Shown: positions 1-64,000 of the stretch, piece by piece | Numbering within the stretch: the first letter of the stretch is position 1 | Layout: each line of letters starts with the position of its first letter | Origin: Clytia hemisphaerica | Taxonomy: Eukaryota; Cnidaria; Hydrozoa; Leptothecata; Clytiidae | NCBI GenBank assembly: GCA_902728285.1 | Contig: CACVBU010000463.1 | Coordinates: 1,426,001 to 1,490,000, forward strand | Length of the DNA: 64,000 bases | Direction: 5' to 3' | The notes under the pieces: model-generated | Seen by the model: only the letters and a program-made list of their open reading frames with translations | What the model was told of the DNA's origin: nothing | Database searches by the model: none | Translations under genes and position numbers: made by a program

Positions 1-269
1 GAATCATCTTCATCAAATCTTTCATTCTCTCCAAAATCTTCATTTGCTTCGTTATATCCATGAAAACCATCATATCCTGCTAAACTTTCATTGGCAACTG
101 GTTGTTTCTTCCCCTTTCTTTTTTGTTGTTTTTTATCGAAAACATGTTTCCTTTTTTCAGCCCAAGATTTCTCACGATTTGAAATCATTTGGTTCATATC
201 GATGTTATAATGTTGACAATATTCTTCGATCAGTTCGTTAAAATATTTGTACGATTCGCACAATATTTT
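1..269 (-). CDS. Modular gene exon 5 (type I), cut by window edge
   Basis: Begins after TTTCTAG. Module A reads KYFNELIEEYCQHYNID, preceded by CES as in exon 3. The frame stays open to base 1, through a Lys-rich and then acidic stretch. Its module B, if present, lies outside the window. Confidence 0.7.
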
Positions 270-3200
270 CTAGAAAGTAAAATCAAATAACGTATTACTT
301 CGATTCGAATGGGCGTTTATTAAAATTTTTTTTAGAAGGGGGCGTTTATAAAATAATTTAAAACCAAGGTCACTTTAACAGTGTGAATTATCGTCAACTA
401 GAAATTTGTACGGGTCTCAATTTCATAGTTCATTTCGAAATGCTTGGAAAACCGTGAAATTATTACCTTTTTTTGATATTGTGAGTTTTGAACTTAATGA
501 GGGGTGTTTTTTGGATTCAACGCGATACGCTATTGGAACATAGACCCAACATAGAGGTATAAAGAAACAGGAGAAGTATGCTATTGTAACCAAGCTCGCC
601 CTACGATTAAACAAGCAACATGCTGAATGGACCTACCTAATAATTGTACAAAAATTCAGAATGGAAAAATAAAGCTTGTGTGTTGAATAATGTAAAATGG
701 TAAAAAGGAATTTCCCCAAATACGAAAATCACTTAAACCATTCAGGCCGAAAAAACCTTTTAAGCTGTTTTTGGCCCAAATTTGCCCAAATATATTTTTT
801 TTCGAAAAATCGGGCTCCGTCACATTTTAGGCATTGCCATTTTGCATCATTGTGCAGAAAATCAGAAAAAAATAATGAGTCAACTTTGAGAAAAGCTATA
901 TTTTCTTATTTTGTTAAAGAGAATTTCCCCAAAATACGAAAATCCGTCTTTTAAGGCGAATAAGAATTTTCCGGGAAAAACCACTTCAGCCATTCTTTAG
1001 AGAATCTTGCCCTCCATCTTTGTACAAAAAATCAGAAAAAAGTTTTTGGCCCAAATTTGCCCAAATAAATATTTTTTCGAAAATCGGGCTCCGACACATT
1101 TTAGGCATTGCCATTTTGCATCATTGTGCGAAAAATCAGAAAAAAATTATGAGTCAACATTGAGAAAAGCTATATTTTCTTATTTGGTTAAAGGGAATTT
1201 CCCCAAAATACGAAAATCCGTCTTTTAAGGCGAATAAGAATTTTCCAAGAAAAACCACTTCAGCCATTCTTTAGAGAATCTTGCCCTCCATCTTTGTACA
1301 AAAAATCAGAAAAAAGTTTTTGGCCCAAATTTGCCCAAATAAATATTTTTTCGAAAATCGGGCTCCGACACATTTTAGGCATTGCCATTTTGCATCATTG
1401 TGCGAAAAATCAGAAAAAAATTATGAGTCAACATTGAGAAAAGCTATATCTTCTTATTTGGTTAAAGGGAATTTCCCCAAAATACGAAAATCCGTCTTTT
1501 AAGGCGAATAAGAATTTTCCAAGAAAAACCACTTCAGCCATTCTTTAGAGAATCTTGCCCTCCATTTTTGTACAAAAAATCAGAAAAAAGTAATGACAGG
1601 ATTTTGCACAAAGTCCAAAAAACCCTATTTTTAGGCAGTTTTTGGCCCAAATTTGCCCAAATATATTTTTTTTCGAAAATCGGGCTCCGTCACATTTTAG
1701 GCATTGCCATTTTGCATCATTGTGCAAAAAATCAGAAAAAAATAATGAGTCAACATTGAGAAAAGCTATATTTTCTTATTTTGTTAAAGAGAATTTCCCC
1801 AAAATACGAAAATCCGTTTTTTAAGGCGAATAAGAATTTTCCGGGAAAAACCACTTCAGCCATTCTTTAGAGAATCTTGCCCTCCATCTTTGTACAAAAA
1901 ATCAGAAAAAAGTAATGACAGGATTTTGCACAAAGTCCAAAAAACCCTATTTTTAGGCAGTTTTTGGCCCAAATTTGCCCAAATAATTTTTTTCTCAAAA
2001 GATCGGGCTCCGTCACGTTCTGGGCATTGCCATTTTGCATCATTGTGCAAAAAATCAGAAAAAACTAATGAGCCAATCCTGAGAAAAGCTGGTAACAGAC
2101 GAACGAACGAACGAACGAACGAACGAACGAACGAACGAACGAACGAACGAACGAACGAACGAACGAACGAACGAACGAACGAACGAACGAACGAACGAAC
2201 GAACGAACGAACGAACGAACGAACGAACGAACGAACGAACGAACGAACGAACGAACGAACGAACGAACGAACGAACGAACGAACGAACGAACGAACGGAC
2301 GGACGGACGGACGGACATGGGTTAATTTATAGAACCTCCGCCGGGGTACCCGGAGGTAGGTCAAAAAAGTTACGATGTATGCATGCTCGATGAGCTCTTT
2401 TATCCATAGATGAAATCTTATTGGCTCATTTAAGCTTTAGACATTAGATGAGACGAGATTCATTGTTTCTGACATCAGTGTAAGAAAATATTTGGACTAA
2501 AAAAGGCCTGTAAACTTGGCAATCCTTCATCAAATGAACAGATTTTTCGATCAATGTTTTCTTTAAGGTGAACTTTATTGCTTGATACTTTCCTCCAAAA
2601 TTCTCCAGCGACTTTATGTCTACAAATTGAGTCTGAAATCGTGTGTGCTTAAAAAAAACTTTTCATTTTCTGGCTTGAGAAAATATCTTTTCAAAACAAA
2701 ATTGAACAGATAGCGAAATGAAACATAAAATTATCTAATTTTCGTATATTAAAAGGCTAGAATCTTCAATACTGATTATTAGAATGTTCAGAGCAAACTT
2801 GAGTTCTACTAAAAAGTCTTATTTCATCGGGCGAGCTTAGAATTTCTTTTGATAATTTTATAAAAGAAATCAAAAGACTTTAACGACCAATTACCGACAC
2901 ATTCAACTCCTGCTTTTCTTTATACCTCTATGATTGGAACCTTATTTTGTCTTCTCATTATTATTCAAGTTAGGGCTGTAGCAACGGATCAAAATCATTT
3001 TGTATATTAAAAGGATACAATCATTATCGTATATCTAAGTTTTCCTTCATATTATACTTCCTTACAGCTACCTGTTTCAAATAATGACCCCTTCTAGATG
3101 GGAAGCGTTTATTCGAAAGGGTGTTTCTTTGGGAGGGGGGGGTTCTTTAATGAATTTTCCTCAAAAGGAGGGGCGTTTATTCGAGGGGCATTATTTTGAA

Positions 3201-6200
3201 GTAAAACGTTCTCCAAAGTGTGATGGTTTGTCAGCGCATTTAGATAAATTCTTTTGAGAGTGGATTCTGCGTTGGAAGCAAAAAAGTTTTAACGGCGAAA
3301 AAGAATGCAGTTATATTATTATTTAATTTTTCCAAGGGAAAAAATTTGCACACTCAAAGTGAATGGACTTTTTTAAGTCAATAAATATCAAAATCGCAAT
3401 CCAACAGAATCCAAATCAATAAAATCACAAATAACAAAGTTTTGACTTTTCTGTCATATATAGGATTTTTTTTGAAGCTGGGGTAGATGGGGAAGGGTTG
3501 AAAAATACTATATATTTTAAATTCGAATACTCTTTTTGTATAAGAACCTGTAAATTTTTAATGAGGCTCAGCTGTTCTTATTTCTTTTGGCGATTTGAGA
3601 CTCAGAAATTTGGTTCTTATGTTCTTATTTATATGGTGAAATTGTGGTATATTGGGATTTATACCCAATTTTACTACTTTGACCCCAAAATTGCTTGAAA
3701 TTGAGTAATTCCGGGCTCCGCATTGTACTTGCATTGTTCTTATATTTTGGCGATTTTGAGCCTTATTGTTCTTATAAGAGAAAAAGAGAGTAGACATTTT
3801 TTTAGTTGATAGCAGCTATCAAGAGCTGCTCTTTCCTAGAGTTTTTGATGGTCGATTTTACAGCCGGTTGCAATGGATTAAAAAAATGTCAATCTTTTTG
3901 TGAAGGTGGCTATAAATTACAAAGTTTCGAGCCAACCAGGGGCTAAACAAAAATTGCATTGCAATAAACCGTGAAAAAAATTAACAGCGTTAGCCTTCAC
4001 TTAATTAATTAGCGTAAAAATATTATTTTGCTTACATGTGTAGTTATAGGGTTGTGCTTCTGAACTGCTTTCTTTTGATCTTGTTTGAATTTTTCGCGTT
4101 TCCTTTGGCAATCTTTGAACACATCGATCGGTATCGTATCTTTCATTTCTAAATCTCTGTACAATTGCATAAAATGAAGTGGTTCTTTACTTCTCGGCAG
4201 TCTATTCCAATCAATCCCAGACCCCACATGAACATCTTTGGCCAGTTGCATACATCCATTGGGATGCTTCTTTGGATCGATTTCGCTTTCGTTTTCGAGA
4301 AGTTTCATTGGGTCGATGTTGTTTTCAACACAATATTGTTCAACTAATTCGTTGAAGAGTCTGTTGGCTATTTCAACCATCTAGATAGAGACAGAAAAGG
4401 TTGATTTGACTTTTACGGAGCAACAATATGTGCCAATCACATTTTTTGACACAAAAGATTAAGTGGAATCACTGATCAGTAAACAAATTAATAAGAAGAG
4501 GGTAGTAATTGTATAAAAGAATGTAATTGAATGAAAAGTTTGTCCTTTCTATTAATTAAAGGTTTTTAAATAGTCGAACGTGCGCAACGCACTGGGCTCA
4601 ACTTCAGTGGCTTCAAATCATTCATAGGCCCAATTGTAAACCCCCAGATATTCACCCAATGAACAAGTGTGCCAAATCCCAACCAAATCCGATCATTTTG
4701 GAGGCCTGTAGACTGCTCCAAAGCTTTAGCCTCGTTTTGGCGAAAAACTCGTTCCCAGAACCCAAAAATCAAAATTTTTAAAAAATACAAAAAGCTCCCC
4801 CAGATATTCACCCAAGGAACAAGTGTGCAAAATTTCAGCCAAATCGAACAATTTTTGAAGTCTCCAGGCTGCCCCAAAGTTTTAGCCTCGTTTTGGCGAA
4901 AAACTCTTGCCCAGACCCCAAAAATCAAAATTTTCAAAAAATGAAAAAAACACCCCCAGATATTCACCCAAGGAACAAGTGTGCAAAATTTCAGCCAAAT
5001 CGAACAATTTTTGAAGTCTCCAGGCTGCCCCAAAGTTTTAGCCTCGTTTTGGCGAAAAACTCGTGCCCAGGCCCCAAAAATCAAAATTTTCAAAAAATGA
5101 AAAATACACCCCCAGATAATCATCCAAGGAACAAGTGTGCCAAATTTCAGCCAAATCGAACAATTTTTGAAGTCTCCAGGCTGCCACAAAGTTTTGGGAC
5201 ATACACACAGACAGACACAAAGACACACACATTCTCAGATTCTAACTCAACTGAAGTTGAGAATAAGAGTGATAACGTTTGCTTATTCGTCAATTTTAAT
5301 GTAATGACGTGGATGTGGAACAAGATTGATCAGAAAGAGGAAAAGAAAAACAATTTTTTGCTTAAGCGAGGCCAAATTTAGTTGGTTGTTTTACGGGCCA
5401 AGCTACCCAAAAATGAGGGTCGGTCGGTCGGCCAAAAAATAAAAATAAAAGTAGAATTTCATCTATAAAATCTCCTAAAAAGGTAGGGAAATCTTAACAA
5501 AAAATGCAAAATAGAAAATAAAAAGGCACAGAAAGTCTGAATTTATGGATAAATTGAAAAATTAAATTCTCGGTCTCGCCTTATAAAAGCATAATTTAAC
5601 AATAGCAAGACACTGTCCTGATATGAAATATGTGTCTATTATAAAACGGGAACACTTATGTAAAAACAAAACCTTTAAGGGCAGTTAGTAGTAGTACTAG
5701 GTTTTTCTCTGTAATAAATTTCTTGCTCGTTGGAATCGGAAACCCCGTTTTATCTAAAGGCACTTACTTAACGTGCATATATCTCTAAAAAAATAGTTGA
5801 AAAATATTTCAAAGTACCCATGTATCAAATTTAAAACGTCACTGATTCCTTCCTCTTTTGAATCGATTTTTTTTTTTCAACGGTACTAATTAACAATAAA
5901 TGGTCGTAGAAAAAGCGAGAAATGAAACAAAAATTTAGTGAATGGACCTGAATGGACTAGTCGTCACGGATAATTACAGTCCATTTCACGGTCGAAATGG
6001 ATCATGGGTAATCCGGACCGCCGCACTATTACAAAAACTTTCTGTTGGTTTAAGCTTTTGGATGTTTTTGCGTCTAGCCAAGGGGAAGCCGTTATGGAGG
6101 CACAATTAGTCCTCAGATTACCCATGATTCATTTCGACTGTAAAAACGGCCAATGACGAGTGTTCTGTTGTTACATATTTATTTTTTTTAAGAAACTAGT

Positions 6201-8998
6201 TTTATTCTTCAAAAATCGGCCTTTTGAGCCTTAAATGTTTCTTACATGTTTATAAACTTTGTCAAGCTTTAAAGGACGCATGTCGTTAATACAATAGTCT
6301 AATAAACTTTCCTATCTTCTATAGTGATTTTCTGACTTTCTCAAATGTTTCTAGCTGTTATGTCAGTATTTTTCTGGAACTTCATGTTTCTTAGTTTTCA
6401 AGCATTCTGAGCCTCATGTTTCTTAAAAGTGTGTTTCCCAGCTGACACGCAACGTTGTTTCAGCATTTATCTAACGTTCACAACGTCCACATAACGTTGA
6501 ATGAACGTTGAATGAACGTTGAAACAACGTTGTGTGACAGCTGAGTTCTTAAAAAAAAACGTGTACCTTTCGTCTTGCAATCTTTTTCTCGGCTCCCTTC
6601 GAGGCTTTCTTCAATTCTTTCCTCAAGTTCTTCTCTAAAAACTTTCGCTGCTCGTATTGAAAAGCGACAATAACACTTTCAGGCACAATACCAGATAATT
6701 CTTCAAGCTGATAAAATGTCATTATTTCAAGAGGTCTTTGGCTTCGTAAAACTTTATCTGAATTAAGATTTATATTTATAGCCTGATTCATGGTCTGTTG
6801 GCTGATTAAAGGTTTTGTGTCGAGTTCGTGGCAATTAGCATTCGAGGTGGAAGGCATATCAAGGTTCTTTGATGTCTGACCGGAGCTTCTCTCAAAACAC
6901 TTGAAACCTTCTGTTTGAGAATCCGATGTAAAATCGTGGCTAAAATTTCCAGTAAAAGATGTAGAGTTTGCTGCAGAAGCAGAGGAGCTTGAATATTTTG
7001 GTTTATCATTATTTTGGTGGCTTCTCATTGTCTTCTTATCCTTTCTGTTGTTTTTATCTTCGATGAACGATTTCAAATCAATGTCATGTTGGGTGCAATA
7101 AGTCTCAATCATTTCGTTGAAATATTTGAATGATTCGCATGACACTCTCTAAAAAATATTAAGAACATCATTAGGTACAAAATGAAAACTATGTAATAAA
7201 AAAAACTTCTGAACCTAACGTTTGAACCAATTGGGGTTAAGAGATCAAAAGGCGTACTCTCAAGCCAAGCCAACATTTCCATTTATAAAGTGTATAAGAG
7301 GGTCGAAAATCGAAAATTTCGCCATAGTTACATACCCTCTGGCCTTATACACGCTCTTTTATAAGAATAGTGTTTTTCCATTTCATCATGGATATTCTTA
7401 GCTTTTTGGGGAAAATACTCCTAAACTATCATTACGGTATTCTTAGGTTAGGATCCAAATTCAACTTAAATTTTACATGTAATACATACATAAAGAATAA
7501 AATTGCATTTTTGTGAAAGTTTTGAGCCTTATTTGGAAATAAATAGCAATTTACAGTTGAAAATGCTCTGAAAAAGGCATTCTTAGGTTCTGCTGCCAAA
7601 CCCTATGATGGTGATATTCTTAGCATTATTCTTAATTCTTTCGGGCCGAGTTCATCATGAATATTCTTATAAAGTATATTCTTATATAAGAAAAGCGCGT
7701 AGTCACTATATTTATATTTTCATTTCTTACCCTTTCAGTAATTGGAGTTTTGTCAGTCAATTCGTCAGCCTTTTGACGGTACCAAGCCAATCTTTTATTC
7801 TCACAATCTGCGATGAACTTTTTCGGACAAGCCCATTTAAATTCAGCTCTACTATACATTTTCATCAAATCAATAGGGACTTGACTTCTTGGATATTTAT
7901 GCAGATCTAATGTGATATTATCGATTCTATTGTCACGATTTTTTTTTTCTCGTCCGTTTTCGAGCAGTGTCAATGGATCGATACCATTTTGTCGGCAATG
8001 ATTTTCGATCGATTCGTTGAAGATTTTGTTGGATAGGTTATTTTTCTAAAATAAGATTTAAACTAGAAGTTCAAACAAAGTTAAAATTTCTGACGATTCA
8101 TTACCAGCTTATCAAGGTGGCGGAGGGGCTGGGCTATTCATAGTTCAGAAAGGGTCACTAATCCCCCCCTATCCTGAGCTACCCATTACCCTAGGTTCTC
8201 CCCATTTTAAAATTTTGATGCTACCCCTTTTAAAATCCTAACATGATTCTACCGGTGAAAAAGGAAAGGCTGAAGGCATTGCATTGTATTTGTAAATCAA
8301 AAATTAAAAATCAAACTTCGAATTTGGGAAAACATAAAAAACACACCACTGACAGCCTATAAACCCTCCCCCTTTTTAGATGAACTAAGGGAATACGATC
8401 TTCAAGATGTATTTTGACATAAAAAAATCTTCTTAGATTTCACCGGGAAATTTAGCACTTGGATAGGATCAGACTTTAAGAAGGATACAAAATTTTGGTT
8501 GAAATAAATTTTGAAAATTAGAATAAATCTTACTTCTTTCCAATCAGATTTGTCTTTTGACTTCGATTCTTTTCTAGTTTTACGTAAAGTCAAACTCTTT
8601 TCCCTTTTAAAAGCCGCAACAACATTTTCTGGTATAATTCCATGCAGTTCATACCCCTTGTACATCCCCATTGAATGCAAAGGTCGTTGTGATCGTAAAA
8701 CGCTGCCATACTCCGAAGCTGGATGAGATTTAACATTTTCAGCCGAAGGCAAATCGTCCACTTTTGATATGTCCGTTTTTTCTGTACTTTCGTCAAATGA
8801 TACAGAATTGATTTTGTTCGATTCTGATATATTCACAATTTCAGTACTGTCATTGGTACTATTTGCTTCAATAGTTTCGTCCCTCTTCGAAACTTTTGGT
8901 TCATTTTCTTCTTCTTTCATAAAATCCTCATTGAGTTTTCGTTTTCCAACTAAAGTTGATGTTTCTCCTGCCGCAACTTTATTTAAATTGTCATCCAT
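1..8998 (-). CDS. Modular repeat protein gene, five exons seen, continues past window start
   Basis: I do not recognise this protein. The exons (minus strand, 5' to 3') are 8998-8534, 8045-7731, 7148-6567, 4380-4036 and 269 to the window edge. All four junctions have AG/GT borders and phase 0, giving at least 658 residues in one frame. Two short modules recur. Module A is a 17-residue block of the form xxFNExxExxCxxxxID (exons 2-5). Module B has an RSQ-P core followed by Met, Tyr and a Pro-x-x-[VF] block (exons 1-4). Exons 3 and 5 share CES-x-KYFNE, exons 2 and 4 share IDPxxLLEN, exons 1 and 3 share LRSQRPL, and exons 2 and 4 share DC-x-x-KR, so two exon types alternate. Exon 1 is acidic and Ser/Thr-rich with a basic GKRK patch, which could suggest a nuclear protein; that is inference. 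The introns are packed with MITEs. Confidence 0.78.
300..420. repeat. Fragment of GGGCGTTTATT dispersed repeat
   Basis: Contains GGGCGTTTATT twice. Related stretches lie at 3075-3205 and 58020-58370. It is intronic. Nothing else is seen between 270 and 628. Confidence 0.5.
629..2362 (+). mobile_element. GGACCTACC-ended element, copy 1
   Basis: Starts TGGACCTACC and ends GGTAGGTC, giving inverted ends. The interior is a tandem array with a period of 274 bp (near-identical starts at 1007 and 1281) carrying the recurring phrase CGGGCTCCGTCACATTTTAG. The right end holds a GAAC microsatellite and then a short hairpin around GGGGTACCC. It has no transposase, so it is non-autonomous. It lies in intron 4 of the modular gene. 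Copies 2 and 3 are at 21271-23547 and 40113-41252. Confidence 0.7.
2098..2316. repeat. (GAAC)n microsatellite grading into (GGAC)n
   Basis: About 49 GAAC units followed by about five GGAC units. It is the long version of the short GAAC/GGAC tract at the same place in the two sister elements. Long reading frames across it (TNER and VRSF repeats) are an artefact of the tetramer. Confidence 0.95.
2363..3527. other. Intron sequence, no gene seen
   Basis: AT-rich intron DNA. The only recognisable item is a dispersed GGGCGTTTATTCG repeat fragment at about 3075-3205. Confidence 0.4.
3528..3795. mobile_element. TTCTTAG-rich MITE (family D), copy 1
   Basis: The ends are inverted (CTTTTTGTATAAGAAC and CTTATAAGAGAAAAAG). 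The interior carries repeated TTCTTA motifs. Related copies are at 6176-6564, 7347-7702 and 40196-40457. Confidence 0.5.
4036..4380 (-). CDS. Modular gene exon 4 (type II)
   Basis: 115 codons between CTATCTAG|ATGGTT and ACACAT|GTAAGC. Module A reads RLFNELVEQYCVENNID with IDPMKLLEN; module B reads LPRSKEPLHFMQLY, followed by VFKDCQRKR. An ATG happens to be the first codon of the exon, but the acceptor and shared phase argue that it is internal. Confidence 0.75.
4573..5261 (+). mobile_element. CTCAACTTCAGT-ended element, copy 1
   Basis: Starts GTCGAACGTGC...CTCAACTTCAGT and ends ACTGAAGTTGAG. It contains four tandem units of about 156 bp beginning CCCCCAGATATTCACCC at about 4639, 4797, 4953 and 5109. 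No true coding signal is present; reading frames follow the repeat period. It is intronic to the modular gene. Confidence 0.7.
5365..5586. mobile_element. GGCGAGAC-type MITE, degraded copy
   Basis: The left end resembles, and the right end mirrors, the better copy at 57600-57984 (GCGAGGCC...GGTCTCGCC), with the same GGTCGGTCGGTCGG internal stretch. It is intronic. The rest of 5587-6175 shows nothing I can assign. Confidence 0.45.
6176..6564. mobile_element. TTCTTAG-rich MITE (family D), copy 2, with nested insertion
   Basis: Its right end (TTCTTAAAAAAAAACGTGTA) abuts exon 3 of the modular gene. A second MITE is inserted in it at 6439-6543. A related stretch without the insertion lies at 17868-17912. 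Confidence 0.5.
6439..6543. mobile_element. AACGTTG foldback MITE, copy 1
   Basis: Palindromic, with CAGCTG at both ends and repeated AACGTTG inside. TTC flanks both sides (GTGTTTC before, TTCTTAAA after), and the related empty stretch at 17868-17912 reads GTGTTTCTTAAA. This supports a 3-bp target duplication. Copy 2 is at 36181-36273. Confidence 0.65.
6567..7148 (-). CDS. Modular gene exon 3 (type I)
   Basis: 194 codons. Module A reads KYFNEMIETYCTQHDID. A Ser/Asn-rich linker follows, then module B LRSQRPLEIMTFY with the GIVPESV block, and a Lys-rich tail. The donor AAG|GTACAC overlaps the end of an inserted MITE, whose terminal CGTGTA supplies most of the intron side of the splice site. 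Confidence 0.75.
7347..7702. mobile_element. TTCTTAG-rich MITE (family D), copy 3
   Basis: Imperfect inverted ends (ACGCTCTTTTATAAGAAT and its rough mirror at about 7680-7700) with TTCTTAG motifs inside. It lies in intron 2 of the modular gene, just downstream of the exon 2 donor. Confidence 0.45.
7731..8045 (-). CDS. Modular gene exon 2 (type II)
   Basis: 105 codons between TTTTAG|AAAAAT and AGG|GTAAGA. Module A reads KIFNESIENHCRQNGID and module B reads YPRSQVPIDLMKMY, followed by FIADCENKR. It resembles exon 4 more than exon 3. Confidence 0.75.
8534..8998 (-). CDS. Modular gene exon 1 (start exon)
   Basis: Encodes residues 1-155 from the ATG at 8998-8996. It holds a low-complexity acidic region with a GKRKLNED patch near residue 20 and one module B (LRSQRPLHSMGMY) near the end. 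It lacks module A. The donor is GAA|GTAAGA. A possible upstream acceptor (TTTTAG about 50 nt before the ATG) would allow a 5' UTR intron. Confidence 0.75.
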
Positions 8999-9109
8999 TT
9001 TTTATTAAATTTCCACTTTAGATTTAATTATAATCTAAAACAACAAAATCACAATTTATAGAGCAATTATTCACAAGGCCTTACTAGATTACTTCGCAAA
9101 CTTTGGTAT

Positions 9110-9396
9110 TCGGTGTCCCAGAAAAAGTCCCCCTCTTTGAAATGAATTTTCTCGAGTTCTATATGAACTTCTAAATAATCATTTCTTTACATTCAAAAGA
9201 GGAAGGATAAACTTAAATTTTAAGGGGTCATTTGTCGAATTTAGTCAAGTAGATAAAAAGTAATGGTAAAAAAAAGCGAAAAATGAGGGTATTTAAGTTT
9301 ATCCTTCTTCTTTCTAAAGCAAAAGAATTTATTCTTTATAACAGTTATAGAGCTCGTTTCACTTCAAAGAGGGGGAATTTTTTCTGGGACACCCGG
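9110..9396. mobile_element. CCGGGTGTCCCAGAAAA foldback MITE
   Basis: Inverted ends of about 35 bp: GGTGTCCCAGAAAAAGT...CCCCCTCTTTGAA on the left and its mirror ending GGGACACCCGG on the right. It lies upstream of the modular gene start. The same terminus recurs alone at 63492-63515. Confidence 0.65.
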
Positions 9397-9884
9397 TATA
9401 AATAAGGTTCGCGCGGCGAACCACTGCATTTCAAATTTGATTTTAAGTATTCTAGGCTACTACTAAGGCTACTAAGTTCAATCTTATCAGATCATCACAT
9501 TGGAGCAGAAAGTGGTGCTAACAGAATGGATGATTACTTCTCAATACGAAGTTTCCAACGATAAAACATTTAACAATTTCTCGATTGCGTTTGTGAAGAA
9601 TTATACGTTTCTATATTTAATACAAAAACGTTGTTCTGAGTAGATATATTTATACAATTTGTTAAAAACAATTACTTTAATAGGACAAATTTTCGCGGTT
9701 CAGCTCATTCACGAAATATTCCGATGGTAGTAAAAGATCGAACGGAAATGCTCTGTCCAAAATGTGATAAGTTTAGTTCAGATAGTGGCATATTCTTTAG
9801 CTAGTAATATAATCGATAGGTATAATGGATAATCATTGAAATCGATTAAATAATTGGCAAATTATAAAGATGATCGACCCTTTA

Positions 9885-10320
9885 AGACTTTGCGTCCCCG
9901 ATGAGTGTCCCCAGGGCAAAAAAGCAAAAAAAAGTCGATGTCGTCCAATTCTAATGAAATTACGGATATAACACAATTAAATGGTGTAGAATTGAATGGC
10001 AATATTGTTTTTTGTGTATTTGGGTCTTATAGGGGGTAAAATTGGGGATTTTGGGCCCAATTCTGGGCTTTTGGGGCAAAAAATGACCCAAAAATCAAGT
10101 TTCTCCAATTTCGATGAAATTTTCCACCTTTATCCAATTTTTCATGTAGAATACGAAAATGAAACTTAAAATTCTTTAAAAGTCCCGAAATACCCTCAAA
10201 AAGGGGGCTTTTGGGGGCAAATCTGGGCTTTTGGGGCAAAATATGACCCAAAAATCAAGTTTCTCCAACTTCGATGAAATTTTCCACTTTTATCCAATTT
10301 TTCATGTAGAATACGAAACT
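9885..10320 (+). repeat. GGGGCAAAAAATGACCC dispersed repeat, left part
   Basis: Begins CCCTTTAAGACTTTGCG and carries duplicated blocks around GGGCTTTTGGGGCAAAA. It is split by the element at 10321-11115 and resumes at 11116-11190. An inverted copy is at 23700-24290. No gene is seen between 9397 and 9884. Confidence 0.6.
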
Positions 10321-11115
10321 GTCGAACGTGCTAACCGCACTGGCTCAACTTCAGTATCTTTGAAATCATTCGTAGGCCCAATTGTAAACTTAATGACTTA
10401 AGAAAAATTATAGCATTTTGGGTTTTAGCCTCGTTTTGGTAAAAAACTCGTCCCCAGGCCCCAAAAGTTAAAATTTTGAAAAAATGAAAAAAACACCCCC
10501 AGGGATTTGCCCAAGGATCAAGTGTGCAAAATTTCAGCCAAATCGGACCATTTTTGAAGTCTCCAGCCTGCCCCAAAGTTTTAGCCTCGTTTTGGCGAAA
10601 AACTCATCCCCAGGCCCCAAAAATCAAACTTTTGAAAAAATGAAAAAAACACCCCCAGGGATTTGCCCAAGGATCAAGTGTGCAAAATTTCAGCCCAATC
10701 GGACCATTTTTGAAGTCTCCAGCCTGCCCCAAAGTTTTAGCCTCGTTTTGGCGAAAAACTCGTCCCCAGGCCCCAAAAATCAAAATTTTGAAAAAATGAA
10801 AAAAACACCCCCAGAGATTTGCCCAAGGATCAAGTGTGCAAAATTTCAGCCCAATCGGACCATTTTTGAAGTCTCCAGCCTGCCCCAAAGTTTTAGCCTC
10901 GTTTTGGCGAAAAACTCATCCCCAGGCCCCAAAAATTAAAATTTTGAAAAAATGAAAAAAACACCCCCAGGGATTTGCCCAAGGATCAAGTGTGCAAAAT
11001 TTCAGCCCAATCGGACCATTTTTGAAGTCTCCAGCTTGCCCCAAAGTTTTGGTGACAGACACACACACACACAGACACACAGACATTCTCAGATTCTAGC
11101 TCAACTGAAGTTGAG
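10321..11115 (+). mobile_element. CTCAACTTCAGT-ended element, copy 2
   Basis: Same ends as copy 1, with four 156-bp units (CACCCCCAGGGATTTGCCC at about 10494, 10650, 10807 and 10963) and a short CA tract at about 11056. It is inserted into the dispersed repeat that flanks it on both sides, so the order of insertion can be read. Confidence 0.7.
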
Positions 11116-11190
11116 AAATGAAACTCAAAATTATTCGAAAGCTCTGAAATACCCTCAAAGAGAGGGTTTTCGCCCCCCAACTTTTTCCTG
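11116..11190 (+). repeat. GGGGCAAAAAATGACCC dispersed repeat, right part
   Basis: Continues the interrupted repeat (ATGAAACTCAAAATT, then AATACCCTCAAAGAG), matching the uninterrupted order at about 10150-10205. Nothing is assigned from 11191 to 11532. Confidence 0.55.
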
Positions 11191-11532
11191 TAAAATATGA
11201 AAATCATTTTTTCCGGTGTGTTCTGAGAGCATGTTTCAGCTAGAAATTTTAATTTATTCTGATCAGAACTTCGAAAATCCCCAATCAGCTAAAAATAATG
11301 TGTTCTGGTGAGACAGGGGTATAATTAAGTTCATCTAACCTGTTCTTGTTGTCTAGTTAACCCTAGAAAGCTATGTAACATAATTTGATTGAACAGAGAA
11401 GTATGAAATAATATTGATGAAAATGATAGTTAAATTCCTATCACACATAAAAAACAACTTTACAACAATACCAGTTAATAGTCATATATCAATCATTTTC
11501 TTTAGTGTCATACTTTGATACGAATGTAGATT

Positions 11533-12388
11533 ATAATTTAAATAACATTTTAATGGTCATTCTGTATATATTTTTCGTGTAAACAATATTTCGACCTACT
11601 TGGTGCAGGTCTTCGTCAGGTCTAAACAATACAAACGGTTGAAGGCGCTACCTTGACTTTTTTTGACGTCAAAAAAGTCAATGTAGTGTCTTCTCCCTAA
11701 TGTGCGAGAGCATTGGCTTCCAAAACCTAGATGTCACATACTGACCATCGTCTAAATTAAGACCATGGTCACTATGTGGCGCCGTCTGACGGAATTGGAT
11801 TTCCAATGCCTCTCGCACTTTTCTATCAAATTTGTTCTCTTCAGTCTTTAAAAGCCTAGCTTCGTTCCAATTAAGTCCTTGGGTACAGTCTTTAGCATGG
11901 TTAGTTATACCCGAAATGTCCCATTTTTCATCTTCAACGTTCTTTTTGTGTTGGCTGATACGTGTGGATATCTTTAACCCGGTCTCGCCAACATATCTTT
12001 TACCACATTCGCATTCTATCATATACACACCAGGGTGACTGTTAGGTGGTAGTCGGCTTTTGTTCATTTTAAAGACTGAAGAGAACAAATTTGATAGAAA
12101 AGTGCGAGAGGCATTGGAAATCCAATTCCGTCAGACGGCGCCACATAGTGACCATGGTCTTAATTTAGACGATGGTCAGTATGTGACATCTAGGTTTTGG
12201 AAGCCAATGCTCTCGCACATTAGGGAGAAGACACTACATTGACTTTTTTGACGTCAAAAAAAGTCAAGGTAGCGCCTTCAACCGTTTGTATTGTTTAGAC
12301 CTGACGAAGACCTGCACCAAGTAGGTCGAAATATTGTTTACACGAAAAATATATACAGAATGACCATTAAAATGTTATTTAAATTATA
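11533..12388. mobile_element. Penelope-like element fragment with inverted arms
   Basis: Two nearly identical arms in opposite orientation, 11533-11853 and 12067-12388, surround a spacer of about 210 bp. The minus strand reads a GIY-YIG nuclease domain across the left arm and spacer. Each arm also carries a CTGACGA...GACCT...AGGTC-GAAA hairpin (12301-12332 on plus, mirrored at about 11588-11619), a motif often found near Penelope-like ORFs. No reverse transcriptase is present, so this is a truncated, inverted copy. The near-identity of the arms points to recent origin. Confidence 0.8.
11678..12055 (-). CDS. GIY-YIG endonuclease domain, Penelope-like C-terminus (partial)
   Basis: The frame runs from MNKSRLPPNSHPGVYMIEC to a stop near 11678. 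The GVY...YVG pair with Gly-Glu-Thr is the GIY-YIG core; CECGK between the two motifs is typical of Penelope-like nucleases. An Arg-Ile-Ser-x-His-Lys segment and a conserved Asn/His-rich stretch follow. In these retroelements the domain nicks DNA for insertion. Here it lacks the reverse transcriptase that should precede it. The in-frame ATG lies at the arm/spacer border, so the start is not biological. The C-terminal third is repeated on plus at 12060-12242 as part of the inverted arm. Confidence 0.8.
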   Translation of the reverse strand, partial: RLPPNSHPGVYMIECECGKRYVGETGLKISTRISQHKKNVEDEKWDISGITNHAKDCTQGLNWNEARLLKTEENKFDRKVREALEIQFRQTAPHSDHGLNLDDGQYVTSRFWKPMLSHIREKTLH

Positions 12389-12979
12389 TCAATCATATAT
12401 TCCGTATATATATACTATACTAATAATACACTAATGAAAAGTAATAGAAACTTTTCAAACAATAAATCATTTGTAAGGAAAATGCACCAAAAGTAACAGT
12501 TATGAAAATCAACTACAAGTTATGTATTTAGAAATTATATACAAAAGTGTATGATAGAAAATCGTTGTATAAACCGATGATACAGAGAATCTCAATCTTT
12601 GTCAAATGAAAACACTCTCATGTACGCGTTTTTTGACGCCAATAGTGAGTGCACTTTGGCTTGAGCATGGACATTATTTAGTTCTATAGACCAATATCGT
12701 TCTAAACCAAAAATCTCACCCTGATATTCTCATAGAATCTATTCCTTTAAAACCAAAAGGTGAATAGAAACGATAAATTACTTTAAAAGCTTTAACGAAA
12801 TAGGATTCTCAATATCAAATTCAAACGTCATCTTGAGACTGGCTGCTCGCAACATCAAATTCTCGCTTTTTGTGGTATTCATTCCAACAATCTCGTTGAT
12901 CAAATGAGCAAAGAGCAAGTGGTTCGTTCGGTTGTGAGCACTTTTTATGAAGATTTACAGTCCAGGCACACGAGGGCCT
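12389..12979. other. No gene seen
   Basis: AT-rich flank between the Penelope-like fragment and the piggyBac C-terminal exon. I see neither repeats nor open frames worth calling. Confidence 0.4.
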
Positions 12980-14332
12980 CTAAACCGATCTATCGTCTAC
13001 AATTACAAAGATCTTGATTCGTAGCGCAATGGATGTTCCATCCATGCCTTGGTTAGTTCTTCTTTGAACGCTTTGATGCAAGTAGCACTTGTCACATTTT
13101 GTGCGGGTTTTTGCTCCACAAATCCGGCAGCGCAATCTTTGCTCTTTATTTGGAGCGTCGTCTTTTGTGAGCTTAGCTTCTGAATGTCGACCTTGAATAT
13201 GAATTAGTGTAATTGTTTAAATATTCACTTTTTCTAAATAATGTGACACGATCATACTAAAACACTATTTGACAAGCTAAACAGATCCAAAATACAGATT
13301 AAAAATCTAAAAAGTAATTATGTGACTGTAGTTTAAACAAGCAAGAGGGAAAGATGAAACCTTTTAACGCTTTTCAGGAATTTAGGAGAAACTAATTTTT
13401 TTATTACTTTTACCTTTACGAGGTGATAACACGCTCATTGCAACTTTTCTTCTTTTTGAGACATTTGATGATGGGTTTCGTAACAGTTTGTCTTTATTAT
13501 TGTGCATTCTGCATTTTGCGTACCAGTTACGAATAACAGCAAATCTGAACTCGCTGCTCGAATATAGCCGTTGCTTTTCCGTGATGGAATGAAGATTTTT
13601 CCAGATTGTGAAGGTATTGCACAATGCGTATGTCTCAATTAACGAATCAAGCACTCGGCTCTGTTTGCGAACACTACGACACTCGCTGTTGTAGTATGCT
13701 TGATGTTGGTTTGTACGGTCAACCATCCCATAAATCTGGCGATACAAAACCACTGAGGGTGTAGTCTGAATGGCCTGTCCGTTCACCTCAATTGAAGACC
13801 AGTTTTCCCTGGCAGAATCAACATCATTGTCAAGGAAGCAAACTGCATTATTATCGTTCCAATATGTCAAATTCAAATTTTCGTGATGCAGGGACTGTGA
13901 GTATCCTCTGACAAAGGATTTGGTATTCTTTAGAAATGAGCTGTGTTTCTTTGGAAGATGGGCCGTATTTCCACGAACAGTAGCAATGATTCTGGTGTTC
14001 CATATGCTAACTGCATCTTTCAAAAGTTGAATAGTTGGAAATCCACTATCCATCACCACAAGTCTTCCCATATGTTTTAACCCCTCTAAAAGTTGCTCAA
14101 CGGTGTTGTAATTTTTTCCAGAGCCCGTGTTTGTGAACGTTTGCTTGCCGACCTTTACCAAGTGGTTGTATGTGTAATATCCACCAAGTTCTCCCTGATC
14201 AGCAATTTTATTGACGGTCCACCCCATTCTTATCTTAAATTTGTTTCGTTTACTCTTGCTGCAGATACGCCCCTCATCAATACACATTTTAAATCCAGGA
14301 GACCAAAGCGTTTGCGATTTACGTTTTATCAT
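12980..14332 (-). pseudogene. PiggyBac-type transposase, catalytic and C-terminal part
   Basis: Exons 14332-13414 and 13179-12980 join in frame (AAAG|GTAAAA, then TTCAG|AAGCT; intron 234 bp). The first carries the DDE core: Asp in MCIDEGRI, Asp in VVMDSGFP, and Asp in GMVDRTNQ. The second encodes the Cys-rich C-terminal finger CRICG...KCDKCYLH. The chemistry would be cut-and-paste transposition at TTAA. The N-terminal dimerisation region is missing here; a fitting N-terminal piece lies at 20345-20745 on the same strand. The frame continues upstream of the first Met, and an acceptor-like CCAG lies 14 nt before it. Whether this is a broken element or a retained domesticated gene cannot be told from sequence alone. 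Confidence 0.85.
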
Positions 14333-14483
14333 ATCTACCCCCGCCTGGATGTTTTGTAGAGGATGATAATTTAATTTACAGTAATATATGACTCAGGTCT
14401 ATCGACCTCTATGAAATAATCATGCTTAACATTTTACAATCTTACAGTTGTAGGCGCACGGTGGGCCTTTTAACCAGTCGTCT

Positions 14484-15398
14484 TTACAATATTTCATTTT
14501 CAGTAACACGTTTGTTACAGATCTTCTTAAAGTAGAGTTTTGTCCGAGGACTTCCTCTAACCTTATATATCCAGCTGCCATTCATTTGTAATTTTGTTTT
14601 CTCCTTAGCCTTTCTATGCCATTCTTTAATAGTTTCGCGTTCTTTCTTCGAGAAATCGTCTGTAACTCTAAATTCGTCTTTCTCTAATTTGTGGACTGAT
14701 GCCAGAATCTGACGTTTCTCTTCTTCGTTCTTTAGCACGACTTTCAAGGGTCGCCATCTTTTTGTTTTGAACATTTCGTCCTTCCGAGCTCCTATTCTTT
14801 CTGCGTTGACGATGTTTACCTTTAATCCCATTTGGTTTTGTACAACTTCTTCAACATAATCCTTATCACCTACACGTTGCCATCTTTTTGTTTTGAACAT
14901 TTCGTCCTTCCGAGCTCCTATTCTTTCTGCGTTGACGATGTTTACCTTTAATCCCATTTGGTTTTGTACAACTTCTTCAACATAGTCCTTATCACCTACA
15001 CGTTGCTCTTCTAGGTTTTCATGTTTGTTCTCTCCGAGGTTGTGAACAATGATATTGTACTTTGTTAAGTTTAACCATCGTTCTTCTTCTTTCTCTTCTT
15101 TGATGAAATTCTTGATCGTTACCTCTTGTTTCTTAAGCTCATCTTTAGTAATGCTAGCGTATGTCTGTTGTTGCTTTGATTCTATATCGTAGTCTTTTTT
15201 CTTTAGCTCATCTTTAGCGATGCTAGCGTATGTCTGTTGTTGTTTGGATCCTTTAACGACATCGTGTTTGTTTACAAGATCGACGATCTTCTTCTCCAGT
15301 CTATCCAGTCTAGCGAAAACACATTGCTCATCTTGATCTTTCTCTTTACCTTCAGTATTTGTTGCCTTGTTATTGGGGGAAAGACTTGGTGTAAGAAG
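14484..15398 (-). pseudogene. LINE ORF1 protein, coiled coil, RRM and C-terminal domain (5' incomplete)
   Basis: The frame is open for 305 codons. Order: a Lys/Glu/Gln-rich coiled coil, with a repeated QQQTYAS block; a strand TKYNIIVHNLGE that starts an RRM-like fold; NIVNAERIGARKDE; PLKVVLKNEEEKRQIL; then a basic C-terminal domain ending near GSWIYKVRG. This is the layout of non-LTR retrotransposon ORF1 nucleic-acid chaperones. A block of about 40 residues (KDYVEEVVQNQ to FKTKRW) is tandemly duplicated, an unusual internal duplication. There is no initiating Met and no ORF2. A PHD-like N-terminus that fits this family is at 20001-20174. Confidence 0.75.
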
Positions 15399-15485
15399 TT
15401 ACATATTGCAGACATTTATCTTATGGGTTCTTTATCACGTATGAGAAGTATATTATTAAGGAGATAATAAATGTGTTATAGTTAT

Positions 15486-17782
15486 ATAGTGTTATATAGT
15501 GTGTACTAGTGTTCTATGCGTTCTAGTGTTCTATACGTTCTAGTGTTCTATACGTTCTAGTGTTCTATACGTTCTAGTGTTCTATACGTTCTAGTGTTCT
15601 ATACGTTCTAGTGTTCTATACGTTCTAGTGTTCTATACGTTCTAGTGTTCTATACGTTCTAATGTTCTATGCGTTCTAGTGTTCTGTGCGTTCTAATGTT
15701 CTATGCGTTCTAGTGTTCTATGTGTTCTAGTGTTCTATGTGTTCTAGTGTTCTATACGTTCTAGTGTTCTATACGTTCTAGTGTTCTAGTGTTCTATGCG
15801 TTCTAGTGTTCTATGCGTTCTAGTGTTCTATACGTTCTAGTGTTCTATGCGTTCTAGTGTTCTATACGTTCTAGTGTTCTATGCGTTCTATACGTTCTAG
15901 TGTTCTATGCGTTCTAGTGTTCTAAACGTTCTAGTGTTCTATGCGTTCTAGTGTTCTATGCGTTCTAGTGTTCTATACGTTCTAGTGTTCTATACGTTCT
16001 AGTGTTCTATGCGTTCTATGCGTTCTAGTGTTCTATGCGTTCTAGTGTTCTATACGTTCTAGTGTTCTATGCGTTCTATGTGTTATAGTGTTCTATGCGT
16101 TCTATGCGTTCTAGTGTTCTATGTGTTCTAGTGTTCTATAAGTTCTAGTGTTCTATACGTTCTAATGTTCTATGCGTTCTAGTGTTCTGTGCGTTCTAAT
16201 GTTCTATACGTTCTAGTGTTCTATGTGTTCTAGTGTTCTATGCGTTCTTTGCGTTCTAGTGTTCTATGTGTTCTAGTGTTCTATAAGTTCTAGTGTTCTA
16301 TACGTTCTAGTGTTCTATGCGTTCTAGTGTTCTATGCGTTCTAGTGTTCTATACGTTCTAGTGTTCTATGCGTTCTAGTGTTCTATACGTTCTAGTGTTC
16401 TATACGTTCTAGTGTTCTATACGTTCTAGTGTTCTATGCGTTCTATGTGTTCTATGCGTTCTAGTGTTCTATACGTTCTAGTGTTCTATACGTTCTAGTG
16501 TTCTATACGTTCTAGTGTTCTATGTGTTCTAGTGTTCTATACGTTCTAGTGTTCTATACGTTCTAGTGTTCTATACGTTCTAGTGTTCTATGCGTTCTAG
16601 TGTTCTATACGTTCTAGTGTTCTATGTGTTCTAGTGTTCTATACGTTCTAGTGTTCTATGCGTTCTATTGTTCTATACGTTCTAGTGTTCTATGTGTTCT
16701 AGTGTTCTATACGTTCTAGTGTTCTATGTGTTCTAGTGTTCTATACGTTCTAGTGTTCTATACGTTCTAGTGTTCTATACGTTCTATACGTTCTATACGT
16801 TCTAGTGTTCTATGCGTTCTAGTGTTCTATACGTTCTAGTGTTCTATACGTTCTAGTGTTCTATGCGTTCTAGTGTTCTATGCGTTCTAGTGTTCTATAC
16901 GTTCTAGTGTTCTATACGTTCTAGTGTTCTATACGTTCTAGTGTTCTATACGTTCTATACGTTCTAGTGTTCTATGCGTTCTAGTGTTCTATACGTTCTA
17001 GTGTTCTATACGTTCTAGTGTTCTATACGTTCTAGTGTTCTATACGTTCTAGTGTTCTATACGTTCTAGTGTTCTATACGTTCTAGTGTTCTATACGTTC
17101 TATACGTTCTAGTGTTCTATACGTTCTAGTGTTCTATACGTTCTAGTGTTCTATGCGTTCTAGTGTTCTATACGTTCTAGTGTTCTAGTGTTCTATGCGT
17201 TCTAGTGTTCTATACGTTCTATACGTTCTAGTGTTCTATACGTTCTAGTGTTCTATACGTTCTAGTGTTCTATGCGTTCTAGTGTTCTATACGTTCTAGT
17301 GTTCTATGTGTTCTAGTGTTCTATACGTTCTAGTGTTCTATGCGTTCTATTGTTCTATACGTTCTAGTGTTCTATGTGTTCTAGTGTTCTATACGTTCTA
17401 GTGTTCTATGTGTTCTAGTGTTCTATACGTTCTAGTGTTCTATACGTTCTAGTGTTCTATACGTTCTATACGTTCTAGTGTTCTATGCGTTCTAGTGTTC
17501 TATACGTTCTAGTGTTCTATACGTTCTAGTGTTCTATGCGTTCTAGTGTTCTATGCGTTCTAGTGTTCTATACGTTCTAGTGTTCTATACGTTCTAGTGT
17601 TCTATACGTTCTAGTGTTCTATACGTTCTATACGTTCTAGTGTTCTATGCGTTCTAGTGTTCTATACGTTCTAGTGTTCTATACGTTCTAGTGTTCTATA
17701 CGTTCTAGTGTTCTATGCGTTCTAGTGTTCTATGCGTTCTAGTGTTCTATATGTTCTAGTGTTCTATACGTTCTAGTGTTCT
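15486..17782. repeat. 17-bp satellite array (TTCTATACG + TTCTAGTG)
   Basis: Around 130 units alternate a 9-mer (TTCTATACG, or TTCTATGCG/TTCTATGTG) with an 8-mer (TTCTAGTG). Occasional runs of two or three 9-mers break the alternation. A block of about 0.68 kb is duplicated: the rare CGTTCTATTG occurs at 16661 and again at 17343, with matching neighbours, and the copies differ by one 9-mer. It has no coding content. Confidence 0.95.
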
Positions 17783-18747
17783 TAAAAAAAACTAATTAAA
17801 AAAATGGTTTTTTCTCATTCTCAGCTTCAGCATGTTTCTTAGATGTTTCATAGTTTTTAGGCATTCTGAGCCTCCTGTTTCTTAAAAGTGTGTTTCTTAA
17901 AAAAAAACGTGTACTCTATGAGGTTATTAACATGAGACAATGTTTCCGGCATTAAGTATAGAAAATCCGACTAAAAAGTTTAAAAGTTTAACCTCAAAGT
18001 GTAGACCATTTTCTGAGTCTGGAGACCATACTCTGTTACAAAAATATTTCTATCCTGTCAAAATCCCAACAACTTCACTAAAATACAGAGTATGGAATTA
18101 TTGACTCAATTCAAATCACTTCAAATCACAAAAGAAAAAACCGTTGTCTTTTCAAAACAATTTAAAAGCTCGCGCCACTTCTTGAAACAATAGAGCTGTT
18201 TGACGTCATACTTTTGTTTATCAAATCATAACAATAAAATATTAGCCAATCAAATTCTGCGATTGATTCTTGCATCTTGTATAATTCCCGGCTACTATAC
18301 TGTGTCTATACTTTGATATTTTTTTGAAACCACACAGACAGAGAAGTCGGGTCTCCCAGCTATTTCTGAGAGTGCGGAATTCTAACGTTCATTACTTTAT
18401 TATGAAATCTTTGAACTTCAAGAAGTATATTTTTTTAGGCAGCAAAAAAATCATTTCAGGCCAGTAAGACGATTTGAAAATGTTAATAAAGCGCATTTTT
18501 TTGTTTTTCAACTGCAATTATGTCGAATTTTGAGTCCAAAAAGTATTTCGAAGATTTGTAAGATAATTTCGTTCCTCAGCAGTACTTTTTTGGACTTTTT
18601 CGGCATTCATAAAACCCATGAATATAAAATTAGACGGAATTGTGACGGGTGTTATGTAACTATGATGTATTTATTTTTATTTTTTGCGGCAATGCAGATG
18701 GCTTCTAAGAAACAATAAATGTTAAATGTTATTATTATTCCTATGTC
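17783..18747. other. Family D remnant and unassigned flank
   Basis: At 17783-17916 there is a remnant of the TTCTTAG-rich MITE, which serves as an empty site for the insertion at 6439-6543. The rest is AT-rich with no convincing gene. Confidence 0.4.
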
Positions 18748-18818
18748 GATGTTCTACTTGCGATGTTCTACTTGCGATGGTCTACTTGCGATGGTCTACT
18801 TGCGATGGTCTACTTGCG
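18748..18818. repeat. 14-bp minisatellite, five units
   Basis: Five tandem copies of GATGKTCTACTTGC; two have T and three have G at the variable place. Confidence 0.9.
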
Positions 18819-18929
18819 AGGCAGAATATGTTGTCAATTGCGTGTCAGCAAAGATAATATAAAAGCTGCTTTTATACTTTTTTCATTTGTCGTTGCTGTT
18901 CCAGAAATTTTCTCTTTTTGTCGGTATGG

Positions 18930-19315
18930 AAAAAGTTAGTTAAGGGAACAAATTTTTCGCGGTTTTTGTCAAAAGAATTAGTCTCCGCTAAATTCTTCAG
19001 GTCAAGGCTTGAAAACCGCGAAAATTATTTCACGAGTCAAAACACCAACATGGACAACTATCTCAGTGAATATTGAGTTTATATCGGGTTTATTTCTTCT
19101 AATCTAATCTTTTTTCCTTTGGTCTTATATTCTAGAAACCACAAAATAACAAAAATATTACCGAATCCGCCAAAATTTCTTTCCCTGATAAGACCGAGAG
19201 AAAATACTAGAGCGGAATAAATAAACCATGATATACTTCCTACGTTTTCACTTTTTTTCGCGGTCTTCAAGGCTTGAAGAATTTCACGGGAACTAAATTG
19301 TGTACCGGAAATAAA
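18930..19315. mobile_element. TTCGCGG-type MITE, degraded
   Basis: The left side has AAGGGAACAAATTTTTCGCGG and the right has TTTTCGCGGTC and CACGGGAACTAAATT. It belongs to the same broad group as 44555-44932 and 52893-53208. Confidence 0.4.
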
Positions 19316-19396
19316 AGTACTCTTAAAATGTAGTTAATTCTGCAAAAGATAAAAGTTTTCGGGTGTCGCTGCGCTCACATTGATTTATTCCCTTAA

Positions 19397-19755
19397 ACAG
19401 TTCTCAACTTCAGTTGAGCTGTAATTTGAGAATCTCTGTCTGTGTGCCTGATTGTCTGTCCGAAAACTAGACAAGCAGGCTTCAAAAATTGTCCGATTCG
19501 GTGGAATTTGGTACACTTGTTCCTTCGGTCAATAATAATAATATACCTGGACGGGGGTGTTTTTTGGGTGAAAATTATTTTTTTGAGCCTGGGGACTAGC
19601 TTTCGCGAAAGGAGGCTAAAACTTTGGGGCAAGCTGGAACCCTCAATGCTAAAAGTAAATCTTTTGCTGCCTAATACTAAAAATTTGAAATATTACGATT
19701 GAGCCTTCGAATAATTGGAAAATACTGAAGCCCAGTGCGGTGGCGCACGTTATTG
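19397..19755 (-). mobile_element. CTCAACTTCAGT-ended element, copy 3 (short, inverted)
   Basis: Opposite in orientation to the first two copies. It keeps a single diverged 156-bp unit and the GCCCAGTGCGG...CGCACG end. Confidence 0.55.
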
Positions 19756-20000
19756 TTAGTGTTATTCATAATTTTTTTTTTCCGAAAACAGGCTTTTCAC
19801 AGGGGGGCAAATTAATATATACGTCCCCCGTTTATTCGGTACCTGTTAAGTAAAAAATAAAAGAAAACGTTTTGAGTTTTGGGATGACGTCATCATATAA
19901 ACAATAAAAATCTACTGAAGTAAACAGGTTGCAACAAATTTTTAAAGTATACTACTATAGATTTACACTTGTAATAAATGTAACCTTTGAAGAAAATCAA

Positions 20001-20174
20001 TTATATTTGGTAGGCTGGAAGCTCCGAATAGGCATAGTGAACGAATCTTTGGCACTTCCTACACTGCAAGACATCGTTATCCCGTATTATTTCATTTATA
20101 AAGCATTTATTTGGGGTGCAGGATCCATATTTTGATGAAATTTCCGTGTTAAGATTTTCAGAAGTTTTCGCCAT
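20001..20174 (-). pseudogene. LINE ORF1 N-terminus, PHD-like zinc finger
   Basis: Runs from ATG to a stop after ELPAYQI (57 residues). CRKCQRFVHYAYSELPAYQI resembles the PHD-like finger at the start of ORF1 in CR1-like LINEs. Reading past the stop, the frame still looks related (KGYIYYKCK), so the stop is probably a decay mutation. The Cys expected after HY is Ala here. Same strand as the ORF1 body at 14484-15398, about 4.6 kb away across the satellite. Confidence 0.6.
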
Positions 20175-20344
20175 TTTGTTGCATTGTCAAGAGCACAACC
20201 GTACAGATTTTATTTGACGTCAAAAATGATAAGATGCCGATGATCTCTCAGGTAGATTATATGCATCTGTCACCCGAAAATGTTTCAATAATGATTTAAA
20301 TTTAATAAAAGTCATGACCTTTTTTACTTCCGTTTGTGATTTTT

Positions 20345-20745
20345 AAGTATCACTACTCCCGGCCCACTTTTTCTGGGGGTAGCGTATCAGAGATAGATGC
20401 CATTTCAAAGCAAAAAAACCACGAATCAAGGATCGTCCTTTTTCAGTTTTTTCAATAACACCAATTTCTTTTGTATACACCGGGTCATTACGACCATGTG
20501 CATTGGTACAGTCAATACATTTGTTAATGAACTCATCATCAAGAATCTTTTCAACAAGGTCATTTGGCTGTACATCAGTGTCAAATTCCATACTTGGCTT
20601 TCCAAACTCAGTAAGGTGCTTCATCGCTCTCAACACCTTCAGAATCATAATCACATTCATCATCATTATCACTCAACTCATTTTCATCACCACTGGAGAA
20701 AAAATCACTTTCATACTCGGATTCATTCTCGCTGGAACTCGACAT
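20345..20745 (-). pseudogene. PiggyBac-type transposase N-terminus, frameshifted
   Basis: ATG at 20745 opens a Ser/Asp/Glu-rich stretch typical of piggyBac N-termini, ending DEAPY at a stop near 20608. One base out of frame the protein continues EFGKPSMEF...FINKCIDCTNAHGRNDP and SLIRGFFALKWHLSLIRYPQ to a stop at about 20345. It is oriented like, and lies upstream of, the catalytic half at 12980-14332, which lacks this region. It reads as the 5' part of the same broken gene, but about 100 residues between the halves are not found. Confidence 0.6.
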
Positions 20746-20936
20746 GTTTACAGCTATTTTGCAAGTGATTTTCAATACTGCAATATTTGCATTCATTACC
20801 ATGGAAACAGTATGCACCAAGTTGGACTTTTAAACCAAAATCTGGAAAAATTGGCAATCAAACTAAAATTTCCAAAAATCTTCATTTCCTAAAACATTAT
20901 CAGAAAACCCAACAGTGCCAGACAATTTCAAAAAGT

Positions 20937-21022
20937 ATAAAAAGAAGCATAACCCAAAAATAAATATTTCCTTGGATTTTTAATCCAAGGAAATGTTTAT
21001 TTTTGGGTTATGCTTCTTTTTA
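20937..21022. repeat. Strong hairpin (about 40-bp arms)
   Basis: TAAAAAGAAGCATAACCC to its mirror GGGTTATGCTTCTTTTTA around TTGGATTTTTAATCCAA. It is nearly perfect and has a very short loop. A young foldback element or cruciform-forming site are both possible. Confidence 0.85.
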
Positions 21023-21270
21023 TCAGAAAACATTCACACATTTATAACATCTTCTGTCTATTTTCATAAATAGCTCAGCACTTCCAGCCAATAACAGTGC
21101 TTTCTATAGGAATAAAAATCTTTAAACTTGTTTATCTCGAAAACTAGGGGGTTTACGAAAAAATGTTATATAACTATTTCAGTCCATAGAATTTGTTTGG
21201 AAACAGCAAAAATACTGTAGTAACCTTGGGACTAAAAGCAGGTTGAATTAGAACAAGCTACATGCTGAAT

Positions 21271-23547
21271 GGACCTACCTGAAGATTGATGTAATAAGAC
21301 AATTGGAAAATGAGAACAATGGTATGAAAATGCAGAATAATACGAGAACAACTCGAGAAATTCATGGAGTCCGGCGATTCTCGGCTGTTCTGGCGATTTT
21401 CCTGTACCAAAATCAGTTTCATTGAAAATTGAACCATGCTTAATCGTGGACATCCTTACAAATGATGTTTTTGTTTGAAAAAAACAAAGACATGAAACGA
21501 AAAAATCCAATGAAAATCTGCAAAAACGGAAATTTCCGGCTTTTTTGGCCGGAAAAATTATTTTCTCAAAAATCAAACTCGGTCATGTTTTGAGCATTGC
21601 AATAAATCAGAGGAAGATAAGGATGAAAATTCAAGAAAATGTCAGAAAAACGGTTTTTCCGGCATATTTCCGGCATTTTCGGCCGGAAAAAAATGTTCTT
21701 CGAAAATCGGGCTCCGTCACATTTTAGGTATTGTCCTTTTGCATCAGTGTGCAAAATTTCATAAAAAAATATAAAGTACAGCTCGAGAAATTCAAGAAAT
21801 ACTGTCTTTCCGGCGAAAATAGGTTGTTCTGGCGATTTTTGAATAGTTCCGGCTTCAAAAATCAATTTCATTAAAAATTGGAACATACTCGACGGTGGGT
21901 ATTGCTATTAATAATTGTGACCCCCCAAGCGATTTGGAGTACATTAAAAATAATACCGGTCTTGGTGCGGACAGATCGATAAAATGTGCGGCAAAAAAGC
22001 GGCGAAACGATTTACCGTGCGGTAAAATGATAGCTTTGTATCGGCCAGAAATCATTCAAAAATCTTTTCTAAAAATCCATTCAAACGCACTCGATCGGTC
22101 ACTAAAGAGCACCATTTGAATAAGTGCGGTATTCAGTGCGGTCATGGTGCGGACATTTTGCCGTTCGAAACGTTTGCCGGCAAACGAGAAATCATAACAA
22201 ACAGCATACATTTTACGGAATGGTTTTTTACATGACTGTTCGCCGATTTTATAACGTTCGGCAAAATAAACAAAATTGAACTCAAGAATTCACATGTGAG
22301 CATCGAACATCGAACATCGCAAGTTCTTTTTGTGTGTCCAGAAACAAATTGTTGTTTTGCTTGCTTGAACTGGAGGCTGAAATTCTTACGGCAACTGAAT
22401 GAAATATAAACAAACGGCGGGGACCGCACCATCGTCCGATTTAGTCGGCGGGGACCGCACCATCGTCCGCTTTAGTTGGCGTTTTGTACGCACGGACCAT
22501 ACGGTACTGTGCGGTCTTCTGGCCGCTTTTTTAAACTTTTACACGCACAATTAACCAGTCGGAAAGCGGCACGAGCACGACCGCACCAAGACCGGTCTCG
22601 TTTTTAATGTACTCCAAATCGTTTGGAGGGTCACAATTTTTTAGAATGAAAAAACAACCAATTATAAGGAAAAAGTCCAATGAAAATCCAGAAAAACGGC
22701 GATTTCCGGCATATTTCCGGCATATTCGGCCGGAAAAAATTTTTTCTCAAAAATCGGACTCTGCCATGTTTTGGGCATTGTTAATACGCATCTTTGTGCA
22801 AAAAATCAGAAAATACTAATGAGAAAATCTCGAGAAAATGCCAAAAACCAGTTTTTCCGGCATATTTCCGGCATTTTCGGTCGGAAAAAAATGTTTTTCG
22901 AAAATCGGGCTCTGTCACATTTTAGGTATTGCCATTTTGCATCAGCGTGCAAAATTTCATAAAAAAATATAAAGTACAGCTCGAGAAATTCAAGAAATAC
23001 TGTCTTTCCGGCGAAAATAGGTTGTTCCGGCGATTTTTGAATAGTTCCGGCTTTAAAAATCAATTTCATTAAAAATTGGAACATACTCGACGGTGGGTAT
23101 TGCTATTAATAATTTTTTAGAATGAAAAAACAACCAATTATAAGGAAAAAGTCCAATGAAAATCCAGAAAAACGGCGATTTCCGGCATATTTCCGGCATT
23201 TTCGGCCGGAAAAAATTTTTTCTCAAAAATCGGACTCGGCCATGTTTTGGGCATTGTTAATACGCATCTTTGAGCAAAAAATCAGAAAAAACTAATGACA
23301 GAATCTCGAGAAAGTGCCAAAAAACCAGTTTTTCCGGGATATTTCCGGCATTTTCGGCCGGAAAAATTTTTTTTTCCGAAAATCGGGCTCCGTCACATTT
23401 TTGGCATTGCCATTTTGCATCATTGTGCAAAAAATCAGAAAAAACTAATGAGCCAATCCCGAGAAAAGCTGGCAACAGACGAACGAACGAACGGACGGAC
23501 ATGGGTTAATTTAAAGGACCTCCACCGGGGTACCCGGAGGTAGGTCC
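21271..23547 (+). mobile_element. GGACCTACC-ended element, copy 2, with nested element
   Basis: Starts GGACCTACC and ends GGTAGGTCC. The tandem interior repeats TTTCCGGCATATTTCCGGCA and CGGGCTCCGTCACATTTTAG blocks. The right end has short GAAC/GGAC units. An unrelated 718-bp element sits at 21917-22634; the tandem unit at 23097-23125 preserves the empty site. Confidence 0.7.
21917..22634. mobile_element. GTGACCC-ended element with AATT duplication
   Basis: Ends are GTGACCCCCCAAGCGATTTG and the mirror of CAAATCGTTTGGAGGGTCAC, with similarity running about 55 bp inward to ACCGGTCTTGGTGCGG. AATT flanks both sides (21913-21916 and 22635-22638). Removing the element plus one AATT gives exactly the sequence at 23105-23122. 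It has no transposase. Confidence 0.85.
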
Positions 23548-23699
23548 AAAAATTGGACTCTCTGATTATTATTTCTTATTACTGACAGCCTAATGTTTAG
23601 ACAAAAAAACATTTTACGGGTGCAAGTTTGGGGTTAATTTTGAGTGTAATTTTGAATTATTCAATAAAAATGTTTGCAAATTCACGTTTCATTAAAATT

Positions 23700-24290
23700 A
23701 AAGAAGCTCGACTTTTGGGTCTTGTTTAAACCCTGAAAAGAGGAAAATTGGACCATAAACCCATTTTTTGCCCCAAAAGCCCAGAATCGGGCCCAAAACC
23801 CCCTTTTTGAGGGCATTTCTGGACTTTTGAAGAATTTTGAGTTTCATATTCGTGTTCTACATGAAAAATTGGATAAAAGTGAAAAGTTTCATCGAAATTG
23901 GAGAAACTTAATTTTTGGGTCATTTTTTGCCCCAAAAGCCCAGAATTGGGGTTTTTGAGGGTATTTCAGGACTTTTGAAGAATTTTGAGTTTCATATTCG
24001 TGTCTTCTACATGAAAAATTGGATAAAAGTGGAAAGTTTCATCGAAATTGGAGAAACTTCATTTTTGGGTCATTTTTTGCCCCAAAAGCCCAGAATTGGG
24101 CCCAAAATAAAATCCCCAATTTTACCCCCTGTAAGACCCAAATACACAAAAAACAATATCGCCATTCAATTCTACACCATTTAATTGCGTTATATTCGTA
24201 ATTTCATTAGAATTGGACAACGTCAACTTTTTTTTGCTTTTTTGCGCTGGGGACACTCACCGGGGACGCAAAGTCTTAAAGGGTTAAACC
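23700..24290 (-). repeat. GGGGCAAAAAATGACCC dispersed repeat, inverted copy
   Basis: Mirror of 9885-10320 plus 11116-11190, ending TTTGCGTCCCC (minus sense). The repeated block with CCCCAAAAGCCCAGAATTGGG occurs three times. Confidence 0.6.
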
Positions 24291-26849
24291 ATTTCATGTT
24301 CAATCGATTGTTAATTCGATTGATGATCAATGGATACTCAAGATTTTGGAATAGGCTTGATTACCTATCCATTGTCGGAACCAATCAATATCTAAACCAT
24401 CGATTGGTCATTGTTTTCAATGAAAAAATGTATCGATTGTATTGTTTCGAGTGGGAGAGTCTGGTTTGACCAGGGTTTGACTGTTTGATTTAACTTCGAA
24501 AACATTGACAAGAGAATGTCTGGTATACACATCTCTACTAATGCATAAATGCCTTTGATAGGATATTCCCTCCTCTATCAGTTCCATCAATATGCCAAAA
24601 ACATTTTATTTAACCACCTTCACTTCAAGATAGGCCACTATAGAATAAACTTCCTTTTATAGGATGAACCATATTCATGTGGCTTTCAGCCTTGCAATCC
24701 ATCACAGAGCCTATTTGAGATATTTTACTAACTAGCCCAGAGAAAAATTTTAAACCTTTATTATTTGAATGCATGCCTTTTTAATACTCAAATATAAAAA
24801 AATTAAATTTTTTTAACTTGGTCATTCAGTTAGTCACGCTAGGAAATCTAGCTTTCAGAAAAAACAACATCAGTCATCTACAGGATGTATTCGCAACAAC
24901 AAGGATGAAAGTTACCTGAATCAAGTTCGCAAGACAATTAATTAAAACTTGAAAGTTTGAAACAAAATAAAAGTTGAAAGTTTGAAACAAAATAAAACGT
25001 GCAGAGCAGCCAAAATCAACCAACAAAAATTTGTCATTCAATTCCCGAGACGGCGCTTCAATTTTTAAGGCCTAGTTTATACGCTAAAGTAAAAAGAATT
25101 CCGCACATGTTAATGGGTCAGTGTTTGAGGTCCGGCTAAATTTCTGGGAAATAGCCTATCCGGCAGTGCGCGGATCTAGGTTGGTTCCGTCTCCTCCGTA
25201 GATCTTTTTCTTGGGAAGTTGATCTTCAAATTAGTTCTCAAGGTTGGCTTGGCTCAAATTTTAGGCAATTTCTCATAGTTTTTTGAGAACGTTAGTTTCA
25301 TTTAAAAGTGCCGGGTTATTTTTCCATGAACCCCAAGCCAAATCGCGTATTACGAACAACCTCTAAATTGCCGAGTACAGGAGAAAAAAAATCGAAATTC
25401 AAAATGACGGCCAAGCCCACGCTGATAACTATCAAAAATCTTCGTTTTTCAATCAGCTATTGCAGCTCAATAAATCAATGAAATAATTTGAAATAAAAAG
25501 TTAACAAACCTTGAACCTTTCATGAATCCAAATAAATAAAAGTATTCATCTAAAGTGAAGATTACATTTCAAAATAAAACGATTTCCAAACCAACCTAAA
25601 GTCAGTGTCTGCCAACTAAAAATTTCTCTGCGGGGTCACTGGCAAGGAGTTACGACTTCAGATTTTAGATTCCAATTCTAGTATAGGCTGCAACTACACT
25701 GCCAAAATATGATCTGTATTACAAATACTTCCAAATGGGTCCATAAGTTTAGAAAATGATATTATCATCTAGCATGGGGGTTTTGTTTTTAAAAACAAAG
25801 TTCAAAATAAAATTGTTAATGAACTTGTTACTTAAAATATCACTTACTTACATAATTTATTTATGATATAACACCCCTTTCTTAAATAAATGGCCTCTTT
25901 AAGTCTTTTATGTTTGCCGCAAGAAGGGAGAAAAATTGAACTTGACCCCCAGTTTTTTCTCTCTTTTTCTAGCCATTTCCCGCGTGTTAGTGTAGACACA
26001 ACTTTAATCCGGGGAGATGAAGCGTTTTCATTGATCTAAAATCACGAATGGTCACAGGCTATATTTTAAAAAGGTAGGACAGCGTCCATTGATGGCAAAA
26101 AAGGGCACTTTTGCAGTGTTTTACCACAAAAATGACTGTTTTTACCAAAATTTTAGTGATTTCAAGAGGGGCAGCGTCCGATAAGCGGACGCTAAAAGGG
26201 CCTAAAAAATGGTCTGGGTCACGTGACCAGAATTTTTATCCAGGGAAATGCCATGGCGACTATGTTTTGCTTTAGTGAGATTGACCATTTTGTTGTTTTG
26301 ATTTGAGCGGGCGAAATTTCTGTACAAACCAAAATATGGCTTCGTTGGAATACCGGTTGAAACACTTGTGGTAGCCACATGAATATGGTTCATCCTATAA
26401 AAGGAAATTCATTCTATGGTGGCCTATCTTAAGTGAAGGTGGTTGAACAAAATGTTTTTGGCATATTGATGGAACTGTCTATTGAAATCTATACATACGG
26501 AGGTCAATTAATGGATATCAAGTTAGCCATTCCAGGGTCAAATTGAAACTATTCTGGTGGCAATTAAACCTAGTTCATCCTGTAGAGCTTCAAAAAAGAA
26601 AAAAAACGAAGGGTCATACACCTCCTAATGATAAGTGGTTCCGGAGATATTGAGATTTTGGTTCTGCTAAAATAGCACCTTTTTAGACATTTGAGGTTGA
26701 CAATTTAGTCCAGAAATGGCATATAAAATGGCACCAAAATATACACTTTTTGATGGTTTTCCAATTTCAAAATCCAATAAAAAAATCCAGATATCTTCAT
26801 TTTGACTGCAGACTTTTATCAAATTCTTTTTGTAAGGGCTTGCTAACAC
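24291..26849. other. No gene seen
   Basis: AT-rich sequence with a GATTGATC-rich stretch at 24300-24480. I see no frame, repeat or RNA gene I can support. Confidence 0.35.
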
Positions 26850-27355
26850 TTCTTGATTGAATAAAAAAGTTACTTTCAGAAAGTTCTCGAAAACTCTAAA
26901 AATCGACCTATCAAATTTTTACTTTAAATTTGGCAATCACAATAGCCTTTACATGATTAAGATCATTTTTCATTAACTAAATACATACATTTCGAAACTG
27001 AAGGGTCGAAAGGGTTTAAAATCTTCATCAAAATCAATTTAATTTAGTTTACCAAAATTTTCCTCAGATTTTTGGTTCTAGACTGGGTAAAGTCTATGTA
27101 AGGCTGGATCTACCTCGAAGCCCATATTTGATGTATTTTTATGAATCCTTACCAGATTTTTTGGCTTTTTTCGACGAGTTTTCTTCCTTTCATTGAAATT
27201 CAACCTTCCTTTAAATAACAAAAGGTCATTTAGACAGCTAATTATCATTTTTAATGACTGAAACGAAAATACTGGATATATCATGTAATTATTTAATAGG
27301 TCGATTTTTAACGTTTTTGAGCACTTTCCGAAAGTAACTTCTTTATTCAATTGAG
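26850..27355. mobile_element. Inverted-repeat element (about 60-bp ends)
   Basis: The left end GATTGAATAAAAAAGTTACT and the mirrored right end around AGTAACTTCTTTATTCAA continue inward to AAAATCGACCTAT. There is no coding content. Confidence 0.65.
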
Positions 27356-27988
27356 CATAACTTTTGATCTAATGAATCGAATTCAATAAATGACCCAACA
27401 AAATTTAAGTTTATCTTTCTTCTTTCCAATGAACTAGAAATGGTTCTTTTAAAATTTTTAGACTTCCAGAAAAATAGTTTTAAAGAGAGAAACTTTTTTG
27501 TGGCTCACCCGTTATCTTTGTAATCAAAGCGCTGTGGAGGAAAAATTCCCCATGGCATATAAATAACTGTTTTAGGCTAAAAAAGGGTCAATTTTTTCAT
27601 TGGTACCACTCTCTATAATTCTAGCCCTCATTTTCAGGCTGAAAATGCTTGCCAAAGTATGAAAGTAAAAAATAATAACTTTAATGAAAGAATTAATTTT
27701 AGAGCCTAGTACCATTGGATTTCTCAGGTATTTTCTGATAAATATGGAAAGTTTCACTGTCTGAACATTTTTTCCTCCGCAGCGCTTTGAAATCAAAGAT
27801 GAGTTGTGAATTTTTTTGTGTCCCGCAGATCTAATTCTTCTAAAAATATAATGGCCTTAGTTGGAACGAGTTTTTAGACAAAAGTGTAGAATATTACACC
27901 TGCATATTATTATATATGGTTGGAAAGCTAAAAGAAAGCTCTAAATTACTCAAAAATAATTCATTTTATAGCTCAACTACACAAAGAA

Positions 27989-28613
27989 CAATTCGTCGCA
28001 TCAAAATAAGAAAGCCTTAAGTCCATTTTTTCAAAAATTGAATTATGACCATACCGATGCTTTACATCCCATTTTTTATCGAATTTTTGGCTTAAATCCA
28101 TCAAAAACCAACCCAAAGTGGCCTAATTTTAAGTTTTTTGAAAAATAAGAATTTTTATTTTTGAAATTTTCTCAAGTTAAGAAAGTCTTAAGTCCATTGT
28201 CATTTTAGTTGGACTTTAGGACCTTTTAGATTAAGGTTTTAGTTAAAGAGTTCAAAAAAGTTAAGAAAGTTTAAAGCAAGAAAGTCTTAAGTCCATTTTG
28301 GAGTTAAGACACTTTTTCACTGGAAATTGTTCAAATTTTCAGTTTTAATCAAGGAAATTTACATAGAAAAAAAGGTTTAAGTCCATTCTCGAAAAACATG
28401 CTATGAAGAAGCATTCATATCTCCGCAATGGTATAAGTGACAATGTTGGTACTTTAGAACTTGAAAGATCTTTCTTCATTTATATTCATATCAAAAAAGC
28501 AGCTAGCTAGCCCAACATGGTCAAAAATGGCAGCCATTTCAAACCTTTAAACTTGATTTTCTCAAAACTACAAAAATGGACTTAAGGCTTTCTTATTTTG
28601 ATGCGACGAATTG
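27989..28613. mobile_element. 625-bp TIR element with perfect 42-bp ends
   Basis: CAATTCGTCGCATCAAAATA...AAGTCCATTTTT on the left, mirrored exactly at the right. The inner motif AAGTCTTAAGTCCATT is repeated about four times at irregular spacing. Non-autonomous. The perfect ends suggest a young insertion. Confidence 0.85.
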
Positions 28614-29912
28614 CTTGTCAAAGTTGGACCTAAAATTGAAGATTTTCATGAGCGTCAAATAAAAAACAAGCAAACTCGGAATGGCTAATCAAGTAGTTAT
28701 ATTTGATTGGTTTCGTATAATTTTTAATAGGGAAAAAGATCACAAGCAACAAGTGGTCGATGTCAGGGAAGCCTGGAAGAGTTGATTGATGGTTTATCAA
28801 TCAGCTATTAGGTAATCAAGGTATATATATAATAATATACCGCAATTACATTTGATTTGATTGGTTATCATCATCCAGACCCAATCAATCGAACTTGTTG
28901 AACCAATCGAACAATCGAACTAATCGAACTCCATCGGACAATTAAAGTTTGATTTAATCAAACTCTAAGATTTTTTAAAAGATTGTGAGTGTTTGATAAA
29001 GCTCGATCAATGGGTTTCGGTTCGATCAGTTTGATAAGCCAATTTGTTTGACAAGTTTGTGCTGCTCCGCTACCGTATATTAGGTTCTTTTCAAAGCCAA
29101 ATTCGGGAATGTAAATCGAGAAATTACTTCCGATAACGGATTACACACTTTTCCTGCATCCTTTTAGCGCCAGAGGCGGTTTGTTGGGGCGTAGTACTCC
29201 GTCACTACTCGGCCGCGCGCGAAATCGCAACATAGGGGCTACGGACTTTACTCCGGATAGACAAATATCCGTGTACAATAAACGATAAGCTGTTTTAAGT
29301 CCGGGAACTGTCGAAATGGCGTGTCAGGATAAAGTTTTTGCAAGCAAGGGAAGATGAGGATTTAATATCATCGAACTTATCAAAGTTTTTACTGACCGAA
29401 CTAATCAAACTGCTATTGATTATTTCAGAAATTGTGAGTGTTCAATTAGGTTTGATTAATTTTTTTAATCGAGCTTTAATTGTTTGATGGTGTTCGACAA
29501 GTGCGATTGATCGGGTCTGGCATCATCAGTGAGGATCTTATCGCGATTCTCAGATTTACGGAAAACACCAGCTTTTTGCTGATTTTTGCCTCGATTGCCC
29601 AAAACCCGTAACCTTTTTAGCTTGAGGGAAGAAAAAAATTAGAGTTTTTGTTTTTATTTTCAGGTATGCCGCCAAACATTGACGTCATCGTGTATGGATT
29701 TAGCATGAACAATAGGACCGACAGACTCGACAAAAAAAGGAACAAACAATAAGACGACCCGAGAATCTTACGATGAGGGCGTTTTGTCTCCGCCTGATAT
29801 CACGCCCACAGAAGACGCTGTTTAAAAAGTGGGGGTAAAAATAGTAAGTACTAGCTTTTGTAAGTGTTTATTTTGCGAAAATATAAAACCATTTTCTATA
29901 ATATGGTCTACA
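28614..29912. other. GATTGATC-rich sequence, no gene seen
   Basis: 28680-29060 and 29380-29520 are rich in AATCGAAC and TTGATTAAT-like phrases, which look like an old foldback. A short frame after TTTTCAG at 29666-29752 is too small to call. Confidence 0.35.
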
Positions 29913-30836
29913 AATAGACCTTTTCGCCTTTCCGCCCGCCATCTTGAATTGTATGCAAAAATACAGGAACGAAAATGCTGTGGTTGGATTTAGTTAGAAT
30001 GTATGCAAAACATATGCAAGTTTACACAAAGATTAAAAAGACAACAAAGCATCTTATAAATAAATATTATAATCATTAGAACAATAAAAGATGGAATTTC
30101 TTAATCCAAAAGGAAATATTTACAGAACAACAAAAGCCTTTTAGGAATTTGTTCTTAAAGACATTGCATATTCTGTTCTCATGCCATTAAAAAATTCCAT
30201 GAAGACGGAGTACACACATCAAACTTTCAAAACACGCAAACTGAAAGCAGTAATTATGACGTCACACATTATCAATGTTTTGATTTGATCATTTGGCGGC
30301 TCTATTCCCAGGAGAATAATTTGCCGTCAGCCGAATAAGGATTGTTTTTTACCTTCGCGGGTGATTTTTCAGTTTGAGTTTCTGTCTAATGTTATGGTCT
30401 TTTGAAGTGCTTGTTCTAAGAGATGAGTGAATATAATTGTTTTTAGTTTTCAAGAGAAGCAAATTTAATCTTTCTTCTACAAGATTACACTTTAATATAA
30501 TGCCAATTATGCATGTAAGTTTTATATTAATATATACTTTCTTTTTGCATATGTATTGCATAATTTCTAAGGGAATTTCACCACGGCAATTCGGCCACCA
30601 TAATTTTTGCATACAATAGACCTTTTTTTAAAGAGGCAGCCATGTTTGAATAATTATGTAGTCCAGCATAAAAACAATGATACAGCCATACATAATTACT
30701 GTATCATGTATATTTTAAAAATTATGCATGGCTATATCATTGTTTTTATGCTGGACTACATAATTATTCAACATGGCTGCCTCTTTAAAAAAAGGTCTAT
30801 TCAATATATGGCGGATGGAAAGGCGAAAAGGTCTAT
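29913..30836. mobile_element. AATAGACCTTTTCGCC-ended element
   Basis: Left AATAGACCTTTTCGCCTTTC and right mirror GAAAGGCGAAAAGGTCTATT, both next to a CCGCC/GGCGG block. A second foldback with similar ends is nested near the right end. Confidence 0.65.
30615..30801. mobile_element. Nested foldback MITE (about 80-bp arms)
   Basis: The arms run from AATAGACCTTTTTTTAAAGA through GTAGTCCAGCATAAAAAC and are mirrored with few mismatches. It shares AATAGACCTTTT with the element that contains it. Confidence 0.85.
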
Positions 30837-31154
30837 TAGCATTTCTAGAATTTTGTTAATGGAAACTTAAATATATAATGAAGAAAAAAACAAACCATTT
30901 CAAGTTTATTTATATGTTTAATCCCCGGAAAAATTATGTATTACCTATTACATAACTCTACATTTCCCGACTCGCTAACTCCCAGAGGAATTCCGATTGT
31001 AAACCCGATTGGTTAATTTCGCATTCGGAACATCTTCATAATGGCAGATAATTTAGAAGTGTCTAGTGGAAAGGTTGTGTGAAATTTTTGATGTCAGTAT
31101 TAATTTTGTTGGTTGATGGCTTGTTGAATCTGGCAAGAAAAAAGTAAACAGGTA

Positions 31155-31328
31155 CCGTGAGATTGGGTAACTTGCATCAGTGGAGGCAAATACAAAGTTA
31201 AATCAAAACAAAAATGGTAGAGGAGCTGCGATCGGAGCTGCGTAGTTGTATTTTAATGACCTGCCAGGTATTTCATTTGAGGGCTATGCATGTTAGCCTC
31301 CAGTGATGCAAGTTACCCAATCTCACGG
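31155..31328. mobile_element. CCGTGAGATTGGG MITE, copy 1 (TA target)
   Basis: CCGTGAGATTGGGTAACTTG at the left, its mirror at the right, TA on both sides. A longer copy is at 62846-63077. The TA duplication and ends fit a Tc1/mariner-type mover. Confidence 0.8.
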
Positions 31329-31418
31329 TATAGCTTTTTCTAACCAAGGATCTGAGGGATTCCAGCAACACTGACATGGCACATATGGGTGAATATGTGG
31401 AAAAATGTTGTCAACAGA

Positions 31419-31446
31419 GAGATAGAGAGAGAGAGAGAGAGAGAGT
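31419..31446. repeat. (GA)n microsatellite
   Basis: About 12 GA units with one interruption. Confidence 0.9.
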
Positions 31447-31534
31447 AGTTTGCATGAGTGCAATCAAAAGATGAAAATGGTTGTTCCAATCCATAAACTT
31501 TATAATAAATTAGAGAAGAAACTGAGTTACAAAC

Positions 31535-31604
31535 CTTGAAAATAAACACTCATGAAGACATCTTTCTGTAAGCGTGCAGCAGTCGCCATGTGCCCATGTG
31601 CCAT
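31535..31604 (-). CDS. Possible first coding exon, unknown gene
   Basis: ATG at 31604 opens 23 codons including MATAARLQKDVFMS and ends CAAG|GTTTGT. A candidate second exon after CATGTCAG near 31360 would keep the frame (VLLESLRSL), but the MITE at 31155-31328 then interrupts. No homology recognised. It may be a chance reading. Confidence 0.25.
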
Positions 31605-31953
31605 GTTGTTTACGCATAAAATGAAAAGCACCCGGATCCAGTAACTGCATGTAGGTATTTGAAAGAACGTTCGAAGGGCTAGAGTTCATCGACAGATTAA
31701 ATCTAGCAATTCCTTTGTTTACGATTGATATTTTTTTCGAAATTTAGCGGTAAATTTTAGTTTCAATCTGTCATTTGTGTAAAAACCAGGCGAGCACCTC
31801 AAGGCCGCGCAACTTTGGTAGGATTTGTTGGTTTCCAACCTCGTTCCCCTGCGCATTATCAGCTTTTTGATGCTTACTGATAGCACTAGATAATACCCTG
31901 GCATTGGCTGGTTTTCGAACGCGTAAGATTACGTAATTCAAAAACAAAACGTC

Positions 31954-33204
31954 AGATTTCATTTGGCAAGCTGAGCTCCAAACACTGAGTGATATCGCAA
32001 GATCAGAACCACACCTCGCCTACTGTGCATTCGTTGGTGAGTATGTTAGCAAGTTCACCTACTACCTACGTGTGATGCCCGGAATTGAGGAATATCTGAA
32101 GCCCCTCGATGAAGTTATTGACAAACATTTCATTCCTTCAATTACTGAAAACCATCACTGCAGCACCGAAGAAAGACTACTCTTGTCACTACCGGTGCGT
32201 ATGGGAGGATTGGCCATACCCATCTTATCATCTCTGGCGAAGGAAGAATTTCAAAACTCCAGAGAACTTACAATGAAGTTCTCCCAAGACATCATCGAAC
32301 AGAAACCAGTGTACGAAGTTGACAACAGGGCAGCAAAGTCTGAGATCAAGAGAAACGGAAAGAAGGAAGAACAATCATCCTCGAAAATCTCCGCAGAGAA
32401 ATGACACGTCAAGAGCTGAAAGCGAACGATCTTGCTCAAGCAAAAGGTGCATCCAATTGGTTGACCACTGTACCCCTGAAATCTGAAAATTTCAACCTAT
32501 CAAAAAGAGAGTTCTCCGACGCAATTGCCGTCCGATACAGATGGAACATGAAGCACCTACCATCGACATGTGCATGTGGCAAGTCGTTCTCTGTCGAGCA
32601 TGCACTTTCCTGCCCTAAAGGAGGTTTCATCTACCAACGGCACAACACTTTGAGGGATACAATTGCTCAAATGTTGAATCAAGTGACACATGATGTCGCT
32701 ATCGAACCAATGTTGGAGCCGATCACTGGCGAACGCTTAAACAAAGGTGCGATCACGACAGACAACGCGAGAGCTGACATCAGTGCTGGAGGCTTTTGGG
32801 TTCGTGGACAACGAGCATTTTTTTATGTAAAGGTATTCAACGCCTATGCTCTGAGATACACAGCCCAAAGTCTCAAAAGCGCTTTTGCGTCAAACGAACG
32901 GGAAAAAAAGAGAAACTACAACGAACGAATTTTCAAAGTTGATCATGGATCATTCACTCCGTTGATATTTTCCATGAATGGTGGAATGGGTGTAGAGGCT
33001 GAGCACTTCTTTGGAGCGCTAGCTAATCTACTAGCTGATAAGACAGATTCTCACGCGTCTCAAACCAAAAATTGGATCAGAACAAAAATTTCGTTTGCTT
33101 TAACGAGATCAGTCGTAACATGTATTCGCGGCACACGAACACTAAAACCAAACCTTAGGTTTGATGAGATTGATTTATTAAATAATAATATTTTGAAATG
33201 TTAG
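31954..33204 (+). pseudogene. Retroelement C-terminal region: RT tail, zinc finger, PD-(D/E)XK-like nuclease (frameshifted)
   Basis: Frame 1 runs 31954-32404 (SEPHLAYCAFVGEYVSKFTYY to SLPVRMGGLAIP), typical of the region after a reverse transcriptase. The second frame joins around 32340-32370 (IILENLRREMTRQELK) and continues to 33204. It includes GASNWLTTVPL, a CCHC-like finger (CACGKSF...HALSCPKGGF...RHN) and a nuclease-like core ARADISAGGFW...FFYVKVF, then YNERIFKVDHGSFTPLIF. I know this arrangement from abundant retroelements in cnidarians and fish. The catalytic second Asp appears as Tyr (YVKV rather than DVKV). The reverse transcriptase itself is absent, and one frameshift breaks the frame. 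Confidence 0.8.
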
Positions 33205-33736
33205 CTTTTCATAGATTTTAGTACTTAACTTTTTCACCGTATTGACCATTGCTTTTGTTTATGCTTTTGAGTTTGGCATGACCCGCTAGGTTGTGCTATT
33301 TCGACAGTTTTTCGATTCAGTTTTCAGTTTTGTTTTTGTCGTGATTTCAATTTTTTTTCTTTGTTTAACTTTGAATTTCCTAGCTCTACGTATTCTAAGC
33401 AATTTATATATTGTAACGTTTTAATTTAATATTTAATTACTATTAAAGAATATTTCTCCAGATTTCATTTGTTCCTGGGTTTGAAACCATTGCATTGCAG
33501 TTTAACTTTGTAACGTCAGATTTTTTTATGACGTATTGTTTTGAGAAGTTCCCCCTCTGAGAGGGGGAACTCGCATCAGCCAACACCAGGGTATTCTCTG
33601 GCGTCAATCAGTAACGTAAATAAAGCCTGGGATACACGGGGACGAGGTTGGTTGGTTTCAAATCCACCAAGGAGATTCGATTCCAGCCCTTCAGGCTTAT
33701 ACTTCATTGCTTATACTTCATTGGCATTGAATTGAC
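33205..33736. other. Retroelement 3' flank, no gene
   Basis: AT-rich, with a short perfect hairpin GTTCCCCCTCTGAGAGGGGGAAC at 33548-33570. There are tRNA-like fragments but no cloverleaf. Confidence 0.4.
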
Positions 33737-34354
33737 AGTCAAGAACACCTTCAAATTAGCCTATCATAGGCTATTTAGCCGAAAATCGATAAAAACCTCG
33801 ATTTCTGACAAAATAGAATAGTCGCGTCTTCTCTAAAGAATACATGGTTTCTCATTGTCAGTCAGTAGACTAGCAAGCGTGTCTGTCTTTCCTTGGACAC
33901 AGCAACGCGGGAATAGTGCTTATAATAAAGAGTTCTTATAAAAAATAGAAATTGTCTCGGGAGAGTGGATTGGGAAGACATTTTTCAGTGAACATATATA
34001 GAAATAGATCCCATTGCAACATGCAAGTTTAATCTGCAGCGAAATAAAACGACGTGGTTTACCAGTCTACATTGTCAGAGAAATGCTCATTACAAATTTT
34101 GACTTTGGGTCAATTTTGGTTTAGGAAATATTCCACTTTTTGGTATGCGCAGGGTAAGAAAATCGGGCTTTTTGTTGATTCAGCCAAACCGCCTGGAAAA
34201 TAGACGTGACTATTTATATTTCGTCAGAAATCGAGGTTTTTATCGATTTCGGCTAAATAGCCTATATAAAATAGTCTAAATAGCCTATGATAGGCTAATC
34301 AACCTATGATAGGCTAATCAACCTATGATAGGCTAATTTGGAGGTGTTCTTGAC
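33737..34354. mobile_element. AGCCTATCATAGGCT foldback element
   Basis: The left end runs AGTCAAGAACACCTTCAAAT, TAGCCTATCATAGGCTA, CGATAAAAACCTCGATTTC. The right end mirrors this, with TAGCCTATCATAGG amplified three times. Confidence 0.8.
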
Positions 34355-34509
34355 TGATGGACATCCGTTACGTCAGTCATTAGAGATTCAGAGCAACCAG
34401 CGTACTTCGATGAAGATTCGTATTTTTTTGGGTTGTCATTCAGGCTAAAAATTTTCACGGGCTAGATTCATCATCAGGCCTGACATACTCTCTCAGCCTC
34501 GATTCGTCA

Positions 34510-34760
34510 AGATTTTCCGTGCTCTTGTGTCCACCGCGATGGGAAAAATAAATTCTAAAATAGTAAGACTGAATCTTGTGTTTCTCTGTGTTCTTGTGTC
34601 CCTACGATAGGAAAAATAATTCTAAAATAGTAAGACTAAATCTTGTGTTCTCTGTGTTCTTGTGTCCCCACGATAAGAAAAATAAATTCTAAAATAGTAA
34701 GACTGAATCTTGTGTCCTCTGTGTTCTTGTGTCCACCACGATGGGAAAAATAAATTCTAA
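34510..34760 (+). repeat. About 67-70-bp tandem repeat, four units
   Basis: Units carry CTTGTGTCC at 34523, 34593, 34659 and 34726 and the phrase AAAATAGTAAGACTGAATC. The phrase GTTCTCTGTGTTCTTGTGTC appears inverted in the array at 35571-36012. Confidence 0.85.
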
Positions 34761-34794
34761 CTAATTCTTGCGAGCAGCAAATATCCTAAAATCT

Positions 34795-35090
34795 TTTAAT
34801 TTTGGCGGAAACTTATTTTGGCGAATAGTGATTTTTTTTAATTTTGGCGGGAACTAATTTTGGCGAATGACAGCCTAAATTTGTTCTATTTTGCCTTATT
34901 TTGAGCAATTTTGATGAATTTCAGGGGTTATTTAGGCAAGGAAACAAAAAAATTTAATTTGGCGAGAACTTATTTTGGCGAGTGAGCAAAATATTTAATA
35001 TTGGTGGGAACTAATTTTGGCGAATTTCGTCTAAATTCGCCAAATCCGTCAAAATTAGTTCCCACCAAAATAAGTTCCCTTAAGGGACAT
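34795..35090. mobile_element. TTGGCGG-type MITE
   Basis: Mirror-related ends (TTTTGGCGGAAACTTATTTT and AAAATAAGTTCCCTTAAGGG), with TTTTGGCGAA motifs spaced through the interior. Confidence 0.6.
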
Positions 35091-35570
35091 TTAAAAAAAA
35101 TAATAAAGAGCCCTAAATATATCTAAGTTTTCGTTTTTCTAAACGAAATCTAATTATAGTGCGGCTTATTAAAGATGCTGTTTAATTTCTGTTTTAGGAT
35201 CTTTAGTGCAGCGATAGAATGTAATTTTCTTCTATCTAATTTTTAATGCGGTACGGTAGGGAACGTCAACGGTTCAAAGTAATTTATTTCCTCCTATTAT
35301 TAGTGCGGCACCTCCAACATCGGCCGCACTAAATTAGAAGAATGACGGTAGTATTTTTGTAGCATATTTTGGTGTAGATTAAAGAAATTGCTTGTCGTAT
35401 GGAGCTTGTAAAGCCGTTAAAGCCTTCAGATGTTCTTCGGCATGTATAGGCGTTGATGTTTGATGTCAGTAAACAATTTAATTTATTTAAATCTGCAAAA
35501 TCCGTGAAAAATAAATAATTCCCGTGAAAATTTATATCCCATATCTACCAAATATCTTTTAATTTTTCTA

Positions 35571-36012
35571 GACACAAGAACACAGAGAACACAAGATTTG
35601 GATTTGAGAATTATGTAATTGATAAAACCGGACAAAAGAACACAGAGAACACAAGATTGGATTTGGGAATTCTGTAATTGATAAAACTGGACACAAGAAC
35701 ACAGAGAACACAATATTGGATTTAGGAGTTCTGTAATTGATAAAACCGGACACAAGAACACAGAGAACACAAGATTGGATTTGGGAACTCTGTAATTGAT
35801 AAAATCGGACATAAGAACACAGAGAACACAAGATTTGGATTTGGAAATTCTGCAATTGATAAAACCGGACACAAGAACACAAGATTGGATTTGGGAATTC
35901 TGTAATTGATAAAATCGGACACAAGAACACAGAGAACACAAGATTTGGATTTGGGAATTCTGTAATTGATAAAACCGGACACAAGAACACGGAGAACACA
36001 AGATTTGGATTC
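35571..36012 (-). repeat. About 60-bp tandem repeat, seven units
   Basis: Units read GACACAAGAACACAGAGAAC, then ACAAGATTTGGATTTGGGAA, then TTCTGTAATTGATAAAA. All frames across it stay open because the period is close to a multiple of three; I do not call a protein. 35091-35570 shows nothing else. Confidence 0.9.
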
Positions 36013-36180
36013 GGGAATTCTGCGAAAATGGGGCTGGCAGGAGGGCTTCACCCTCTTGCATAATAACCCACGAAGAATATAATTAGGACTCGACGTGTTA
36101 AAGTTAGTCAATTTTCTGTACTTTTTAATAATAAATATTTGCCATAATAAAGCTCGAAACAGCTTAAGCGCTTAAGTAAA

Positions 36181-36273
36181 CAGCTGGCACACAACGTTGT
36201 TTCAACGTTCATCTAACGTTATATGGATGTTGTGAGCGTTAGATAAACGTTGAAAAACGTTGTGTGCCAGCTG
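36181..36273. mobile_element. AACGTTG foldback MITE, copy 2
   Basis: CAGCTGGCACACAACGTTG at the left and its mirror at the right. Confidence 0.7.
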
Positions 36274-36625
36274 GGTAGTTTAAATTTAATTAAAAACATG
36301 ACTGCATGGTAGTATCTTAATTTGTTTTGTTTTAAATTTGAAAAACACTTCCTTTAAATTGCAATATTTTCCTAAAGGTAGCCTACTATTCAAGCCGAAC
36401 TAGTAAATAAAAAACGACATAGATTCCACGATAAGCGTTTATTTATTTCAACAACATGAAAACCTTAAGACATCTCCCGTATAATATTAATAAATTTTAG
36501 TTTAGGGTTTTAAGTTAAGGTTTTAATACAATATATCGTATATTCAATATAGGTGAAATTAAGAATATAACACGACATCTAATGGAGGAATGATATTGAA
36601 TTTTTTCTTATGAGCGGAATTGAAA

Positions 36626-39600
36626 ATGAAGAAGTTTGAAAGATCAAAATTCTTTTTGCTCTGCTTTCTTACGCTTTATATTCAATACATCGGTGCTAAA
36701 TTTTATTCAACACATTCGATCAAGCAACCAGACACCAATTGTTTGGTAAAATTTTTGGAATCAAAAAGGAACTCACTGACTGAGTGTATCTCACGATGTC
36801 GAATAAAAGGACGAAGAAATTTGATGGTTGACTACAGATGTTATTGTGTACCTCATGATGAAAAAATTGAGGAGAATTGCAAGATTGTTGAATCTGAGCC
36901 AGGAGAATCTGGTGGTAACAGCTATCTTTACCAATGTAAGTACAATGTATCATTGTATGTTTTTTTTTTCTCAAATGTTAAAAATGTTTCAAATCTGCCA
37001 AAACTAGATTTTTTGCTTCGCAAAAATTACCTCTAAAGCTCTAAGGCGAATAATAAATGATTTGAGTGCTCAAATTTCATAATTTCGAAATTTTTCGTTT
37101 TTTGGAGAGATTTGAGTAGTTATAGAGACTCGTTTATAAAGACTTTATATTCAGCTCAAAGCTCAAGAAAATGAGTTCAAGTTATGGAGAGACTCAAGCT
37201 TTAGAGCTTCGGGGTCATAGATAGAAGCAGTTGACGAGCTATCTTTTTTCAAAATATATGTTGACATTTTCCAAGAGACATTTTTCTTCTTAAAAGTGGC
37301 CAAAAATCATTTTCTAGGGGAGCAGATTTTCTTTAAAGTATATATGTTGGCCAATTCTAATAGCTGATGACGTCATTTCTGGCCAACATTTCCATTTTTC
37401 TAGGAGAAGGCGAATAATTTAAAATATCTAGCTGGGTGTACAGATATGATTTTCTCGGACAGGATGAACAGATATCTTAAAAATAACAAATAGTCAAATC
37501 CTTAACTGTTCTCATACTTTTGTCAGAGTGAATTTTTCAAGGTGATGGATCCAATTTTATAGGAGAGACTACCTGTGTTTTTGGGTTTTTGGAACAACGG
37601 ATCGATATTTCTAGAAATGATATTTTTTCAATATTTGACCAACATATCAAAATTTCCAGCTCGACTATGCCTTGTGCCAATAGATGTTTAAAAAAAGGTC
37701 TTCGCCTTTGGCATAGAAAGTCATTCGTGGATTTGTATTTCAGCTTCGATTCATGGTCCGTGGGAATTGATTACTAATCAGTCGATTTGTTATGGTTCTC
37801 GCGATGACAGCTTTGCAAAATTCAACTTACCAAGAGATGGGTACATTGCAAGTTTTCGCATGGTTCATATCAGTGGCTATGTTGGATGTCACTACAATAA
37901 TGGTGGTTATTGGGGATGTAACAATTATTTCGATGCCAATGCTATCATGACTGTTATCACTGGTAATTTTTGTTACTTAACTAAAGAGGTTCTTGGGAAA
38001 AAAAGTTAAGAATTAATTTTTGTAGAGGGCTTGTTCCCACTGTCGATTTTTAGTTATTGATTTTTTAACTATAACGGTGGAATTCCTTGGCGAGTTCACC
38101 TCAGCCACTGAAATCAAGACTTACCTCCAAAAGTTTTTACAACAGAATATACTAACAAACGATAAATGTGAGGTATATTCTGGTTTATAGAACAACCCCC
38201 AGCCCCCGGAAATATGAGCCCAAAATCCGTCCCCAGTGGAGGTAAACCCCTCAGATTTCGCCCCCATTGGAAAAATTGAAGTATCAATATTCCCACTGTA
38301 GAGTTTTAGATGTAAATTTGCAGTCCCCACTGGAATTTTTGTATTGAAAACAATAGAAATCAATATCCCCAGTCATGAAATAAAAGGGATTTTCTACCCT
38401 CACTGAAGAATTCTCCCTCAATTTCATCTCCACCATTTTCACTGGGTCAGTGAGACAGGGGTGTTATAGAGTAGTGAAGAAAAGAGGACCAATAGAATTG
38501 TTAGAAGAGGGGATTAATTATTAAATATGTTGTTTTACGATGATAGGAAGAAGTTCATTGAACCGAAAATATACAACAGAGACATAATGGATAAACTGAA
38601 ATATGCTCCTTATCACTCCCTGTCAAAGGTTTGAATTCTTAATCCCTGAATCCCCAAATCCCCGAATTAAAAACACTAAAGGTCAAAGCAAAGGTTACTT
38701 TTAAGCACGTCGTGTCGCCCCGCCTTCTGTGGTTGTTGTTCCAATATGACATGAGCAAGTTTTAAATTTTGGTTCGTATAAGACTGTAAGAATGCAAGGG
38801 ATAATTGAACAACTCAAAAACTTGTTTGCAATTTGTAGATATGTACATTAATGCCATTTTGATTTAGGATTTAACTTTTCTAAAACACAAAAAGCCTACA
38901 TTGATTTTTTTCCTAGAACAGACCAACAGTTTTTCCAATATAATTTCGAAGCCTTTTATGGAATTTGATTAAGGTGAATTTTCGGGGCTATCAGATATTT
39001 CTTTAGGTTACCACAGAACTCGAATTAAAACTTGGAAATAAGTCGAACGACGTTAACCCTTAGAATACGAATGTCGTAATTTTATGGTTTGAAAAGATCG
39101 TTTAACCTGATACTCCGTCTTTCGATCATAACTCCTGACCACTTGAGTTTTGAGGAAAATAACCCAGTTCTATTTTATATAGCTGAGAAAGAAAGCTTTC
39201 TAACGATATAAAAGTTGATATCCTAGCCTTCTTTTCGGACCCAGAAATAGCCTTAGAAAAATATATAAATTTGGAATAAAAACTAATAATTTTTTTGGCT
39301 TTTTCAAACTTTGGTGTGCACGCTAAAGTTCCTTAACCCTATTCGTCTTAGGTGGGGGAGGGTTATTTTCATACCAACCGAAAACTTTTAGTAATAGTTC
39401 CTGATAATGTTTGCTTTGTCAACGAAATCTTGTGATTTTCATATAACATCAATATAAAACACATTTCAACCCCTAATTATTGATTTTCAGACCTTAGTGC
39501 ATGATGACATTTTTGATAAAGTGTCATGAAAATATGACACATTTTTGCATAATTGCACTTTATTGCACTTTAAACACTTTAAATATATCATTTAAATAGA

Positions 39601-41516
39601 TATTTAAGAATAATTTGAAGAGAAAAGTCATTTTTATCTATTAATCCCATTCTCTGCTTAAAATTTTGCGATTTTCAATTTTTTGCACCAAAAGTGTCAA
39701 TTTTCTATTTCTTCTCGCATCAGCATGATAAGTGATGCCATCAAAGAAAATTATTTTGTCAATTTTTTCTATTCATATAGTAAGGATCCCGTGTATTAAA
39801 TTTCATGCAAAATGGACAATTAGATCATAAGTTAAGGGGTGGATACAAAATTAGCCCCCCCCCCTTGAACCACCCCTAAAAGACTTGGCTAAATAGGGTT
39901 AATCTCCCAGGATAGGATAGACTAGAGTCTACTCTTGCTGAGCTTTTTCAAATTTTGATGACGCTCATTCCAGTAGAGTAGATTATAAGGCTTTGTAATT
40001 TCGATTTCTCACAGGACTCAAAATGACACATTTTTCCATTGAGTTAAGTTTTGAAATGCTTCCTTGGGATCCGGTTCATAGCGTTTAAATTCAAAACAAG
40101 TGATACTTTTATGGACCTACCTGGTTATGCATTTAACACATATACAATTGATATCTACATAAGCGTGACCATTAAACAATCATTCAAAACACAAATACAC
40201 GTTTTTTTTTTTATAAGAACGTCAAAAATTTTCGAAGCCTTCGGATGTTCTTAGTTTTTTGGATTTGAAGCCTAAAAATGTTCTTAAGATGTTCTTATTT
40301 TCAGCATTTTTTGAGCATTTTGATGTAATTTCTTAAGAAAATGCATGTTTTTAAGTCTCCAAAGCCTTAGAATGTTCTTAGAATGTTCTTAAATTTTTGG
40401 GCTTCGAAGCCTTATGTTCTTATATAGTTTGTTCTTATAAAAAAAAACGTGTAGTGACGATCTATTAAAATTAGTCGTTTGTTTCTTATAAAAAAACACG
40501 TTTAGAAACCAAAATTTCATGCTCTTGAAATATTCTTTCATATTCAAGACTTCGAGAGCAAAAAAACATCTCTTTTTAGCTGAAATTTACCCAAAAATTT
40601 TCTTTCGAAGAATCGAGCTCCGTCACATTCGAGGGTTTATAGTTATGCATCTTTGTGCAAAAAATCATGAAGAATAAAAGAGCCAATCTCGAGAAAAGCT
40701 AATACCTAAGTAATTGATAGTGTGCTTATAAAAAATATCGAATTTGGCCAGCTTTTCTATAAAAACATGTCTAAACACATATATAAACAAAGTAAGCCCT
40801 CGTGAGCAAAAAAAAACATCTATCTAATAAAAAAAATTGAGTAATTTGACTAAGAACATTGATGGATGCTTATTAATAGTGATTCTTATAGATAAACATG
40901 CGTTTTTTGAGCCAATAAAATTTTTTTGCAAAAATTCGCTTAAACCATCTTTTACCTACGATGGTACCCTACTTTCATGCAAAAAATCAGAAAAAATTAA
41001 CTACCTAATTTTTCACAAAGTCCAAAAAACCCGTTTTTTAGCCGTTTTTTAGCCGTTTTTTGGCCCAAATTTGCCCCCCAAATTTTTTTTTTGAAAATCG
41101 GGCTCCGTCACATTCGAGGGTTTATAGTTATGTATCTTTGTGCAAAAAATCAGAAAAAACTAACGAGCCAATCATGAGGAAAGCTAATAACAAACGAACG
41201 AACAGACGAACGGACAAAGGTTAATTTATAGGACCTCCACCGGGGTAGGTCCAACAAGGTAGTAGTTGTCCGCTTTATCATTTGTTAAAAGGCCTATTGC
41301 TTAGGGGTACAAAAGTAAGATCATAAAAATCCAGATATTATTTTTTGAATGAATTGCATTTTTCAGAATCTAATCATGAACCTTGGAGAGCCTTACAAAG
41401 TACACAAAGGTCAAGAACTACAAGTTTGGTACGGAAATGACGTGTTGGATAACTGGGAAGGTAATTGTGTATCTGGTATCAAGCATTGTATAGATGTTTT
41501 TGTGAGTTACCATTGA
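36626..41516 (+). CDS. Secreted Cys-containing protein, four exons, unknown family
   Basis: Exons 36626-36935, 37744-37962, 38540-38628 and 41367-41516 give 255 codons in one frame. The ATG at 36626 is followed by a hydrophobic signal peptide (FFLLCFLTLYIQYIGA). Next comes a Cys-spaced segment (LTECISRCR...YRCYCVP) that loosely recalls a PAN/apple domain, then a Gly/Tyr/Asn-rich middle with paired Cys (GCHYNNGGYWGCNN), a VITDD join, and an end ELQVWYGNDVLDNWEGN...CIDVFVSYH. I recall similar C-terminal ends in uncharacterised cnidarian secreted proteins. Three of four junction sets are canonical; exon 3 starts after TTTTACG, a CG where AG is expected, although its length (89 nt) is what the frame needs. 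Intron 3 hosts several transposons. Confidence 0.72.
38190..38465. mobile_element. ACAGGGGTGT-ended MITE in intron 2, one end clear
   Basis: Ends CAGTGAGACAGGGGTGT. The interior repeats CCCCACTGGAATTTT-like phrases also found at 42373-42637. The left border is uncertain. Confidence 0.5.
39310..39900. repeat. Dispersed repeat, mirrored at 44290-44525
   Basis: Shares, in inverse, GTTCCTTAACC at one end, ACACATTTCAACCCCTAATT in the middle, and a polyC-bordered stretch. Confidence 0.5.
40113..41252 (+). mobile_element. GGACCTACC-ended element, copy 3
   Basis: Starts GGACCTACC and ends GGTAGGTCC. Two CGGGCTCCGTCACATTCGAG-type units and a short mixed GAAC tract are present. A family D MITE lies inside it at 40196-40457. 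The whole sits in intron 3 of the secreted-protein gene. Confidence 0.65.
40196..40457. mobile_element. TTCTTAG-rich MITE (family D), best copy
   Basis: Clear ends: ACACGTTTTTTTTTTTATAAGAAC-like on the left and GTTCTTATAAAAAAAAACGT on the right. TTCTTA is repeated through the middle. Nested in the previous element. Confidence 0.7.
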
Positions 41517-41817
41517 CTAAATTGGATCAATCAAGTATTTACAAAACCTCACTATGAAGTTCGGATCTTTTAATTTAGTAAAGAAAAACACTTAAATTAT
41601 CCAAACTTATTCACTTATTCACCACGCCGTTAACACAGCACCTCTGAAAATTTTGCCACTGCAATATTTAGAATAAGATACAATGAATACTAAAGTAATG
41701 TTGAAGATGAGCTGTTATATACACGTGAGAGGACCATCAGTGTATGCATGAATATCCAACATTCAAAGCTTACTATTATCATAGAACTCATTGCAGAAGG
41801 ACAAGTAACTTCAAACA

Positions 41818-42098
41818 TTGGAAGAGCCCCCCCCCCCAGCAGTTTGCGTGATGGCGTGATTGGGACTTTTTTCTTGCGTGAAGGCGTGATTAGAGATTTT
41901 TTTGACGTGATGGCGTGATCAAGATTTTGGCGTGATGCGTGATAGGGCAAGAATTTGAGGCGTGATGCGTGATTTGGGCTATTTTTCGCTATTTTTTGCG
42001 TGATGACAGATTTTAGCGATTTTCGTGATGCATGATGGAGAAAATATTTTTGCGTGATGGCGTGATTAGGGGTGCCGCTGGGGGGGGCCTCTTGGAAC
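41818..42098. mobile_element. GCGTGATGGCGTGATT minisatellite element
   Basis: The interior repeats GCGTGATGGCGTGATT with decay. The ends are C-rich and G-rich mirrors (TGGAAGAGCCCCCCCCC and GGGGGGGCCTCTTGGAA). Confidence 0.6.
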
Positions 42099-42372
42099 AT
42101 CCGCGAATTATTTAGAGAGTGTTTTAATTACCTGATTCATCTTTTATGGAGATTAATTACTCTTCTAACATAAGTGAACCTCTCTGCTGTATCCGAGACT
42201 GTATACTTCTTGAGACTTTAACAGTTACTAGAGCTGTTTCTTCAAATCATGAAAATGCACTGCAACAGTAGTTGACAAAATGCGCACTGTAAAGCTAAGG
42301 GCACAAAATTGGGGAAAAAGCGAATTTTGGTTGGTGCCTTGTTAGAATGGAAATATGGGGAAAACGCAAATA

Positions 42373-42637
42373 ACACCCCTGTGTCACAGACACGGTGGAC
42401 CACCCACCCCGGTGGAAAAAATACCCTACATTTTCAACCCCACTGGGAAATTGCCCTATGATTCTATCCCCATTGAAAATTGAATGGGAAAAATTGGACT
42501 CCAAAACCATCCAGACTGGAATTTTTGAGCTGGAAACAATAGATTTTCTATCCCCATTGGGATTTCGATAGACATTTTCGGAAATTTTCATCCCCACTGA
42601 GGGAAAAGGTTCCACCGGGGCACTGAGACAGGGGTGT
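42373..42637. mobile_element. ACACCCCTGT-ended MITE
   Basis: Left ACACCCCTGTGTCACAG, right CTGAGACAGGGGTGT. Repeated CCCCATTG phrases inside. Confidence 0.7.
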
Positions 42638-44554
42638 CAAATAAGTTTTCGAAATTTTTCAAAAGCCAATTTTAAAGGTGCACGTACACCGCTACTGTAT
42701 AATAAGACAAAACTAGCGAACGAGCTGACAAGATGACAAAGCGACAAATCACCCGTTGTGCACATAGAGGAGTACCAAAAATATGAAAAATAGTTATTAT
42801 AATGTGTTATTTTAATCTATTTTTTGCATACGTTGAATATAGTGACCTCCCTGTTTGAAAGCTTGACAAGATGTTTCTGTGTTATTTTTAAAAGAATTTG
42901 TCCGAATATAAATATTCTCAGTTAAAGTTAATTTTCTGTACTTTTAATAATTAAAATTTGCCATATTGAAGCTCAAAATTTGTTTTAATAAATTAGAGTT
43001 TAGTATAAAACGCCATAGCTTCCATAAGTGCTCTTGCAGCTAAAGACCCTTATTTTTGTGTTTTTGGAACCCTTTGAAAGATTTAGAAATTCTGAAAAAT
43101 GGACCCGTGTCGCTCGCACAATTTTTTGCCTAGTAAATAAAATTGATATCATATCAATCTAAATAAGTTTGAGTTTATCGATCCAGTGATATTCATATTG
43201 GAAGTTTGTCGTGGCTTGGATCACGAGATTTACGATTACGATAAACTTCCAATATGATCATTCTATCAGTGAAAATTTTATAATATTATTTTAATCTTTT
43301 GTTATTACTAAAACACAATATTATTATCAATGTAAATAGTCAATAAATTTATGTATTCACCAAAAGAAACTTTTATCTTTGTTAAAATTGGAAAAACTTG
43401 GCAGATTATTTAAGTACGATTGAACTTGGGTAACTCAAATCTCCTAAGTGAAAGTTTTACGAAGTGCAATGTTTGCCACTTGGAAAGACGGTTTTGAAGA
43501 ATTTAAAACAACAATACTGAAGTATTGGTATAGTGGGGTCGTTCAGAATAATTTACGGGAAAACAATATGATCTAGCTGAAACTTTCTCCAGACCTTCTC
43601 TATAGGATGGTTATACCTCAGGAAAAATTCCCCTAAAATCCCACTGGTGGAACATCCCTTTCTTGGGACATTTCTTTTTTCCTCAGGCAAAACCCAAAGG
43701 GCGAAATTTTTTGAAAATTTCAAACTCATTTTAAGACATTATCAAGTATACCATTCGAAAGCTCTCGAAAAACTATATAGAAGACTTTTAAACGGGTATA
43801 GCCGATTTCATTACCTAACTCAAGATAATTCACGCAGAAGATGCTATTTATGGTCAATTTTATGCAAAAAGACTAGTTTTAAAAATAAAAATCCATTTAA
43901 AGTATTGTCATGTCGTCCTTAGTGGCAAAAAGCATACTTTTGAAGCTTAAAAATACATCTGAAAACGTATTTGAATAACTTGAAAACACTGAAAGTTTTT
44001 AGAGGTAATCCTGGTCGAAAGGTTTTAGTTCTATCTTTCAAAAAGAAGTGTAATGGAAGAATCCGAGCCTCTATCTGAACTTACTTAAATTTCATGATCA
44101 GATAGGAGTTTTTCAGACGAAGAAAAAGGCGAATGCAGAATGAACTTGAGACTAGTAAAGTTCCCTGAGATAAAGTTTCTCTTACAATCACCATGCTAAA
44201 TAAAGTATCCTTGTGATTTACAAGGCGAAATCTAACTGAAAATCCCAAGAAAATGAGTCCTATTTATACAAAATCATAGTCCTAAACCTAAATAAATGCA
44301 TTTGACATTAAAATTGCAATTATGCAAAAAATGTGTCATCTTTTATTGACAACTACTTGTCAAATGTCATCATGCTCAAGGTGTAAAAATAATTAGGGGT
44401 TGAAATGTGTTTCATATTGATGCTATATAAAAGTTGGGAAAAGTCAAAAAATACAAAGTACAAAAAGTACAAAAAATAGCCCCCCCCCTTAATACGAATA
44501 TGGTTAAGGAACCTCTGCAAAATTTTATCCGTATTTTCAAAGGATTCCTGTATA
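42638..44554. other. Unassigned, with small hairpin and repeat fragment
   Basis: A foldback around CATATTGGAAGTTT lies at 43188-43272. 44290-44525 is the inverse of the repeat at 39310. No gene is seen. Confidence 0.4.
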
Positions 44555-44932
44555 CCTTAAGGGAAGAAATTTTCGCGAGAAGAAATTTTCGCGGAATTTA
44601 ATTTCGCGAATCAGAGTTTCAAAATGGCAAATTTCGCGGAATTTAATTTCGCGAATGAGCCGATTTCAAAAGTTTCACGGAATTTAATTTCGCGGTTGAG
44701 GGAATTATTTGTCTACGAAAAGCCCTATTTTGCCCTAAAAAGACCAATTTTAGGGGTGATTTTTTTAATTGTGAGAATATTTGTGTTTCGCGGAATTTAA
44801 TTTCGCGGTTTAACCATTTTGGTGTGTTTCGCGGAATTTAATTTCGCGAATTATGCCAAAATTCGCGAAATTAAATTCCGCGAAAATTTCTTCCGCGAAA
44901 ATTTCTTCTCGCGAAAATTTCTTCCCTTAAGG
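44555..44932. mobile_element. TTCGCGG-type MITE with TA target
   Basis: CCTTAAGGGAAGAAATTTTC at the left, mirrored at the right, TA on both sides. The interior carries about five copies of GCGGAATTTAATTTCGCGA, itself nearly palindromic. Confidence 0.8.
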
Positions 44933-45161
44933 TACTAATTATGAAATACAATGAAAATAAAAAGTAATTATTATAAAACGTAATTTTGACACTTAAATTT
45001 TTGATCAATTAAAAAATTATACTTTCCGACTGAAAACGAAATGAAATTTAAATATGAAACAAATATTATTTTCGTTACTGTTTTTTTCCATTCATATCCA
45101 TTCATTTCCATTGATATCGAAATGTGGATATTGTTTGTCTTTTCTATCCTTTCTTTAATTA

Positions 45162-45165
45162 TTTA

Positions 45166-45167
<2 letters not shown>
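45162..45167 (-). promoter_or_regulatory. Polyadenylation signal of the cathepsin gene
   Basis: AATAAA directly overlaps the TAA stop codon, so the 3' UTR would be very short if this site is used. Confidence 0.45.
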
Positions 45168-52118
<6,951 letters not shown>

Positions 52119-52227
52119 CGTTTTTCCTTGAGTAAGTTTCTTTGTACTGTGTGTGTCTTGCTTGCTTCCCAAGTCTTCTTGTTTTAGGCTTGGTGAAACT
52201 GTTTGATAATATTACTGAACCAACTTT

Positions 52228-52236
52228 CCTTTTATA
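52228..52236 (-). promoter_or_regulatory. TATA box of the cathepsin gene
   Basis: TATAAAAGG on the minus strand, about 110 nt upstream of the start codon, which suits a transcription start near 52200. Confidence 0.6.
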
Positions 52237-52532
52237 CAGATGAAGAAAACAATTTTTCAATGCTCTGCGGGGAAGTGTTCACAAAAGCCATTTCAACATA
52301 TGTCGTATAGCATTTTCATCGCACGCCCTTTTTGAACTGTCTGTCCATATCTGGTATACATTTTTAGGACATTATTTTGGTCCAATGCCAAAATTTAATT
52401 ACATATAATCTGATACAAAATGAGAAAAAAATTTAGATAAAGTTAAAACATAAAAATAGCTCTACTCGTAACAGCAGGCTAATACAGTTCAACTCATTAT
52501 TTAACAATATATAATTTAAATGAAGCTGGATC

Positions 52533-52722
52533 CCGGAATCCCGAAAATTGAAAAAAATAATAACACCATCACACCGGTTTGTACAGGTTCAAATACCGGC
52601 ACAATGACAAAAAATAAGGCCAAATACCGTCACTGTCTGATTTTAAAATACCGTCGTCCCGTCTTTTTTTCGTCAAATCCCGTAATACCGTACTAAAAAA
52701 GGGCCAAGACCCCCCCTAGCGG
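52533..52722 (-). repeat. GACGGTATT dispersed repeat, inverted copy
   Basis: Shares GGGATTCCGGGAT and the ACCGGTTTGTACAGG region with 50540-50775 in opposite orientation. The pair brackets exon 1 and the promoter of the cathepsin gene. Confidence 0.65.
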
Positions 52723-52892
52723 ATTTTTGATGGTACCAATTGAATTTTTGCCTATTATTATTGATAAAGTGAAATTATTTGACAAAAATATTATTATAGT
52801 TATTGAATATAAATCCCTACGAACCAATCTCAAGAAGTATTATGATAATACAAAAGGATACAGTTAATGAATGTACTTTAATTTTAGTACTT

Positions 52893-53208
52893 TAATGGGA
52901 TAAACTTTCGCGGGGATTAAATTTCGCGGTTGGGCATTCGCGTTTGGCACTATTGGGTGTCAATACTTTCATGATTTTGTGAATTTCACGGTCAAATCAT
53001 ACATGTTGGTTGTTGAAATACACATAATTTGCGCCTTTTTGATGCAAGTAACTATTCAAAAAGTATTTATTTGACATTTTGAGTTTTGTTTAGAAATATT
53101 TCGCGGATGAGGCCCTTTCAAATTTCCAATGAGATTTAATTTCGCGGATTTTCGCGGATGACACCCAAATCCGCGAAATTTAATCCCCGCGAAAGTTTAT
53201 CCCATTAA
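52893..53208. mobile_element. TTCGCGG-type MITE
   Basis: TAATGGGATAAACTTTCGCG on the left is mirrored by CGCGAAAGTTTATCCCATTA on the right. GCGGGGATTAAATTTCGCGG and decayed copies lie inside. Confidence 0.8.
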
Positions 53209-53362
53209 TGTATATTTAATCTCGAAGAGCGTTTAAATAACGTTTTAGCCAATTGGATCTTTATAAGGGAGACAGGAGTGTATAAGAATAACTGACTTGA
53301 ATATTTACATGTTTTCTTATAATTAAATCAAAGATAGTGAATGACCTCTAGCTTGATACTTA

Positions 53363-53673
53363 TTAAAGGAAGAAATTTTGGCGGAAAGAAAATTTGGCGG
53401 ATTTGGCGGATTTAGCCAAATTCCGCCAAATTAAGTTCCCGCCAAAATTTATTTTTTCCTCCATCCGCCAAATTAAATTCCCGCAAAATTTAATTTATTT
53501 CACGCATTCCCCAAATTCATGCTATTTCAAGCCTTAAAACAGTTTTTTTTTCTTATTCAATAACGCTTCTGGCCAAAAATATCCAGCTACCCGCCAAATT
53601 AAATTCCCTCTGAAAAAACTTTTTCGGTCATCCGCCAAATTAAATTCCCGCCAAAATTTCTTCCTTTAAGGTA
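53363..53673. mobile_element. TTGGCGG-type MITE
   Basis: TTAAAGGAAGAAATTTTGGC on the left is mirrored at the right. Repeated CCGCCAAATTAAATTCCCGC inside. Confidence 0.8.
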
Positions 53674-54257
53674 TATGGGGCAAAGAAAATATTTACTTTA
53701 ATGCAAATATTTCTTTTAGATGACAGATACATCGAAAGACTTTAGGTAAATATAAAGCAAAGACTTATGCGTTAGCATTCAAATTTCACTAAACTTATAA
53801 TATATAGATTTTGAACATGCGAAGGAGAGTCAGGGCCCGGAAGTTCTAGTATTTAGAAATCTGTTCAATTAAGTCTAGAATTCCTTTCTAATTGCATGTA
53901 TGTAATTGCAGAACTCTTTCCAAATATTAAGAGACACTTATTTTTTGATTGCGTTTCCAAAGTAACCTAATTAACAAATCAACAAACAGACACAAAATCA
54001 GAGTTAACAAATCACGGAACAATATTTTTTAAAACTTGTTTCCTTTTTTTTTTAAATCGACCCTATAAAAAGAAAACCCGAAATTTGGACCACATCCAGG
54101 TAAAAGTGTAACAAGAAAATAAGATTTAGAAAGAAAAAAGGTTGATTTTTGTAACAGTGAAATCTATTAAGTGAAAATATTTAATTTATCTATTAAAATA
54201 TCAAAAAGAAACTTTACGATTGAGGAATCATCAATTATAAGTCTGAATACACAATTC

Positions 54258-54704
54258 TCAAGCAACGTTCATGAAGGTGATATTTAATCGATGTTCCAAT
54301 TTCCTATAATGAAACATCCAAACCAATGGGCAATAGCTGAGTTGGCTTTTTAAAAAAGCATTTACGATCTTAATTCTTTTTTCAAGGCTCATGAAACCAG
54401 CAATTCTTGCAAACGCACTGATCTTCTCGCCTGCTTTATTGCACAATATGGAGATGTGCGTTTCAAAGGTTAAACAATTATCGAAAGTTACACCTAATAT
54501 CTTTGCAGTCTCACAATTTTGTACTATTTCATTTTGTATATTTAGGTAAAGGTCTTCACTTGCGATGTTTGCTATTAAAACTGACTTTTGCGAGAATATC
54601 AAATGAATACCGTCAACAGCCCCTATCTTTTCACTTTCCTGCCTAACTTTTCCCTCGGTTTTTTCCTCTAATATTCTGGTCCTCAATTTGTTTACAGTTG
54701 TCAT
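54258..54704 (-). pseudogene. LINE reverse transcriptase C-terminal fragment
   Basis: 148 codons. From about residue 33 the frame reads as the thumb end of a Jockey/CR1-like reverse transcriptase: ETAKILGVTFDNCLTFETHI, then KAGEKISAFARIAGFMSLEK, then QLSYCPLVWMFHYRKLEHR. The first 32 residues (MTTVNKLRTRILEEKTEGK) do not match that fold and may be flanking sequence. The catalytic YxDD region is absent. Confidence 0.75.
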
Positions 54705-54973
54705 TTCATTTGTTATGGTTTTTGTTGCACGCTTGTTTCACTTTCGTTTTTTAAAAGTATTTATTTTAAAAATTCGGTTAAAGTACACTGGAAATTCATG
54801 TTTGGCAGCGAAGTGAAAAGATAGGGCTGTTGATGGTAGGTATCAAATATCAAATATCAACCAACTGCAACTTAATACGATACATTTGTACTTACAGTAA
54901 GTAAACAAGCAAAAACTATTAGTGCATTTTAAATGCTCCAATCTATCAGTCCACTTTAGCAAGTTTGGTTGAA

Positions 54974-57302
54974 TCACTTGAGATGGGTAAGGGCAGTGAT
55001 GACTTTAACCATAGAGGTTTTCCCGGAATTTTTCTCTCCAACCAAAATGGGCTTTTCAGTTTTCATTGGTAGCTAGCCGGGCAATAAACACTGGTAAAAC
55101 TTGATCAAGAATGTCGTAGGTTTTAGTCAAGTATTAATACTTTTTGAGACGCATTCACCAAAATAATTAACTTTCATGTTTCGGTTGTATTCTTTGTAGA
55201 TTCTTGGTGAGAACTTTCAAAAGTCGTCGGGCTTATATGGGCAAGGAATGAACTGCATGCTAGATCATTTGAAAAATTTACCATCCGTTGTCTCGATGAT
55301 GTCGGAGTCGAAGTACAATTGGGGGATCAGCTAGAATAAAGAAGAAAATAAAGCTCCAAATAACAAAATATTGAACACGGTATTATTTAAAGAAAGATTG
55401 TGTTGTTAAAGGGGATATCGAAAAGAGATTTTTATTTGAACATCACTATACATGTCTGTTTAAATTTGACATACTTACCATGCAGTCTGATTTTGAAAAC
55501 ATCCGAGATAACTGGAATGTGTGTCTTGCAAATTTCCCTATATGAATTGTGATATCAAGGACGGTTTCAATGTAGGCGTCTGCAGTGACATATGTTCATA
55601 AGCGTATGTAGCTGTAAAAATACAAAATAAAACTATGAACCTAGGCTACCAATTAATTCGGCATTGAAAGCGGCCGGAAAATTGGATTTTTATAAGCGAC
55701 TTAATAAGTCAAAATTACACTTACCACCAGAACTTATGACATAAAATGATCCTTTGTAAAAAGCATGTTTCGCATTGCGCACTGCTTTTCGAACTTCTTC
55801 GAGTGCCCTTCCGAAATCACAGTCTGGCTTCCGAATTATGGCATCCACTTTCAAATCAATTTTGCTCCATTGTCCCAGGGATAAAAAAGTGAGATTTCAC
55901 TTTTATTGGTAGAAAGAAAAATGGGGTGGAGACACGAGAAAGCGTTTCAGGTTGGTGGGATGGAGCATGTTGCATTGCACCAACGCGAAAAAAACGAAAG
56001 CCTTTACGATGGTTAAGTCTGGTGTTTTATGTTGGTAACCTTTTTCACTTTGCTTGAACTTGCAAAGAATGCATAGAGCTGGGTTCAGTCGCTTTATTAA
56101 GAATAAACAAAATCACGACCAAGTGACCAATATTACGAAATGCAGGGGGGTCATGCAGTTACCATGACAGTTAAAAATCTTAAATACCGTTATTCCGAAG
56201 TGGAGTAAGTGTACATTTTTTCACTTTTTGAAAAATTAATTTTCCCAAATTAACGCAGAAAATTTGAAATATTTCGAAGAAAAAATTATTTTTTGAGGTA
56301 AATAATATCTGTAAATCTTCCTCATCTCAATGTATTCTGTCAAACCTATGAGAAAAAAATTTGTGAATGTTTTCAAAGTCATTTAAACCCCGGGGTACTA
56401 AGGTGGGCGAATGAGGGGTATATGCGGGACCTCCGACCCTTAGAGAGACTGATTTTTGCTGAAAAGGCGACCCTTGTTAGAGAGACTTTTTGAATTTTTT
56501 TTTCGATTTTTGAAAAAAGTCATACCCTTAGAGAGACCTTATTACAATTTTTTTTTGGTTTTTGAAAAAAGTCATACCCTTAAAATGAGACTTTATTACA
56601 ATTTTTTTTCTGGAAATCATAAAATTTCCTAAAAATCCTGAATTTTCCGACCCTTAGAGAGACTAATTTAAAACTTTCTAATTTTTCCGGCCCTTAGAGA
56701 ACCTTTGAAAGATGAAAAAATCGACCCTTACCGTCTGCACATACCCATCATACATTTTTGCCTAAGTACCCCCCTCCCCCGGGATTTAAACTTACTCCAA
56801 CCGTTCTTAAACACAGATTTTGAGGAGTATGTATAACTTTACATATCTAGAAAATCAGTAAATTACCCGTTTTATGGTACAGTGTAACATTTTTTGAGCA
56901 ACGAAAACAGTTACTCGACAGCGGGTTAAGTAGTGGTGAGACTGGTGGTGATGTGACAAAGATTTTCCCAATATGGCAGTTATTATTCACCAAAGTGTCA
57001 TGGAGCAACTGTACGACCCCTTGAACACTTACACAATTATCAGATACTTTTCCAACAAAAAATTAATTTTTCTTTAACAATTTTTACCAAATTTTCCAGT
57101 GGGGCTTGGGTCCCAGCGGATCTGTGACACAGGGGTGTAGTCATCATTCCGATACACAGTCCATTTTATAAAGTCAATAACTTTTCAAACTTACAGCTAT
57201 CTCTTTTCAGTTTCACATTGTGCACAAATGAATTCAATTCGTTGGCAGCATTGGTAGTAGATCCATCGATTTTTTGATGTAGTAAATATTCATAACATTT
57301 GA
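54974..57302 (-). CDS. Candidate multi-exon gene with Walker A exon (partial model)
   Basis: Open segments with splice borders on minus: 57302-57195 (KCYEYLLHQKIDGSTTNAAN; donor T|GTAAGT), about 55866-55725 (KIDLKVDAIIRKPD...AFYKGSFYVISSG; donor G|GTAAGT), 55579-55479 (DAYIETVLDITIHIG; donor ATG|GTAAGT), 55330-55282 (LIPQLYFDSDIIETTD; donor G|GTAAAT), and 55066-54974 (MKTEKPILVGEKNSGKTSMV). Exons 2, 3 and 4 of this list join in frame. GEKNSGKT fits the P-loop pattern GxxxxGK[ST] after a hydrophobic strand, which suggests an NTPase. I could not join the P-loop exon or the first exon in frame, so exons are missing or two genes are mixed. A duplicated repeat segment begins at the upstream edge of exon 2. 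Family unknown. Confidence 0.38.
55850..57090. repeat. Duplicated segment, copy 1
   Basis: Shares ATTGTCCCAGGGA...GTGAGATTTCACTTTTATTG, GCAGGGGGGTCATGCAGTTA, and TTACTCGACAG...GTGATGTGACAAAG, in the same order, with 61065-62550. Only this copy contains the insertion 56382-56790. Confidence 0.8.
56382..56790. mobile_element. TTTAAACCCC-ended MITE nested in the duplicated segment
   Basis: Left TTTAAACCCCGGGGTACTAAG, right mirror of GTACCCCCCTCCCCCGGGAT plus TTAAA. The interior repeats CGACCCTTAGAGAGACT five or so times. Confidence 0.75.
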
Positions 57303-57599
57303 CTTTTTATTCTTTAATTATTTTCTTTTTTTTTACTGGAAAAAGAAAAATAGATACATGAAAAATGGCTCGTTTTTTAGATCTGAGTAAGGTCAGTTAG
57401 ATCTTTTGCCAAGTTTTTTAGCAACCCGATCGGTTAAAAATGTACATAGCAAAAGGATTTATTAGTGTGATCGTAAAAGGTAATTTAAGGGATGTTCACC
57501 TAAAACAATTGTCTAAAACTTCCTAAACTTCCTTAAAAAGACACTACTTCCAAATCTTTTCGGTCGCACTTAGAATATGTTTGGAAAGATATTAATTGT

Positions 57600-57984
57600 G
57601 GCGAGACTAATTTAATTTGTTGTTCTACGGGCCCGACCGACCCTATTTTTGCTAAAATCAAAAAAGTAATAATATTGAATTTCCACTAAAATATATTTTA
57701 CACACTATAGTTATTTGTAAGAATCAAATTTGAATAAAGCTAAAAATTAATTCAAGAAATTGAAAAATTTAGAAAATTAATCAAGCATTCCATACACTAA
57801 GATTTTATTATGATTTTCATCGAAGATAAAAAAAGTGAATTTTTGATCCAGATATTTTTTGAAAAACATTTTTGGTACTTTACCAACCCTGCTAAATGAA
57901 AAATTTATTCTTATTTTACCGACCGACCGACCCATATTTTGCTAACGATCTGCCAGTAGAACAACAAATTAAATTGGTCTCGCC
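57600..57984. mobile_element. GGCGAGAC-type MITE
   Basis: Left GGCGAGACTAATTTAATTTG with TTGTTCTAC; the right mirrors it to GGTCTCGCC. CCGACCGACC tracts next to both ends are in inverse orientation. Confidence 0.85.
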
Positions 57985-58019
57985 TAATAAAACTTTGAAA
58001 TTTTACTATTATTAAACTC

Positions 58020-58370
58020 AACTTTAGAGATTTTTCGTTTAATATTTTTTTGGCTTTTAGAAGGGGCGTTTAATAGAAGGGGACGTTTATTAGGTAATTT
58101 CTAACCAAGGCCACTTAATTAAGTGAATCTTAGGTATGTAGAAAGGAGTAAATGTCAGTTCGAATATTGAAAAAATTATTGTCGTATATCTAAGTTTTCT
58201 TTTATATTATACTTCTTTACAGCTACCTGTTTCAAATAAACGCCCCTCCTAAAAGGGAGTCATTCATTCGAAGGGGACGTTTAATTAAGTGGGGCGTTCT
58301 CCAAAAATTTTCCTCAAAGGTGTTTAAAAGAAGAGGGCGTTTATTCGAAGTAATACGGTATATTTGCTTA
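58020..58370. repeat. GGGCGTTTATT dispersed repeat, fullest copy
   Basis: GGGGCGTTTAATAGAAGGGG near the left and AACGCCCCTCC and GGGGCGTT near the right. Relatives at 300-420 and 3075-3205. Confidence 0.5.
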
Positions 58371-58379
58371 ACGACAGCA

Positions 58380-59597
58380 GGGGGGGTCGATACTAAGTTG
58401 TAAGAGCCAGTGTGGGGTGGTCTGATAGGTAAGTAGAAAACAACTTAGTACATGGTACTAAGTGGTGGTCCTAATTGAAAAAAACATTTTTGCAACTTTG
58501 TATCAAGGGACTAATGGTGGTCTCAATACCAAATATGAGGCATCAAGTTAGTATCTGGTACTCAAAATCCTGCAAAATCACAAAAAATGTTCTTTCACTT
58601 TCTCTTGACTTATCCAATTTTTGAGAAAATGCAAGAAAATGAGTTGAAGAGAAAGCTTTTTGATCAGGTAATATCCTACTCTATCAGCTCTTTACTTTAG
58701 TAATTTTATTTCAATTTCAGGATGTTATTTTTGCCCCTGATGAAATTTGAAACTTCCAGCAAGGCCAGAAGAGATTTTAACTTAATAGTATACTTTATAA
58801 GTTCTTGGGATTTTTTTGGGATGGTTGTTACATTTTTACCTTTGGATGAGCAGTTTTAAAAATATTCTTAGCTTTTCTCCTAGCTATTCTTATTTCTCAT
58901 TTTTTCGAGACTAAATTCGCCAAAATTAGTTCCCACCAAAATTAAATATTTTGCTCACTCGCAAAAATAAGTTCTCGCCAAAACTTTTTGGTATTTTGCC
59001 TAAATAACTTCTTGAGTTCACAAAAAAAAACTTCAAATAATGCAGAATAGAACAGATTTACGCTGTTATTCGTCAAAATTAGTTCGCTAAAATTAAAAAA
59101 AATTCTAGTTCTTTAGATTTCTTTGACAAGCTTGTTATAAATTTGTTTTTATTTGATACTTTATTTCTTTTGATTTAAAAATAATTGGCTTGAAAGTGAT
59201 ATTTGACTTGACCTAACTTGACAAGAATTTTTCCTGAGATATTAAGGGTGTTACAGAGAGTGGTGTGGTATGTTTTTTTTTAATACAGTGTTGTAAAGTT
59301 TTTTAGAAAATTTAAAGGAGGTGTACCAGAAAGTACCATTACTAAGAATTAAAGGGTGGTATACCTATTTGAGAGGGAAATCAACTAAGTACAGGGTACT
59401 TAACGGTGGTGTGTCATTTCTCAATGGTGATATCAAGATTGCACCGGCGGTACAAAGGGGTGGTATAATTATTTTAAGAGGCAAACTAAACTTAGTACCA
59501 GGGTACTAAGTGGTGGTGGTCTCAGATAAATTTCAAAAAACAAGAAAGTACAACTTTTCGGCACTGGTCCAGTACCACAACTTGGTACCCCCCCCCT
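58380..59597. mobile_element. TACTAAGTGGTGGT repeat element
   Basis: Starts GGGGGGTCGATACTAAGTTG and ends near CAACTTGGTACCCCCCCC in mirror. GTACTAAGTGGTGGT-like phrases recur at both ends. A TTGGCG-type fragment lies inside at 58910-59110. Confidence 0.55.
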
Positions 59598-59650
59598 CCT
59601 GACGACAATAATTATATTGGAAACCGAGAGGGAAAGATGGTTGGATGTTA

Positions 59651-60865
59651 TCATACGGTTGAATATTCATCACCAATAGGCCCATAATATTTAATGTCAA
59701 TTTCAAAATCGGCATCTTCGAAGTTTTCCTCAAAATAATCAACCGTTTTAATTCTCATTCCTTTCATAATTTCTCGAAATTCCGGAATATTCACTTTCGT
59801 TAAATCTAAAGCTTCCAGATAAACCAGATTGACAGGTAATGTCTTGAACCACGAAAACTCTTCAACTGACAGCTTGTAATTGACGTCATAATTTGTTTCT
59901 ATGGAGAATTCCTTCAAGTACTTCATACGATGTAGTATATCTACCATACTTTTTATGTTCCATTTTTCCACGGCAAAATTCCAAGTACTTATTGTTGTAA
60001 AAGGTAGATCAATGAGCTTCTCCATAGGTGGTAAGTTGCCTTTTTCAAAGTCTCCATGACCGAATGAGATATCTTTCAAATATTTCATTTGTCGAAATAA
60101 ATCAGCAAATTTCAACAAAGTGGGAACATCGTTCTCAATTCTCAAGCTGCGACTTTCAATTTTGGTAACTCTAATGTTTAATTTAACCATTAGCTCAATA
60201 TCCTTCAAAGTATACAAATAACTGCCGTCTTCATAAATAGGCTCCTTCAAGACCACCTTACACTTTCCTAAATGAGCAACCGTGCGAATGAAATCCTCAA
60301 CATTTTCTTCGTTAACAAAAATACAATCTACCACAAGAAAAGAAATCGAAAATTTGTCAGCAAACATTTTGAATTGGTCAAAAGTCCAACGATGTTGGGT
60401 ATATCGAAAACAATCATGATTAATAATCATTCTTTCAACATTGATGGACTTCATACATTCATACAACTGCATTATTTCCCCATTGTTGGTCATTTTGAAA
60501 GCGTTTGTGTTGACAACCACTGGTAGTTGTGTAATGAATCTTAGTTGAGATTGCTGAGCAGTTACAGCCTTTTCATAGTAGTTGACTGTGTCTATATGTA
60601 GGAGTTTCAAATGAGGTAGCATTGCGACTAATTCCAGCCATGAGCAACATGAGAGCTGCCGAGTATGTATTTCTCGTATGGGAAAACGCGAGATTTGCTG
60701 TACAAAATCCATATCTTTGTTGTGTCTGTTGAATCTGGGCTTTGACCACATCCGTTGGAGAGCGAGAGTACGAAGTTTCTTCGAAGTGAAAGATATTTGT
60801 TTGGCACTTTTTATATCAAGGTACGAAATGATGTTGCTGATTAGTTCATTTGGTAAATTATCCAT
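59651..60865 (-). CDS. F-box protein, 404 residues, single coding exon
   Basis: ATG at 60865. Residues 3-42 fit an F-box (LPNELISNIISYLDIKSAK, SFTSKKLRTLAL, then MWSKPRF), which in other proteins binds Skp1 in an SCF ubiquitin ligase. The remaining 360 residues look like irregular leucine-rich repeats (LELVAMLPHLKLLHID, MKYLKDISFG, MKYLKEFSIE, LPVNLVYLEALDL), a likely substrate-binding face. TTTTTATTTTCAG|G lies 26 nt upstream of the ATG, so either a 5' UTR intron or a spliced-leader acceptor precedes the coding exon. There are no internal stops, and the frame ends with a normal stop. Large F-box families are common in invertebrates; the exact family is not recognised. Confidence 0.88.
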   Translation of the reverse strand: MDNLPNELISNIISYLDIKSAKQISFTSKKLRTLALQRMWSKPRFNRHNKDMDFVQQISRFPIREIHTRQLSCCSWLELVAMLPHLKLLHIDTVNYYEKAVTAQQSQLRFITQLPVVVNTNAFKMTNNGEIMQLYECMKSINVERMIINHDCFRYTQHRWTFDQFKMFADKFSISFLVVDCIFVNEENVEDFIRTVAHLGKCKVVLKEPIYEDGSYLYTLKDIELMVKLNIRVTKIESRSLRIENDVPTLLKFADLFRQMKYLKDISFGHGDFEKGNLPPMEKLIDLPFTTISTWNFAVEKWNIKSMVDILHRMKYLKEFSIETNYDVNYKLSVEEFSWFKTLPVNLVYLEALDLTKVNIPEFREIMKGMRIKTVDYFEENFEDADFEIDIKYYGPIGDEYSTV

Positions 60866-61591
60866 CTTTTATATATTCTTACTTTAAGCCCTGAAAATAA
60901 AAACAGAAAGTCATCGAATCCAAAAAGAGCAAAACCAACATACATATCCCCAAATTTTGCAGAATTTGTACTTCTTTACACAATCCAATCCAATCCACCT
61001 TAAAATACCCCAGAGGCCGCTAATAACTCTAAACTGTAAAGGCTTGGGGACACTTGCTCAAAATTGATTTGAATCAATTTGCTACATTGTCCCAGGGACA
61101 AAAGTGAGATTTCACTTTTATTGGTAGAAAGAAAAATGGGATGGAGACACGAGAAAGCGTTTCAGGTTGGTGGGATGGAGCATGTTGCATTGCACCAACG
61201 TGAAAAAAACTTTTCGTGTCCCCAAGCCTTTACAGTGATTAAGTCTGGTGTTTTATGTTGGCAATCTTTTTTATTTTACTTGAGCTCGCAACGAATGCAT
61301 AGAGCTGGGTTCAGTCGCTTTATTAAGAATAAACAAAATCACGACCAAGTGACCAATATTGCGAAATGCAGGGGGGTCATGCAGTTACCATGACAGTTAT
61401 TAGCGAGTTTATATATTTGCGCTTTTGAGGACGGTAAAGTGACTGAAGCGATTTGGAATAACCCGTAATTCTGCCCCGCAAAATCGAGGACGGTAAAAGT
61501 GCTGATTTACCGTCGTCCTCAGTTGGTCATGATCTAGTCAAATTAGAACCTTACCGTCTCCGTCGCTGAAAACACACATACATAAACTCGG

Positions 61592-61854
61592 TATTAACGA
61601 GATTATGTATCGTAGATTTCTACGGCTACGGTTGCGGGGCTGCCCATACGGGTCGTCACCAAAGGCGACATGTCGTTGTCTACTTTGCTCTGTACGGGAA
61701 AAACACCAAAACACCGTCTAAGCAAAGTTGACACAATGCCGTATGTCAAATATCGAACTTGCTTTCACCCGCCATTACTTGCCTTACTCGCCATTTCACT
61801 GGCCACTTTAGCCGTAGCCGTAGAGAATTCCAGATACATAATCTCGCTATTATG
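61592..61854. mobile_element. TAACGAGATTATGTAT foldback MITE
   Basis: Left TAACGAGATTATGTATCGTAG, right mirror ending ATACATAATCTCGCTATTA, with CTACGGCTACGG shared next to both. Confidence 0.7.
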
Positions 61855-61889
61855 TGGTGGTGTGACAACTAAAAATCCTAAGGGCTAAT

Positions 61890-62122
61890 ACACTACACAA
61901 TATATTGTCAGACAATATATTGATGGTATACTGCTGAACGCCAATAATATATTGAAAAGCTGTCCGCAATATATTGTCAGCATAATTTGCAATATTCCAA
62001 CAATATAGGGGGATTGTTTACAGAAAGAAAAATCCTTTTTACAATAGAGCACCTGTTGTTTACTCCGTACATTACAGTCCATAACTTTTATTGACGAATA
62101 TTGCTCACTAATATTGTGTAGT
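61890..62122. mobile_element. ACAATATATTG foldback MITE
   Basis: CTACACAATATATTG on the left and CAATATTGTGTAG-type mirror on the right. CAATATATTG repeats four or so times inside. Confidence 0.55.
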
Positions 62123-62845
62123 CTAAGTAGCTCTTTAAATACAGTTATTCCAAAGTGGAGTAAGTGTACATTTTTTTTCACTTTTTGAAAATTTTTCCTA
62201 ATTTAACACAGAAAATGTAAAATATTTTGAAAAAATATATTTTTTTTGGGAAAATAATATCTCCAAATCTTCCTCATCTCAAATGAAATTTTCTGTCAAA
62301 CCTACGAGACAAAATGTATAACTTTACGTATCTAGAAAATCAGTAAATTACCCATTTTATGGGATAGTGTAACCCTTTTTGAGCAACGAAAACAATTACT
62401 CGACAGTAGAGTAAGTAGTGGTGGGGAGTGGCGGTGATGTGACAAAGATTTTCCCAATATGGCAGTTATTCACCATAGTGCCATGTTGTCATGCATCTGC
62501 ACGACCCAGATACTTTTCAAAAAAAAATTAATCTTTCTTTAAAAATTTAAAACAATTTTTGAGATTAACTTAGAAAAGTTTTTCAAAATGTGAAAGAATG
62601 TGCAATTTTCAATGGGACTTATAAATAAACAAGAAGCCTGTTGGCTTGAAGGCCCAGCGAAAAGTAACGTGTTGATAAAGAGCGTGCAAAACAGCACGAC
62701 ATGTTTGACCCTGTTGACATGGATCAAAGTGAAGACAGGGAAAATTTTTCCAAAATCGCCGCTGTACTTCTCTAGACGCTTGAAATTTTATTGAATGGTC
62801 TCCTACCAACCGGCGCAGGTTCACCCGGTTGAATACTCTCAGGTA

Positions 62846-63077
62846 CCGTGAGATTGGGTAACTTGCATCAGTGGAGGCTAACATAACATGCATAACATGC
62901 ATAGCCCTCAAATGAAAGACCTGGCTGGTCATTAAAATACAACTACGTAGCTCCGCTCGCAGCTCTACTCTTCCATTTTGGTTTTGATTTAATTTTGTAT
63001 TTTAATGACCAGCCAGGTCTTTCATTTGAGGGCTATGCATGTTAGCCTCCACTGATGCAAGTTACCCAATCTCACGG
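62846..63077. mobile_element. CCGTGAGATTGGG MITE, copy 2 (long arms, TA target)
   Basis: Arms of about 90 bp or more (CCGTGAGATTGGGTAACTTG to GACCTGGCTGGTCATTAAAA) mirrored almost exactly, TA on both sides. The same ends as 31155-31328. Confidence 0.85.
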
Positions 63078-63141
63078 TACCTAATAGTTGGGGGGTTTGG
63101 AATAAGCGGGGTGAGGTTGGAAAAATCTCAAAACTTAATAA

Positions 63142-63163
63142 GCGGGGGGGGGGGGGGGGGGGT
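63142..63163. repeat. Poly-G run
   Basis: About 20 consecutive G in an AT-rich region; a likely assembly weak point. Confidence 0.9.
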
Positions 63164-63244
63164 GGAATAAAAATGTCCTAGGTGGAAAATTTCCATAAAT
63201 TATGCGCGCCCATAGAAAAATATTTTAAAAAACCCGCGAATATA

Positions 63245-63350
63245 TAGTGGGGGGCGTACGAGGTTTTGAATTACCGCCATCCCGACCATTTTTTTGAAAA
63301 TTACCGTTATCTCGTCCAAAATTTTCGAAAATACCGGTCCCGCTGTTTTT
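63245..63350. repeat. GACGGTATT-like repeat fragment
   Basis: ATTACCGCCATCCCG and ATTACCGTTATCTCG resemble the repeat at 50540-50775. The rest of 63084-63518 holds no gene. Confidence 0.35.
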
Positions 63351-63518
63351 CCCATAAAATTCTAAGGACTAGAAGTAAAAAAATCGGCAAAATGGAATAG
63401 GATGTGTATGAGGTAGATCACTATTTTCGTATTTTGTTTCGATTGCGAAAATTTACATTACATTTACTACCTTTCTAAAGAAAAAAATGCACCGGGTGTC
63501 CCAGAAAAAAGTCCGGAC

Positions 63519-63847
63519 GTTTGATACGATCCTTCATCCAGAGTATTTTCGATGTTGTGGGTTCCGGATTCAGCTATTCTTTCAACGTTTTCTTCATCAT
63601 CATCGTCATTTGAAGCATCAAATTGGTCGGGTTGCTCGATTGTTTCTGCATCTTGATCAGATGCACCTGTGACCTTTTGGCCATTGTCAGATGTGCTTGT
63701 TTCGTCTGGGGTCCCATACTCTTTGGTAGACACGATGACTTCGCTGATCTTGCGATCTTGCTTGAGTAGAGATAATGTGGCAAAGTTACCATCTTCGCCA
63801 TAGTCGTTTCTTGGAGTACAGTTCTCTGACGTACAGCTCTCGTGTAA
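63519..63847 (-). CDS. Acidic internal exon of an unknown gene
   Basis: After CTAATAG the frame is open for 109 codons: LHESCTSENCTPRNDYGEDG, a short hydrophobic stretch FATLSLLKQDRKISEVIVS, then an acidic low-complexity tail with NDDDDEENVE. A donor ATCAAAC|GTCCGG is possible at 63519. Beyond it the frame runs into the transposon terminus CCGGGTGTCCCAGAAAA (63492-63515), so the transposon may have landed at the exon edge. No family recognised. Overlapping frames look like shadows. Confidence 0.4.
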
Positions 63848-64000
63848 CTATTAGCCCAAGTTTGCAAACGATTTTCGTTTTTTTTTATTGATAGAAACTG
63901 AGGGTATCTTTTTTGGAAGAATGGGAAAAAGTGAAATTGAAACTGCCTTCAGGAGGTGGATACCAACTACCTTTTCGACTTGTAACGTTTCAAATAAGGT

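Follow-up and report, generated by a model that had tools for sequence, protein, structure and literature searches.

The 64,000-nucleotide stretch of Clytia hemisphaerica DNA analysed here (the window) carries, on the minus strand at positions 8998-1, a five-exon gene that is best explained, with good confidence, as a complete four-domain gene produced by nested duplication. The complete open reading frame encodes 676 residues with four units, each consisting of a module B followed by a module A (B/A).

Gene architecture

With the splice pattern read from the DNA, the exons at 8998-1 appear to form one complete gene that ends at the exon 5 stop. Two related modules are repeated in it, module A at the start of exons and module B at the end of exons. 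The features, in window coordinates, are the following:

8534..8998 (-), exon 1 (type I), 155 codons, with the ATG, a charged N-terminal region and module B1
8567..8713 (-), module B1, LRSQRPL...GIIPE, profile match
8046..8533 (-), intron 1, phase 0, splits unit B1/A2
7731..8045 (-), exon 2 (type II), 105 codons, with modules A2 and B2
7941..8045 (-), module A2, profile match
7758..7910 (-), module B2, profile match
7149..7730 (-), intron 2, phase 0, splits unit B2/A3
6567..7148 (-), exon 3 (type I), 194 codons, with module A3, a long linker and module B3
7041..7148 (-), module A3, profile match
6612..6767 (-), module B3, profile match
4381..6566 (-), intron 3, phase 0, splits unit B3/A4, contains a 156-base tandem repeat
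4036..4380 (-), exon 4 (type II), 115 codons, with modules A4 and B4
4282..4380 (-), module A4, profile match
4066..4215 (-), module B4, profile match
270..4035 (-), intron 4, phase 0, splits unit B4/A5, contains a 274/322-base tandem repeat and an ACGA array
1..269, on to window coordinate -51 (-), exon 5 (type I), 107 codons in total, with module A5 and an acidic tail
162..269 (-), module A5, profile match
-52 to -54, C325:1425946-1425948 (-), exon 5 stop TGA

An in-frame stop is located immediately upstream of the exon 1 ATG. The four introns are all GT...AG and phase 0, the same phase being found at every unit boundary, and each of exons 1-4, which are complete within the window, has a length that is a multiple of three. 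The motifs on which the initial annotation based two exon classes were all found on the minus strand: CES-x-KYFNE is common to exons 3 and 5, IDPxxLLEN and DCxxKR to exons 2 and 4, and LRSQRPL with a GI[IV]PE block to exons 1 and 3. The same exon pairs were recovered by BLASTP (exon 2 versus exon 4, E ~1e-18; exon 1 versus exon 3, E 4e-13 to 5e-13; exon 3 versus exon 5, E 2e-11 to 5e-11), values that exclude chance.

The probable domain unit

The spacing from B to A, across the intron, is nearly fixed (62, 62, 68 and 62), whereas the spacing from A to B is variable (44, 125 and 54), so the domain is likely to be B/A, split by an intron. Given this spacing and a protein that begins with B and ends with A, the folding unit would be B/A and not A...B. 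Regarding the exon-based view of the initial annotation, the alternating classes and the phase-0 introns hold, but the exons themselves are probably not the natural units.

Structure predictions are compatible with a small helical fold, in which B would contribute a helix after a P-E step and A a helix-ID-helix. The AlphaFold2 model of B shows a long helix at residues 31-51 (mean pLDDT 79.7) and that of exon 4 is all-helical with low confidence (55.8); pTM was low in both (0.44 for exon 4 and 0.40 for B). When the model of B was used to search for similar folds, 0 matches were obtained at E <= 10.

Alternation of two exon types

The I-II-I-II-I order proposed initially is supported by A and by B separately. 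The quartet A2A4/A3A5 was the best in 4981 of 5000 column bootstraps and B1B3/B2B4 in 4896 of 5000, with log-likelihood advantages of the alternating quartet of 14.3 (A), 6.5 (B) and 20.5 (joined). Trees were built with 21 A and 23 B modules, taken from three genes on two contigs, and both separated odd from even exons (support of 0.688 for A; the midpoint-root split for B). Six of the eight module positions each form a group across genes; this does not hold for the A of exon 5 or the B of exon 3, and the A of exon 4 has a support of only 0.053. The tandem duplication of a pair, also put forward in the initial annotation, fits as the duplication of a two-unit block, with units at odd positions more alike than neighbours.

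The introns of the two halves of the gene have only short stretches in common. A shuffle test asked whether the coding breakpoint of the pair duplication lies inside exon 3. When a duplicate of the N-terminal region of exon 1 was sought there, 12, 359 and 480 of 1000 shuffles were as good in the three genes; for the exon 5 tail the values were 995, 299 and 10.

Duplicated exons could also be alternatives, used by mutually exclusive or cassette splicing to give proteins with different domain sets. The internal exons are all symmetric (phase 0), so the reading frame would survive the skipping of any of exons 2-4. However, the duplicates alternate instead of being adjacent, their lengths differ (155, 194 and 107 codons versus 105 and 115), they share only about one third of aligned residues, and with one exon skipped, a B of one unit type would be followed by an A of the other. 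Alternative use of the exons is consequently considered improbable. Tandem exon duplications for alternative splicing, as described by Ivanov and Pervouchine (2022, PMC9013439), are likewise exons duplicated within a gene; the present ones differ in that they alternate and vary in length, and nothing in the data points to their being alternatively spliced.

Left end of the gene

The initial annotation predicted that exon 5 would carry an LRSQRPL-type B module just left of the window, followed by a type II exon. The prediction was not borne out: exon 5 stops about 50 bases left of the window and carries no B module. An LRSQRPL-type block and a type II exon do exist 1-2.3 kb further left:

-992 to -1126, LRSERPL block (LRSQRPL-type)
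-2036 to -2326, type II exon left of the window

Since the exon that holds the LRSERPL block has an ATG of its own and starts like exon 1, the block and the type II exon are most likely parts of the next tandem gene, which they would open. The start of this B-bearing exon scored 65 against exon 1 (shuffle mean of 38), and 1 of 400 shuffles was as good. The exon 5 tails of genes 1 and 3 are not alike, with 230 of 400 shuffles scoring as well. On contig C18 the terminal exon likewise ends in a stop, with 107 codons in gene 1 and 110 in gene 2, and the C-termini at the exon 5 stop are similar (DRFSNFY, DRFFNFY and DRFSKYF).

The prediction amounts to reading the leftward array as one much longer gene, in which splicing continues from exon 5 to more exons of types I and II. 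Same-strand A and B modules do persist to -39 kb, in a largely alternating order, which agrees with such a gene. Nevertheless, the stop that ends exon 5, its counterparts in both C18 genes, and the ATG and exon-1-like beginning of the next B-bearing exon make it very improbable, and the complete five-exon gene is preferred.

Tandem copies and selection

The whole gene has been copied in tandem, with about three copies side by side on C325, the contig of the window. A collinear cluster, whose gene 2 likewise consists of five exons, was found on C18, and a distant relative on C312; the family size is that given by a genome-wide search with exon 3. The C18 copy of exon 3 is 94% identical, and the two five-exon genes there have phase-0 GT-AG introns (one exon-2 start was corrected). 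The C325 and C18 clusters could be either two haplotypes or a segmental duplication.

The dN/dS ratio was 0.39 between the two gene 1 copies (C325 versus C18); genes 1 and 2 of C18, which are 52% identical, gave 0.38. The gene as a whole is under purifying selection. In exon 1, the two gene 1 copies gave a dN/dS of 1.22 (3 synonymous and 14 non-synonymous changes), which indicates that the N-terminal region is loosely constrained.

Homology of the modules and family searches

Leave-one-out HMMs, in which a profile from three modules was used to seek the fourth, recovered 8 of 8 modules among 1601 six-frame ORFs (E 1e-7 to 2.3e-13), and the best unrelated ORF across the runs had an E of 0.13. 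All 12 module pairs reached z >= 6.0, hence all units are homologous. Chance similarity in lysine- and glutamate-rich sequence, a reading suggested by the composition of the 658 residues encoded inside the window (11.6% K and 9.7% E), is refuted by this recovery and by the two collinear clusters, each of which yielded 11 A and 11 B modules at strong scores, and is left with almost no probability.

Type I and type II exons are also homologous to each other over both modules (between-type z of 6.0 to 6.9), a relationship that was missed in the initial annotation.

The same annotation stated that the modules match no family, and no assignment came from Pfam, NCBIfam or PDB. None of the exons searched alone against Pfam/NCBIfam reached a curated cut-off. 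DeaD_dimer was rejected: the joined 658-residue protein scored 25.8 bits (cut-off of 23), but this was the sum of two short stretches, and the best single exon scored 12.4. Pentatricopeptide repeats were also discarded, as no PPR family appeared in the Pfam listing and the PDB match to designed PPR proteins, in which short stretches align to module A, was the sum of ten weak repeats of 2-4 bits each. Short stretches of RNF31, Piwi-like protein 1 and ribosomal eL34 (PDB) align to module B with E of 0.27-1.7, and these candidates were set aside, their families being absent from the Pfam listing. Other PDB rows had lower E values, mostly for short matches (L0028, 0.08; PLS9-PPR, 0.1; 4nrd, 0.11; ribosomal L30/L7, 0.19). 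The idea that module A resembles LisH or PAZ motifs was dropped. No relatives were found in prokaryote and viral collections, both poor places for such a gene, and no mention of the motif LRSQRPL was found in the literature searched.

Proposed origin and significance

Under the preferred explanation, the protein would be built from a single small domain repeated four times in tandem; its linkers differ widely in length, its N-terminal region is charged and its tail is acidic. Every domain would be a B followed by an A, cut between them by a phase-0 intron, so that exons 2-4 would each finish one domain and begin the following one. Two kinds of domain alternate as alpha-beta-alpha-beta: an ancestral unit would have duplicated once, giving alpha and beta, and the pair would then have been duplicated. 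Later, the whole gene would have been copied in tandem at least twice, and some copies would have decayed. This structural and evolutionary part is held with high confidence, slightly above that for the explanation overall.

The functional part is tentative and rather doubtful. The protein is probably nuclear, judging from its lysine-rich, KRK-like stretches, and it could be a multivalent adaptor of helical domains, with alpha and beta binding different partners.

This mode of growth is well known. According to Bjorklund, Ekman and Elofsson (2006, PMC1553488), the duplication unit seen most often across repeat proteins as a whole appeared to be one of two domains, and nebulin expands in blocks of seven domains that show a recurring exon pattern. 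The present gene resembles those domain-repeat proteins in the internal duplication of a multi-domain block, and it differs from them in that its domain could be placed in none of the families searched and in that each unit is interrupted by an intron between its B and its A.

The domain itself is assigned to no library searched (Pfam, NCBIfam and PDB). It is possible, although the balance is somewhat against it, that B/A is an undescribed domain family, which one lineage has amplified at the three levels of unit, pair and gene with its mid-domain intron retained. If so, internal exons would be hybrids of neighbouring domains, and the gain or loss of a single exon would re-pair alpha and beta halves. 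The alternation could then be kept by selection on matched halves and not by history alone. Under the preferred explanation, the gene is a clean case of nested repeat-protein growth, from one to two to four units and then whole genes, its half-domain exons would make the need for matching domain halves testable, and naming the domain would let other genomes be annotated.

Gene structure

The exon positions given in the initial annotation were confirmed: gene 1 of contig C325, which holds the window, has five exons on the minus strand, running from 8998 leftwards past the window edge (negative positions lie left of it), and encodes 676 residues. The window spans C325:1426001-1490000; adding 1426000 to a window position gives the position on C325. 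An in-frame stop precedes the ATG at 8998 in exon 1, and the complete exons 1 to 4 measure 465, 315, 582 and 345 bases. Each of the four introns is bounded by GT and AG, and each is in phase 0, the latter as had been claimed.

Regarding repeats, intron 4 (639-2313) contains a tandem repeat of 274/322 bases and a 54-copy ACGA array, and the 639-2000 stretch has at least 103 long matches (40 of 3143 candidates scored), about 86-97% identical and dispersed across many contigs. Tandem repeats with a 156-base unit, whose consensus units are similar in appearance, are found at 4640-5195 (intron 3) and 10422-11050 (upstream of the gene).

Two modules in two alternating exon types

Module A occupies the start of exons 2 to 5 and module B the end of exons 1 to 4. 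When exon pairs were compared with 500 shuffles each, all nine of the ten pairs with a common module exceeded the shuffle mean and eight exceeded every shuffle, while one shuffle equalled the real score for exons 1 and 2. Exons 1 and 5, with no common module, stayed at chance level (275 of 500). Aligned without gaps, all 12 module pairs lay at least 6 standard deviations over shuffles. A profile search had been named as the way to expose chance similarity; leave-one-out HMMs, built on three copies each, recovered the fourth all 8 times from the set of 1601 six-frame ORFs of the window (E 1e-7 to 2.3e-13), the best E of any unrelated ORF being 0.13. Together with the shuffles, this rules out chance as the source of the likeness.

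The proposed alternation of type I (exons 1, 3, 5) and type II (exons 2, 4) also holds. Module A split exons 2 and 4 from 3 and 5 in 4981 of 5000 bootstraps, and module B split 1 and 3 from 2 and 4 in 4896 of 5000; the likelihood advantage of the same trees was 14.3 (A), 6.5 (B) and 20.5 (joined) log units. What the original wording left unclear is that the two types are themselves related to each other over both modules.

The end of the gene and its neighbours on C325

Exon 5 had been predicted to carry an LRSQRPL-type block just left of the window, followed by a type II exon. In fact, it runs to -51, where a TGA follows, and has no B module. Both predicted elements are present to the left, but most likely they belong to the next gene, which starts about 0.7 kb left of the exon 5 stop with an ATG-bearing exon whose beginning resembles exon 1 (1 of 400 shuffles equally good). 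Profiles located in this gene 2:

-992 to -1126, minus strand: module B, first exon
-2036 to -2326, minus strand: modules A and B, exon of the exon 2 type

The leftward scan covered 199.4 kb. In the resulting 263.4 kb, window included, 11 A and 11 B modules scored above the inclusion cut-off, besides one weak B fragment, and every one was on the minus strand between 8998 and -39080. Gene 2 of C325 appears to be disrupted: stops fall between A and B in exon 3, and about 9.7 kb of other sequence (-4013 to -13777) divides exon 4, whose copy on contig C18 is uninterrupted. The two clusters differ in the presence of this insert. Gene 3 is partial (-17.9 to -39.1 kb); in its exon 2, A and B stand in different frames.

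Other copies in the genome

The exon 3 protein was searched against the whole genome (417 Mb assembly, 951 contigs), with 24 matches at E <=1 (30 candidates scored). Besides the C325 cluster itself, these were located at:

C18:2130632-2149561, plus strand: collinear cluster
C312:812739-813746: distant relative (E 0.0016 and 0.2)
C325:1499188-1500843, minus strand: two weak matches (E 0.04 and 0.1)

The last two lie 9-11 kb right of the window, within long open reading frames (358 and 324 residues).

The C18 cluster may represent either the second haplotype or a segmental duplicate. It shares 24 DNA blocks of at least 150 bases with C325, 70-96% identical (BLAST E up to 1e-20); those of lower identity pair different genes. 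Its exon ends were placed by protein-end matching, after which GT and AG were checked; the exon 2 acceptor of gene 2 is at 2139856. C18 genes 1 (682 residues) and 2 (759 residues) are open, with five exons and a stop ending exon 5, and gene 3 is partial, as on C325.

On C312, the relative (C312:812651-813850) includes an exon with A and B followed by an exon with A. These modules scored 32 to 46 bits against the cluster profiles (E 2.5e-5 to 1.6e-9, for a search space fixed at ten million sequences), which suggests that the family predates the cluster.

Selection

Between C325 and C18, gene 1 shows dS 0.095 and dN 0.037 over 676 codons (ratio 0.39), with dN/dS of 1.22, 0.58, 0.44, 0.09 and 0.52 for exons 1-5. 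C18 genes 1 and 2 differ by dN 0.372 and dS 0.987 (ratio 0.38; single exons 0.23 to 0.49). Overall, the gene shows purifying selection, which is not clear for exon 1.

The proposed domain unit and its duplication

Counted from the R of RS in B to the F of FNE in the following A, the distance is 62, 62, 68 and 62 in gene 1 of both contigs and 66, 62, 68 and 63 in C18 gene 2. Between A and the B that follows, it is 44, 125 and 54 (C325 gene 1), 49, 125 and 54 (C18 gene 1) and 48, 209 and 54 (C18 gene 2). Since, moreover, the first module of the protein is B and the last is A, the domain would most simply be B followed by the A of the next exon, with the intron within and four units per protein in the order alpha-beta-alpha-beta.

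Trees were built from 21 A modules (one shortened by the insert excluded) and 23 B modules (two fragments excluded). Odd and even exons stood apart in both, and A of exons 2 and 3 and B of exons 1, 2 and 4 grouped across genes (support 0.60 to 0.97). For A of exon 4, the support for such a group was 0.05, and neither A of exon 5 nor B of exon 3 grouped across genes in these trees. From this grouping, the most likely order would be duplication of the unit, then of the pair, and finally of whole genes. In the breakpoint test of the pair duplication across three genes, the exon 1 N-terminal region matched the exon 3 linker no better than 12, 359 and 480 of 1000 shuffles; comparing that linker with the exon 5 tail gave counts of 995, 299 and 10, and comparing the linkers of exons 2 and 4 gave 834, 712 and 895.

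Neighbouring features in the window

15501-17782: satellite with a 17-base unit, 2.3 kb, about 138 copies, within a strong AT skew
11681-12130, minus strand: GIY-YIG nuclease open frame (family match)
13385-14392, minus strand: DDE_Tnp_1_7 transposase open frame (family match)
45554-45910 and 51756-52211, minus strand: papain-type protease and I29 propeptide pieces
59654-60868, minus strand: open frame of 405 residues that starts with an F-box

The protease and propeptide pieces are probably exons of a cathepsin gene, which we guess to be a single one. The open frame at 37692-38006 presumably resembles cnidarian proteins; together with the size of the genome and the types of genes nearby, it would suggest an animal host.

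Identity and possible function

In line with the initial annotation, which recognised no family in the modules, none was named by Pfam, NCBIfam or PDB searches. DeaD_dimer, the sole score above a curated cut-off, was reached by the joined protein and rejected as the sum of two short stretches. Judged against these three collections, the domain family may be undescribed. In the AlphaFold2 model of B (pLDDT 79.7, pTM 0.40), a largely irregular stretch leads into a long helix, and Foldseek found no match to this model in the PDB at E <=10; exon 4 was modelled entirely as helix, at low confidence.

K, E, S and N are abundant in the protein, which has several KRK-like stretches, and the net charge of its C-terminal 40 residues is -12, -12 and -10 across the three genes. 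With low confidence, we propose a multivalent adaptor, probably nuclear, whose alpha and beta units would have different partners. According to passages in Bjorklund and co-workers (PMC1553488), repeats often expand several domains together, the two-domain unit being apparently the commonest overall; on that account, the alternation is what such a widespread mode of growth should leave behind.
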